46,913 bases of DNA from Lachnospiraceae bacterium NE2001 (GTDB lineage Bacteria; Bacillota; Clostridia; Lachnospirales; Lachnospiraceae). The stretch lies in the NCBI GenBank assembly GCA_900110635.1, contig FOEK01000024.1:1-46913 (forward strand), given 5' to 3'. Position numbers and translations under genes: made by a program. Below, piece after piece: positions 1-46,913 of this stretch (within the stretch, counting starts at the first letter, position 1; every line of letters starts with the position of its first letter). The notes below the pieces were generated by a model, which made no database searches, was not told the DNA's origin, and saw only the letters and a program-made list of their open reading frames with translations.

Positions 1-225
1 AATTATCTGGAGTATAAGCTTCGGGATAGAGGAAAACACTTTGTAAAGATTGATAAATTCTACCCATCAAGTCAGATATGTCATTGTTGTGGCTATAAAA
101 ACGAAGAAACAAAAGATCTGTCAATAAGAAAATGGAGATGTCCAAAGTGCAATAAAGAACATGACCGCGACATAAATGCAGCTATAAATATACGTAATGA
201 AGGAATGAGATACTTAAGTAACTAA
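1..225 (+). CDS. tnpB: TnpB (OrfB), IS200/IS605 family, C-terminal fragment
   Basis: The reading frame is open from the first base, so the gene starts before the window. The 74 visible residues carry the end of an RNA-guided TnpB nuclease: a zinc-binding module with two Cys pairs (CHCC and CPKC, about residues 28-54) and the final RuvC motif DRDINAAINI with its catalytic Asp. The end is natural (TAA), not a frameshift. In this family TnpB cuts DNA guided by an omega RNA made from the element's right end, and that right end follows directly. Nothing can be said about the N-terminal part or about an accompanying TnpA. The family call is firm; activity is unknown. Confidence 0.93.
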   Translation, partial: NYLEYKLRDRGKHFVKIDKFYPSSQICHCCGYKNEETKDLSIRKWRCPKCNKEHDRDINAAINIRNEGMRYLSN

Positions 226-345
226 GTATAAATAGAACCGTCGGACAGACGAGGATAGCTCGTGTATGCTGTAATCATTAGATTACTCGAACGAGAAGCC
301 CCCACTTCTTAGCGAAGCGAAAGTGGTGGGAGTATGTCACATCCT
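226..345 (+). mobile_element. Right end of IS200/IS605-type element, likely omega RNA 3' region
   Basis: The stretch after the tnpB stop is rich in short inverted repeats. The clearest is a stem whose arms CCCCCACTT (299-307) and AAGTGGTGGG (321-330) pair with one bulged base around a GCGAAGCG-rich loop. This matches the typical right-end layout of IS605-family elements, where the same DNA provides the TnpA-recognised hairpin and the scaffold of the TnpB guide RNA. The exact element boundary is not fixed here; it probably lies shortly after 330-345. Confidence 0.7.
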
Positions 346-410
346 ACCTTATATCCTGTGCGGTATTTAGGAAGGGGATTAGTACTACAGATGCAATGAG
401 GTAAAACAAA

Positions 411-779
411 ATGGATATTATAATTTCGAATTCTTCGAATGACCCGATCTATCTGCAGATCGTTAATCAAATAAAGGCTAGTATTATGAGCGGAGAGCTT
501 TCCCCTGGGGATGCTCTCCCTTCAATGCGTAATCTGGCAATGCAGATGAGAGTGAGTCTCATCACGACTAAGCGCGCATACGAAGAACTGGAGCGTGATG
601 GTTTCATCGAGACATACACCGGAAAGGGCAGCTTTGTAAAGGCTCAGAATGCAGAGTTTCTGAAAGAAGAAAACTTAAGACAGATAGAGAAACTTCTTGC
701 CGAAGCTGTGGATAAAGCAAAAATGAGCGGAGTTACACCAGAGGAACTGCGTGATATTCTGGATATGCTCTATGAATAA
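411..779 (+). CDS. GntR-family regulator, YtrA subfamily
   Basis: This 122-residue protein has an N-terminal winged helix (about residues 8-75, with the family phrase PIYLQIVNQIKASIMSGELSP and the second-helix segment MRVSLITTKRAYEELERDGF) and only a short helical tail. That size and tail are typical of YtrA-type GntR regulators, which usually repress a neighbouring ABC exporter. A GAGGT ribosome site sits 8 bases before the ATG. The exporter genes at 945-2551 follow on the same strand and are the likely targets. A short perfect palindrome TAGTACTA at 380-387, ahead of the gene, is a possible operator but is not proven. Confidence 0.9.
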   Translation: MDIIISNSSNDPIYLQIVNQIKASIMSGELSPGDALPSMRNLAMQMRVSLITTKRAYEELERDGFIETYTGKGSFVKAQNAEFLKEENLRQIEKLLAEAVDKAKMSGVTPEELRDILDMLYE

Positions 780-853
780 TATGATATATGGATTACTCCG
801 TTGCTAAAGCATTTATTTTGGCATCTTATGTAGTGGATATGGCAACATACGTC

Positions 854-882
854 GCAGGCTATTGAATAGCCTGCTTTTTTTT
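854..882 (+). terminator. Intrinsic terminator between GntR gene and ABC genes
   Basis: Perfect 9-bp stem (GCAGGCTAT / ATAGCCTGC) with a TGA loop, followed by eight T. It lies after the regulator gene and only about 60 bases before the ABC ATPase start. Confidence 0.9.
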
Positions 883-944
883 GTTACCCTCGCCTCAAGT
901 AAAGAAGCAAAGGCTTTATGTATGAAAACGAGAGGAGAATAGAG

Positions 945-1790
945 ATGATAAGATGTGAAAATGTTGTAAAGAGTTTTTCGGACAGAAAGGTGCTTTCTGG
1001 AATCAGTTTTGATATAGCAGATGGAAAGATATTTGGCCTTCTTGGTCCTTCGGGAGCAGGCAAGACCACGTTGATAAAGATACTTACAGGTCAGCTTGAA
1101 TATGACTCGGGAGTAGTAAGTGTTATGGATAAAAATGTTAGAAGGCTGACTGGTAAGGATAAGAAGAGTATTGGAATCATGATGGACCAGTTTGGTGTAT
1201 ATGAGAGACTGTCCTGTGCAGATAACCTAAAGGTGTTTGCTGACATATATGGAGTTCCACATAGCAGGGTAAATGAAATACTTTCACAGGTTGGTCTTGG
1301 AGATGCTGGAAAGAAGGCGGCATCTAATCTGTCTAAGGGAATGAGAGCAAGGCTTTGTCTTGCAAGAGTATTTATGCATTCCCCGAAGATTATCTTCCTG
1401 GATGAACCTACCAGCGGACTGGATCCGATGACACAAAAGCAGATACATAAGCTTATACTTGAGAAGAAGGAACAGGGTTGTACTATATTCTTAACTACTC
1501 ACAATATGGAAGAAGCATCATCGCTATGCGATACGGTGGCACTCCTAAACGAAGGTAAGATCGTGGATATGGGTGCGCCAGAAGAAATCTGCAGAAGATA
1601 TAATCACCAGAAGAAGATAATGATTCACCTGGCATCAGGGGATGATCTGGAGCTTCCACAAACAATGGATTCTGCTGAAGAAATCTATACTCTGATGCAG
1701 GACGGAATGATTGAGACCATTCATTCGTCTGAACCGAATCTTGAGACAGTATTCCTGGAACTTACTGGCAGGAAACTGGAAGAAGCATAG
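945..1790 (+). CDS. ABC exporter ATP-binding protein
   Basis: This is a 281-residue nucleotide-binding subunit that would power the permease encoded just downstream. Visible motifs are Walker A GPSGAGKTT (34-42), a variant signature LSKGM (129-133), Walker B IIFLDEP (about 149-155) and a switch His in TTHNMEEA. A C-terminal extension of about 70 residues is common in ABC-2 drug or peptide exporters. I chose the ATG at 945 because AGAGGAG lies 7 bases before it; an in-frame ATG at 918 has no ribosome site. The GntR regulator upstream and the LytTR pair downstream suggest inducible export of a toxic compound or cell-envelope stress relief. The substrate cannot be told. Confidence 0.93.
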   Translation: MIRCENVVKSFSDRKVLSGISFDIADGKIFGLLGPSGAGKTTLIKILTGQLEYDSGVVSVMDKNVRRLTGKDKKSIGIMMDQFGVYERLSCADNLKVFADIYGVPHSRVNEILSQVGLGDAGKKAASNLSKGMRARLCLARVFMHSPKIIFLDEPTSGLDPMTQKQIHKLILEKKEQGCTIFLTTHNMEEASSLCDTVALLNEGKIVDMGAPEEICRRYNHQKKIMIHLASGDDLELPQTMDSAEEIYTLMQDGMIETIHSSEPNLETVFLELTGRKLEEA

Positions 1791-1867
1791 ACAGGAACGT
1801 AAAAAACTAAAATTGAATCAAAAAACTAGAAACCAATATATAAGAAAGAAACTATGAGGAAAATGAT

Positions 1868-2551
1868 ATGAAGAATATACTTGTTATCATAAAGAAACAG
1901 ATCAAAGATACAATGAAGAATACAGCAGTACTGATCCAATTCATTATCTTTCCAGTACTGACATTAATTATGGAAAACGCGATCAAGATGGATGATATGC
2001 CACCCCAGTTCTTTACAAAGCTTTTCTCGGTAATGGCAATTGGAATGACAACTACGTCAGTTGCTGCTATCATTTCAGAAGAGAAAGAGAAGAATACCCT
2101 GAGGGTGTTGATGATGTCAAATGTAAAGCCTTGGGAATATTTGCTGGGTATTGGTATATATGTATGGACCATCTGTATGCTTGGAGCTGGGCTGATGTCT
2201 ACATGCCTCAATAAGGAAAATATTCCATTTTATCTGGTAGTAATGGGACTTGGGTATATGCTTTCCATAGTTGCTGGTGCCTGCGTAGGAATCTATGCAA
2301 AGAATCAGATGGTAGCAACGTCCCTCGCCATGCCACTTATGATGATACTTTCGTTTCTTCCGATGCTGGCTCTCTTTAACGAGAATATCAAGAAGGTTGC
2401 CAGATTCTTTTATACACAGCAGCTTCGAAGCATTCTCGATGAGATGACATTTGACTCTATAACCAGAGAAGGTGTTATAATACTAGCTGTGAATATGATA
2501 GTAGTGATAACAGCATTTTTTGTCATATTCAGGAAGAAGGGATTGGAGTAA
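1868..2551 (+). CDS. ABC-2 type permease
   Basis: This 227-residue membrane protein has about six hydrophobic segments: one near residues 20-37, then about 50-70, 95-115, 122-142, 150-172 and 203-221. The short motif SEEKEKNTLRVLMMSNV after the second segment is typical of ABC-2 permeases (EKExGTLExL-like). It would form the membrane channel for the ATPase encoded at 945-1790, with which it is co-directional. It is somewhat short for the family but looks intact, with a good start and a natural stop. The substrate is unknown. Confidence 0.87.
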   Translation: MKNILVIIKKQIKDTMKNTAVLIQFIIFPVLTLIMENAIKMDDMPPQFFTKLFSVMAIGMTTTSVAAIISEEKEKNTLRVLMMSNVKPWEYLLGIGIYVWTICMLGAGLMSTCLNKENIPFYLVVMGLGYMLSIVAGACVGIYAKNQMVATSLAMPLMMILSFLPMLALFNENIKKVARFFYTQQLRSILDEMTFDSITREGVIILAVNMIVVITAFFVIFRKKGLE

Positions 2552-2582
2552 ATTTGAAGCTATTTTCAAAGGAATATAGTGT

Positions 2583-3023
2583 ATGAAGATAGAGATAGAT
2601 ATAAATGATAAATACGCTGATACGGAAGTCGCTATAAGAGCGCCAAGGCTGACTCAGGATATTGAGAGGCTTGTGGCGCTTATGCGCATGATCGATATGC
2701 AGATTGGCGTTACTAAGGATGGAGAGACATTTCTGCTAGATGCAAATAAAATCTTATACATCGAGGCGGTGGAGCGAAAGACCTTTGTCTATACTGAGGG
2801 TGAAATGTATGAGTCGGAGCTCAGGCTTTACGAGATAGAACAACAGCTGCTGGAGCGCGATTTCCTCAGAGTCAGCAAGCAGAGTATAGTTAATCTGAGA
2901 CAGATAAAGAGTTTGAAGGCTGATATCAACAGGAAGATTAGGGTAACACTTTCGAACGGAGAACAGATTGTTGTTTCCAGAATGTATTCTGATGAACTTA
3001 GAAGAAAGCTGGGGTTAAAGTAA
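2583..3023 (+). CDS. LytTR-domain transcriptional regulator
   Basis: This 146-residue protein has a short N-terminal segment of about 45 residues and a C-terminal LytTR DNA-binding domain (about 48-145: ILYIEAVERKTFVY, then LLERDFLRVSKQSIVNLRQI and NGEQIVVSRMYSDELRRKL). It lacks a receiver domain. Stand-alone LytTR proteins of this type are regularly paired with a DUF3021 membrane protein, and that partner starts within the stop codon here (1-base overlap). The pair probably senses a membrane signal and controls the ABC genes ahead of it; the signal and targets are inferred. Confidence 0.92.
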   Translation: MKIEIDINDKYADTEVAIRAPRLTQDIERLVALMRMIDMQIGVTKDGETFLLDANKILYIEAVERKTFVYTEGEMYESELRLYEIEQQLLERDFLRVSKQSIVNLRQIKSLKADINRKIRVTLSNGEQIVVSRMYSDELRRKLGLK

Positions 3024-3493
3024 TGGAAGAAAAGAAATCTATATTTAGTTATATAAGTAGATGTTTTGAAACCTACGGAATACTGGTGGTAATCTTTATG
3101 ATTTTCAGTTCCATAGTTGGAGAAGGAGCTGCTGAGTATAGCCCACTCTTTTCACTGGGGAAACAGGGACTTTCACGTGCAACCTTGCTGGAACTATTGC
3201 TTCTGGCGGTTCTTATAACTGTGGCCTATTCTATCTTTATGTCAGATAACTTGATCAAGAATATGCGAATCCCACTTCGTACAGCGCTCTATCTTGTTGC
3301 TGTCACAGCCTGCATTATAGTGATGATTTTCGTCTTTGGATGGTTCCCTAAAAATGATGTAAAGGCCTGGGTTGGGTTTGTTATATCTTATATTCTCAGC
3401 CTTGGAGTCAGCGTCCTTATTACATCTATTCGAGAACGAATGGAGAATAACAGGATGCAGGAGGCACTGGATAAGTATAACAAAAGTAATTAG
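3023..3493 (+). CDS. DUF3021 family membrane protein
   Basis: The 156-residue product has four predicted membrane helices (about 14-32, 56-75, 88-108 and 115-135) and a charged C-terminal tail that may form a coiled coil (SIRERMENNRMQEALDKYNK). This matches the DUF3021 proteins coupled to LytTR regulators. Its start overlaps the stop of the LytTR gene, so the two are translationally linked. It probably modulates the regulator from the membrane; the mechanism is not known for this protein. Confidence 0.85.
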   Translation: MEEKKSIFSYISRCFETYGILVVIFMIFSSIVGEGAAEYSPLFSLGKQGLSRATLLELLLLAVLITVAYSIFMSDNLIKNMRIPLRTALYLVAVTACIIVMIFVFGWFPKNDVKAWVGFVISYILSLGVSVLITSIRERMENNRMQEALDKYNKSN

Positions 3494-3575
3494 GCCAATT
3501 ATTAAGAATGTGACTTTAGTCATATTCAGAATGTATCTTTCTTCACTACAAAACAAAATACGTAATTCGTATAAT

Positions 3576-3614
3576 GAGTGTGTCAAATGAAAAAAGACAC
3601 ACTCGTTTTATTTT
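3576..3614 (+). terminator. Intrinsic terminator after the LytTR/DUF3021 genes
   Basis: Perfect 9-bp stem GAGTGTGTC / GACACACTC (3576-3584 and 3596-3604) with an A-rich loop and a GTTTTATTTT tail. It closes the first exporter unit. Confidence 0.85.
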
Positions 3615-3648
3615 AGGAATAAATGATAGAAAGTAATAGGAGAATGAA

Positions 3649-4401
3649 ATGGGAACAATATTAAAGCTTAATGACTTAACAAAGAAGTACGGCAACAAGG
3701 TTGTTGTCGATAATGTAAATATCGAGATAGAGGAAGGTGAGGTTTTTGGACTTCTTGGTCCTAACGGAGCAGGAAAGAGTACCACAATGAATATGGTCTG
3801 TGACTTAGTAAAGCCTACTCTTGGAAATGTAGAGTTCTACGGAAAGGATTTCCAAAAGAATAGAAAGGAACTGGTGGATAAGCTGGGATACATTCCACAG
3901 GACCTGGCAATCCACGGAAACCTGAAGGCCTGGGAAAATGTTGAGCTCTTTACTTCACTCTACGGAATCAAGGGAGCGGAGCTGAAGAAGAGAATCGACG
4001 AATCGCTTGAATATGTTGGTCTTCTAGATAGAAAAAATGACTTCGCGAAGACATTTTCCGGAGGTATGAAGAGACGACTTAATATCGCCTGTGCTATAGG
4101 TCATCATCCAAAGCTTCTCATCTTCGATGAGCCAACAGTTGGTATCGATCCACAGTCAAGAAACTTCATCCTTGAGAAGATCAAGGAATCCAATAAGAAC
4201 GGTGCAACAGTTATTTACACCAGCCACTATATGGAAGAGGTTGAGGCAATCTGTACAAGAATCGCAATCATGGATAACGGTAAGGTTATCGCAACCGGAA
4301 CAAGTGAGGAGCTGAAGAAGATGGTTGTTGAGGATACATCTACTATCACTCTTGAAGAGGTATTCCTCACACTTACAGGAAAGAAGCTTAGGGATTATTA
4401 A
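3649..4401 (+). CDS. ABC exporter ATP-binding protein
   Basis: This 250-residue ATPase has Walker A GPNGAGKST (37-45), signature FSGGM (136-140), Walker B LLIFDEP (156-162) and the switch region TSHYMEEVEA. It resembles the ATPases of ABC-2 exporters for drugs or lipids. TAGGAG lies just before the ATG. Two permease genes follow (4444-5517 and 5514-6788), then a kinase and response regulator with no real gap, so the five genes look like one operon. The two permeases probably form a heterodimer served by this ATPase. The substrate is unknown. Confidence 0.94.
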   Translation: MGTILKLNDLTKKYGNKVVVDNVNIEIEEGEVFGLLGPNGAGKSTTMNMVCDLVKPTLGNVEFYGKDFQKNRKELVDKLGYIPQDLAIHGNLKAWENVELFTSLYGIKGAELKKRIDESLEYVGLLDRKNDFAKTFSGGMKRRLNIACAIGHHPKLLIFDEPTVGIDPQSRNFILEKIKESNKNGATVIYTSHYMEEVEAICTRIAIMDNGKVIATGTSEELKKMVVEDTSTITLEEVFLTLTGKKLRDY

Positions 4402-4443
4402 TAGGCTTCCCATTGAGGGGAAACTGACTGATGAGGTGAGATA

Positions 4444-5517
4444 ATGAACAGATATATTATTAAAAACAATATAAAGCTGATGTGTCGAAGCTGGGTTAAC
4501 ATTCTTCTATTCGTAATTATGCCTGTCATCCTTGTAGTATGTCTTTCAAGTGCATTTGACAGTCTGATGAAGAAATATGATGATGCTGAGATTAAAGCTG
4601 GTTACAGAGTAGATGGTGATGGAGTCACCGATGAGATGATAGAAGCCATGTGTGAAGTGGCAGAAGATAACGATATTACGCTTGAAGAGTATACTACTGG
4701 GGATCCAGAGGAGCTGATCAAAAAAAATGAACTTAGCGGTTTTATCATATTTGAAGAAGATAAGTATACGGTATATGAAGATAAAGAAGCGGCCGAGCTA
4801 GGAAAGGTCCTTGAGTATTTTGTAAATGCATTTTATGAAAATGTAACTGCATCGGCTATGGGAGTTGATACTGACTCTGCAAAGCTTACAGTTGAACATC
4901 CGGATTTCAAGCCTGCTATTGATTCCAAGGATTATTATGGAATCGTTGAGATCATATATTTCGGCTGGTGTGCCATAGTTGCAGGTGCTGGTATCTTTAT
5001 GAATGAAAAGAAATATAAGATCAGAAAGAGATATCAGGTTGCAAACCTGTCAGCATTTAAAGAGTATCTTGGAAAGTTTATTCCTGTAGCAATAGTTGCT
5101 TCAGCTGGAACAGTTGCTGCTGCATTACTTACAGTAGTTCTTCTGGGAGTACATTGGGGAAATATTCCGCTATCATTACTAATAGTTGTTATATCAGTTG
5201 CAGCTGCTTCGGCATTTGGAGTAATGATCTATAACATTACAGATAACATGATAGCCACGATCATCATTTGTTTTACAGTAGTTTGGATCATGGGATTCTT
5301 CGGAGGAGCATTTGAGACATATCTTTTCTCATCTCATCCGATGATCCTTAAGAACCTGTCGCCTATATATCATATTAACAGGGCGCTTACAGAATTATCC
5401 TGTATGGGCAGCAGTGATTTCGTAAATAGTTCATTTATATATTCAGGTGGAATTATAGTAGTTTGTTCACTTCTTGCTGTAATAGCTGGCAAGCTTAGAA
5501 AAGGAGGAAGAGCATGA
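4444..5517 (+). CDS. ABC-2 type permease (first of a pair)
   Basis: The 357-residue protein begins with a membrane helix (about 16-35), then has a large charged loop of about 130 residues, probably extracytoplasmic, and five or six C-terminal helices (about 170-350). That is the ABC2_membrane_3 layout of drug or lipid exporters. Its stop overlaps the next permease's ATG by 4 bases (ATGA), showing translational coupling. It most likely pairs with the product of 5514-6788. Confidence 0.9.
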   Translation: MNRYIIKNNIKLMCRSWVNILLFVIMPVILVVCLSSAFDSLMKKYDDAEIKAGYRVDGDGVTDEMIEAMCEVAEDNDITLEEYTTGDPEELIKKNELSGFIIFEEDKYTVYEDKEAAELGKVLEYFVNAFYENVTASAMGVDTDSAKLTVEHPDFKPAIDSKDYYGIVEIIYFGWCAIVAGAGIFMNEKKYKIRKRYQVANLSAFKEYLGKFIPVAIVASAGTVAAALLTVVLLGVHWGNIPLSLLIVVISVAAASAFGVMIYNITDNMIATIIICFTVVWIMGFFGGAFETYLFSSHPMILKNLSPIYHINRALTELSCMGSSDFVNSSFIYSGGIIVVCSLLAVIAGKLRKGGRA

Positions 5518-6788
5518 AAACATTGATCAAAATGAGTATGAAGCTTTTGGTGAGAACAAAGATTATATGGCTTTTCATTGTTCTTATGCCATTATTATCT
5601 ACTCTTATCTTAAAGGGTAATACACATTATACAGCTTTTGTAGAAGAAGATGAGCTGGTGGTTGAACTTGATTCTGCAGATGAAAAGGTTGCATATTATG
5701 GTTCAAATGGACAGTATACAGTCAAGGTATATGATGCCTCAAATACAGAGCTTTCTAACTATCTTCTGGAAAGACTTGGAAACAGTGGACTATTTACTGT
5801 ATGCAGAGCTGATATTTCAAATGAAGATATTACATATGAGTTTATTAAAGACCGTATAGAGTTCGATGCATATGAAGATCGCATGGGTTCAGCTCTTTAC
5901 ATTCCGGCTGATTTTGATGAGAAGATGATGGAAGGGAAGATGGATGAAGCTCTTACAATGTATGTTCTTTCGGATGATTCCAGAACAGATGCGCTTGAAA
6001 ATGAGCTGACACTGCAGCTTTCAAGAATAGATACCGCTAAGGATTATATACTAGAAGCAGATTCGGAAGCTGAGGAAATAGTTGAAAATCTTAAGTCAGT
6101 TGATGAAATGACACCTGAGAAAACAGTCACAGCAGTTGCAGGTTCAGGAAATAACCTTACTGAAGAGCAGTCTGATCAGAAGGCTCAGATGGGATATGCA
6201 TTTTCATTCCTTACACTTGGTTTTGTATTTGCTGGTTTCTTTGTAGCTAACGGTGCGATCAAGGAACAGAAAAATGGAGTCTTTACAAGAGTTTCTCTCT
6301 CGAAGACAAACGTTCTTACATATTTTGCTTCAAAATTCGTATCAGTATTTCTTGTATCAGTTCTTATGGCAGGAGTTGTCGCAGTATGCAGCCTGATGCT
6401 TGATATGAATGATGTGGGAATGAGCAGACCGGTATTTGTCTTAATAATCTTTATGATGGGTCTTATCTTTAGCTCCCTTAGTATGTTTATGGGAATTATG
6501 ATGAATGATGTATTCGGTGCCAGCGTAGCTACATTTACACTCTGGTGTATGTCATCTCTCTTTAGTGGCTCTTACTTCCCTCTGGATTCAGCATCAAATG
6601 CTATAAAGGTTATCTCTGCTCTGATGCCACAGAAATGGTTCCTCCAGGGAACGGAAATGATATTTGTTGGAGACAATAAGGCTTACGGTATGTTAATATG
6701 TATAACAGTAGCATATTTAGCAATAATCCTTAGCCTCGGCGGTATTGGCCTTAAGGTTAGAAGGAGTGAAGAGTGGGGAGAGTCGTAA
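5514..6788 (+). CDS. ABC-2 type permease (second of a pair)
   Basis: The 424-residue protein has the same plan as its upstream neighbour: an N-terminal helix (about 15-34), a large acidic loop of about 180 residues (to about 225), and a C-terminal block of six helices. The phrase GAIKEQKNGVFTRVSLSKTN after the second helix is the ABC-2 coupling-helix region. The downstream histidine kinase gene starts 16 bases before this gene ends, so transporter and sensor production are tied together. Confidence 0.9.
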   Translation: MKTLIKMSMKLLVRTKIIWLFIVLMPLLSTLILKGNTHYTAFVEEDELVVELDSADEKVAYYGSNGQYTVKVYDASNTELSNYLLERLGNSGLFTVCRADISNEDITYEFIKDRIEFDAYEDRMGSALYIPADFDEKMMEGKMDEALTMYVLSDDSRTDALENELTLQLSRIDTAKDYILEADSEAEEIVENLKSVDEMTPEKTVTAVAGSGNNLTEEQSDQKAQMGYAFSFLTLGFVFAGFFVANGAIKEQKNGVFTRVSLSKTNVLTYFASKFVSVFLVSVLMAGVVAVCSLMLDMNDVGMSRPVFVLIIFMMGLIFSSLSMFMGIMMNDVFGASVATFTLWCMSSLFSGSYFPLDSASNAIKVISALMPQKWFLQGTEMIFVGDNKAYGMLICITVAYLAIILSLGGIGLKVRRSEEWGES

Positions 6789-7960
6789 GCGACAATTTAA
6801 AAGAAAAATACTTTTTAATAGTACGAATCATCATCCTGCTGCTTTTCAGTGGATATGGTGTGATGATAAATGAACAGGAGACAGGAGTATCTGCAGAGAT
6901 ACTCCTGCTTATTTCGTTATATATTACTATGACATGTCTAAAAGAGTTCGCTGATGGATGGAAGAAAGCACCCTTTATCTTAGTTGCGGCTGTTGTATTT
7001 ATATGTCTTATGTTTTTTGGTGGGATTGGTTATATATACCTAGGGGCCTTTCTTTATTATGAGATTCTGCTTTGCTTCAGAGCCAGAAGAACCTGGTATT
7101 ATCTGATATATATAATGGTTATTGTAGAAAAACTCATCGTAGTAAATATATTTGATGAGAGGACTATGGATGTGATCACACAGGTGATCGTGCTGACATT
7201 TATGCTTGTGTTCTATATGCAGCATGAGTTTGTTGTAACTGATTATGAGAAACAGATGATGCAGGACACCATAACTCAGCAGGGTCTTAAGAGAGATATG
7301 CGTATTCAGGAGTCCACTGCAAGAGAGCAGATGAAGAAGAACCTTCTGATGTCTGAGAATAAGGTGCTTGAGGAAAGGGCGGCGCTTTCTCAGACACTTC
7401 ACGATAAGCTGGGGCACAATATCAACGGTTCTATATACCAGCTGGAGGCTATAAAGGTTATAATGGATAAGGATCCGGATAAGGCCCGGGGAATGACTCA
7501 GGCTGTTATAGATCAGCTCCGAACTGGAATGGATGAGATAAGGGCAATCCTTAGAAAGGAGCGGCCGGAGAAGAAACAGATGGCACTCCTCCAGCTTTAT
7601 GAGCTTTGTGAGGACTGTAACAACAAGGGTGTTGAGGCAGAGTTTGAGAGTGAGGGTGACCTCTCCAGGGTGCCAGATAGCATGTGGGAAGTTATTCTGG
7701 ATAATGCATTTGAAGCTGTCACCAACTCTATGAAGTATTCTCAGTGTACCCATATAGATATAGGCATAGTGGTAATGAACCAGATGGTTAGGTGCTCCAT
7801 CACTGATGACGGTGTTGGCTGTGATAAGATTGAGGACGGAATGGGAATCTCCGGAATGCGAAAGAGAATCCGCGAAGCGGGTGGAACCATAAACTTTGAA
7901 AGTAAGGATGACTCTGGAACTCAGAAGGGGTTCAAGGTCAACATGCTCCTTCCATTATAA
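6773..7960 (+). CDS. Sensor histidine kinase, NarL/DesK type
   Basis: The protein is 395 residues long. About six membrane helices fill residues 13-155, followed by a coiled coil and a HisKA_3 dimerisation domain with phospho-acceptor His210 in HDKLGHN. The ATPase domain has the N box DNAFEAVTNSMKYS and G box DGMGISGMRKRI. It starts with GTG at 6773 behind AAGGAG (6760-6765), inside the end of the permease gene. With no large sensor domain outside the membrane, it probably reads its signal in the membrane or through the transporter. Its partner is the response regulator at 7985. Confidence 0.93.
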   Translation: MGRVVSDNLKEKYFLIVRIIILLLFSGYGVMINEQETGVSAEILLLISLYITMTCLKEFADGWKKAPFILVAAVVFICLMFFGGIGYIYLGAFLYYEILLCFRARRTWYYLIYIMVIVEKLIVVNIFDERTMDVITQVIVLTFMLVFYMQHEFVVTDYEKQMMQDTITQQGLKRDMRIQESTAREQMKKNLLMSENKVLEERAALSQTLHDKLGHNINGSIYQLEAIKVIMDKDPDKARGMTQAVIDQLRTGMDEIRAILRKERPEKKQMALLQLYELCEDCNNKGVEAEFESEGDLSRVPDSMWEVILDNAFEAVTNSMKYSQCTHIDIGIVVMNQMVRCSITDDGVGCDKIEDGMGISGMRKRIREAGGTINFESKDDSGTQKGFKVNMLLPL

Positions 7961-7984
7961 AAGACAGTCTTGGAGGAAAAAGGT

Positions 7985-8653
7985 ATGGATAAGATCAAGG
8001 TTATAATTGCTGACGACAGCGACTTTGTTCGCGATGGAATGAAGATAATACTGGATGTGGATGACGACTTTGATGTTCTTGGCTCAGCGGCAAATGGCCG
8101 AGAAGCTATAGAACTGGCGGAGAAGGAGAAACCGGATGTGTTCCTTATGGATATCCAGATGCCGGAAATGGATGGTATAGAGGCAACTAAGTATATAGTG
8201 GAGCATGACCTCGGAAAAGTTCTGATACTTACTACATTTGACGATGATGACCTGGTAAAGCAGGCACTAAAATCTGGTGCCAAGGGTTATCTGATAAAGA
8301 ACCACACGCCGGAGCACTTGAAGCAGATGATAAAGTCGGTTTATAATGGCACAGGCGTAATGGAGGGAAGTATTCTTGAAACTCTTGCTTCCAGTGCGGC
8401 TTCTCTTGGAGGACAGTCAGAGAAAAGTGAAGCTGGTTCTACAGGAGGAAATGGATTTGATCCCACGGGGTATTCCGAGCGCGAACTGGATATCGTGAAA
8501 GCTGTGGCAGAGGGACTCTCCAACAAGGAGATAGCGTCAAAGCTCTTTATCTCCGAGGGTACCGTAAAGAACTACATAACGAACATACTGTCAAAGGAAA
8601 ATCTGTCCCACAGAACAGCCCTGGCAGTCTACTACCTCACAGGAAAGAAATAA
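7985..8653 (+). CDS. Response regulator, NarL/LuxR family
   Basis: The 222-residue protein has a receiver domain (about 1-120; acidic pair DD near residue 11, phospho-acceptor Asp in FLMDIQMP, Lys in GYLIKNH) and a C-terminal LuxR-type helix-turn-helix (YSERELDIVKAVAEG, then NKEIASKLFISEGTVKNYI). The ATG at 7985 is chosen because GGAGG lies 8 bases before it; the TTG at 7970 would place the ribosome site inside the gene. It is the partner of the kinase encoded just upstream and probably controls the same operon. Confidence 0.95.
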   Translation: MDKIKVIIADDSDFVRDGMKIILDVDDDFDVLGSAANGREAIELAEKEKPDVFLMDIQMPEMDGIEATKYIVEHDLGKVLILTTFDDDDLVKQALKSGAKGYLIKNHTPEHLKQMIKSVYNGTGVMEGSILETLASSAASLGGQSEKSEAGSTGGNGFDPTGYSERELDIVKAVAEGLSNKEIASKLFISEGTVKNYITNILSKENLSHRTALAVYYLTGKK

Positions 8654-8659
8654 AAGATT

Positions 8660-9346
8660 ATGAAGTGTATTTTAGTGATTGATGATGATATAAATATTGG
8701 AAATATGCTGGAGGAGGCACTACGTCTTGAGGGCTATAAGGTGAAGCGTGCGTATTCAGGTTCGGAGGCCCTTATGGTGCTTGAAAAGCTGACGCCGGAT
8801 CTGATACTTCTGGATCTTATGCTTCCAGGCCTCAGTGGTGAAGAGGTACTACCGAAGATCAAAGGCATACCGGTTATCATTATGAGTGCAAAGTCTGAGA
8901 CTGAGCATAAGGTGAATCTTTTATACGAAGGTGCCAGCGATTATATCACGAAGCCATTTGTCCTTTCAGAGCTTCTTGCCCGTGTCGCGTCAATTCTTAG
9001 ACTTGCGGGAAATGCTCCTCAGGCTGAACTTGAAGTGGAAGAAAACTATAACATCACTACCGCAGGTGATGTGGAGCTGGACACGGAACTCCTTGTGGCA
9101 AGAATTGGTGACGGAGAGGTGTCCCTCACCAGAACGGAATCGGCTATTCTCAATATACTTATGCTAAATGATGGCAGGCCTGTTGGCCGAAATACTATCC
9201 TAGACAGAATCAGCAATGATACCCCGGATTGTACGGAACGTTCGCTGAAGCAGCACGTCAGCAATATCCGTAAGAAACTGGAGACTCTGGATGGGAAAGA
9301 CCATATAGAAGCAATATATGGTATAGGCTTCAGGTTTGTATCATAA
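8660..9346 (+). CDS. Response regulator, OmpR family
   Basis: This 228-residue regulator has a receiver domain (about 3-115; DDD near 8-10, Asp in LILLDLMLPG, Lys in DYITKPF) and a winged-helix output domain (about 130-228; LTRTESAILNILMLNDGRPV, then CTERSLKQHVSNIRKKL). It starts only 6 bases after the NarL-type regulator, so it may be co-transcribed with that system, yet no kinase gene follows it. The likely partner is the short kinase at 13402-14277, beyond the third exporter. The repeated CTTGA boxes at 9407-9445 lie directly after it and are its probable binding sites. Confidence 0.94.
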   Translation: MKCILVIDDDINIGNMLEEALRLEGYKVKRAYSGSEALMVLEKLTPDLILLDLMLPGLSGEEVLPKIKGIPVIIMSAKSETEHKVNLLYEGASDYITKPFVLSELLARVASILRLAGNAPQAELEVEENYNITTAGDVELDTELLVARIGDGEVSLTRTESAILNILMLNDGRPVGRNTILDRISNDTPDCTERSLKQHVSNIRKKLETLDGKDHIEAIYGIGFRFVS

Positions 9347-9406
9347 AATCCACAGATAAAAAAACAAAAGACGAAAAAAAAGATAAACAAAAAAGAAAAT
9401 TAAAAA

Positions 9407-9471
9407 CTTGACGAAATCTTGACGATTTCTTGAATGGTTTCTTGACTCTTTTATGATATTCTTTCTATCGT
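9407..9471 (+). promoter_or_regulatory. Promoter with four CTTGA direct repeats
   Basis: CTTGA occurs at 9407, 9418, 9429 and 9441, that is at 11, 11 and 12 bp spacing, close to one helical turn. The first two units read CTTGACGA. The last overlaps a -35 box TTGACT (9442-9447); a weak -10 TATCGT (9466-9471) follows at 18 bp. Tandem direct repeats abutting -35 are the usual layout for activation by OmpR-family regulators, and such a regulator is encoded just upstream. The transcript would read into the ABC genes from 9535. Confidence 0.7.
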
Positions 9472-9534
9472 AATAAAACGTGTATTAAAAGCGTAAACAG
9501 ATGCGAGGTTAAAAGAAAGGATATTTTAAAGGAT

Positions 9535-10449
9535 ATGGAAACCATTTTTAGTTGCACAGGACTTTGCAAAAATTACGGAAAGTTTCAGGCCTTAAACGAC
9601 CTGAACATGACTATAGAGAAGGGTTCAATTTACGGATTCGTTGGAAAGAACGGTGCTGGTAAGACAACACTGATCAGAATGATATGCGGACTTCAGCGGC
9701 CGACATCTGGTTCGTTTGAACTGATGGGACGTAAAAATGATGATGCAGAGATATCGCGTTCGAGACGCCGCCTCGGTGCAGTAGTAGAATCGCCTGCATT
9801 TTACAAGGATCTTTCAGCAAGAGATAATCTGATTCAGCAGTATCTGATGCTCGGTCTTCCAGATACAAAAGGAATAGATGAGCTGCTTGAACTGGTTGGT
9901 CTGGCAGATACAGGAAAGAAAAAGGCAAGATCCTTTTCCCTGGGTATGAAGCAGAGACTGGGAATAGCCATCGCCCTCTGTGGAAATCCCGATTTCATAA
10001 TTCTTGATGAACCAACAAACGGTCTGGACCCACAGGGAATCATAGATATCAGAGAGCTGATACTTAGACTTAGCAGTGAAAAGGGTATAACATTTCTCAT
10101 CTCATCACATATTCTTGATGAGCTGTCGAGGATAGCTACACATTATGGCTTCATAGATAAAGGACATATTGTTCGTGAAATGAGTGCTGAGGAGCTCAGG
10201 GCTGAATGCCGCAAGTCGGTTCGTATGAAGGTTGACGATATAAATGCTCTTTCAAGCATTATGGAAGAGAAGGGCTTTGATTACAAGATCATCGATGACG
10301 ACACTGCAGATGTTTATTCAGATATAACATTTTCAGAGATGGCGAAAGCTTTTGAAGAAAAGGGTGCAACTATTATAACTATGGAAGAGCACGATGAAAG
10401 TCTTGAGGCCTTTTATCTGGCACTTCTAGGAGGCGAAGAAAATGCTTAA
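9535..10449 (+). CDS. ABC exporter ATP-binding protein (BcrA/lantibiotic-immunity type)
   Basis: The 304-residue ATPase has Walker A GKNGAGKTT (37-45), signature FSLGM (134-138), Walker B FIILDEP (154-160) and the switch phrase ISSHILDELSRIATHYG. The extended C-terminal domain and the SSHILDEL segment are typical of ATPases of bacitracin or lantibiotic self-protection exporters. It overlaps the first permease gene by 8 bases and is preceded by AAAGGA. The two-permease arrangement and nearby OmpR-type regulator also fit antimicrobial-peptide defence, but the actual substrate is not shown by sequence. Confidence 0.93.
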   Translation: METIFSCTGLCKNYGKFQALNDLNMTIEKGSIYGFVGKNGAGKTTLIRMICGLQRPTSGSFELMGRKNDDAEISRSRRRLGAVVESPAFYKDLSARDNLIQQYLMLGLPDTKGIDELLELVGLADTGKKKARSFSLGMKQRLGIAIALCGNPDFIILDEPTNGLDPQGIIDIRELILRLSSEKGITFLISSHILDELSRIATHYGFIDKGHIVREMSAEELRAECRKSVRMKVDDINALSSIMEEKGFDYKIIDDDTADVYSDITFSEMAKAFEEKGATIITMEEHDESLEAFYLALLGGEENA

Positions 10450-11212
10450 GATGTTATATACGGATTTTAGATCCGCACTCCTTAATAGAGGAATCCAGAT
10501 CCTGATGCTGGTTTTCTCGTTATACATAGTGGGCTATGTTCTCATAATGAAGATCATAATGTCACTTTTGGATATGGGACTTGCACTTCATGCCGATGAT
10601 GTGATGATGGTTTATAACGAGACATCTATATTCGTTGTGACAGCAGCGACATTGATCATATACGTAAGTGATTTTGCAAATGGAATAGTCAGAAATAAGC
10701 TGTGTGCAGGCGCAAAGAGAAGTGAGATATTCCTGGCAGCAATTGTAAACTCGGTGTTTGTAACGCTGGTGATCTCGGTTTTATGTCAGTTGTTGGAGAT
10801 GATCCTGGCGCTGATCTTTTCAGAGGGTATATATAACGTGACTATGTCTGAGATGGCATTTTCTCTTTTAGAAACCACCATAAGCTGTATATCAATCTCG
10901 ATATTCTCTACAGCGGTCATAATGATGATGGGTGGAAATTATGCCAGCTATGTTGTAGGGCTTGGAGTTGCATTTTTCTTTAAAATCTTCGGGATTGAGG
11001 TTATGAGAAATCTGTATCCTGAAGAGGGACCAGTTACTATAACAGGACTTAAGCTTGCTGTGTATCAGTTTTATGATCGATATGTTCCATATTCGAGATG
11101 TACAGGAAATCCAAGATGGGATATGACAAGTCTTCTTATAGGATGTGCGGGACTCATAGTTATCTCAGTGGCAGCAGGACTGATCGTATTTAACAAGAAA
11201 GAGCTTAAATAA
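10442..11212 (+). CDS. ABC exporter permease subunit
   Basis: The 256-residue membrane protein has six hydrophobic segments (about 18-40, 65-88, 103-130, 145-165, 172-190 and 228-250). The segment YVSDFANGIVRNKLCAGAKRSEIF after the second helix is the ABC-2 phrase seen in bacitracin- and lantibiotic-type permeases. It overlaps the ATPase gene and pairs with the related permease downstream. Confidence 0.85.
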   Translation: MLKMLYTDFRSALLNRGIQILMLVFSLYIVGYVLIMKIIMSLLDMGLALHADDVMMVYNETSIFVVTAATLIIYVSDFANGIVRNKLCAGAKRSEIFLAAIVNSVFVTLVISVLCQLLEMILALIFSEGIYNVTMSEMAFSLLETTISCISISIFSTAVIMMMGGNYASYVVGLGVAFFFKIFGIEVMRNLYPEEGPVTITGLKLAVYQFYDRYVPYSRCTGNPRWDMTSLLIGCAGLIVISVAAGLIVFNKKELK

Positions 11213-11260
11213 ATGCTCTGAATAATAAGGGCTTTAATTAAAAGGAGTGAGTATTCGAAA

Positions 11261-12001
11261 ATGAAGAGTTTATATATAACAAATATGAGAAGACTGGGAA
11301 AAAGTATTCTCTACATTCTGGGACTTTTGATAGCATTTGGCGTAACATTTGCTTTTACAAATGAGACAGTTGGACTTGGTAAGATTATCGTAAATATGCC
11401 AATAATGGTAAGACCGCTGTTTATCAGTATTGCAATAATCGCGTTCTTTACCATCTATACTCCACTGGTTGTGTGCTCAGAGTATAGTGAGGGGATTTTT
11501 AGAAACAAGATGATAAGTGGTTTCTCACAGAAGCAGATTTACTTCAGCGGGCTGCTCTCACAGCTTAGTGCAGCTACAATCATGTGGATGACAAATGTAG
11601 TGGCTGGCGTGGTAGCTGGTGCTGGTTTAAGTGGAACTTTAATGATTAACAGTGTGGTGCTGTTGGTGGGAATGCTTGGTTATACAACGCTGGTTTATTC
11701 CATAGCATTTCGTCTTCGTAAGCCAGTCAGGACCATAATCATTTCATACCTTCTCCTGAATATGTGTCTCAATACAGTTCTTGCTGGTAACTTCATAATA
11801 ATGATCACCGAGGGTATATATAATAAGATTGCTTCACTTTGCTACAACATAAATGTTATGGGACAGTGGTGCATAAATACTGGATATGCAGATCCAGAAG
11901 CGGATCCTGGAAGAATGGTGCAGCTTCTTCTTACTGCAGTTGTAATTGCAGTTTCCATAGCATTAAGTACTATGAAGCTCGAAAAACGAGACATAGTGTA
12001 A
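11261..12001 (+). CDS. ABC exporter permease subunit
   Basis: The 246-residue protein has the same six-helix plan as the permease encoded just before it, and the matching phrase CSEYSEGIFRNKMISGFSQKQIYFSG after the second helix. The two probably arose by duplication and form a heterodimer with the ATPase encoded at 9535. AAAGGAGTGAG precedes the start. No terminator is visible after it, so transcription likely continues into the esterase-like gene. Confidence 0.85.
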   Translation: MKSLYITNMRRLGKSILYILGLLIAFGVTFAFTNETVGLGKIIVNMPIMVRPLFISIAIIAFFTIYTPLVVCSEYSEGIFRNKMISGFSQKQIYFSGLLSQLSAATIMWMTNVVAGVVAGAGLSGTLMINSVVLLVGMLGYTTLVYSIAFRLRKPVRTIIISYLLLNMCLNTVLAGNFIIMITEGIYNKIASLCYNINVMGQWCINTGYADPEADPGRMVQLLLTAVVIAVSIALSTMKLEKRDIV

Positions 12002-12100
12002 TGGGATTTGAAACAAGGACGATATGATATTAAGCATAAAATGAGCTTAAGAGTGAAATGATATAAAAGTGAAGGTTTGATATAAAAGGAACTAGGAAAA

Positions 12101-13384
12101 ATGAAAGGTATTAGAAAAATCTTGATCGGTTGCATAGCCCTGCTGGTTATATATTTCGGAGTGCTTATTGCATTTCAGACAAGGGTTATTGGGTCGCCGG
12201 AAAGAAAGATAGAGGGAATTGAAGAGAAAGGGATCAGTTTTGATGAACTGACTGTTCCTGAAGGAATAAAGGTTGTGGGAATTGGTGAAGCAACTCACGG
12301 AAATTGTGAGTTTCAGACTGCAAAGCTGGAGATGCTTCAGAAACAGGTGCAGACGGGAGTGTGTCATAGCATAGCATTTGAGATGTCAACGGGTGAGGCT
12401 GCAGAGATAAATGATGCAATCCATAGGGACGATGTTGACCTAAGGGAGCTTATGGCAAGGACAAATTATCCACTCTACGATACAGAACAGATGGTGGAGC
12501 TTCTTTCCTGGATGCGTGACTATAATAGAGGCAAGTCATACGAAGAGTCACTGATGTTCTACGGAGTTGATATGCAAGGAGCTGACAGAGAGGTACAGTA
12601 TCTGGTGAAGTTTGGGGAAGAGCATCCTGATGTGATAGAGGATAGTGAACTTGAGATGCTACGTCAGATGGAGACAGATCTTGCGTCAGATAATATGGAA
12701 AGTGTTAACAATAAGGAGTTCTTTGAGACGCTCAGAGATAGATTATATGCAGAGAGCAGCATTGAATGTAAGAATGTATCTATCCTGGCTGGCGGAATTG
12801 TTCAGTGGCTGGATGCGCCTTCATTTGAAGAAAACGCAAATGATTATGGAGAGCATAGAGATACCTGTATGGCTGAGAATCTTAAGTCAGAGTATGAGCT
12901 TGAGGTTTTAAGAGGTTATTCACAGATCATTATCACTGCTCATAATGGACACGTGTTTAAGGGCGACAATACCGGTTATGGCGAGAATCCTATGGGCGAG
13001 CATATTAATGAGCTATTTGAAGGAAGCTATTTCTGTGTTGGAACAGCCTTCTACAATGCTACAGTAAACATACATACTGCAGGAACATTTGATGAGGATT
13101 ATGAGCGTGCAGATCACGATTTCTGCTCAGATGACAGGCTGGCATATCAGGCGAAGTTCTTTGATGATGGCCGCTACTGTCTGGATTTTACAAAGCTAAC
13201 TGAAGAAGATGGTCTGGTTTATAAGCTGGCCAATAAAGCCGGAATGATGGGCATGGTTGGAGAAGGCTACAACGACCAGATATATCTATACAAAACATAT
13301 CGCGAGAATCTAGTTCAGGCTGACAGATTTGATGCAGTGATGTATTATTATGATGTGACACCAATTCGTTGCCTGGATAATTAA
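12101..13384 (+). CDS. Membrane-anchored erythromycin-esterase-like protein
   Basis: The 427-residue protein belongs to the Ere-like hydrolase family. An N-terminal membrane helix (about 8-26, LIGCIALLVIYFGVLIAF) puts the rest outside the cell. The family active-site phrase GIGEATHGNCEF holds the putative catalytic His66; other conserved segments are IAFEMSTGEAAEIN, YGVDMQG and TAHNGHVFKG. True macrolide esterases are cytoplasmic, so the anchor argues against simple erythromycin resistance and for a hydrolase acting on an extracellular or envelope ester. It sits between an exporter and its likely sensor kinase, which suggests a shared response. The substrate is unknown. Confidence 0.85.
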   Translation: MKGIRKILIGCIALLVIYFGVLIAFQTRVIGSPERKIEGIEEKGISFDELTVPEGIKVVGIGEATHGNCEFQTAKLEMLQKQVQTGVCHSIAFEMSTGEAAEINDAIHRDDVDLRELMARTNYPLYDTEQMVELLSWMRDYNRGKSYEESLMFYGVDMQGADREVQYLVKFGEEHPDVIEDSELEMLRQMETDLASDNMESVNNKEFFETLRDRLYAESSIECKNVSILAGGIVQWLDAPSFEENANDYGEHRDTCMAENLKSEYELEVLRGYSQIIITAHNGHVFKGDNTGYGENPMGEHINELFEGSYFCVGTAFYNATVNIHTAGTFDEDYERADHDFCSDDRLAYQAKFFDDGRYCLDFTKLTEEDGLVYKLANKAGMMGMVGEGYNDQIYLYKTYRENLVQADRFDAVMYYYDVTPIRCLDN

Positions 13385-13401
13385 AAACGTGAGAGGTTAG
13401 T

Positions 13402-14277
13402 ATGAAGATTGCACTAATTATCAGTATAGTGATAAATGTAGCTTTGCTGCTGAAGCTTTTGGTTATGCGAAGTTCACTTAAAGAGCTTGCACTTGATTAC
13501 AGAGAGCGTGTTGCCTTAGATAGCGACACGCTCATTGGCGTTTCTAGCAGGGACAGACGTATAAGGGAACTGGCCAGTGCCATAAACGACACCATCACTG
13601 AGATGAGAGGTGCATTTCACAAATATAGACAAGGGGATAAGAATGTGCGAAATGTTATCACCAATGTTGCACACGATATAAGAACCCCGTTAACAGCTAT
13701 CTGCGGCTATCTGGAGCTGGCTTCGAGACTTGATAAGTCACCGGAAATGGCTGGATATCTCGACATAATCGGAGAGAGGGCCGAGCATATGAAGTCCCTC
13801 ACCAACGATCTATTCGAGTATATGGTGATAAATGATATGGAGGTTCCTGAGGAGAGTCAGGATGTAAATATAAACAAAGTTATTGAGGACTCAGTGATGA
13901 GCTTCTATCCATCGTTTATTGATAAGGGCATAAAGCCTGAGATAGAGATCACTGAAGAAAGGATAGTCAGGAAACTTTATCCATCTTATGTTGAAAGAAT
14001 AATTAACAATCTTATTAGTAATGCTGTAAAATACAGTGATGGAGATCTTGAGATAACCTTATCGGATTCGGGTGTCTTCACCATAGCAAATACAGCGAGT
14101 ACTCTTGACACGGTACAGGTTGAACGTCTTTTCGACCGTTTTTATACCGTGGAAAATGGTTCTGCTACATCCACAGGGATTGGACTTTCCATAGTTCGCA
14201 GCTTTGCTGAGAAAATGAACTGTCCTATAAAAGCCGAGTACGAAGCTGGCAGGCTCATCATTACTCTTGATTTCTAA
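13402..14277 (+). CDS. Short sensor histidine kinase (HisKA type)
   Basis: The 291-residue kinase has one membrane helix (about 3-22) and virtually no extracellular part. The dimerisation domain has His91 in NVAHDIRTPLTA; the ATPase domain shows N box RIINNLISNAVKYSDG and G box GIGLSIVRSF. Kinases with such minimal sensing parts often depend on an ABC transporter for their signal. It is the most plausible partner of the orphan OmpR-type regulator at 8660, with the exporter between them, an order known from lantibiotic and bacitracin defence loci. Partnership is inferred from position and family. Confidence 0.92.
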   Translation: MKIALIISIVINVALLLKLLVMRSSLKELALDYRERVALDSDTLIGVSSRDRRIRELASAINDTITEMRGAFHKYRQGDKNVRNVITNVAHDIRTPLTAICGYLELASRLDKSPEMAGYLDIIGERAEHMKSLTNDLFEYMVINDMEVPEESQDVNINKVIEDSVMSFYPSFIDKGIKPEIEITEERIVRKLYPSYVERIINNLISNAVKYSDGDLEITLSDSGVFTIANTASTLDTVQVERLFDRFYTVENGSATSTGIGLSIVRSFAEKMNCPIKAEYEAGRLIITLDF

Positions 14278-14287
14278 AGGAGTAGAT

Positions 14288-15538
14288 ATGTTACTAGTTT
14301 TTTATATGTTAATAATAAATATCCTCGCCTTCGTGCTATACGGCATCGACAAGAAAAAAGCTGAGAAGGACAAGTATCGTATACCGGAATCCCGCCTGAT
14401 CCTTGTGGCTGTTCTTGGCGGTGCTTTTGGTGCTCTTCTTGGTATGCTGACATTTCACCATAAGACCAGAAAGAAGAAGTTTTACATAACCGTTCCGATC
14501 TTTGTCATTCTTTATGCTGCCCTTATGGGCTTCTTTCTATATGAAAATTATCATCTTGTTACTACTGATTATGAGTATTTCAGCACTGAGGTTCCAGAGG
14601 AAATGGACGGATATACCATAGTCCAGGTCTCGGATCTTCACAATCAGTTCTTTGGCATAGGGCAGTCCCAGATTCTGAATAAGATAGAAATGTGTAATCC
14701 AGATATTATCGTTGTAACAGGCGATGTGGTGGATGTCTCCCATACCAACTTTCAATTGTCCGAGACCTTCTTTGAAGGTGCTGTAAAGATCGCACCGGTT
14801 TATTACATTTCAGGTAATCACGAGAAATGGCTTTCAGAGTTCAAAGCATCCAGATATAACAGTTTTATTCAGACTATCCAGAGCTATGGCGTCAATTGTA
14901 TCGATGATAAGTTACTGGATATGGACGGTTTCAGTCTGGTGGGTGTGTCCGAGTGGTCCCTGGGAAATGTTATCAATCTGAAGGATATGGAAAAAGCAGC
15001 AGGACAAAACAATAATTCGGAAGCAGCTGCAGGACAGGATAGTGGACTATTGATAATGCTGGCCCACGAACCTGACTACATTAATACCTACGCAGAAGCA
15101 GGTGCTGACTTAGTTCTCGTAGGTCATAATCACGGTGGTCAGATAGTGATTCCTGGAAAGGGCGGCCTCGTTTCGGCAGATATTAAGTTCTTCCCAGAGC
15201 TATGTGAGGGTGAGCACATTTATGGAAGTACGACCATGTACATCAGTCGTGGTCTTGGCAACAGCCTCTTCCCAGTGAGAATTAACAATGATCCAGAGAT
15301 TGTAAAGATAGTTCTGAAACACGAAGAACATAAGATAATGCATCTCTATATGCCGGATGTTGTTGGGACAAATGTAGAAAGCGCCGAGACCAAGCTAAGA
15401 GATATGGGGTTCTTTAATATAGTGATTGAGTATGAGAAGAACGATGTGGCGGAGCCAGGGCAGGTGCTTCGACAGAGCATTCCGCCAGAAACCACAGCCA
15501 GCACCGAGTTTGAGATTATCCTTTATGTAGCAGAGTAA
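14288..15538 (+). CDS. DUF1294 - metallophosphoesterase - PASTA fusion
   Basis: Three domains are visible in 416 residues. Residues about 1-85 match the DUF1294 membrane family (YGIDKKKAEKDKYRIPESRL, then GGAFGALLGMLTFHHKTRKKKF). Residues about 110-340 form a calcineurin-like phosphoesterase with the metal motifs VSDLHNQ, TGDVVD, SGNHEKW and GHNHGGQ. The C-terminal 65 residues (MPDVVGTNVESAETKLRDMG) form one PASTA domain, a fold known to bind peptidoglycan or beta-lactams. The ATG at 14288 follows AAAGGAG and is preferred to the TTG at 14267. The topology suggests an envelope phosphoesterase; the substrate is unknown. Confidence 0.88.
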   Translation: MLLVFYMLIINILAFVLYGIDKKKAEKDKYRIPESRLILVAVLGGAFGALLGMLTFHHKTRKKKFYITVPIFVILYAALMGFFLYENYHLVTTDYEYFSTEVPEEMDGYTIVQVSDLHNQFFGIGQSQILNKIEMCNPDIIVVTGDVVDVSHTNFQLSETFFEGAVKIAPVYYISGNHEKWLSEFKASRYNSFIQTIQSYGVNCIDDKLLDMDGFSLVGVSEWSLGNVINLKDMEKAAGQNNNSEAAAGQDSGLLIMLAHEPDYINTYAEAGADLVLVGHNHGGQIVIPGKGGLVSADIKFFPELCEGEHIYGSTTMYISRGLGNSLFPVRINNDPEIVKIVLKHEEHKIMHLYMPDVVGTNVESAETKLRDMGFFNIVIEYEKNDVAEPGQVLRQSIPPETTASTEFEIILYVAE

Positions 15539-15616
15539 ATGTTCGGTAGGTGCCTCATCTTTGTTTTTCATTTAACGGTTATTAAAAAAGCATTTTATTG
15601 TTATTCAAATTTTCGA

Positions 15617-15645
15617 TTGACAATCATAGGTTCAGTCTATATACT
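15617..15645 (+). promoter_or_regulatory. Strong sigma-A type promoter for leader ORF and ABC exporter
   Basis: TTGACA (15617-15622) and TATACT (15640-15645) are spaced by exactly 17 bp. This is among the best promoters in the window and lies about 70 bases before the leader ORF. Confidence 0.85.
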
Positions 15646-15715
15646 TTGCAAATATAAAAAAGGTGACATATTTTGAACAGGGCAGAATACGTCATATTTT
15701 GAAAGGAAAATATAG

Positions 15716-15826
15716 ATGCTGAATCTCGTATCCAGAATTACATATACTAAGCGTATGGCAATGCACATTAAGAAGGTGTATCGCCCTTTTTTTGATGTTA
15801 TGGATATAGTGAAGGATAAGCAGTAG
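15716..15826 (+). CDS. 36-residue leader peptide, probable attenuator ORF
   Basis: A 36-codon ORF starts at ATG 15716 behind GAAAGGAAAATATAG and ends with TAG. The peptide is basic (MLNLVSRITYTKRMAMHIKK, then VYRPFFDVMDIVKDKQ), has no Cys, no double-Gly leader and no clear membrane helix, so it does not look like a bacteriocin. It lies between a consensus promoter and an intrinsic terminator, in front of an ABC exporter start. Its last codons (GAAGGATAAG, 15811-15820) are complementary to the terminator 5' arm and loop. The same layout is known for bmrB ahead of bmrCD in Bacillus subtilis. Translation and role are inferred. Confidence 0.7.
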   Translation: MLNLVSRITYTKRMAMHIKKVYRPFFDVMDIVKDKQ

Positions 15827-15858
15827 GTTGTATTTTCTTTATCAGATTCGGAATTAAG

Positions 15859-15889
15859 ACCACTTATCTTTCGAGATAGGTGGTTTTTT
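15859..15889 (+). terminator. Intrinsic terminator / attenuator before ABC exporter
   Basis: 11-bp stem ACCACTTATCT (15859-15869) / AGATAGGTGGT (15874-15884) with one T-G wobble, a stable TTCG loop and six T. It ends 38 bases before the exporter ATG. CTTATCTTTC (15863-15872) can alternatively pair with GAAGGATAAG at the end of the leader ORF. Confidence 0.9.
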
Positions 15890-15927
15890 GTTTATCTGGT
15901 GAGGAGTTATTAATTGGAGGAAAAAGA

Positions 15928-17658
15928 ATGAAGGCAAATCTAAAGAAGATGGTCAGTTATTACAGGCCATATCTAGGAACATTTTTTCTTGATCTATTCT
16001 TTGCTTTTATGGCATCGATTATTAGTCTGGTGATTCCACTGGTTGTCAGATACATAACAACAAATGTGAAGACTTGGGACGTTGCCACAGCAGAGAAGCA
16101 GATAATCACCTTAGGCGTAGTACTTATTGTGCTCGTTCTGGTTCAGTTCGGTTCGAATTATTTCGTTACAAATATTGGACACGTGATGGGCGCCAAAATG
16201 GAATACAACATGAGGGCAGAAATCTTTAACCACTATCAGAAACTTTCCTTCTCATTCTATGATGATCAGAAGGTGGGACAGCTCATGAGCCGTATTACCA
16301 GCGACCTTTTTGATATCACAGAGCTTCTCCATCATGGACCTGAAAATCTTGCTATATCATTTATTAAAATAATTGGAGCATTAATAATCCTTGCGAATAT
16401 CAGTGGTTATCTTACAGTAGCAGCCTTTATTCTGCTTCCGTTCATGTTTATCTATGCATTTGTCATGAACAGGAAAATGAAACGCGCATTTAAAGAGAAT
16501 CGAGTCCAGATAGCAGAGGTCAATACACAGATAGAAGATAATCTTTCAGGTATCCGAGTGGTGAAATCTTTTGCAAATGAGGAGATTGAGAACGAGAAGT
16601 TTAAGGTCGGGAATGACGGTTTTCTTAGAGCTAAGAAGCAGAGCTATTTCTATATGGGCTTCTATCATTCCGGGATGACGGCCTTTACCATGCTGATCAA
16701 TATCGTGGTTATAATGACAGGTGGAATCCTGATGGCTAAGGGAATGGTAAAGGTTGAAGATTTTGTAACATTTCTCCTGTATATAAATGTTTTCACTGAT
16801 CCGATCAGGACATTGATCGATTTCGCAGAACAGTTCCAGAATGGTTATTCGGGCTTTGAGAGATTTATGGAAATACTGGCAATCGAACCGGATATTAAGG
16901 ACAGTCCGGATGCTAAGCCTCTTGAAAATGTAAAGGGAGATATTGTTTTTGATGATGTCTCATTTAAATATAAGGATGGACAGCATCGAGTGCTTCGTCA
17001 CATTAATCTGGATGTGAAGGCGGGTTCTTATGTGGCTCTTGTTGGTTCCTCAGGTGGTGGCAAGACAACGCTCTGCAGCTTGATCCCAAGGTTCTATGAG
17101 GTTACGAAGGGAAGCATCAAGATCGATGGTAAGGATATCCGTGATGTAACTCTGAAGAGTCTGAGGCAGAATATTGGTATCGTTCAGCAGGATGTATATC
17201 TCTTTGCTGGAACAGTATATGACAACATTCTTTATGGAAAGCCGGGAGCAACAAGAGAAGAAGTTATCGAGGCTGCAAAGCAGGCTAATGCTCATGACTT
17301 TATTATGGAGCTGCCTAATGGATATGAAACGGATATAGGACAGCGAGGCATCAAGCTTTCAGGTGGACAGAAGCAGCGGCTATCTATTGCGAGAGTCTTT
17401 TTGAAGAATCCTCCGATACTTATCTTTGATGAGGCAACAAGTGCTCTTGATAATGAGAGTGAAAATATAGTTAAGGAATCTCTTGAAAGGCTGGCTCACG
17501 ATAGGACAACATTTGTTATAGCTCACAGACTTTCAACAATCCGTAATGCTGAAGAAATTCTTGTCCTCACAGAAAATGGCATTGAGGAAACAGGAACTCA
17601 CGACGAACTGATGGCACGTGATGGAATCTACGCACAGCTTTATCGTTGGACTAAATAA
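15928..17658 (+). CDS. ABC multidrug-type exporter, fused permease-ATPase
   Basis: The 576-residue half transporter has six membrane helices (about 15-315) and an ATPase domain with Walker A GSSGGGKTT (373-381), Q loop VQQDVYLFAG, signature LSGGQ (477-481), Walker B ILIFDE (497-502) and the switch His in IAHRLS. It would act as a homodimer, since no second half lies nearby. The family includes multidrug and lipid exporters. The start ATG follows TTGGAGG by 7 bases; an upstream in-frame GTG at 15880 would fall inside the terminator stem and is rejected. The leader/terminator unit ahead suggests induction by compounds that slow ribosomes. Confidence 0.95.
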   Translation: MKANLKKMVSYYRPYLGTFFLDLFFAFMASIISLVIPLVVRYITTNVKTWDVATAEKQIITLGVVLIVLVLVQFGSNYFVTNIGHVMGAKMEYNMRAEIFNHYQKLSFSFYDDQKVGQLMSRITSDLFDITELLHHGPENLAISFIKIIGALIILANISGYLTVAAFILLPFMFIYAFVMNRKMKRAFKENRVQIAEVNTQIEDNLSGIRVVKSFANEEIENEKFKVGNDGFLRAKKQSYFYMGFYHSGMTAFTMLINIVVIMTGGILMAKGMVKVEDFVTFLLYINVFTDPIRTLIDFAEQFQNGYSGFERFMEILAIEPDIKDSPDAKPLENVKGDIVFDDVSFKYKDGQHRVLRHINLDVKAGSYVALVGSSGGGKTTLCSLIPRFYEVTKGSIKIDGKDIRDVTLKSLRQNIGIVQQDVYLFAGTVYDNILYGKPGATREEVIEAAKQANAHDFIMELPNGYETDIGQRGIKLSGGQKQRLSIARVFLKNPPILIFDEATSALDNESENIVKESLERLAHDRTTFVIAHRLSTIRNAEEILVLTENGIEETGTHDELMARDGIYAQLYRWTK

Positions 17659-17661
17659 GAT

Positions 17662-17750
17662 AAATGTGCAGTGGGGACAGAAGTCCTTCGCTTACGCTCA
17701 GGCGCTAAAAACTGTCAGCCACTGGCTGACAACGCGCCCATTGCACATTT
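17662..17750. repeat. Long inverted structure, possible REP/MITE-like unit or terminator
   Basis: Terminal arms AAATGTGCAGTGGG (17662-17675) and CCCATTGCACATTT (17737-17750) pair over 14 bp with one wobble. Inside are GGAC/GTCC (17675-17686), GTCAGCC/GGCTGAC (17714-17730) and GGCGC/GCGCC (17701-17738). The 89-base unit fills the gap between the exporter stop and the Nudix ribosome site and is followed by T residues, so it may also end transcription. Confidence 0.6.
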
Positions 17751-17764
17751 TTAGGAGGTATGAA

Positions 17765-18247
17765 ATGAGAGAACCTGAACTTACGACTTTATGTTACATC
17801 GAAAAGGACGGAAAGTACCTGATGATGCATCGAGTCAAGAAGGAAAATGATATAAACAAGGATAAATATATCGGGGTGGGCGGTCACTTTGAATATGGCG
17901 AAAGTCCTGACGAATGTCTGAAGCGTGAAGTGCTGGAAGAAACGGGGCTCACACTTCTAAGGTATAAACCACGAGGGATTGTAACATTTATCTATGGTGA
18001 TAAAACAAAGCCCCAGGAGAGAATCGTGGAGTATATGCACCTATATACCGCTACCGAGTTTGAAGGCGAGATGATAGACTGTAATGAGGGTGAACTGGAA
18101 TGGATCAACAAGTCTGACGTCTATGATCTCCCCATCTGGGAGGGAGACAAGATATTCTTCAGATTACTTGAAGAAAGGGAGGACTATTTCTCACTGAAGC
18201 TGGTCTACTCAGAAACAGATGAGCTTATCGAGGTGGAGATATCATAA
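17765..18247 (+). CDS. Nudix hydrolase (MutT/8-oxo-dGTPase-like)
   Basis: The 160-residue enzyme has a complete Nudix box, GGHFEYGESPDECLKREVLE followed by ETGL, with the REVLEE metal-binding helix (about residues 38-60). The N-terminal strand TTLCYIEKDGKYLMMHRVKKENDIN resembles 8-oxo-dGTP diphosphatases annotated as MutT-like. I start it at ATG 17765, which has AGGAGG 7 bases ahead; the reading frame stays open to 17618 but that part overlaps the exporter gene and the inverted structure. The actual nucleotide substrate is uncertain. Confidence 0.92.
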   Translation: MREPELTTLCYIEKDGKYLMMHRVKKENDINKDKYIGVGGHFEYGESPDECLKREVLEETGLTLLRYKPRGIVTFIYGDKTKPQERIVEYMHLYTATEFEGEMIDCNEGELEWINKSDVYDLPIWEGDKIFFRLLEEREDYFSLKLVYSETDELIEVEIS

Positions 18248-18312
18248 AATAAGTTATAAAGCAGCACTGAAATAGGTCATATCTTATATAACAGAAAACA
18301 GGAGAGGGGATA

Positions 18313-20148
18313 ATGATACGAGGATTTAATTCAAATGAGGTTAAGGTTACAGACGGTCTGTTCAGAAGAAGAATGGATGTGAATATAGATTATCTAAAGG
18401 AGCTGGATGATACGGCGCTTCTGCAGAATTATTATTTTGAGGCAGGAATCATTATTCCGGGTCTTATGATGATGGAGGATCCGGCAAACTCCGGACTTCA
18501 TTGGGGCTGGGAGGCGCCTACCTGCCAGCTGCGAGGACATTTTCTAGGCCATTATATGTCAGCGGCTGCTGCAGTGATCGCTAATAATGGTGATGAGTTT
18601 TTATCAGCAAAGCTTCGCCATATCGTTTCAGAACTGAAGAGATGTCAGGAGTTAAATGGTGGAAAATGGGCTGGGCCGATTCCGGAGAAGTATTTCGAGG
18701 TGTTGACAACAGACCGTTATATCTGGTCACCTCAGTACACCATTCATAAGCTTCTGATGGGTCTTCTCGACACCTATAAATATACCCATAATGAAATGGC
18801 TCTTGATATTTTGTCTGGAATGGCTGACTGGTTCCTGGAATGGACCAGGGATATGAAGCTGAGAAAGCCTGAAGCAGTCTTTAAGGGTGAGCAGGCTGGA
18901 ATGCTTGAACTCTGGGCCGATGCATACTCTGTGACAGGTGACGATCGTTACAAAGAACTGGCCGACACCTATAAAGGGCAAGGTATATTCAAACTCATCA
19001 AGGCAGGCAGGGATGCACTGACAGATGACCACACCAATGCCAGCATTCCAATCTTCCAGGGAGCTGCGAAAATGTATGAGATAACTGGTGACCCAGAGTG
19101 GAAGAAGATGGTGGAAGACTTCTGGGACAGTGCTGTAACAAATCGAGGAATGTATGCAACAACTGGCGCAAATGCTGGCGAGTTCTGGATTCCTCCTATG
19201 AAGCTGGGTGAGTATAGAGGCGACCGAGGTCAGGAGTTCTGTACCGTCTATAACATGGTCCGAGTGGCTGAGTATCTATTCAAGTGGACTGGTGACACCA
19301 AGTACACTGATTATATAGAAAAATGTATCTACAACGGTTTCCTGGTTCAGCAGAATCAAGAGACCGGAATGCCAACATATTTTCTGCCACTCACCACAGG
19401 TTCAAAGAAAAAATGGGCCTCAAAACGTAACGATTTCTGGTGCTGCCAGGGGACTATGATCCAGTCGTCAACTAAGTATCCGGAACTGATCTATGCGGCT
19501 GATGACGAGGCGCTGAAACTATATATAAATCAATATATTCCATCTGTTCTCGAAGGAGTGATAGGAACAACCAAGCTTCAGTTTAGACAGAATCTGGATA
19601 TGAAGAGCTACGATGCTCAGACGTTATTCGATGAACACAGTGGAAGCGAGAAGTCCAGATGGAAGCTGAGATTTGAGATATCTTCTGATGATGAAAAAGG
19701 ACTGGAGAATATAGTATGTTGCTTCCGAGTCCCTGGATGGGTTAGAGATTATCCAGTGGTAAAGAAAAATGGAGAATTAATCCAGGATACCGAAAATGTA
19801 TCGGATGAATATATCCAGATTTCAGGATGTAAGAATGGAGATGTTATTGAGATATTCTTCCCATCTAAGGTTCGTGCTGAAAGACTTCCAGATATGCCAT
19901 ATCAGGCAGCATTTGTGGATGGCCCTATTGTTCTGGCTGGGCTTACAGAGGATGTAGATGTGATAGAAGGTGACTTTGATAAGCCAGAAGAGTTTCTGGA
20001 TCCTGTATCTGAAAGGACCTATGACATATTCATCTGGCTGCAGAATAATTACAGGACAAAGCATCAGTCGAAGACTATAAAACTGATACCGCTTTACGAT
20101 GTAAAGGACGAAAACTATACAGTATATTTTGAAGAAAAAGGAAAATGA
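18313..20148 (+). CDS. Beta-L-arabinofuranosidase-like glycoside hydrolase, GH127/DUF1680
   Basis: The 611-residue protein matches the GH127 (DUF1680) fold: an alpha/alpha-barrel to about residue 420 and beta-rich C-terminal domains. The Zn-binding and catalytic residues of the family are visible as E308 and C310 in GQEFCTVYN and C377-C378 in FWCCQGT, the latter Cys being the nucleophile in the characterised HypBA1. No signal peptide is present, so it acts in the cytoplasm on imported oligosaccharides. No sugar transporter or other glycosidase lies nearby, so it appears to be a lone gene. GGAGAGGGG precedes the start. It may be GH127 or the related GH146. Confidence 0.92.
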   Translation: MIRGFNSNEVKVTDGLFRRRMDVNIDYLKELDDTALLQNYYFEAGIIIPGLMMMEDPANSGLHWGWEAPTCQLRGHFLGHYMSAAAAVIANNGDEFLSAKLRHIVSELKRCQELNGGKWAGPIPEKYFEVLTTDRYIWSPQYTIHKLLMGLLDTYKYTHNEMALDILSGMADWFLEWTRDMKLRKPEAVFKGEQAGMLELWADAYSVTGDDRYKELADTYKGQGIFKLIKAGRDALTDDHTNASIPIFQGAAKMYEITGDPEWKKMVEDFWDSAVTNRGMYATTGANAGEFWIPPMKLGEYRGDRGQEFCTVYNMVRVAEYLFKWTGDTKYTDYIEKCIYNGFLVQQNQETGMPTYFLPLTTGSKKKWASKRNDFWCCQGTMIQSSTKYPELIYAADDEALKLYINQYIPSVLEGVIGTTKLQFRQNLDMKSYDAQTLFDEHSGSEKSRWKLRFEISSDDEKGLENIVCCFRVPGWVRDYPVVKKNGELIQDTENVSDEYIQISGCKNGDVIEIFFPSKVRAERLPDMPYQAAFVDGPIVLAGLTEDVDVIEGDFDKPEEFLDPVSERTYDIFIWLQNNYRTKHQSKTIKLIPLYDVKDENYTVYFEEKGK

Positions 20149-20149
20149 T

Positions 20150-20677
20150 ATGAGACTAAGACCATATAAGCCTTGTGATGCAGCTAAACTGATTGAGTGG
20201 AGCGAGGATATAGAAACATTTAGATTATGGGGAGGATATGTCATCGGGGAGTATCCTCTTTCAGCCAATATATTAAATGGAGTTTACTATGATTATAACG
20301 GCAGATGCCTTGAAGAGGATAATTTCTACCCAATGACAGCTTTTGATGATGAGGGCATGCTGGGACATTTCATTATGCGATATCTGGATGGCAACAATAA
20401 GGTGCTCAGATTTGGATGGGTTATAGTGGATTCGGAGAAAAGAGGCCAGCATCTGGGTCAGAACATGCTGAAACTGGGACTTAAGTATGCATTTGAGATT
20501 CAGGGAGTTGATAAAGTAACCATTGGAGTATTTGAGAACAATGTACCCGCTTACAAATGTTATCTCTCCGCTGGATTTCATAAGTCTTCAGACACGGAGG
20601 ACCATTATGAGTGGATGGGCGACGAACAGTGGAAGGTAGTTGAACTGGAGATAACCCGAGAGGACTATGATTTTTGA
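20150..20677 (+). CDS. GNAT family N-acetyltransferase
   Basis: The 175-residue protein is a single GNAT domain: an N-terminal strand MRLRPYKPCDAAKLIEW, acetyl-CoA motif region EKRGQHLGQNMLKLGLKYAF (R/Q-x-x-G-x-G/L type) and the C-terminal segment NNVPAYKCYLSAGFHKS. ATG 20150 lies 1 base after the GH127 stop and has AAAAGGA ahead of it, so the two are probably co-transcribed. The acceptor substrate is unknown. Confidence 0.88.
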   Translation: MRLRPYKPCDAAKLIEWSEDIETFRLWGGYVIGEYPLSANILNGVYYDYNGRCLEEDNFYPMTAFDDEGMLGHFIMRYLDGNNKVLRFGWVIVDSEKRGQHLGQNMLKLGLKYAFEIQGVDKVTIGVFENNVPAYKCYLSAGFHKSSDTEDHYEWMGDEQWKVVELEITREDYDF

Positions 20678-20694
20678 AGTAAATAGATATATCC

Positions 20695-20793
20695 TTGACA
20701 TAGCCGTTCGCCTATATTTATAATTTTATTTGATTATTTGTTCGTACGGCTATAAAACATATTATTAATATAAATATAGCCGTACGCCTATAT
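20695..20793 (+). promoter_or_regulatory. hipBA promoter with three related operators
   Basis: A promoter TTGACA (20695-20700) with TATAAT (20719-20724) at 18 bp precedes the module. Operator 1, ATAGCCGTTCGCCTAT (20700-20715), fills the spacer. Operator 2, GTTCGTACGGCTATA (20740-20754), is reversed and has one good half. Operator 3, ATATAGCCGTACGCCTATAT (20774-20793), is a near-perfect palindrome just ahead of the hipB ribosome site. The consensus is TATAGnCGTACGnCTATA. The layout fits autorepression by HipB or the HipBA complex. Confidence 0.82.
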
Positions 20794-20807
20794 TTTGAGG
20801 TGCTTTT

Positions 20808-21020
20808 ATGAAGATTACAAACGTAGAACAATTTGGTGGAATAGTAAAAAATCAAAGAAAGAAACTAGGATACACCCAGAAGTATATATGTGAAGTAAGT
20901 GGCATAAGTACCAGTTACATATCTGATCTCGAAAATGGTAAGGCTACAATAGAACTTGGAAAGGCTATATATCTGGCTAATCTTTTGGGTATTGATCTGG
21001 AACTGAATGAAAGGGGGTAA
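20808..21020 (+). CDS. hipB: HipB-like antitoxin, XRE family
   Basis: The 70-residue protein is one helix-turn-helix domain (about 8-63: FGGIVKNQRKKLGYTQKYIC, then VSGISTSYISDLENGKATIE). In HipBA modules this small protein neutralises the kinase toxin and represses the operon. The toxin gene starts 3 bases after its stop. Three matching palindromic sites lie in the promoter directly upstream, supporting autoregulation. Confidence 0.9.
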   Translation: MKITNVEQFGGIVKNQRKKLGYTQKYICEVSGISTSYISDLENGKATIELGKAIYLANLLGIDLELNERG

Positions 21021-21023
21021 AAT

Positions 21024-22310
21024 GTGCGAGAATTAGCAGTTTTTCTAGAAATTCAAGGTTCTATTTGTCATATTGGAGATATAACAGGTGAAGACTACCG
21101 TGTGGCAGAGTTTAAGTATTTGGATGATTATTTACGCCTGAATGAGAGAAAGGCTCTTTCGATATCTATGCCTCTTTCTGAAACTCCATTTTCTTCTGAA
21201 AGAACAAGAAGTTTTTTTGAAGGCTTGTTACCTGAAGGCTTTTCTCGTACAGCAGTGGCTAACTGGATAAAAGTTGATGATAATGATTATTTAACTATTT
21301 TGTCTTCTCTTGGAAGAGAATGTCTTGGCGCAGTTAAAATAGTTGAAAAAGATACAGATAATAATATATCACCTAGAATGGGTTATAAGATACTATCTAT
21401 TCCTCAGGTCAAAAAACTGGCCGCGGAGGGCGCTACTAAATCAACAGAGATTCTGGTGAAGACGCATTTATCTTTGACTGGTGCTTCAGGAAAAGTTGGT
21501 CTCTACTATGATGATAAAAAGCGTAAATGGTATCTTCCAGAAGGAGATGCACCAAGTACGCATATTGTTAAACAAAGTCATGTAAGGCTTTCTCAGATAG
21601 TTTTTAATGAACAGTTATCACAGCTTACTGCAAAGAATTTGGGAATCGATGTGCCTGAAAGCTTTATTGTAAATACTGGAGAAGGATCTGACGGAGAAAT
21701 ACTTTTTGCTACAAAACGTTATGACAGAGTTTTGAATACAGGAAAGTTTATAGATAAATTTCAGATTCCTGAACGTCTTCATCAAGAAGATTTTGCTCAG
21801 GCTATGGGAATACCATCTAGTGAAAAGTATGAGAAAGAAAACTCAGGCTATATGGGAAGAATGTTTGACTTGGTAAGAGGAAATGTATCTGATCCTATTG
21901 CTGAAGAACTGAAGCTATGGAAACTGATATGCTTTAACTTCCTGATTGGTAATACAGATGCACATATTAAGAATTATTCGCTATTATACTCCGACGATAT
22001 GAAAAGAATTACCCTTGCGCCTGCTTATGACATAGTCTGTACAAGAGCATATAACTTAACAAATGAAATGAGCTTATATATAGGAAATGAAATCGATATA
22101 GACAGAATAAATCGAAGTACATTTGTTACTGCTTCAAAGGAGGTAGGTATATCAGAACGTATAGCACTAAAGATTTTTGATGAGGTTGCTGATGGCTTTG
22201 AAAAAGCAATAAATGATGCAGCGGAAACAATTGCAGAATCAGGATTTGAGAATATTAAGTCATTAAAAACAAAAATAAAAAAGAGTAGTGGATATAGAAA
22301 TCTAAAATGA
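21024..22310 (+). CDS. hipA: HipA-like Ser/Thr kinase toxin
   Basis: The 428-residue protein has the HipA N-terminal subdomain (about 5-105; FFEGLLPEGFSR) and the kinase core. Visible are the Gly-rich loop LTGASGKVGLYY, the HIVKQS strand, the catalytic loop IGNTDAHIKNYSLLY and the metal-binding APAYDI. Known HipA kinases phosphorylate tRNA synthetases and cause dormancy; the target here is unknown. It starts with GTG at 21024 behind AAGGGGG; the out-of-frame ATG at 21022 is quickly stopped. All active-site motifs look intact. Base composition is more AT-rich than the flanking genes, which hints at transfer. Confidence 0.93.
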   Translation: MRELAVFLEIQGSICHIGDITGEDYRVAEFKYLDDYLRLNERKALSISMPLSETPFSSERTRSFFEGLLPEGFSRTAVANWIKVDDNDYLTILSSLGRECLGAVKIVEKDTDNNISPRMGYKILSIPQVKKLAAEGATKSTEILVKTHLSLTGASGKVGLYYDDKKRKWYLPEGDAPSTHIVKQSHVRLSQIVFNEQLSQLTAKNLGIDVPESFIVNTGEGSDGEILFATKRYDRVLNTGKFIDKFQIPERLHQEDFAQAMGIPSSEKYEKENSGYMGRMFDLVRGNVSDPIAEELKLWKLICFNFLIGNTDAHIKNYSLLYSDDMKRITLAPAYDIVCTRAYNLTNEMSLYIGNEIDIDRINRSTFVTASKEVGISERIALKIFDEVADGFEKAINDAAETIAESGFENIKSLKTKIKKSSGYRNLK

Positions 22311-22325
22311 TTTGAGGAATAAATA

Positions 22326-22898
22326 ATGATACTAAAAGAACGAAGATATACGTTGGGGGACAAGGAGCTGGTGCTCCGCAGTGCAACTGAAGCAGATGCT
22401 GAGATGCTTCAAAGATACATTAAAACTGTTACCGGTGAAACAAGATTCCTTATGTGTGAATCGGATGAAATGAATATCACTGCAGAAGACGAACTGGAGT
22501 TTATCAAGACACATAGAGATTCTCCTGATGAGATGCTTATTGTAGGTTTTATTGTCGAAGAAGTGGATGGTGAAAAACGTGAGACTTACGTTGGTAACTG
22601 CTCCTATGAAAGAGTTGGAGGAAGCAGGAGATATGCGCATAGAGCTGGAATTGGCATAGCTCTTTATCAAAAGTATACGGGACTTGGAATAGGCAAGCTT
22701 ATGCTTCGTGCCCTCCTGGAAGAAATCCAGTCCCAAGGCTATGAACAGGCTGAGCTTACTGTTGTTGGTGGAAATGAGAGAGCCCTTCATTTATATGAAA
22801 GCTTTGGCTTCACAGAATATGGAAGACTTAAGAATGCCAACAAGTATGATGACGGAACCTATGCAGACGACATACTGATGGTAAAGACATTTGACTGA
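22326..22898 (+). CDS. GNAT family N-acetyltransferase
   Basis: The 190-residue protein is a GNAT of the RimI/RimL-like type: LRSATEADAEMLQRYI near the N terminus, the acetyl-CoA loop YQKYTGLGIGKLMLRALLEE (about 117-136) and NERALHLYESFGFTEYGR. It follows hipA by 16 bases with GAGGA ahead of its ATG. The substrate is unknown; similar proteins acetylate protein N-termini, amines or antibiotics. Confidence 0.9.
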   Translation: MILKERRYTLGDKELVLRSATEADAEMLQRYIKTVTGETRFLMCESDEMNITAEDELEFIKTHRDSPDEMLIVGFIVEEVDGEKRETYVGNCSYERVGGSRRYAHRAGIGIALYQKYTGLGIGKLMLRALLEEIQSQGYEQAELTVVGGNERALHLYESFGFTEYGRLKNANKYDDGTYADDILMVKTFD

Positions 22899-22952
22899 TT
22901 TACTTGATGAAAAGATATATAGATAATCATAAACACAAATACGGAGGCAGAC

Positions 22953-23789
22953 ATGATACAGGATATTGCTCCAAGCAAGATGGACAACAGCTTTAAGAAT
23001 TATCATATAAGAGAAGAGGATAACCTGATTATCTTTGATAAAGAAGGAAAGGCTTACGTTCAAGAAAAGAATGGCAAGGTAGCTTTTGCCAGTGGCGCAA
23101 ACATTAAAGAGGAAGAAGCAACATATCTTTTCTCCGTAGATGACAAGCGTTATTTCTTAGATGCTGAGGATATTGATTTTGATAAATACTTAGCAGAAGG
23201 CTTTAATTTTTATACTATCCGTGAAGTTCGTGACAGATTCTCTGGCGTGGATGACGTTAATGTATTTGTTACATTCACAGCGTATCATTTATGGAAATGG
23301 TACTCAGACAATCGCTTCTGTGGAAAGTGCGGAAAGCCATTTTCGAGAGGTGACAAGGAGCGTTCCCTTATCTGTCCAGAATGTGGAAATGTAATCTACC
23401 CTCGAATTAATCCGGCTGTAATAGTTGGAGTAACGAGAGGCGACTCGATACTTCTCACACGTTATCGCAGAGGATACGCTCATAACGCTCTGGTTGCCGG
23501 CTTCACTGAGATAGGAGAAACTTTGGAAGAAACAGTAGCCCGTGAGGTGATGGAAGAAACTGGAGTAAAAGTAAAGAATATCAGATACTACAAATCTCAG
23601 CCATGGGGAATGGCACAGGATATGCTGGTGGGATTCTACTGCGACGCTGATGGTGATGGCGAGATCCATATGGATGCAGACGAACTGAAATATGCCGAGT
23701 GGGTTAAGAGAGAAGATATAGAACTTCAACCTAATAACCTGAGTCTTACTAATGAGATGATGCGAATGTTTAAGGAAGGGAAAAGGTGA
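22953..23789 (+). CDS. nudC: NAD+ diphosphatase NudC
   Basis: The 278-residue enzyme hydrolyses NAD(H) to NMN(H) and AMP, and in studied bacteria also removes NAD caps from RNA. It has a four-Cys zinc ribbon (FCGKCGKPF and LICPECGNV, about 127-150) and a Nudix box (GFTEIGETLEETVAREVMEE, then TGV). SQPWGM corresponds to the NudC signature SQPWPFP, with variation in its last residues. Its stop overlaps the next gene's GTG by 4 bases. Confidence 0.93.
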   Translation: MIQDIAPSKMDNSFKNYHIREEDNLIIFDKEGKAYVQEKNGKVAFASGANIKEEEATYLFSVDDKRYFLDAEDIDFDKYLAEGFNFYTIREVRDRFSGVDDVNVFVTFTAYHLWKWYSDNRFCGKCGKPFSRGDKERSLICPECGNVIYPRINPAVIVGVTRGDSILLTRYRRGYAHNALVAGFTEIGETLEETVAREVMEETGVKVKNIRYYKSQPWGMAQDMLVGFYCDADGDGEIHMDADELKYAEWVKREDIELQPNNLSLTNEMMRMFKEGKR

Positions 23790-24277
23790 CGCAGATGGAG
23801 ATAGTTTATAAGAAATTATCAGAGAAAGAACTGGATTTAGTAATCGCTATGAGAATAAATCAGCTGACTGAGGAATATACATCAGAAGGCAGAACAGTAC
23901 CAGAAGGAGTTAATCTTGAAGAAGCGCTTAGAGATTTCTATGTGAGAAATATGGTAGCTGGAACATACGTTTCATGGCTTGCTATAGATAAGGATGCTGA
24001 CGATAAGATAGTAGGAACAAGTGGTATGTCATTTGCTGAGAAGCCACCTTACTTCACTTGTACAACAGGTAAGCTTGGAATCCTGTCCAGCATGTATACA
24101 GATCCAAACTATAGAAGACTTGGAATCGCAACTCAGCTTTTAGATAGAGTAGTAAAGGAAGCAAAGGACTACGGCTGTGGAACTATTTACATCACAGCTT
24201 CAGATATGGGCGTGAAGCTCTATACAGCCTATGGTTTTAAGAAAAACGGTAATTTCATGCAGTATAACTTCACTTAA
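23786..24277 (+). CDS. GNAT family N-acetyltransferase
   Basis: The 163-residue protein is one GNAT domain with the phrases MYTDPNYRRLGIATQLLDRV (acetyl-CoA loop) and GVKLYTAYGFKKNGNFMQYN. The start overlaps the nudC stop (GTGA), behind AAGGAAGGG; an ATG at 23795 is a possible alternative. The N-terminal phrase ELDLVIAMRINQLTEEY is common to a Clostridia GNAT group of unknown substrate. Confidence 0.9.
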   Translation: MTQMEIVYKKLSEKELDLVIAMRINQLTEEYTSEGRTVPEGVNLEEALRDFYVRNMVAGTYVSWLAIDKDADDKIVGTSGMSFAEKPPYFTCTTGKLGILSSMYTDPNYRRLGIATQLLDRVVKEAKDYGCGTIYITASDMGVKLYTAYGFKKNGNFMQYNFT

Positions 24278-24327
24278 TAACTTAGATACACAAAAGCTAA
24301 TAACATAAAAAGGAACATCAAAGGATT

Positions 24328-25131
24328 ATGGATTTTAAACAGATCAGATACTTAGAAAAGATAGCCGCAGATGGACATAAGGCTCTCGAGATAGAAGAAT
24401 ATAAAGACTTAGAATTAAGATTCTCAAAGGGATACACAAGTCGTGCTAATTCTATAAGGCTAATGTCAGATCCCATAGAAGAGATAGATTCTGAAGTAGA
24501 GGAAAAACTTGCATATGCAGAGGCTGAGTATGCGAAAAGAGGACTTCCTACAATTTTCAAACTAACTGATGCAGATAAGACATTTTCTGATTATCTTGAA
24601 AGTCGTGGATACACAGTGAATCAGCCAACGGATGTGATGATGCTTACTCTTAATGGAGCGGATTATCTGCTGAAGGTATCTGAAAATGTAAAGAATATGG
24701 TTAATTCCATAGTTTCTATTCCGGGAGATGTGAATCTCGGTACTACCCCAGAAGACTGGTTCGAACCTTACTTCGAATTTGAAGAAATGACAGATAAAAC
24801 ACAGCAGGAATTATGCAAACTAGTCCATTCAAATGTAACTATTGATAAAACCTATATCAAGATACTGCAGGAAGGTCGTGTGGTTGCAGTTGCATCTCTT
24901 GCTACTGAGGATGGATACAGCCTTCTTCATAACGTAGTTGTAGATCCTACTTTTAGAGGTCAGGGACTTGGCAAGAAGCTTTGTTATACAGCTATCTCAG
25001 CTTCAAAATCTCAGGAAGCAGATTACTCATATCTTCAGGTGATCGAGTCGAATGAGGTTGCCCTTAATCTTTATAAGAAGCTGGGGTACGAGAAGCTTTA
25101 TACATATTGGTACATGAAAAAAGAAAAATAA
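24328..25131 (+). CDS. GNAT acetyltransferase with N-terminal GNAT-like domain
   Basis: The 267-residue protein has a typical GNAT domain in its C-terminal half (VVDPTFRGQGLGKKLCYTAI and NEVALNLYKKLGYEKLYTYWYM). Its N-terminal 120 residues (FSKGYTSRANSIRLM, then LPTIFKLTDADKTFSDYLES) resemble a second GNAT fold without a clear acetyl-CoA loop. This double layout is a known group of unclear substrate. AAAGGA lies ahead of the ATG. Confidence 0.88.
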   Translation: MDFKQIRYLEKIAADGHKALEIEEYKDLELRFSKGYTSRANSIRLMSDPIEEIDSEVEEKLAYAEAEYAKRGLPTIFKLTDADKTFSDYLESRGYTVNQPTDVMMLTLNGADYLLKVSENVKNMVNSIVSIPGDVNLGTTPEDWFEPYFEFEEMTDKTQQELCKLVHSNVTIDKTYIKILQEGRVVAVASLATEDGYSLLHNVVVDPTFRGQGLGKKLCYTAISASKSQEADYSYLQVIESNEVALNLYKKLGYEKLYTYWYMKKEK

Positions 25132-25154
25132 GGAAAACCAGGTGGAGGAAAATT

Positions 25155-25640
25155 ATGAATATAACATTTGATATAGCAAATAAGAGTGATATCGATGAGC
25201 TGGTCCGCCTTAGGATAGCTTATATGATAGATGATTTCGGCAGCGTTACTGATGAAGAAAGAGCTGGAATGGAAAAGCAGCTGCCAGACTATTTTGAAAG
25301 GAAACTCGGAACCGAGCTGGTGGCATTTGTGGCACGAGATGGTGAGAAGATTGTATCCGTTGCATATCTTCATATCATCGAGATGCCCGCAAACTCTATT
25401 CTCCTAACCGGCCTTTTCGGAGATGTTCTCAGTGTATACACAGAACCAGAATACCGTGGCCAGGGCCTTTGCACAAAGCTTATGCAGGACCTGGTGGAGT
25501 ATGGCAGAAACAGAGGACTTGGACGTATAGATCTTCTAGCTACTGATGAGGGCTATCCAATATACGAAAAGGTTGGTTTCAAAGAGACAGAAGCTAGATA
25601 CAGAAGTATGAAACTATATTTCGAAAAGGTGAGATTTTAA
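25155..25640 (+). CDS. GNAT family N-acetyltransferase
   Basis: The 161-residue GNAT has the acetyl-CoA loop YTEPEYRGQGLCTKLMQDLV and the C-terminal phrase GYPIYEKVGFKETEARYRSM. ATG 25155 has TGGAGG 6 bases before it; the longer frame from 25107 would overlap the previous gene. The N-terminal phrase ELVRLRIAYMIDDFG is shared with a GNAT group common in Clostridia. The substrate is unknown. Confidence 0.9.
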   Translation: MNITFDIANKSDIDELVRLRIAYMIDDFGSVTDEERAGMEKQLPDYFERKLGTELVAFVARDGEKIVSVAYLHIIEMPANSILLTGLFGDVLSVYTEPEYRGQGLCTKLMQDLVEYGRNRGLGRIDLLATDEGYPIYEKVGFKETEARYRSMKLYFEKVRF

Positions 25641-25677
25641 ACTATTTCGAATACTTGAATAATTGGAGGATAGAACT

Positions 25678-26730
25678 ATGGATTTAATGCTTATTGTTGG
25701 TTCTGGCGCTGTAGGTAAGATGACAGTTGGCCAGGAGTTAATGAAAATAACTGATTTCAGACTCTTTCATAATCATATGATGATCGAGCCAGTTATCGAA
25801 ATCTTTGGAAGATTTAATGGGGCTCTTGTTAATAAGCTCCGCGATGATATCTTCGAAGAGTTTATGAAGACAAATTATCAGGGAATGATCTTCACTTACA
25901 TGTGGGCCTTTGATATGCAGTGGGATTGGGACTATGTTAATTCACTTAAGGATAAGTTTGAGGCAACAGGCGGAACCTTCTACTGTGTAGAGCTTGTAGC
26001 AGATCAGGCCGTAAGAATCGAGAGAAATAAAACTGAGAATCGTCTTAAGAACAAAGCGTCGAAGCGTGACCTTGTTGCGTCTCAGGACAGAATGGTGAGA
26101 GAGGAATCCAAGTATCGCATCGTAAGTAATGAGGGTGAGGTTTCATTTGAAAACTACTTGAAGATCGATAATACAAATCTGGAGCCAGATGTGGTAGCTA
26201 AGATGATAAAGGAGCATTTTAATCTGCCAGGCATCGGACTAAATGAACTTATGAACCGGACCTATCTTGAAGAGGTGACTGAAAATGAGCTTGAGATGGT
26301 TCACAAGATGCAGGTTGAAAGCTTTATGCCGCTATATGAAAAGTATCATGATGAAATGTCACCTGCCCTCGAAAGTTTAGAAAAGATCAAGGCCAGATTT
26401 GATGTTCCTAACAGAAAGTATTTCTTCATCAATAAGGACGGTGCAAGAGCAGGTGTTATTAACCTTGGTCATAATGATCCGAATGAAAAGAAGGAATCCT
26501 TCATCAGTCCGATCTTTGTGCTTCCAAGATACCAGAATCAGGGTATTGGATATGTGGCAATCCAGAAGGCATTTGAGATGTATCCGGAAGTTACAACCTG
26601 GAAGCTTGAGACCATCCTGCAGGAAGAGAAAAACTGCCATCTGTATGAGAAATGTGGCTTTAAGCGTTTTGGAGAAGAGCACGTTGTTAACGACAAGATG
26701 ACACTCATCCTGTATGAACTAAACAAGTAG
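25678..26730 (+). CDS. P-loop kinase-like domain fused to GNAT acetyltransferase
   Basis: The 350-residue protein joins two enzymes. Residues about 1-180 form a small P-loop kinase-like domain: MLIVGSGAVGKMTVGQELMK holds a Walker A of GxxxxGK[ST] type changed to GSGAVGKMT. The segment VELVADQAVRIERNKTENR resembles the lid of shikimate- or gluconate-kinase-like proteins. Residues about 195-350 form a GNAT domain (VLPRYQNQGIGYVAIQKAFE, then NCHLYEKCGFKRFGEEH). The ATG at 25678 lies after TTGGAGG. The fusion suggests phosphorylation and acetylation of one compound, as in some antibiotic-modifying enzymes; this is inference. Confidence 0.85.
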   Translation: MDLMLIVGSGAVGKMTVGQELMKITDFRLFHNHMMIEPVIEIFGRFNGALVNKLRDDIFEEFMKTNYQGMIFTYMWAFDMQWDWDYVNSLKDKFEATGGTFYCVELVADQAVRIERNKTENRLKNKASKRDLVASQDRMVREESKYRIVSNEGEVSFENYLKIDNTNLEPDVVAKMIKEHFNLPGIGLNELMNRTYLEEVTENELEMVHKMQVESFMPLYEKYHDEMSPALESLEKIKARFDVPNRKYFFINKDGARAGVINLGHNDPNEKKESFISPIFVLPRYQNQGIGYVAIQKAFEMYPEVTTWKLETILQEEKNCHLYEKCGFKRFGEEHVVNDKMTLILYELNK

Positions 26731-26766
26731 AATATGATTTTTGCAAAAATATAAGGACTAGAGAAT

Positions 26767-27564
26767 ATGAATAATAAAGATATATTGCAGATTGCCATGG
26801 CTCAGTCTGCAGAGGATATAGGCTGTAAGGGCGAAGACTTTACTAAAACTGAAAATGTAATATGCACCTATAATAAAGGTGAAAAGGCAAGGCTTTATAT
26901 AAAGCCTGGTGTGATAGGAAACTTTGTTTCCTACGGAAGTAATGTGGTTGCAGCTGTTCAGGATGATATCAGAGATATAACGGAAGAATATCTGAAGAGA
27001 TTCGAATTTTATCATCTCTTTGAGTCACCAAATATGAACTGGCTGAATGAGAAACTCTCCCCTTTAGGTTACGGAGTATGCTTTATGGCAGAGTATTATC
27101 TGCCAGATAAGGATAACTTCTATGACAAGGGTATTGTCAGACCTTTAGCTTCAGAATTTGAGCTTCGTGTTCTTGAACAGAAAGACTTTGCAGAGCTGTA
27201 TCTTCCTAAGTGGAGCAATGCACTATGCGAAGAAAGAAAAGAACTTGATGTTTTGGGAACGGGTGCTTATAAGGATGGAAAGTTGGTAGGTCTTGCAGGA
27301 TGTTCAGCGGACTGCGATGATATGTGGCAGATAGGAGTTGATGTGCTTCCTGAGTGTAGAAGGGGAGGCATAGCATCGGCGCTTACATCGAGGCTTGCTT
27401 CGGAAATCTTTGTGAGGGGCAAAGTGCCATTTTATTGTACAGCCTGGTCAAATATCCGTTCGGTTAGAAATGCAGTGAAATGTGGCTTTATCCCTGCCTG
27501 GGTAGAAATGACTATAAAGCCTATAAGTCTTATTAATGAACTAAACGAAGAAAAGAAAGCATAG
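26767..27564 (+). CDS. GNAT family acetyltransferase, two-domain type
   Basis: The 265-residue protein has an N-terminal domain of about 120 residues without clear motifs and a C-terminal GNAT domain (GVDVLPECRRGGIASALTSR, then SNIRSVRNAVKCGFIPAWVE). The layout matches the GNAT_acetyltran (PF12746-like) group. It stands in line with other GNAT genes. The substrate is unknown. Confidence 0.85.
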   Translation: MNNKDILQIAMAQSAEDIGCKGEDFTKTENVICTYNKGEKARLYIKPGVIGNFVSYGSNVVAAVQDDIRDITEEYLKRFEFYHLFESPNMNWLNEKLSPLGYGVCFMAEYYLPDKDNFYDKGIVRPLASEFELRVLEQKDFAELYLPKWSNALCEERKELDVLGTGAYKDGKLVGLAGCSADCDDMWQIGVDVLPECRRGGIASALTSRLASEIFVRGKVPFYCTAWSNIRSVRNAVKCGFIPAWVEMTIKPISLINELNEEKKA

Positions 27565-27615
27565 GACTAAATAGTGAAGTGACTTCTAAAAAGGTGAAAT
27601 GAAAAGGAGGCGAAA

Positions 27616-28239
27616 ATGGGTATCGAGGATTTTCTTTCCAGTGGCCAAGTAAGACTGGATCAGCAACTGAAGTTTACAGCTGAGATTGACAAGATGACCA
27701 GTATTATCAGAAGGACGTCGCTCATAGATAGGAGTCGAAGAGAAAATGATGCAGAGCATTCCTGGCATATAGCAGTAATGGCCATGCTTTTTGAAGAGTA
27801 CGCAGTGGAGCCGGTGGATGTGCATCGTGCTGTTGAGATGTGTGTGGTGCACGATCTTGTAGAGATATATGCTGGAGATACCTTTGCATATGATACAGTT
27901 GGAAATGCTGACAAAGCTGACCGCGAAAGAGAAGCAGCAGATAAACTTTTCACACAGCTTCCTGAAGAACAAGGGCAGATGATAAGAAAGCTTTGGGAGG
28001 AGTTCGATGCTATGGAGACTCCTGATTCAAAGTATGCAGCCTGTATGGACAGACTTCAGCCCTTCCTTCACAATACGCTGACTGAAGGATTTACCTGGAA
28101 GGAAGACGGAACTAGTAGAGCCTCTGTTGAGAAACGTATGTCGATAATAAAGGATTTCTTGCCTGAGGTTTATGAATGGATAGAAGAAAATATCAATAGG
28201 GCTGTGGCTGAAGGCTGGCTTAAGGAAAGCAAGTTTTAG
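27616..28239 (+). CDS. HD-domain phosphohydrolase
   Basis: The 207-residue enzyme has the HD metal site: His in NDAEHSWHIAVMAMLF, the HD pair in CVVHDLVEIYAGD and a later Asp in CMDRLQPFLHN. It resembles HD proteins of the YfbR/HDDC2 type, several of which are 5'-deoxynucleotidases. AAAAGGAGG precedes the ATG and the next gene follows after 9 bases. It fits a nucleotide clean-up role alongside the Nudix enzymes, but the substrate is unproven. Confidence 0.9.
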   Translation: MGIEDFLSSGQVRLDQQLKFTAEIDKMTSIIRRTSLIDRSRRENDAEHSWHIAVMAMLFEEYAVEPVDVHRAVEMCVVHDLVEIYAGDTFAYDTVGNADKADREREAADKLFTQLPEEQGQMIRKLWEEFDAMETPDSKYAACMDRLQPFLHNTLTEGFTWKEDGTSRASVEKRMSIIKDFLPEVYEWIEENINRAVAEGWLKESKF

Positions 28240-28248
28240 GAGGAAAAA

Positions 28249-29559
28249 GTGAAGGTTAAGTGGCTATTTTTTGATGTTGGTTCAACGCTGGTAGATGAGG
28301 TGGAGTGTTATAAGAAAAGACTCACAATTATTGCAAATGCAGGAGGTGTAGAACCGGAATATGTATTTGAAAAAGCGATAGAACTCTATAAGCAGAATAG
28401 AAAAGGTGATCTTGAAATCGCAAATATGCTTCATGTGGATCTCCCAAAGTGGGATGCAGGTAGCGAAATGCTTTATCCGGATGCGGAGGATATTTTAAAA
28501 GAACTACATGAAAAATATAAGATAGGTGTTATAGCCAATCAGAATCTTGGAACAGCAGCCAGGCTGGAAAGATTTGGAATCCTAAAGTATATTGATCTAG
28601 TTGTAGCATCTGCTGAAGAAGGAGTTGCGAAACCTGACAGAAGGATATTTGACATCGCTCTTGAGAGAGCAGGAATAAAGCCTGAGGAAGCCTTTATGAT
28701 AGGAGACCGCATAGATAACGATATTATTCCGGCAAAGAATCTCGGTATGAAAACTATGTGGATAAGACAGGGCTTCGGAGGTCAGTGGAAGCTTAAAAGT
28801 AATGATGAGCTTCCAACCTTTATAGCGGATAGTCTTCCTGAGGTTGCATCAATACTTGATTGGTATGAGAACCAAAAGAGTCTTCTTGAGACAACTCAGA
28901 ATACTCGTGACCTTGGTGGTCTTCTTTGTAAGAATGGGGAGAGACCCCATTTTAATCGATTGATAAGAAGTGATAAGCAGTGTTATCCAAGTCGGAAAGA
29001 TATAGAGTTCTTAAAGGGGAACAATATAACAACAATTATTGACATGCGAACTCCGGAATATGTGGAGAGTGATCCTAGCGGTTTTGAAAATCTGGATGGC
29101 TTTACATATTATAACTTCCCTGTGGAGGAAGGAAGCAAAGTCCCAGAGTCAGTTGAGGCGGTGCCTGGAAGCTATATGAAGATAGCTGCTTCACCTGCTA
29201 TGAAGGAAATATTTACAACCATGGCAGAGTCAGAAGGCGGAGTAATGTATAACTGCTCTGCAGGAAAAGACAGAACTGGAGTGGTTACAGCAATACTGCT
29301 TATGCTCTGTGATGTAAAAGAGGAAGATATCATTTCTGATTATATGCTGACAAAAGAGTACAATAAGGAACGTTTCAAGATGGCAGCTATTCATCACCCT
29401 GGACTTGATCTTAATATTATTATTCCTAGAGAATCCTACATCAAGGATTTTATGGATCTTTTTATAAAAGAATATGGAAGTGTCAAAGGGTATTTTGATA
29501 GAATCGGTGTATCTGAAGACACTAGAAATCAACTAAAGAACAAATTGGTTAAAGCCTAA
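28249..29559 (+). CDS. HAD hydrolase fused to tyrosine-phosphatase-like domain
   Basis: The 436-residue protein has an N-terminal HAD domain (about 1-195: WLFFDVGSTLVDE with nucleophile Asp9, VIANQNLG, AEEGVAKPDRRIF, MIGDRIDNDI). A C-terminal dual-specificity phosphatase domain follows (about 205-436) with the Cys-loop NCSAGKDRTG and the entry phrase TRDLGGLLCKNG, typical of the Y_phosphatase3 group. The second HAD Asp is replaced by Gly (DVG), a change seen in some HAD subfamilies. It starts with GTG behind GGAGG. Both sites look usable. Linked dephosphorylation of one pathway's metabolites is possible but unproven. Confidence 0.9.
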   Translation: MKVKWLFFDVGSTLVDEVECYKKRLTIIANAGGVEPEYVFEKAIELYKQNRKGDLEIANMLHVDLPKWDAGSEMLYPDAEDILKELHEKYKIGVIANQNLGTAARLERFGILKYIDLVVASAEEGVAKPDRRIFDIALERAGIKPEEAFMIGDRIDNDIIPAKNLGMKTMWIRQGFGGQWKLKSNDELPTFIADSLPEVASILDWYENQKSLLETTQNTRDLGGLLCKNGERPHFNRLIRSDKQCYPSRKDIEFLKGNNITTIIDMRTPEYVESDPSGFENLDGFTYYNFPVEEGSKVPESVEAVPGSYMKIAASPAMKEIFTTMAESEGGVMYNCSAGKDRTGVVTAILLMLCDVKEEDIISDYMLTKEYNKERFKMAAIHHPGLDLNIIIPRESYIKDFMDLFIKEYGSVKGYFDRIGVSEDTRNQLKNKLVKA

Positions 29560-29575
29560 ATAATGTAAATAAAAA

Positions 29576-29616
29576 TTGACAAAAATATAACTTATGTTTA
29601 ATATTATTAACATAAG
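29576..29616 (+). promoter_or_regulatory. Promoter and operator of second hipBA module
   Basis: TTGACA (29576-29581) and TAATAT (29599-29604) lie 17 bp apart. Perfect 8-bp arms CTTATGTT (29591-29598) and AACATAAG (29609-29616) flank the -10 box and reach the ribosome site AAGGAGG, as expected for autorepression. The motif differs from the first module's operator. Confidence 0.78.
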
Positions 29617-29628
29617 GAGGTTGACAAG

Positions 29629-29946
29629 ATGCCGAAGAAATCGATAGTTTTATTGCCGGAAACAGAAGAAATATTATCTCAGATGGGATTACAAATAAAG
29701 TATGCTAGATTACGAAGAAAACTATCTTCGGAATTAGTGGCTGAAAGAGCAGGAATTAGTAGGGCTACTCTTGTTTCAATTGAGAAGGGAGCGCCTTCTG
29801 TTGCTATTGGATGTTATGCGGCGGTTCTTCATGCCTTAAATTATATGGATAAAGACTTTCTTCTTGTGGCAAAAGACGATGAGTTAGGAAGAAAGCTTCA
29901 AGACTTAGATCTTGCTGTTAAGAAAAGAGTTTCAAAACGAGGATGA
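29629..29946 (+). CDS. hipB: HipB-like antitoxin, XRE family
   Basis: The 105-residue protein has a central helix-turn-helix (about 20-75: IKYARLRRKLSSELVAERAG, then ISRATLVSIEKGAPSVAIG) and a basic C-terminal tail (LDLAVKKRVSKRG). A strong ribosome site AAGGAGG precedes the ATG. The HipA gene starts 5 bases after the stop. It is longer than and clearly different from the antitoxin at 20808. Confidence 0.9.
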   Translation: MPKKSIVLLPETEEILSQMGLQIKYARLRRKLSSELVAERAGISRATLVSIEKGAPSVAIGCYAAVLHALNYMDKDFLLVAKDDELGRKLQDLDLAVKKRVSKRG

Positions 29947-29950
29947 GTCT

Positions 29951-31204
29951 ATGAGTGAAGAAAGATGCATATATGTTTATGCGGACTTTTTAGATTTTCA
30001 TAATGACTTAATTGGAACAATCTATGTATCAAGAGAAAGAGGAAGAGAACATTACTCGTTTGAGTATGATTCCGGCTGGCTTGATAATTTTTTTATGTTG
30101 TTGGATCCTGATTTACATTTATATAAGGGAAGACAATTTATAAATGATGATAAGAATATATTCGGGATGTTCGCTGACTCCTGTCCTGATAGATGGGGGC
30201 GTCTTCTTATGAGAAGACGAGAGGAAATAAGAGCAAGAAAGCTGAATGAAAAACCTCAGAAGCTTTTAGAAAGTGATTATCTTCTTGGTGTATATGATGA
30301 ATCAAGAATGGGCGGACTTAGATTTAAGACAGATTTGGATGGTGAATTTCTTTCTAATGATAAAGGTTACACTACTCCACCTTGGACTTCTCTTAGAGAA
30401 TTAGAGGCTGCATCGATCGTATTTGAAAAAGATGAAAATACTTTTGACGAAAAGTGGTTAAAGCAGCTTATTGCTCCGGGCTCATCTCTTGGAGGTGCCA
30501 GACCTAAAGCATCTGTTATTGCACCAGATGGCACATTGTGGATAGCTAAGTTTCCTTCGAAACATGATGATTTTGATTCAGGAGCGTGGGAAATGGTTGT
30601 GCACGATCTGGCTGAACTCTGTGGTCTGAATGTACCTCAAGCAAAAACTGAAAAGTTTTCTAAAACTGGAACAACCTATCTTGTAAAAAGATTTGACAGA
30701 GATGAAGAGAAGAGAATTCATTTTTCTTCAGCTATGACGATGCTTGGAAAAAAAGATGGAGCTGATTCATCTGATGGAAGCAGCTATCTGGAAATGGCAT
30801 CTTTTATAAAGGCAAATGGAGCCCGACCTAAAAAAGACCTACAGGAATTGTGGTCACGGATAGTTTTCAATATGACAGTATCAAATACTGATGATCATTT
30901 TAGAAATCATGGCTTTTTATTAACAAAGGATGGCTGGATTCTTTCTCCAGTGTTTGATGTTAATCCCAATAATGCGGGAGAATACTTATCGCTAAATGTT
31001 GACTTATATGATTCAAGAATAGATTTTGATTTAGCTATTGAAACCGCACCATATTTTGATCTTAGTAAAAAACAGGCGAAGGAATCGATAGATAGAATAA
31101 AAGAATTAGTTGGTAATAACTGGAAGCAAGTAGCTAAGAAATATGGGATAAGCAGAAATGAAATCAACAGAATGAGTCCTGCTTTCCGATTATCGGAATT
31201 ATAA
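29951..31204 (+). CDS. hipA: HipA-like Ser/Thr kinase toxin
   Basis: The 417-residue protein carries the HipA N-terminal subdomain (about 1-105; GMFADSCPDRWGRLLMRRRE) and kinase motifs: the loop GSSLGGARPKASV, lysine strand LWIAKFPSK, RFDRDEEKRIHF, catalytic loop SNTDDHFRNHGFLL and metal-binding LSPVFDVNPN. All look intact. ATG 29951 is preferred over the longer frame from 29912, which overlaps hipB. Compared with the HipA at 21024 it belongs to a distinct subgroup (GARPK loop instead of GASGK). Target unknown. The module is AT-rich, suggesting transfer. Confidence 0.93.
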   Translation: MSEERCIYVYADFLDFHNDLIGTIYVSRERGREHYSFEYDSGWLDNFFMLLDPDLHLYKGRQFINDDKNIFGMFADSCPDRWGRLLMRRREEIRARKLNEKPQKLLESDYLLGVYDESRMGGLRFKTDLDGEFLSNDKGYTTPPWTSLRELEAASIVFEKDENTFDEKWLKQLIAPGSSLGGARPKASVIAPDGTLWIAKFPSKHDDFDSGAWEMVVHDLAELCGLNVPQAKTEKFSKTGTTYLVKRFDRDEEKRIHFSSAMTMLGKKDGADSSDGSSYLEMASFIKANGARPKKDLQELWSRIVFNMTVSNTDDHFRNHGFLLTKDGWILSPVFDVNPNNAGEYLSLNVDLYDSRIDFDLAIETAPYFDLSKKQAKESIDRIKELVGNNWKQVAKKYGISRNEINRMSPAFRLSEL

Positions 31205-31206
31205 AA

Positions 31207-32304
31207 ATGGGTGATAGATTTGCTAGACAATCGAATATAGAGCTCCTCAGAATCTTCGCTGCATTTGGAGTTATAATTCTTCACATCAACAACCTATTTT
31301 TGGGTGGAAGATATGGGGTTATAGAGGATGGCAGCAAACTGCAGTTTTTAGTCATTCTGTCAGAGTCCATCTCAATATGTGCGGTAAATCTCTATGTGCT
31401 GATAACAGGCTATTTTATGCGGGATTCCAAGAAGATAAGCTTGATGAAGCCGATCAATCTTCTAGCGCAGTTTCTTATATTTGAACTGTTCTTCTATCTC
31501 GTTAAAGAGCTGCCGAAGGGAGAGGGCTTTTCTATCACAGTTTTTGTGAAATATTTCACCCCTGCATACTGGTTTGTATTTGTTTATATCGCGTTATACT
31601 TTGTCTCCCCTTACCTGAATCTTATGTGGAAGCATCTGGAGGATAAAGGGAAAAGACGACTTCTTGTTACACTGGTGGCGCTGTTCTCGGTATATCCGAT
31701 CATCTGCGAGTTTATAGAGAACATACCATTATTTGGCGGCACCACAGATTCTTCGGGAGAGCCGGTTGATATATTACATGGTATCAGCACCGTGGGACTC
31801 TTTGGGTCACAGTCAGGCTACACCATAGTTATATTTGTGCTGATGTATCTGATAGGCTGCTTCATCAGGGATAAAGAGGAAAGCCTCGCAAGTATAAAGA
31901 TGAGCAGGTTAATCATTTTGCTTATTCTGAACATCGCGTTGATCGTTGGTTGGACGTACATACAGAGAATGATGCTTGGCAGCGATATAATTTCGACAGT
32001 TGGATGGCACTATGATAATCCTTTGGTCATATCAGAGGCAGTAATATTGTTTTTGATTTTTAGGAAACTGGATATAAAGAACAGCAGACTGATCAACACT
32101 TTGGCAGCGGCTTCATTTGCCACATATCTTATTCATATAAATCTTCTGGAATATGTTAAGATAGAAGCGTTTATGGGCATAGGTATGCTGAGTCTTGCGA
32201 TGTATGTGCTGTTGTCGCTTGTGGTGATATACCTGATAAGTTTTGCGCTTTACGAGATATATAGCCTGGTCACAAGACCTGTATGGTCACATTTAGGAGG
32301 TTAA
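31207..32304 (+). CDS. Acyltransferase 3 family membrane protein
   Basis: The 365-residue protein has about ten membrane helices and the family's opening phrase RQSNIELLRIFAAFGVIILH with the active-site His at its end. Such enzymes O-acetylate surface sugars, peptidoglycan or exopolysaccharide. It begins 2 bases after the hipA stop with only a weak ribosome site, so it may be read from the hipBA transcript, while the isochorismatase-GNAT gene follows by 1 base. The acceptor is unknown. Confidence 0.92.
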   Translation: MGDRFARQSNIELLRIFAAFGVIILHINNLFLGGRYGVIEDGSKLQFLVILSESISICAVNLYVLITGYFMRDSKKISLMKPINLLAQFLIFELFFYLVKELPKGEGFSITVFVKYFTPAYWFVFVYIALYFVSPYLNLMWKHLEDKGKRRLLVTLVALFSVYPIICEFIENIPLFGGTTDSSGEPVDILHGISTVGLFGSQSGYTIVIFVLMYLIGCFIRDKEESLASIKMSRLIILLILNIALIVGWTYIQRMMLGSDIISTVGWHYDNPLVISEAVILFLIFRKLDIKNSRLINTLAAASFATYLIHINLLEYVKIEAFMGIGMLSLAMYVLLSLVVIYLISFALYEIYSLVTRPVWSHLGG

Positions 32305-32305
32305 A

Positions 32306-33412
32306 ATGGTATTATTGGTTGTAGATACTCAGAAGGGAATTACAGACGGACGACTCTTCGAGTTCGATGATTTTAAGGATAATGTTAAGTATCTCATCGC
32401 AGAGGCGAGACGTGATAACGTAGAGGTTATCTATGTAAGACACGACGACGGCCCCGGCTCTGGATTCTCAGTAGGAGATGAGGATTTCGAGATATATGAC
32501 GAGTTTGCTCCTGAAGCAGGTGAAATGATATTTGACAAGAATGTTAATAGTGCATTTCACGCTTCTACAGGACTGCTTCAGTATCTTGAAATGAAGCACG
32601 TGAAGAAGGTGATGGTGGTAGGCCTTCAGACTGATTTCTGTATAGATGCCACTATCAAGAGTGGATTTGAACAGGGCTTTGAGATGATAGTTCCTGAGAA
32701 GGCGAACTCCACAAGAAATAATCAGTACATGGATGCGGAGTCTGCATACCGTTTTTATAACGAGTTCATGTGGCCTGGACGATATGCAACCTGTGTTTCT
32801 ATGGACGAGGCATTTAAGTTATTAAAGGACTATAAGCTTCAGGGAAATAAACAGGTTGTTGATGGTATCAATCCGTGTGGAACTCTTGAGATTGAGACTG
32901 ACAGACTGATCCTTAGACAATTTAGATATGAAGACGCTGATTCAATGCGCGTGAACTGGGCTGGACTGGACGAGGTTCAGAACATGTATGGTGAGCCGAG
33001 CTATAAGACTCCCGAGGCGGTTAAGGGTCTTCTGGACGAATACATCAGTGCATACAGAAATGGCTTCAATTACAGGTGGGCTATTATCGAGAAGGCTTCA
33101 GGCGAATGCATCGGTCAGGTGGCTTATTTCCTTGTTAATGTCAGTGGTAATTTTGGTGAAATAGAGTACTGCATCGGCACAGCCTTTCAGGGCAAGGGCT
33201 ACGCCACTGAGGCTACGAAGGCAATAATAGATTTTGGCTTTGAGAAGATACATTTCCACAAGGTGCAGATATGTGTCAGACCGTCTAACATATCGTCAAA
33301 GCGTGTTATAGAAAAATGTGATTTTGAGTATGAGGGTACTCTGAGAGATTACTTCCTGATTGACGGCGCTTATGAGGGCCGAATGTATTATTCAATCATT
33401 AATAAGATGTAA
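32306..33412 (+). CDS. Isochorismatase-like hydrolase fused to GNAT acetyltransferase
   Basis: The 368-residue protein has an N-terminal cysteine hydrolase domain (about 1-175) with the expected triad: Asp in LLVVDTQKG, Lys in IFDKNVNSAF and Cys in GLQTDFCIDATIKSG. A C-terminal GNAT domain follows (about 190-368: ETDRLILRQFRYEDADSM, GTAFQGKGYATEATKAIIDF, NISSKRVIEKCDFEYEG). AGGAGG lies ahead of the ATG. The parts usually occur as separate proteins; here they may act in turn on one amide or amine compound. Substrates are unknown. Confidence 0.92.
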   Translation: MVLLVVDTQKGITDGRLFEFDDFKDNVKYLIAEARRDNVEVIYVRHDDGPGSGFSVGDEDFEIYDEFAPEAGEMIFDKNVNSAFHASTGLLQYLEMKHVKKVMVVGLQTDFCIDATIKSGFEQGFEMIVPEKANSTRNNQYMDAESAYRFYNEFMWPGRYATCVSMDEAFKLLKDYKLQGNKQVVDGINPCGTLEIETDRLILRQFRYEDADSMRVNWAGLDEVQNMYGEPSYKTPEAVKGLLDEYISAYRNGFNYRWAIIEKASGECIGQVAYFLVNVSGNFGEIEYCIGTAFQGKGYATEATKAIIDFGFEKIHFHKVQICVRPSNISSKRVIEKCDFEYEGTLRDYFLIDGAYEGRMYYSIINKM

Positions 33413-33462
33413 GATATAGTTGATTAGAAGGAACTGGCCTTAGCGCTTTATTGGAGGAAAGT

Positions 33463-34650
33463 ATGGGGAAAGATTATTTGAATAGACTGCCAGATTATAA
33501 CAACTGTCTGGTAAATCTTGCAAATTCGATATTAAAAAAGTTTGATGTAGAGACCACTGCAAGTACGCTTCCGCTTGCGGATGAGTACCTGAAGAAGGAC
33601 TATAAAAATGTAGTGGTTCTGCTTCTTGATGCAATGGGTATTTCGATATTGGAGAAGCATCTTTCAAGGGATGGCTTCTTTAGATCACACCTGGCGGGGG
33701 CATATGATTCAGTTTATCCACCTACAACGGTGGCGGCAACAACATCCATAATGAGTGGACTCTATCCGAATGAGCACGGCTGGCTGGGCTGGGATATGTA
33801 CATACCGAACTTAGATAAAAATGTTACGATATTTCAGAATATTGAACAGTACACTGAAAAGGCGGACGCAAAGCCGGCTAGTGTCGGCGATGATGGCAAG
33901 CCAGTATGGGATGTTAGTTCCATGAACGAAGCAAAGCAGGCGGCGGATTACAACGTGGCCTGGACAGAGCTTCCATACAAGTCAATTATTGACAAGATAA
34001 ACGACGCAGGTGGCAAAGCTTTCTTCTCGATGCCTTTTATGCCTCCACATCCTCAGGATCTGGACGCGATACTGTCACGTGTCAGTGAGCTTTGCAGAGA
34101 ACCGGGTAAGAAATATATCTATGCATACTGGAACGAGCCAGACAGCACAATGCATAGAACGGGAACCGTCAGCAGTGAGACCCATAAGGTGGTTACTGAG
34201 TTAGAAAAAAAGGTGGAGGAGTTTGCAGCCGGACTTTCGGATACACTTCTTCTTATTACTGCCGATCATAGTCATATGGACAGTAACAATCTTTGTATTC
34301 TGGATTACCCAGAGGTTGTGGAATGCCTTAAGATTATGCCATCCATAGAACCTCGTACTATAAATCTGTTTGTAAAGGATGAAAAGATAGAGGAGTTCCC
34401 GGAAATATTTGAGAGGAACTTTGGTGATGATTTTCTGCTTCTGACTCGTGATGAGGTGCTGGAGAATAAGGTGTTTGGACCAGGTCAGGATCGAGATGGA
34501 CTGGGCGAGATGATCGGAGACTACGTGGCATTTTCTGTCTCGAAATCTTCTATCTTTGTGGCACATTTAGAAGCACAGATGATGCCTGGTGGACATGCAG
34601 GTCTGACAGAGGAAGAGATAGCTATTCCTCTGATCGCAGTTGAACTATAA
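33463..34650 (+). CDS. Alkaline-phosphatase-superfamily phosphodiesterase/phosphatase
   Basis: The 395-residue protein shows the superfamily metal sites: VVVLLLDAMG with the first Asp, nucleophile Thr in PPTTVAATTSIMSG, ITADHSHMD with the second metal pair and GGHAGLT with the last His. It resembles type I phosphodiesterase/nucleotide pyrophosphatase proteins. It has no signal peptide, so it probably acts in the cytoplasm. ATG 33463 has TTGGAGG ahead of it. The substrate is not clear. Confidence 0.88.
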   Translation: MGKDYLNRLPDYNNCLVNLANSILKKFDVETTASTLPLADEYLKKDYKNVVVLLLDAMGISILEKHLSRDGFFRSHLAGAYDSVYPPTTVAATTSIMSGLYPNEHGWLGWDMYIPNLDKNVTIFQNIEQYTEKADAKPASVGDDGKPVWDVSSMNEAKQAADYNVAWTELPYKSIIDKINDAGGKAFFSMPFMPPHPQDLDAILSRVSELCREPGKKYIYAYWNEPDSTMHRTGTVSSETHKVVTELEKKVEEFAAGLSDTLLLITADHSHMDSNNLCILDYPEVVECLKIMPSIEPRTINLFVKDEKIEEFPEIFERNFGDDFLLLTRDEVLENKVFGPGQDRDGLGEMIGDYVAFSVSKSSIFVAHLEAQMMPGGHAGLTEEEIAIPLIAVEL

Positions 34651-34707
34651 TAAAATGCAACAGAGGATCTGTTAGGAAATGGATTACGAATCGAAAGGTG
34701 AAATGCT

Positions 34708-35331
34708 ATGGAAAAACTGACAAATCAGAAGGATAGGATGCTGGCTGGACTTCCTTATAAGGCGTGGCTTGATGGGCTGAGTGAAGAGAGGCTGGCAGCT
34801 AAGAGAAAGTGTTTTGAGTATAATAACCTGGATCCTGGTGACAGAGAGACCCAGCAGAAGATTATCAGAGAGCTCTTTGGCAGGACTGGTGAATGGTTCA
34901 ATATCGAGGCACCATTTAGATGCGACTATGGCTACAACATTGAAATAGGCGAAAACTTTTTTGCTAATTATAACTTCATTGTTCTGGATGTTGGAAAAGT
35001 AGTAATTGGTGATAACGTGCAGATAGCGCCAAACGTATCAATCTACACGGCAGGCCATCCGCTTCATCCTGATTCTCGTAATTCAGGCTACGAATATGGA
35101 ATAGGGATTACCATCGGAGATAATGTGTGGATTGGCGGTAATACCTGTATTATGCCTGGGGTTACTATTGGCAATAATGTCGTGATCGGCGCAGGCAGCG
35201 TTGTAACGAAGGATATTCCAGATAATATGATAGCTGTTGGTAATCCATGCCGGGTGGTACGCGAGATCACCGAAGCGGATCGGGACTTCTACTACCGCGA
35301 CAGAAAGTTCGATGTAGATGATTACAAGTAA
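34708..35331 (+). CDS. Maltose/galactoside O-acetyltransferase-like enzyme
   Basis: The 207-residue protein has the N-terminal maltose-acetyltransferase segment (MLAGLPYKAWLDGLSEERLA) and a left-handed beta-helix of hexapeptide repeats (VVIGDNVQIAPNVSIYTAGH, then GITIGDNVWIGGNTCIMPGV). The catalytic His is in TAGHPLHP. Family members acetylate free sugars, probably to discard them. It converges on the AraC gene with a 5-base gap and no visible terminator. Confidence 0.93.
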   Translation: MEKLTNQKDRMLAGLPYKAWLDGLSEERLAAKRKCFEYNNLDPGDRETQQKIIRELFGRTGEWFNIEAPFRCDYGYNIEIGENFFANYNFIVLDVGKVVIGDNVQIAPNVSIYTAGHPLHPDSRNSGYEYGIGITIGDNVWIGGNTCIMPGVTIGNNVVIGAGSVVTKDIPDNMIAVGNPCRVVREITEADRDFYYRDRKFDVDDYK

Positions 35332-35336
35332 ATGAT

Positions 35337-36128
35337 TTATTTGTTAGTTGATTTCTTTGATATATTAGTCGATATGTTAGTGTTGTAGAATATCTTGCGG
35401 TATTCCTTCGGGGTGTATCCGGTATATTTTCTAAATGTGGCTGTGAAATGACTCTGGGAGCAGAAACCAATGGAGTAGGCAATCTGCGAGTAGGTGTAGT
35501 CTGTCCTCACAAGCAGAGCCTGGGAGGTCTTGATACGAACATCGGTGAGATAGGTACCAAAGGTTCTTCCAGTTTCTTTTTTGAAAAGAGTGGCCAGATA
35601 GCTGGGGTTCAGGCCTACCTTCTCCGCCAGCTCCTCCAGAGTCAGTTTCATATTAAAATGTGAGTCGATATAATTCAGGCAGTCGAGCACTGGCCTTGAA
35701 TACAGGCTCCTTTTTTTATGCTCTCGAACCAGATTCACAAAAACAGTCCAGACTTCTCGATTCAGATCAACAATCTCGTCGGCGGTTTTTGCCACATCTG
35801 CTTTTTGAATATAGATATCGCTAGTGGAATACACGGTTTCCTGTGGGATACCTGCCTCGATCAGGTACCTAGTTGCAAGACCAGTGTTGACCACAAAGAG
35901 ATATTTCATATTGCGGAGAGGATCCTTAGACAGCGTACCCTGAATGGTAGGATCCATAATTTTCAGTGAATCCGTGATGGCTCTCTTATCCCCGTTTATC
36001 AGATACAGAAATCTTCTTGTCTCCTCCTGATACGTGGTGTGGGCAAAACCTGTCTCCGCATTCTCGTGAAGCAGCTCCCTGATCTCCTCAAAATCAATTA
36101 TTTGATTATCATTTAACCTCTTCGCCAT
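35337..36128 (-). CDS. AraC-family transcriptional regulator
   Basis: The 263-residue protein has a C-terminal AraC DNA-binding region with two helix-turn-helices (NMKLTLEELAEKVGLNPSYL, TLFKKETGRTFGTYLTDVRI, SQIAYSIGFCSQSHFTATFR). Its N-terminal 150 residues resemble the sensor part of YesN-type regulators found with sugar systems in Firmicutes. I take the ATG at 36128 as the start; a GTG at 36155 has no ribosome site. It is divergent from the MutS-like gene across about 140 bases and is the only minus-strand gene here. Target genes are unknown. Confidence 0.9.
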   Translation of the reverse strand: MAKRLNDNQIIDFEEIRELLHENAETGFAHTTYQEETRRFLYLINGDKRAITDSLKIMDPTIQGTLSKDPLRNMKYLFVVNTGLATRYLIEAGIPQETVYSTSDIYIQKADVAKTADEIVDLNREVWTVFVNLVREHKKRSLYSRPVLDCLNYIDSHFNMKLTLEELAEKVGLNPSYLATLFKKETGRTFGTYLTDVRIKTSQALLVRTDYTYSQIAYSIGFCSQSHFTATFRKYTGYTPKEYRKIFYNTNISTNISKKSTNK

Positions 36129-36180
36129 TTCCTCTCCCAACACTTCTTTTTGCACATTTTACCATGATTACATAAAGATT

Positions 36181-36210
36181 TTAACAAGAATATAAAGATT
36201 CTGATATAAT
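36181..36210 (+). promoter_or_regulatory. Promoter of the MutS-like gene
   Basis: TTAACA (36181-36186) and an extended -10 TGATATAAT (36202-36210) at 18 bp spacing, about 60 bases before the ATG at 36270 and pointing away from the AraC gene. Confidence 0.75.
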
Positions 36211-36269
36211 GAATATTGCCGTTGTTTTATTATAAAATGTGACAGCTTATCGGTTTGTGGAGGTTGAGG

Positions 36270-37880
36270 ATGGATATACTGTTTGCGGAAAACTCAAAAA
36301 GGGAAGTTACGGAGCTGAGCCCTGATACGGTGAAGGACCTGGCACTTCAGGAGATAGTTGAAGGACTGTCGGGCAAAGAGAGAGATATCATAATCATCAA
36401 GGAGATTCTGTCTAGGATTCCAAAGGACCTGAGGGACAGCCAGTTCAGGCAGGAGATAATGAGGGATTTTCTGGAGAACGAGGCACTTACCGATGATATG
36501 GACAACGTTCTTGATATGATCAAGACATTGAAGGACTATGGCAGCACCAAGACTATGATCATGCAAAATGATTCGACGCTTTATGCCCTTTTGGAGAATC
36601 TGCGTGAGTTAACTACATATGTAAATGCGACCGAAGAATTGTATAACTGCTTGAAAAAATACGATGTAAAGTCGGAAGGTTTATGCAGGCTGAAGGAACA
36701 GCTGGGTGAAATAGTAGCGGATGAGAAGTTCGAGGAGGCTAAGGCTGATATAGACTTAATGTTGGAAGATTTATCCTGTGTTCGAAGCGCAAATGTAGGC
36801 GTGACATTTACCCCTGACATGAACATTGACGAGGTAAAGGTTGTTGATTTTGTTCCGTACAAGATCAAGTCAAAATATAAGTTTGCGGAGATTGCAGCTG
36901 AGTTTGCCAACATAATGAATGCGGGAAATCAGAATATTGGCGGTCCCAAGCCCATGGTGAATACAAGGGTTGTGGATCCGCTGCTGGTAGCTATGGCGCC
37001 AGTTATTGAGAAGCATCTTAAGAGGCATTTTGTCAGACTGAAGAGCACTATCTCCAAGTATCTGAAGTTCGACAACAGGTCTATGGTTGAAATGTATGAG
37101 GGCCTGGTTTTTTATATTGCAATAGCTCGTTTTGGAAGAAGACTTCAGGCAAATGGCGAAGTAATATGCTTTCCTGTTCTTTCCAAGCCGGATCAGGATG
37201 GCAGCTTCAAAGAGACTGATAAGTCATTTATGATCAAAGATTTATATAATGTCCGCCTTTATATTGCACAGGAAAAGAATATTGTCAAAAATGATTTCGA
37301 GTTTAGTCCTACGGAGAATCTTTTTATCCTCACGGGACCGAACCGTGGCGGAAAGACCATCATCGAGCAGGCCTTTGGTATCATATCGCTGATGGCGTCC
37401 ACGGGCTGCTTTGTGACAGCCAGCTCCTGTGCAGGCAGGCCATTTTCCAACATACTTACACATTTTCCAATAGATGAAAACCTTACTATAAACTATGGGC
37501 GTCTGGGCGAGGAAGCAGTCAGGATCAAAGAGATTGTTAAGACATCAAATGACACGACACTCATTCTTTTTAATGAGACTTACTCCACCACCAGCGCTGA
37601 GGATGGACTCTATCTATCCAAGGATCTTCTCCGGGTTCTTAAGGAAAAGGGGACTGCGGTTATATTTAACACACACATTCACGAGGTGGCCAGATCCATC
37701 GATGAGATGAATCAGTGGGATGGTCAGTCACATTTTACCAGTCTCATAATGGAGATAGTAAATAACGAAAACACCTTCAAGCTAAAGAGGAGCGAGCCAG
37801 ATTCCTGCTCCTACGCTATGAACATTGCCAGAAAGTATGGCATAACCTACGAACAGATGTCAAAGACAGGGGAAGCATGA
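36270..37880 (+). CDS. MutS-like ATPase (domain III/V only)
   Basis: The 536-residue protein lacks the mismatch-reading and connector domains of MutS. It keeps a helical core (about 100-340) and the ATPase domain (about 345-536) with Walker A TGPNRGGKT (355-363), Walker B LILFNET (431-437) and the FNTHIHEVARS switch. The Walker B Asp is Asn435 while the catalytic Glu436 is kept. The absence of a C-terminal Smr nuclease sets it apart from MutS2. Its stop overlaps the next gene by 4 bases. It is probably a DNA- or RNA-related clamp ATPase of unknown role rather than mismatch repair. Confidence 0.85.
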   Translation: MDILFAENSKREVTELSPDTVKDLALQEIVEGLSGKERDIIIIKEILSRIPKDLRDSQFRQEIMRDFLENEALTDDMDNVLDMIKTLKDYGSTKTMIMQNDSTLYALLENLRELTTYVNATEELYNCLKKYDVKSEGLCRLKEQLGEIVADEKFEEAKADIDLMLEDLSCVRSANVGVTFTPDMNIDEVKVVDFVPYKIKSKYKFAEIAAEFANIMNAGNQNIGGPKPMVNTRVVDPLLVAMAPVIEKHLKRHFVRLKSTISKYLKFDNRSMVEMYEGLVFYIAIARFGRRLQANGEVICFPVLSKPDQDGSFKETDKSFMIKDLYNVRLYIAQEKNIVKNDFEFSPTENLFILTGPNRGGKTIIEQAFGIISLMASTGCFVTASSCAGRPFSNILTHFPIDENLTINYGRLGEEAVRIKEIVKTSNDTTLILFNETYSTTSAEDGLYLSKDLLRVLKEKGTAVIFNTHIHEVARSIDEMNQWDGQSHFTSLIMEIVNNENTFKLKRSEPDSCSYAMNIARKYGITYEQMSKTGEA

Positions 37881-40030
37881 GTAAGACAAGGTCGAAAAAT
37901 ATACTGGGCATCTTCGCGGTGCTGATAATGTTACATCACCTGGGCCAGAAGGTTTCTGCGGCCTGGGTTCCTTCTGCGTTCCGGCGACATGGGCTGGAGC
38001 CCTTCGTGCCTATTGGATATCTGCTGGTGGCATTTTTCTTCTTTGTTTCAGGCTATGGTCTTATCAAGAGTGCAAGGTCGAAGGATGACTATTTTAAGGG
38101 CTTTCTGAAGAGAAGGATGAACCGCCTGCTTATGGTATTTGTCCTGACAAATATCATTTGGGGTGCTGTCAGGATTGTGTATAGCAACATGTATCTGCCG
38201 ACAAATCCTTATTCCTGGTATGTCTATACCATAGTCGTTATGTATTTTGGTTTCTTTTTCACATATAGAAGAGAAAGAAAGATATCATTTCTTCTTATGA
38301 CGGCGTGGCTTCTTGGCTATATAATTGTGTGTTACATTTTGATAAAAGGTAACTGGTGGTACAATTCGATTCCAACGTTTCTGCTGGGAATATATGTGGC
38401 TGATCACGAGGAAAAGGCCGTCGACAAGAAGACTCTTAAGCTCATTTTATGCGCAGCTATATTACTGTTAGGTTTTATTGTGTCTGAAAATATAGGCTCC
38501 ATCTATCAGGCACTGAATATTAAGGATTACGGAATTGTCAATTTTGCCTGTGTTGTACTTCAAATGCTGGCGTCTTCTGCATTTAGCTTTATTGTTTATC
38601 TTCTGCTGGCAGGTAAACCTGCTTTGAAGAACCAGAATGAAGGGGCCGATTCTGAGTCTTCTGTAAAATCTATTGAAGAAGATATGGAAAAAGATAAAGA
38701 AAAATCCCAGTCAGACAAAAAGAAAAATAAAGAAGAAGTCCAGTCAGATAATAAGGGGGTAAAGGGACTTGCACAGAAGGTACTGGCGTTTTACGGAGGC
38801 ATGACTCTCGAGTTTTACCTGCTCCACGGTATCTACGTTCAGGTTTTCGGACATCATTTTATAGATGATAAGACAAAGCCTGTATGCTATATCGAAAATG
38901 TGCTCGTTTATACTCTTGTCACATTCGTACTGGCTACAGCGACAGCATTTGCCATCAAAAAGGCAGGAGATTTTATTATATATTTCTATGGCCGTTCTCC
39001 AATGTTTCAGAAGATATTTACTGATTTTAAGCGCTATGTGATCATACTGGCGGCTATTTTCATGGTTATTACCATTGGGTATTCCATACATCGACACAGG
39101 CTTTCCGACGACTCCAGTGACAAGGTGGAGAAATACAAAACAGAGTATATAAAAAATGTGAATGTCCGTGGCACGGATGTATCGGTTTATACTGCAGGCG
39201 AGGGAGAGTATACGGCAGTTCTTCTAGGCTCTGATGAGGACCCGTGTTCCACTATGTATCTTCGTCCGTTGGCTGACTGCCTGGAGAAGAAAAACATAAA
39301 GGTTGTAATTATCGATTATCCAGGAAAAGGTTTCAGCAAAGATATGGATGGGGAGAGGACTACAGAGTTCTTTGCGGATTATATTCATGACACCCTGGAT
39401 GCTTTGGGCGAAAACGAGAATCTGATCCTGATTCCGAATCAGATATCTGCTATCTATGCATATAGATATATAGAAAAATATCCCGACACAGTTGCGGGTC
39501 TCGTTGCGGTGGATGGCGCCGTGCCGGAGCTGGCCACAAGATTCCTGGATGGAAACTTTAGCTCTGTATATGAATATAAATGGTATCTAAAAAGAATCAC
39601 TCGTCTGAACGCGATCAGCCAGAAGCTTCTTAAGGCCACAGGATACATCAGCTTCCAGACTCCACTGTATGATTATATGTTCTATGGCAGCGGTCTCAAA
39701 GAGTATTATAAAGCTATGGAAGAGATGTACATCAGAAACACTCTGAATGAGCCACATCAAAATGAATATATAAATATTTACGATAACTGTAATGCTGTCA
39801 GCGGATACACCCTGCCCCAGGACCTTCCGGCGGAGTTCCTGCTGGACAATACCCTCAAGGAAAACAAGTACTACGGCATCACGTGGGTTAACCAATACAA
39901 CCGAATGATTACCAATGATGAAATCCAGGAGATTACTGTTATCGCCGGTGATCCCAATGTAATCTACTACAACCCATCGATCATCGCAAAGCAAGTCGAA
40001 GACTTCATTACCGAACAACTAGCAAACTAA
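37877..40030 (+). CDS. Acyltransferase-3 membrane domain fused to alpha/beta-hydrolase-like domain
   Basis: The 717-residue protein has an N-terminal multi-helix membrane region resembling acyltransferase 3 (about 10-245; LIMLHHLG with a candidate active His). A Lys/Glu-rich cytoplasmic linker lies at about 252-295, then further helices to about 415. An alpha/beta-hydrolase-like domain follows (about 425-717; VVIIDYPGKGFSKDMDGE, LVAVDGAVPE). At the nucleophile elbow, where GxSxG is expected, the sequence is PNQISA with Gln522 in the nucleophile place, so the hydrolase part is probably inactive or altered. It starts inside the MutS-like stop codon. Confidence 0.8.
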   Translation: MSKTRSKNILGIFAVLIMLHHLGQKVSAAWVPSAFRRHGLEPFVPIGYLLVAFFFFVSGYGLIKSARSKDDYFKGFLKRRMNRLLMVFVLTNIIWGAVRIVYSNMYLPTNPYSWYVYTIVVMYFGFFFTYRRERKISFLLMTAWLLGYIIVCYILIKGNWWYNSIPTFLLGIYVADHEEKAVDKKTLKLILCAAILLLGFIVSENIGSIYQALNIKDYGIVNFACVVLQMLASSAFSFIVYLLLAGKPALKNQNEGADSESSVKSIEEDMEKDKEKSQSDKKKNKEEVQSDNKGVKGLAQKVLAFYGGMTLEFYLLHGIYVQVFGHHFIDDKTKPVCYIENVLVYTLVTFVLATATAFAIKKAGDFIIYFYGRSPMFQKIFTDFKRYVIILAAIFMVITIGYSIHRHRLSDDSSDKVEKYKTEYIKNVNVRGTDVSVYTAGEGEYTAVLLGSDEDPCSTMYLRPLADCLEKKNIKVVIIDYPGKGFSKDMDGERTTEFFADYIHDTLDALGENENLILIPNQISAIYAYRYIEKYPDTVAGLVAVDGAVPELATRFLDGNFSSVYEYKWYLKRITRLNAISQKLLKATGYISFQTPLYDYMFYGSGLKEYYKAMEEMYIRNTLNEPHQNEYINIYDNCNAVSGYTLPQDLPAEFLLDNTLKENKYYGITWVNQYNRMITNDEIQEITVIAGDPNVIYYNPSIIAKQVEDFITEQLAN

Positions 40031-40052
40031 ACCACCACTTTAGGCCAAAAAG

Positions 40053-40075
40053 ACAGGGGACGGTTCCCTGTTTGT
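40053..40075 (+). terminator. Terminator formed by the GACAGGGGACGGTTC repeat (copy 1)
   Basis: ACAGGG (40053-40058) and CCCTGT (40066-40071) pair around GACGGTT, and a T-rich tail follows. The core is repeated at 41821. It closes the MutS-like/acyltransferase operon. Confidence 0.75.
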
Positions 40076-40097
40076 TTCATTTTGGTTAGATTTGTGG

Positions 40098-40103
40098 TAT
40101 ATT
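40098..40103 (+). promoter_or_regulatory. Possible -10 box very close to the holA start
   Basis: TATATT ends only 7 bases before the holA ATG, and no ribosome site is visible between. If used, the transcript would be leaderless. The matching -35 is poor (TTTCAT at 40075-40080, 17 bp upstream). Confidence 0.4.
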
Positions 40104-40110
40104 ACACAGT

Positions 40111-41154
40111 ATGAAAAAGAAAGAAGAAAACCCAACCGGTGCGTCTAAACGCACGGTGAAACAACATATAGCAACAGGTCAGTTTTCGAAGGTCTACCTG
40201 CTTTACGGCAGTGAACCGTACCTGACGACATACTACAGGGATGAGATACGCGAAGCACTTATCAGTCGCGAAGACACAATGAACTGTACGGTGGTAGGAA
40301 CCGAGAACTTCAACGTGAATTCGTTGGTAAATGATGCAATCACGCTGCCTTTTTTTGCGGAGCATCGTGTGGTGGTGGTGAATAACAGCGGATATTTTGA
40401 TGCGTCTGATCCCACATTTATCGAAAACGTCCCACAGATACCTGATACGAATGTAGTGATCTTCTGCGAGGATAAGGTGAACAAGACAAAAAAGGCTTTT
40501 CTGGCTGCAAAGAAATGTCCTGATGTCACTATTTTAGAGTTCCAGATGCTGGAAAAGGCCGACCTTATTGCCTGGCTCGGTTCCATACTGGGTGAGGATG
40601 GTGTAAAGGTAAAGCTGTCGGTTCCGGAGAAAATCCTTGATTCCTGTGGCCCTGCAACCAACATGTATCTTTTGGAAAATGAAGCGATCAAGCTTCACGA
40701 TTATTGTATGGAGAAGGGTGTCGTTGACCCTGAGGATGTGGAGCTTCTATGTAAAAATGAAGTAGAGGACAAGGTCTTCGAGATGTGCCGTTCCATATCC
40801 CAGAAGAACTCGAAGTTGGCCATCAGTCAGTATAATGACCTGCTCACACTTAAACGTAAACCTGTTCAGATAATCAAGCGTATCGAGGGACAGTATGTTC
40901 AACTGCTGGAGACCAAACAGCTTCTTGAAGATGGAGTGAAGAAGAACGAATTAGCGACCAGATTCCGCGTCTCAGAATGGATCGCTGGCAGGCTCATTTC
41001 ACTGGCAAACTCTTATACGAAGCGACAGCTTATCGATGCGGTGGATGCGTGTCAGGATGCATTTTACCTAAATAACAGAGGTGGACTTATAGGAAATGCT
41101 TCCGTTGAAAACCTGATCATTAAGCTGCTAACCAACGCTGAATCGTCTGGTTAA
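40111..41154 (+). CDS. holA: DNA polymerase III subunit delta
   Basis: The 347-residue protein is the delta subunit of the clamp loader, which opens the beta clamp during loading at primed DNA. The N-terminal phrase TGQFSKVYLLYGSEPYLTTY is typical, with the degenerate nucleotide-binding fold expected for delta. The C-terminal helical domain carries FRVSEWIAGRLISLANSYTK and YLNNRGGLIGNASVENLIIK. Length is normal. The next gene is rpsT, an order conserved in Firmicutes. The start has no clear ribosome site. Confidence 0.95.
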   Translation: MKKKEENPTGASKRTVKQHIATGQFSKVYLLYGSEPYLTTYYRDEIREALISREDTMNCTVVGTENFNVNSLVNDAITLPFFAEHRVVVVNNSGYFDASDPTFIENVPQIPDTNVVIFCEDKVNKTKKAFLAAKKCPDVTILEFQMLEKADLIAWLGSILGEDGVKVKLSVPEKILDSCGPATNMYLLENEAIKLHDYCMEKGVVDPEDVELLCKNEVEDKVFEMCRSISQKNSKLAISQYNDLLTLKRKPVQIIKRIEGQYVQLLETKQLLEDGVKKNELATRFRVSEWIAGRLISLANSYTKRQLIDAVDACQDAFYLNNRGGLIGNASVENLIIKLLTNAESSG

Positions 41155-41218
41155 ACTCAGTAATGGTCAAAAAAGCAGGTGGAGAGGCGAAAAACGCTTA
41201 TAAATAGGCAAAAAGCCC

Positions 41219-41247
41219 TTGACGAGAGGGGCGGACTTTGTTATTAT
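41219..41247 (+). promoter_or_regulatory. rpsT promoter
   Basis: TTGACG (41219-41224) and TATTAT (41242-41247) at 17 bp spacing. Transcription would begin near 41254, giving an untranslated leader of about 170 bases. Confidence 0.82.
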
Positions 41248-41253
41248 GTCTTT

Positions 41254-41422
41254 TGCTGCAAGGAAATGATTTCTATATGCCCGGTGCGAGAAGCATCGAA
41301 CGTGTCTTGGCTAAGTAGAGATTAGAGACCAGCGTATCAAAGAACGGCTGACTTTGATAGGATGGAATCGCGAGCGGCAGATACGTAGAATAGATATAAT
41401 CGAAAATCCGGAGGAACAAGAC
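41254..41422 (+). ncRNA. Structured 5' leader of rpsT
   Basis: The leader is long for a ribosomal protein gene and can fold. The clearest element is a perfect 8-bp hairpin TATCAAAG (41335-41342) / CTTTGATA (41352-41359) with loop AACGGCTGA, followed by GGATGGAATCGCGAGCGGC. It is a candidate site for S20 self-regulation; no named family was recognised. Confidence 0.45.
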
Positions 41423-41689
41423 ATGGCAAATATTAAATCTGCAAAGAAGAGAATTCTTACAAGCAAGAAGAGAGAGATGAGAAACAAGAGCATCAAGAGT
41501 AAGGTTAAGACTCTTGTAAAGAAGGTTGAGGCTGCTATCGAGGCTGGAAACAAGGCTGAGGCTGAGGAGGCACTTAAGGTTGCTATCTCTGAGATCAGCA
41601 AGGCTGCTAACAAGGGCATCTACCACAAGAACACAGCTTCACGTAAGATCTCACGTCTCACAGTTGCTGTCAACAAGATTGGTGAGTAA
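41423..41689 (+). CDS. rpsT: 30S ribosomal protein S20
   Basis: The 88-residue basic protein starts MANIKSAKKRILTSKKREMR and contains KSKVKTLVKKVEAAIEAG and GIYHKNTASRKISRLTVAVN, the full S20 profile. It binds 16S rRNA early in 30S assembly. The ATG at 41423 follows GGAGG by 8 bases; the longer open frame from 41354 lies in the untranslated leader. Codon use is strongly biased (AAG, GCT, GAG), as in highly expressed genes. Confidence 0.98.
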   Translation: MANIKSAKKRILTSKKREMRNKSIKSKVKTLVKKVEAAIEAGNKAEAEEALKVAISEISKAANKGIYHKNTASRKISRLTVAVNKIGE

Positions 41690-41739
41690 TTCTAATATAT
41701 AGGCTGCTCCTTGAGGAGCAAACAAAGAGAAATACGAAG

Positions 41740-41771
41740 ACAGTCTGGACATTATCCAGACTGTTTTTTTT
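41740..41771 (+). terminator. rpsT terminator
   Basis: Perfect 10-bp stem ACAGTCTGGA / TCCAGACTGT with loop CATTA, followed by a T run. A smaller hairpin TGCTCC/GGAGCA lies at 41704-41719. Confidence 0.95.
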
Positions 41772-41817
41772 GATTAAACTAGCGGTTGAATGTAATCTTG
41801 CTCTATCCGTGTTATAA

Positions 41818-41843
41818 AAAAGACAGGGGACGGTTCTCTGTCC
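41818..41843 (+). repeat. GACAGGGGACGGTTC repeat (copy 2)
   Basis: This repeats the core of the element at 40053 (GACAGGGGACGGTTC then TCTGTC; copy 1 has CCTGTT). GACAG and CTGTC can pair. It lacks a good T tail and sits directly ahead of the ribosome site of the AAA+ chimera. Similar short palindromic elements are dispersed in many Firmicutes genomes. Confidence 0.6.
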
Positions 41844-41868
41844 TTACAGTCTTTATGGAGGTATAACT

Positions 41869-44484
41869 ATGATAGAGACAAATACAGAAAAAAGAATTAA
41901 TGGTAAAAAGGAACCTCAGGATACTACAGCGAATAGAACGCCGGAGAACGTCTTGGTGTGCGGTGGTATTAGAGATGAGCGAATGACAAACTATGTAGAG
42001 CCAGCCATCCTTAATTCGGAGGGAAGCCTGGTCATCACGGACCTGGATGGCCAGCTTTACAGGCGTTATAAGGAGTATCTGACAGATAAGGGCTATGCGG
42101 TTAAGAAGATAGATTTTCATGATATGGATAATTCTGTGGGTTTCAATCTCTTTCAGAATCTTAAGTCCTATGGGGGAGATCACGAGATAGAGGAGGGCAT
42201 AACTAGGATTGTAACTTCTTTATATAAGGTTCGTTCCAAGGAGCTATTAGGAGATAAACCGGACAGTTTTTTTGAACTTCTTGCACAGGCACTACTCAAG
42301 GCTATAATTTGTTATATCACATACCACTGTTTGCCAAGGTTTTCAGATTTTGACAATGTGGAGATGATGCTGGATGCCTTGAAGCCTTCAGACGATAAGG
42401 ACGAAAATACGGTTCTTGATTACATCTTCGAACAGCTGCAGGAGACCTGTCCTGATTCTCCTGCGCTAAAGTATTACAAGGTGTTTTCAAATATCTCGGG
42501 CAATTTGCTTCGAAGAGCCCAGCTTATAGCTTGGAAGACATTGGATGGAATAACAAGTGACAATGTGAATCAGTTTATGGCTAAGGATGACTTTGAAATT
42601 GAGGATCTGGCAAATGAGAAGATTGCACTTTTTGTCATAGCTGCAGGGGAAGATGATACGTATCATGGTCTTACAAATGCTATTGTAACTGAGATCATGT
42701 ATAAGCTACTTGATATATCTATTAAACTTCCATCTCAAGTAGACAATGAAAAGGCAGAGTCGCATGATAATATGCTTAAGGTTCCGGTTCAGTTTATAGT
42801 TGAGGGTTTTGCACCTGGGGCTGGAATAGTCCAGCTGAGGAACATTATGTGTGTTTTGAAGAGGGCCAATATCTCACTTCTCAGTGTGCATCGAAGTCTT
42901 CGAGAGTACGAGCAGATTTACAGCGATGTCCATTGGCTGCTTGGCGGCTACAGTGAGATTCATCTCCTGGATGGCCCGAGTTTTCTCGCTTACAGCAAGC
43001 TTAAAGGCTTTTATAGTGGAGAGTATGTTTATCTTGATGTGCCCCTTGGCTACGAATGGAGGGTGAAGCAGGAGCACATAACTCCTGAGAGACAGTTTGG
43101 AGGAGCCTCTTATATAAGAGGTAGAATGGGATTATACCTGAAGCCTGGCGAGAGAATCTTTGAGAACGATTACCAGGACTGTTTTGATGATGCAGATGAG
43201 CAGCTTGAAATGATGAACATTGTCTCTCTAAATATGTTGGCGAGAACGCTTGAGAGAGATAATATATCAGGCACTAAGAAGCCAGGGATAAAGAGACCTA
43301 GTAATTTAACGGTAAAAGGACCGACTGCTCAGGGCAGTACTCCGGTTGGAGAGAAAACATTTGATAGTGCAAAAGAAGCCCCAAGGACAATCAATGGAGC
43401 TCGCTACCGTGCCTATATGAATCAGATAAAGAACAAGAAGACTGACGATGAGAGGGCGGAAGCAAGAAAACGCCAGCGTTCAGCTGACACAGACTTTGAC
43501 AACGTGTATTGCAACATAATCGCCCAGTGGCTGGAGAAAACCACCTTCAACGAGTTCAGTGCTGAGATACATAAGCGTGTCAAGGGGCAGGACCAGCTGG
43601 ATACCATTCTTATTAACATTTATAACTATCTGGAAAATATGGCACGAGGACATTTTCATAGCAATAACATAATTATCGCAGCTCCAAGTGGCTGTGGTAA
43701 GACCGAGACCTACCGAGCTCTCAAGGCATATTTTGCAAAAGAACTCTCACAGCTTCCAATTGCTCAGGTGGATATGACCTCTATCACCGAGGAGGGCTTC
43801 AAGGGGCGCGACACCAAGGCGGTGATCGAACCCCTTATGGTAGATGCAGATCTGGGCGGTATGGGCATAATCTTCCTGGATGAGTTCGATAAGAGACTCA
43901 TTCCAAGCTACGATAGTGGTGGTGGAAATGTAAATAGAGCCGTACAGTCGCAGCTGCTTACCACCATCGAGGGTACTAACTTCCCAGACTGTGACATAGA
44001 TACCAACCTTACGATGTTTATCGGACTTGGTGCATTTGATGTGTGCCGCGAAAAAAAGTCAAAGGTTGAAAAGCATATTGGTTTCGGCGCAGAGAACGAG
44101 GGTGGTGCTGATCACTACGAGGATATAACCCGTGCGGATATGATCGAGCTTGGTGCAAGCTACGAATTGCTCGGTCGCTTTGGTACGGTTGTGAACTACC
44201 ACAAGCTTTCCGATACTGTGATTAACGAGATAATAGACGGAATGGTGAAAGACATTGGTAACTCCATCAGTATGAAGGTTAATATCACCGATGGTTTCCG
44301 TGAACTCCTCCATAGTTCCGCTAATGGCAAATACGGCTGTCGCCTCATTAAGAGTCAGCTCAATGATGCCGCAATGACCGCCTACCTGCACATCCAGAAG
44401 AATGCCGTCGACAAGACAGCCAATACCCTGGAGATCACCGGCCCCGCCACCTTCCAACTCAGTGAGGTTGTCACGTCCCCGTGA
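41869..44484 (+). CDS. Chimera: degenerate VirD4/TraG-like domain + ClpX-like AAA+ unfoldase
   Basis: The 871-residue protein has two large parts. Residues about 27-430 align by eye with conjugative coupling proteins: SLVITDLDGQLYRRYKEYL, LLAQALLKAIICYIT, LANEKIALFVI and VQFIVEGFAPGAG. The Walker A place reads GGIRDERMTN (32-41) and the Walker B Asp-Glu is Glu312-Gly313, so this part cannot hydrolyse ATP as VirD4 does. No N-terminal membrane helices are present. Residues about 555-865 form a ClpX-like AAA+ module: Walker A APSGCGKT (605-612), pore loop GFKG (643-646), Walker B IIFLDE (667-672), IGF (737-739), Arg finger R770 in LLGRFG and sensor-2 R825 in GCRLIK. The ClpX zinc domain is missing. 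TGGAGG precedes the ATG. Function unknown. Confidence 0.85.
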   Translation: MIETNTEKRINGKKEPQDTTANRTPENVLVCGGIRDERMTNYVEPAILNSEGSLVITDLDGQLYRRYKEYLTDKGYAVKKIDFHDMDNSVGFNLFQNLKSYGGDHEIEEGITRIVTSLYKVRSKELLGDKPDSFFELLAQALLKAIICYITYHCLPRFSDFDNVEMMLDALKPSDDKDENTVLDYIFEQLQETCPDSPALKYYKVFSNISGNLLRRAQLIAWKTLDGITSDNVNQFMAKDDFEIEDLANEKIALFVIAAGEDDTYHGLTNAIVTEIMYKLLDISIKLPSQVDNEKAESHDNMLKVPVQFIVEGFAPGAGIVQLRNIMCVLKRANISLLSVHRSLREYEQIYSDVHWLLGGYSEIHLLDGPSFLAYSKLKGFYSGEYVYLDVPLGYEWRVKQEHITPERQFGGASYIRGRMGLYLKPGERIFENDYQDCFDDADEQLEMMNIVSLNMLARTLERDNISGTKKPGIKRPSNLTVKGPTAQGSTPVGEKTFDSAKEAPRTINGARYRAYMNQIKNKKTDDERAEARKRQRSADTDFDNVYCNIIAQWLEKTTFNEFSAEIHKRVKGQDQLDTILINIYNYLENMARGHFHSNNIIIAAPSGCGKTETYRALKAYFAKELSQLPIAQVDMTSITEEGFKGRDTKAVIEPLMVDADLGGMGIIFLDEFDKRLIPSYDSGGGNVNRAVQSQLLTTIEGTNFPDCDIDTNLTMFIGLGAFDVCREKKSKVEKHIGFGAENEGGADHYEDITRADMIELGASYELLGRFGTVVNYHKLSDTVINEIIDGMVKDIGNSISMKVNITDGFRELLHSSANGKYGCRLIKSQLNDAAMTAYLHIQKNAVDKTANTLEITGPATFQLSEVVTSP

Positions 44485-44500
44485 CAACCTCATAATTTTA
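44464..44500 (+). terminator. Terminator overlapping the chimera's stop codon
   Basis: Perfect 12-bp stem GAGGTTGTCACG (44464-44475) / CGTGACAACCTC (44480-44491) with loop TCCC, followed by ATAATTTTA. The TGA stop at 44482-44484 lies in the 3' arm. Confidence 0.85.
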
Positions 44501-44561
44501 TGCTTTTGTATGGGGGGAGAAATTGTTACAATAGGCTTACTGTATTTTCTTGGAGGTTAAT

Positions 44562-46382
44562 ATGTTCTGTTCTAAATGTGGTCAGAAGATAATGGATAAT
44601 ACTATTAAGCCTTTGGGCAAGAAGGCTGGTATCATTGCAGCCATAATTACTGGTGTAGTCCTTCTTGTTGGGGGTGGAGTAGCAGCGGCATTTGCATTAA
44701 AGAATCACAGCAATAATAGTTCAAATGATAGTGGTTATTTCCGTGGTTCTGATGAGGAGGATACGGAAGCGACCTCAACGAACGCTGATGAAAGGGAGAA
44801 TCTGGCAACATCGACAAGTGCGGATGTAAGCGTGTATGGCCCTGAGTTTGAAGATAAACTTAAGGATTTGGTTATAGAAAAAGAATATGCGAAGTTAAAC
44901 TCTGAGCTGGACAATAAGGACCCAAATGTATCTGTTTTTAACACTGGTATCGTGTCAGTGGATGTTGATACATTTGACACGGGTGTTCCATATATGCTTG
45001 TTTTCTCGGCGGAGGAAACTCAGGACGAAGATGCTGGCCGTTTTTATAATCTCTATGCAACTCTCTACGTGTACGATGGTGGCGTAAATGAAGTTAGTAG
45101 TAAAATGATACAAACTATCGATCTCGATTATATGTATGATGATTATGAGGAAAATGCTTTCGATGCTTTCTTCTATGATAGAGAAAGTATGTTTGATATT
45201 GGTCACTACACCACGGAACTGGTGGGCTCAGATTATAGGCGTAAGTCTGTAAGAGTTCTTAAAGGAGAAGGACGCCATATAGTAGCATATTCGTATTCTC
45301 CAGGATTCTCTGACGAAGGATTTCCATATAGAGATTCCCTTGTATTTTCGATATATGGTTTTGATGAAAATGGTATCTCGGCTGAAGAGGGCATGGTGCT
45401 GTATCATAAGGAAGACAATGATCCAGACACCAGTTTCTTTGGATGCTACGACAATAATGAGGGCTCTGATATAAATGCAGTCGGTTCAAAATATGATAAT
45501 CCATCTGAGCTGATTGAAGTTATTAATAGCAAATGTAAAGAACTGGGAGTGAGCGAACTCTGCATAAATGATGGCAGTCTTTCCTTCGACGAATTCCTTT
45601 CTGGCGATGACATTTTAAAGATATATATAAATTACAGCTGGGATGAAGTTGGCGAATATCATGATGATCTGTATTATTACTATACATATGAGATAGAAGA
45701 TAACACTGAGGCGGCCGATGGTTTGCTGCTGTGGTGGAGGATAAATGGGGCACTGGATGATACCTTTGTGACACTGGAGGGCGGTGAGCCTTATAAGAGC
45801 TATTATGACTACATTCAGAATCTTGAGGAGGTTGAATGGGACTATAATCCGACGGGTGAGACGATTGAATGGAACAATTTCCAGCTTGTTGATATGGATG
45901 AGGATGGAGTGCCGGAGCTCTTTATCACCTGCAAAAATGCAGCGCTTGAGGGCATCCAGATGTATAGAATAGTTTATTACAGCGAAAATGGACTTGAGGT
46001 GTATGAAGCCCAGGATGGAGTTGCGTCTGCTGGAGGTTACCGCGGTACGATTTATTATCTTCACGGGACAAGAAAGCTGCACCATTATTCATTTGATGCG
46101 CCATATAATCTTCCGTACGATTGGGTGTATTCGCTTCAGGATGGTAAAGAGGTTACCGTAGGCGAGGGCGGCTTTTATCTGGATTATGATTTGCTCCCAG
46201 AGGATTACGATTATGATAAAATCTACGATTATGGCGAATGGAAATGGAATGACGAGGTAGTGAGCGAAGATAAGTTCAACGAATACTTCCGTGAGGCAGT
46301 GGAAGATATAGCTGGCACCGCTCTCAACTCCATAGACTGTCAAACCAAAGAATCCATACTTAACTACCTGAAATCTAAGTAA
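44562..46382 (+). CDS. Half-zinc-ribbon membrane protein with extracellular region
   Basis: The 606-residue protein opens with one CxxC (MFCSKCGQK), a membrane helix (about 23-46) and a Ser/Asn/Asp-rich stalk. A large acidic, Tyr-rich outer region follows. It contains the calcium-binding-like phrase LVDMDEDGVPELFI (about 445-458), common in secreted Lachnospiraceae proteins. Zinc-ribbon partners normally have a second CxxC about 12 residues later; here it is absent (MDNTIKPLGKKAG), so metal binding would need dimerisation or is lost. ATG 44562 follows TTGGAGG. It sits after the AAA+ chimera but behind a terminator. Function unknown. Confidence 0.75.
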   Translation: MFCSKCGQKIMDNTIKPLGKKAGIIAAIITGVVLLVGGGVAAAFALKNHSNNSSNDSGYFRGSDEEDTEATSTNADERENLATSTSADVSVYGPEFEDKLKDLVIEKEYAKLNSELDNKDPNVSVFNTGIVSVDVDTFDTGVPYMLVFSAEETQDEDAGRFYNLYATLYVYDGGVNEVSSKMIQTIDLDYMYDDYEENAFDAFFYDRESMFDIGHYTTELVGSDYRRKSVRVLKGEGRHIVAYSYSPGFSDEGFPYRDSLVFSIYGFDENGISAEEGMVLYHKEDNDPDTSFFGCYDNNEGSDINAVGSKYDNPSELIEVINSKCKELGVSELCINDGSLSFDEFLSGDDILKIYINYSWDEVGEYHDDLYYYYTYEIEDNTEAADGLLLWWRINGALDDTFVTLEGGEPYKSYYDYIQNLEEVEWDYNPTGETIEWNNFQLVDMDEDGVPELFITCKNAALEGIQMYRIVYYSENGLEVYEAQDGVASAGGYRGTIYYLHGTRKLHHYSFDAPYNLPYDWVYSLQDGKEVTVGEGGFYLDYDLLPEDYDYDKIYDYGEWKWNDEVVSEDKFNEYFREAVEDIAGTALNSIDCQTKESILNYLKSK

Positions 46383-46385
46383 TGT

Positions 46386-46406
46386 GCACATAGGTGTGCC
46401 TCTTTT
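46386..46406 (+). terminator. Weak possible terminator
   Basis: Short stem GCACA/TGTGC (46386-46390 and 46395-46399) followed by CTCTTTTT. The stem is only 5 bp, so the call is tentative. Confidence 0.4.
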
Positions 46407-46487
46407 TGCACATATTTTCGTGCAGTATACTTTGCGTTTGTGGTGGTATATTAAGTCATAGTTAGTATTTATATGGAGGGTTTTCAT

Positions 46488-46913
46488 ATGTTTTGTATAA
46501 AATGTGGAAATGTAATCGAAGAGGGAAGCGCGTTCTGTACGTATTGTGGCGCTCCTGCGTCAAAGCCTAAGCAGATACAGCCGCAACCTCAGGCAATGCA
46601 GCCACAACCTCAAGTGGTGCAGGCACAACCTCAGGCAGTGCAGGCACAACCTCAGGCAGTGCAGGCACAACCTCAGGCAGTGCAGGCACAACCTCAGGCA
46701 GTGCAGCCACAACCTCAAGCGGTGCAACCACAACCTCAGCCTGCCCAGCCTAGTAAACCACTCAACATCCCTTGGAAGCTGGTGGGTATTATCGGTGGTA
46801 TAGCTGCGGCTGTTATCATTGCGGTTGTTGTAGTTGTTTCAATAATAAGTAACCGCAAGGTACCAGTAACATTTGACGAGTATGTTACTTTCGAATGCGA
46901 GGGCTATGATGGC
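46488..46913 (+). CDS. Zinc-ribbon membrane protein with QPQAV heptad repeats, 5' part
   Basis: The gene is cut by the window end; 142 residues are visible. It has a full zinc ribbon (FCIKCG and FCTYCG, residues 2-21), a Gln/Pro-rich repeat region (about 31-86) and a membrane helix (about 95-118, KLVGIIGGIAAAVIIAVVVV). The start of an outer domain follows (VPVTFDEYVTFECEGYDG). TGGAGGG lies 7 bases ahead of the ATG. It shares the zinc ribbon-helix-outer domain plan with its upstream neighbour but keeps both Cys pairs. Function unknown. Confidence 0.82.
   Translation, partial: MFCIKCGNVIEEGSAFCTYCGAPASKPKQIQPQPQAMQPQPQVVQAQPQAVQAQPQAVQAQPQAVQAQPQAVQPQPQAVQPQPQPAQPSKPLNIPWKLVGIIGGIAAAVIIAVVVVVSIISNRKVPVTFDEYVTFECEGYDG
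46578..46745 (+). repeat. Eight in-frame 21-bp repeats (QxQPQAV)
   Basis: Eight consecutive seven-codon units encode Q[A/P]QPQAV or close variants. Units 3-6 (46620-46703) are four identical copies of a 21-base unit, a sign of recent expansion and likely length variation. Confidence 0.95.

Follow-up and report, generated by a model that had tools for sequence, protein, structure and literature searches.

A VirD4-type domain without ATPase motifs fused to a ClpX-like AAA+ module in Lachnospiraceae, with soluble relatives encoded beside ClpP

The window analysed here, a stretch of 46,913 nucleotides from Lachnospiraceae bacterium NE2001, contains a genuine gene of unusual fusion architecture, in which a VirD4/TraG-type domain that has lost both of its Walker motifs is joined by a linker to a ClpX-like AAA+ module. 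Our preferred explanation, to which we assign a probability of roughly 55%, is that the product is a ClpX-type unfoldase that works with ClpP, the pseudo-VirD4 domain replacing the zinc-binding N domain as a substrate- or partner-binding module. The gene is a single frame of 871 codons with GGAGG preceding its ATG, and it looks monocistronic since terminator-like hairpins lie before it and over its stop codon (the scan returned 9 terminator-like sites in all, against 2.8 expected). An assembly artefact was ruled out, because Lachnospiraceae bacterium AC2031 (on one contig) and the metagenome-assembled genome RUG10561 show the identical architecture. The features of the locus are as follows.

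40111 to 41154, + strand: holA (NCBIfam), marker of a common chromosomal site, also upstream in AC2031 and G008
41354 to 41689, + strand: rpsT, ribosomal protein S20 (Pfam), also upstream in AC2031 and G008
41736 to 41768, + strand: terminator-like hairpin after rpsT (hairpin scan)
41869 to 44484, + strand: 871-aa fusion of pseudo-VirD4 N half, linker and ClpX-like AAA+ C half (ORF, Pfam, NCBIfam)
41926 to 43083, + strand: VirD4/TraG-type domain, about residues 20-405, Walker A and B both lost
41962 to 41991, + strand: former Walker A, GGIRDERMTN (GGNREERMTK in AC2031 and RUG10561; alignment)
42091 to 42117, + strand: GYAVKKIDF motif (alignment)
42802 to 42807, + strand: former Walker B acidic pair, E312 G313 (D A in AC2031), the site reading VEGF (alignment)
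43042 to 43068, + strand: PLGYEWRVK, like the PVGxxWIFRR of ClpP-linked VirD4 proteins L036, L059 and L060 (alignment)
43186 to 43503, + strand: linker, far shorter in AC2031 (alignment)
43504 to 44481, + strand: ClpX-like AAA+ module, residues 546-871 (Pfam, NCBIfam, alignment)
43684 to 43704, + strand: AAA+ Walker A, PSGCGKT (alignment)
43795 to 43806, + strand: pore loop 1, GFKG (GYVG in the ClpX of the same genome; alignment)
43873 to 43884, + strand: AAA+ Walker B, FLDE (alignment)
44077 to 44085, + strand: IGF, at the position of the ClpP-docking loop of ClpX (alignment)
44176 to 44178, + strand: arginine finger R770, in GRF (alignment)
44335 to 44343, + strand: sensor 2, GCR (alignment)
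44462 to 44493, + strand: terminator-like hairpin spanning the fusion stop codon (hairpin scan)

Both halves are recognized by the TraG/VirD4 and ClpX profile searches that the earlier note had proposed as a check. Pfam T4SS-DNA_transf matches residues 22-280 (2.3e-16) and AAA_2 residues 600-771 (8.5e-9), each above its cut-off, and the NCBIfam models for the CD1115 VirD4-like protein (NF045973; 3.7e-48, 164.5 bits) and for ClpX (5.3e-18, 65.1 bits) match below their cut-offs of 250 and 359 bits. The C-terminal half has all of its AAA+ motifs intact, as the same note had read from the letters: PSGCGKT, GFKG, FLDEFDK, IGF, GRF and GCR. The IGF occurs at the docking site in 12 of 13 aligned rows; since ClpX proteins generally keep it, its presence shows simply that docking has not been lost. 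The alignment revealed no counterpart in the fusion of the cysteine-rich N end of the genome's own ClpX, and no Pfam match to such a zinc-binding domain was found; the RKH-loop segment of that ClpX is absent from the AAA half as well. These absences would suit a remodelling chaperone, independent of ClpP, whose AAA+ ring dismantles a complex bound by the VirD4 domain without degrading it, and so would the monocistronic appearance of the gene and the fact that no ClpP gene stands beside any of the three fusions. We regard such a chaperone as rather unlikely, however, given that the IGF is retained in 8 of 9 fusion-type AAA rows and that relatives of both halves adjoin ClpP in genome G479.

In the N-terminal half the alignment bears out that Walker A and Walker B are erased (GGIRDERMTN and VEGF), and the RSR segment present in VirD4 relatives is gone. 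No N-terminal membrane segment is present: the highest 19-residue hydropathy within the first 150 residues is 1.35, compared with values above 1.6 in 37 of 39 long VirD4 rows. The fold itself persists, as anticipated in the earlier note, in that a structure model built from an alignment of 18 rows, VirD4 relatives included, retains the fold of TrwB and Cag-beta (pLDDT 72). The 18-row profile matched Cag5 among PDB sequences (4.6e-11), and a profile of the N halves of the three fusions alone matched no VirD4 structure there, its best hit being an unrelated protein at E 0.21. A full-length model of the fusion, drawn from 3 rows, had a mean pLDDT of 35 and was set aside.

The eroded ATPase elements, an N-half identity of about 40% between the window and the other two fusions, and the missing C end of the domain in AC2031 (the PLGYEWRVK region is absent from both AC2031 and RUG10561) could be taken to mean that the N half is a functionless passenger in decay. 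Its sequence is nevertheless constrained in the one genome pair compared, AC2031 and RUG10561, where dN/dS is 0.079 for the N half (8 nonsynonymous and 24 synonymous changes) and 0.022 for the AAA half (3 and 32). Moreover, the three fusions, two of which are mutually close, all keep the residues R, E, R, M and T at the former P-loop, and we hold decay to be very improbable.

The relatives of the N half were placed in a tree of VirD4-type proteins, for which 74 of 89 rows were kept (2 fragments, 1 duplicate from G479, 11 near-copies and L103, a distant 680-aa type, were left out); it is a quick search with SH-aLRT support only, and the fusion sits on a very long branch. A conjugative-type clade comprises 45 of the 74 rows (support 98), and the fusion rows fall outside it, on the soluble side. 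Scanning the loci of the relatives, of which at most the best 30 were read per genome search, revealed a tendency for the genes of short VirD4-like proteins lacking a membrane segment to adjoin a ClpP-type gene. ClpP lies within 600 bases on the same strand in 21 of the 26 soluble rows outside the conjugative clade, a count that by choice includes L157, which was found through a ClpP search (20 of 25 without it); the rows lacking such a neighbour are L048, whose contig edge lies 31 bases upstream, L081, L082, L106 and L107. None of the 45 conjugative rows has a ClpP neighbour, 39 of them showing at least 600 bases on each side. Counted by length, 20 of 29 short rows (up to 500 aa) are ClpP-linked versus 0 of 39 long rows, with 1 kb visible on either side. 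A hydrophobic N-terminal segment is found in none of the 21 ClpP-linked rows as opposed to 37 of the 39 long ones. The Walker B site is D-D in all 26 soluble rows, most of which have a full P-loop, and follows a D-E pattern in 37 of the 45 conjugative rows.

ClpP comes first in most of these gene pairs and second in G059, G152 and G479, and in four pairs, with start codons assigned mechanically, the two ORFs overlap by 4 to 37 bases. Those of the linked ClpP proteins that were aligned with the housekeeping ClpP keep Ser, His and Asp at matching positions, and the four that were scanned match Pfam CLP_protease at 1.2e-47 or better. Further pairs are present on a viral-collection contig (L170) and, twice, in G910, which belongs to a different family of the class. 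Another, on contig 33 of the window's own genome (L134:10173-12147), is adjoined by a 266-aa gene of no assigned function; about 2.4 kb from it is a gene for a 1197-aa protein that weakly matches a STAND NTPase. Among 16 pairs read with wider flanks, a ClpX-like gene is found at 4 loci and at none of the other 12. The G479 locus (L070) has three consecutive genes on one strand, encoding a fusion-type AAA protein, a VirD4-like protein with an intact P-loop and ClpP. In G012, G034 and G006 a shorter ClpX-like gene stands about 1 kb before the pair within a larger gene order common to the three.

That order (L138:2350-13785 in G012, L139, L140) runs from a large protein of 1125-1165 aa through a ClpX-like protein of 323-328 aa, a protein of about 300 aa, ClpP and a VirD4-like protein with an altered P-loop (GGxGxN/MKT) to proteins of about 310 and 110 aa, with extra genes interspersed in G012. 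The large protein, tested for G012, matches PHROG 8308 (function unknown) at 3.8e-78, and Pfam gave no match for three uncharacterised G012 proteins of the order, which is a candidate multi-gene Clp system.

The closest kin of the N half are probably the soluble VirD4-like ATPases beside ClpP, judging from the best single bit scores, the GYxVKKxDF motif and the C-terminal PxGxxW motif. GYxVKKxDF occurs in all three fusions and in four ClpP-linked proteins (L036, L059, L060 and L066), in 0 of 22 other soluble and 0 of 45 conjugative rows, and it is absent from both G910 VirD4-like proteins, which were found later. A PVGxxWIFRR-like end is shared by 3 of the 4 ClpP-linked bearers of that motif and by 0 of 45 conjugative rows; both motifs were chosen after looking at the alignment. 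Profile comparison with hhalign scored 293.8 over 358 columns against the ClpP-linked profile and 275.4 over 315 against the conjugative one, a modest gap. The tree does not fix the exact place of the fusion among the soluble rows: in an AU test neither holding it with the ClpP-linked subclade (p 0.35) nor holding the soluble rows together without it (p 0.52) was rejected. In AC2031 no protein other than the fusion matches PF02534, and ClpP is present once; for the window's genome the counts are three PF02534 and three ClpP matches. Because its VirD4 relatives pair with ClpP genes, the fusion probably belongs to protein degradation and not to DNA transfer. The suggestion in the earlier note of a dead DNA pump turned platform stands as to the VirD4 fold, its inactivation and a plausible platform role; a dead conjugative DNA pump is not the best reading of the domain.

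The retained TrwB and Cag-beta fold would also be in keeping with an N half that still binds DNA or a relaxosome and steers the unfoldase to nucleoprotein complexes of mobile elements. This we consider improbable, in view of the position of the fusion outside the conjugative clade and of its chromosomal holA-rpsT site. Furthermore, Pfam detected no relaxase or type IV secretion gene among the 17 other window ORFs scanned, in agreement with the earlier note, and no PF03432 relaxase, the one relaxase family searched, occurs in the window's whole genome, though AC2031 and RUG10561 each contain one away from the fusion. One is also present in G059, and none in G156, a genome with two ClpP-VirD4 pairs.

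Other proteins of the window include a 541-aa protein (36255-37880) with MutS domain V as its sole strong Pfam match, a 717-aa protein (37877-40030) with an acyltransferase-3 domain and, after it, a weak match to an alpha/beta hydrolase (Pfam), and two HipA-type proteins (21024-22310 and 29912-31204). Two double-domain enzymes join an isochorismatase to a GNAT acetyltransferase (32306-33412) and a HAD hydrolase to a tyrosine phosphatase (28249-29559).

Searching 61 genomes of the genus with the full protein gave matches in 5, at E 1e-26 or better. The earlier note had regarded an isolated fusion, with homologues of its halves as separate genes, as counting against it; relatives of the halves are indeed separate genes, adjacent in G479, but the fusion recurs in 3 of the 61 genomes (the window's, AC2031 as G005 and RUG10561 as G033). 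The remaining two, G008 and G059, carry the fusion-type AAA half on a different N domain common to both (KLNKYxLGxxFYxGxxLFIK; L038:8641-10296 and L037:11-1705), and the Pfam matches of the G008 protein are confined to its AAA part. Across 397 genomes of the family, taking the best 2 candidates per genome, 14 match: that of the window, four with the AAA half and no VirD4 domain (G244, G427, G479 and G380) and nine with VirD4-type proteins only. The best 5 candidates per genome in 392 genomes of the order added one further AAA relative, G700. Downstream, AC2031, RUG10561 and G008 share a glgB-like gene, and the window contig stops short of that point; in AC2031 rpsT and the fusion are about 10 kb apart, with four other large ORFs between them. 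The 10-kb contig of G059 and the loci of the four family relatives contain none of the three markers. The shared markers indicate that the same chromosomal region holds the AAA gene in at least three genomes while its N domain varies, and the differing N domain at the holA-rpsT site of G008 is what would be expected if the N domain sets specificity.

A recent mobile element was rejected as an origin. Viral contigs yielded no full-protein relative by exact-peptide patterns, which would show close ones only, and no record among 636 plasmid and 77 phage records covered 80% of the protein, the matches spanning one half only. With the AAA profile, the best 80 of 87 viral matches were distant ClpX-like proteins only (best E 7e-25). 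A defence system was likewise rejected, PADLOC giving weak AAA matches only for the window protein (best DolB, 28.1 bits).

ClpP takes substrates from the AAA+ unfoldases ClpX, ClpA and ClpC, and both VirD4 and ClpX belong to families that form hexamers, so a fused double ring is possible. Under the preferred reading, an ancestor akin to the soluble VirD4-like ATPases beside a ClpP paralogue would have been joined to ClpX, which would supply the ATP-driven pulling; the VirD4 domain would then have lost its own ATPase and been retained on the ClpX ring to bind substrates or partners. That ring would bind ClpP through the IGF and pull substrates brought by the pseudo-VirD4 domain. More tentatively, and with the odds somewhat against it, VirD4-fold (HerA/FtsK-type) ATPases may have become motor partners of ClpP-type proteases, a class of Clp ATPases outside AAA+, and the fusion a chimera with the ClpX ring as its motor and the VirD4 ring as a dead receptor. 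A recurring pair of ClpP and a VirD4-type motor, together with a natural fusion of a dead motor to ClpX, would give DNA-transfer-type motors a second life in protein degradation, of which the pair and the fusion offer a direct test.

The soluble VirD4-like ATPases beside ClpP are described here; a literature search by title and abstract opening, with most subscription papers and preprints outside its coverage, found no paper on VirD4-ClpP pairs or the fusion. Among known systems, ClpI of Actinomycetota is likewise a Clp unfoldase class defined from sequence, with a variable N domain and a ClpP-docking motif in some members only, but it is a double-ring enzyme similar to ClpB and ClpC, and the abstract of that report mentions no VirD4 domain (PMC10149685). 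ClpX (PRK05342 / TIGR00382) has the AAA+ core, pore loop, IGF, arginine finger and sensor 2 in common with the fusion, which differs in having a VirD4-type N half, in lacking the zinc-binding domain and RKH-loop segment, and in scoring far under the family cut-off. The soluble ClpP-linked VirD4-like ATPases resemble it in having no membrane segment and, in four cases, GYxVKKxDF, yet they keep the Walker B D-D (26 of 26) and mostly a full P-loop, whereas in the fusion both are lost and no ClpP gene is adjacent. The CD1115 coupling proteins (NF045973), TrwB and Cag-beta share the fold and sequence of the N half; unlike them, the fusion is without Walker A and B and an N-terminal membrane segment, no conjugation genes were detected near it, and it is joined to an unfoldase.
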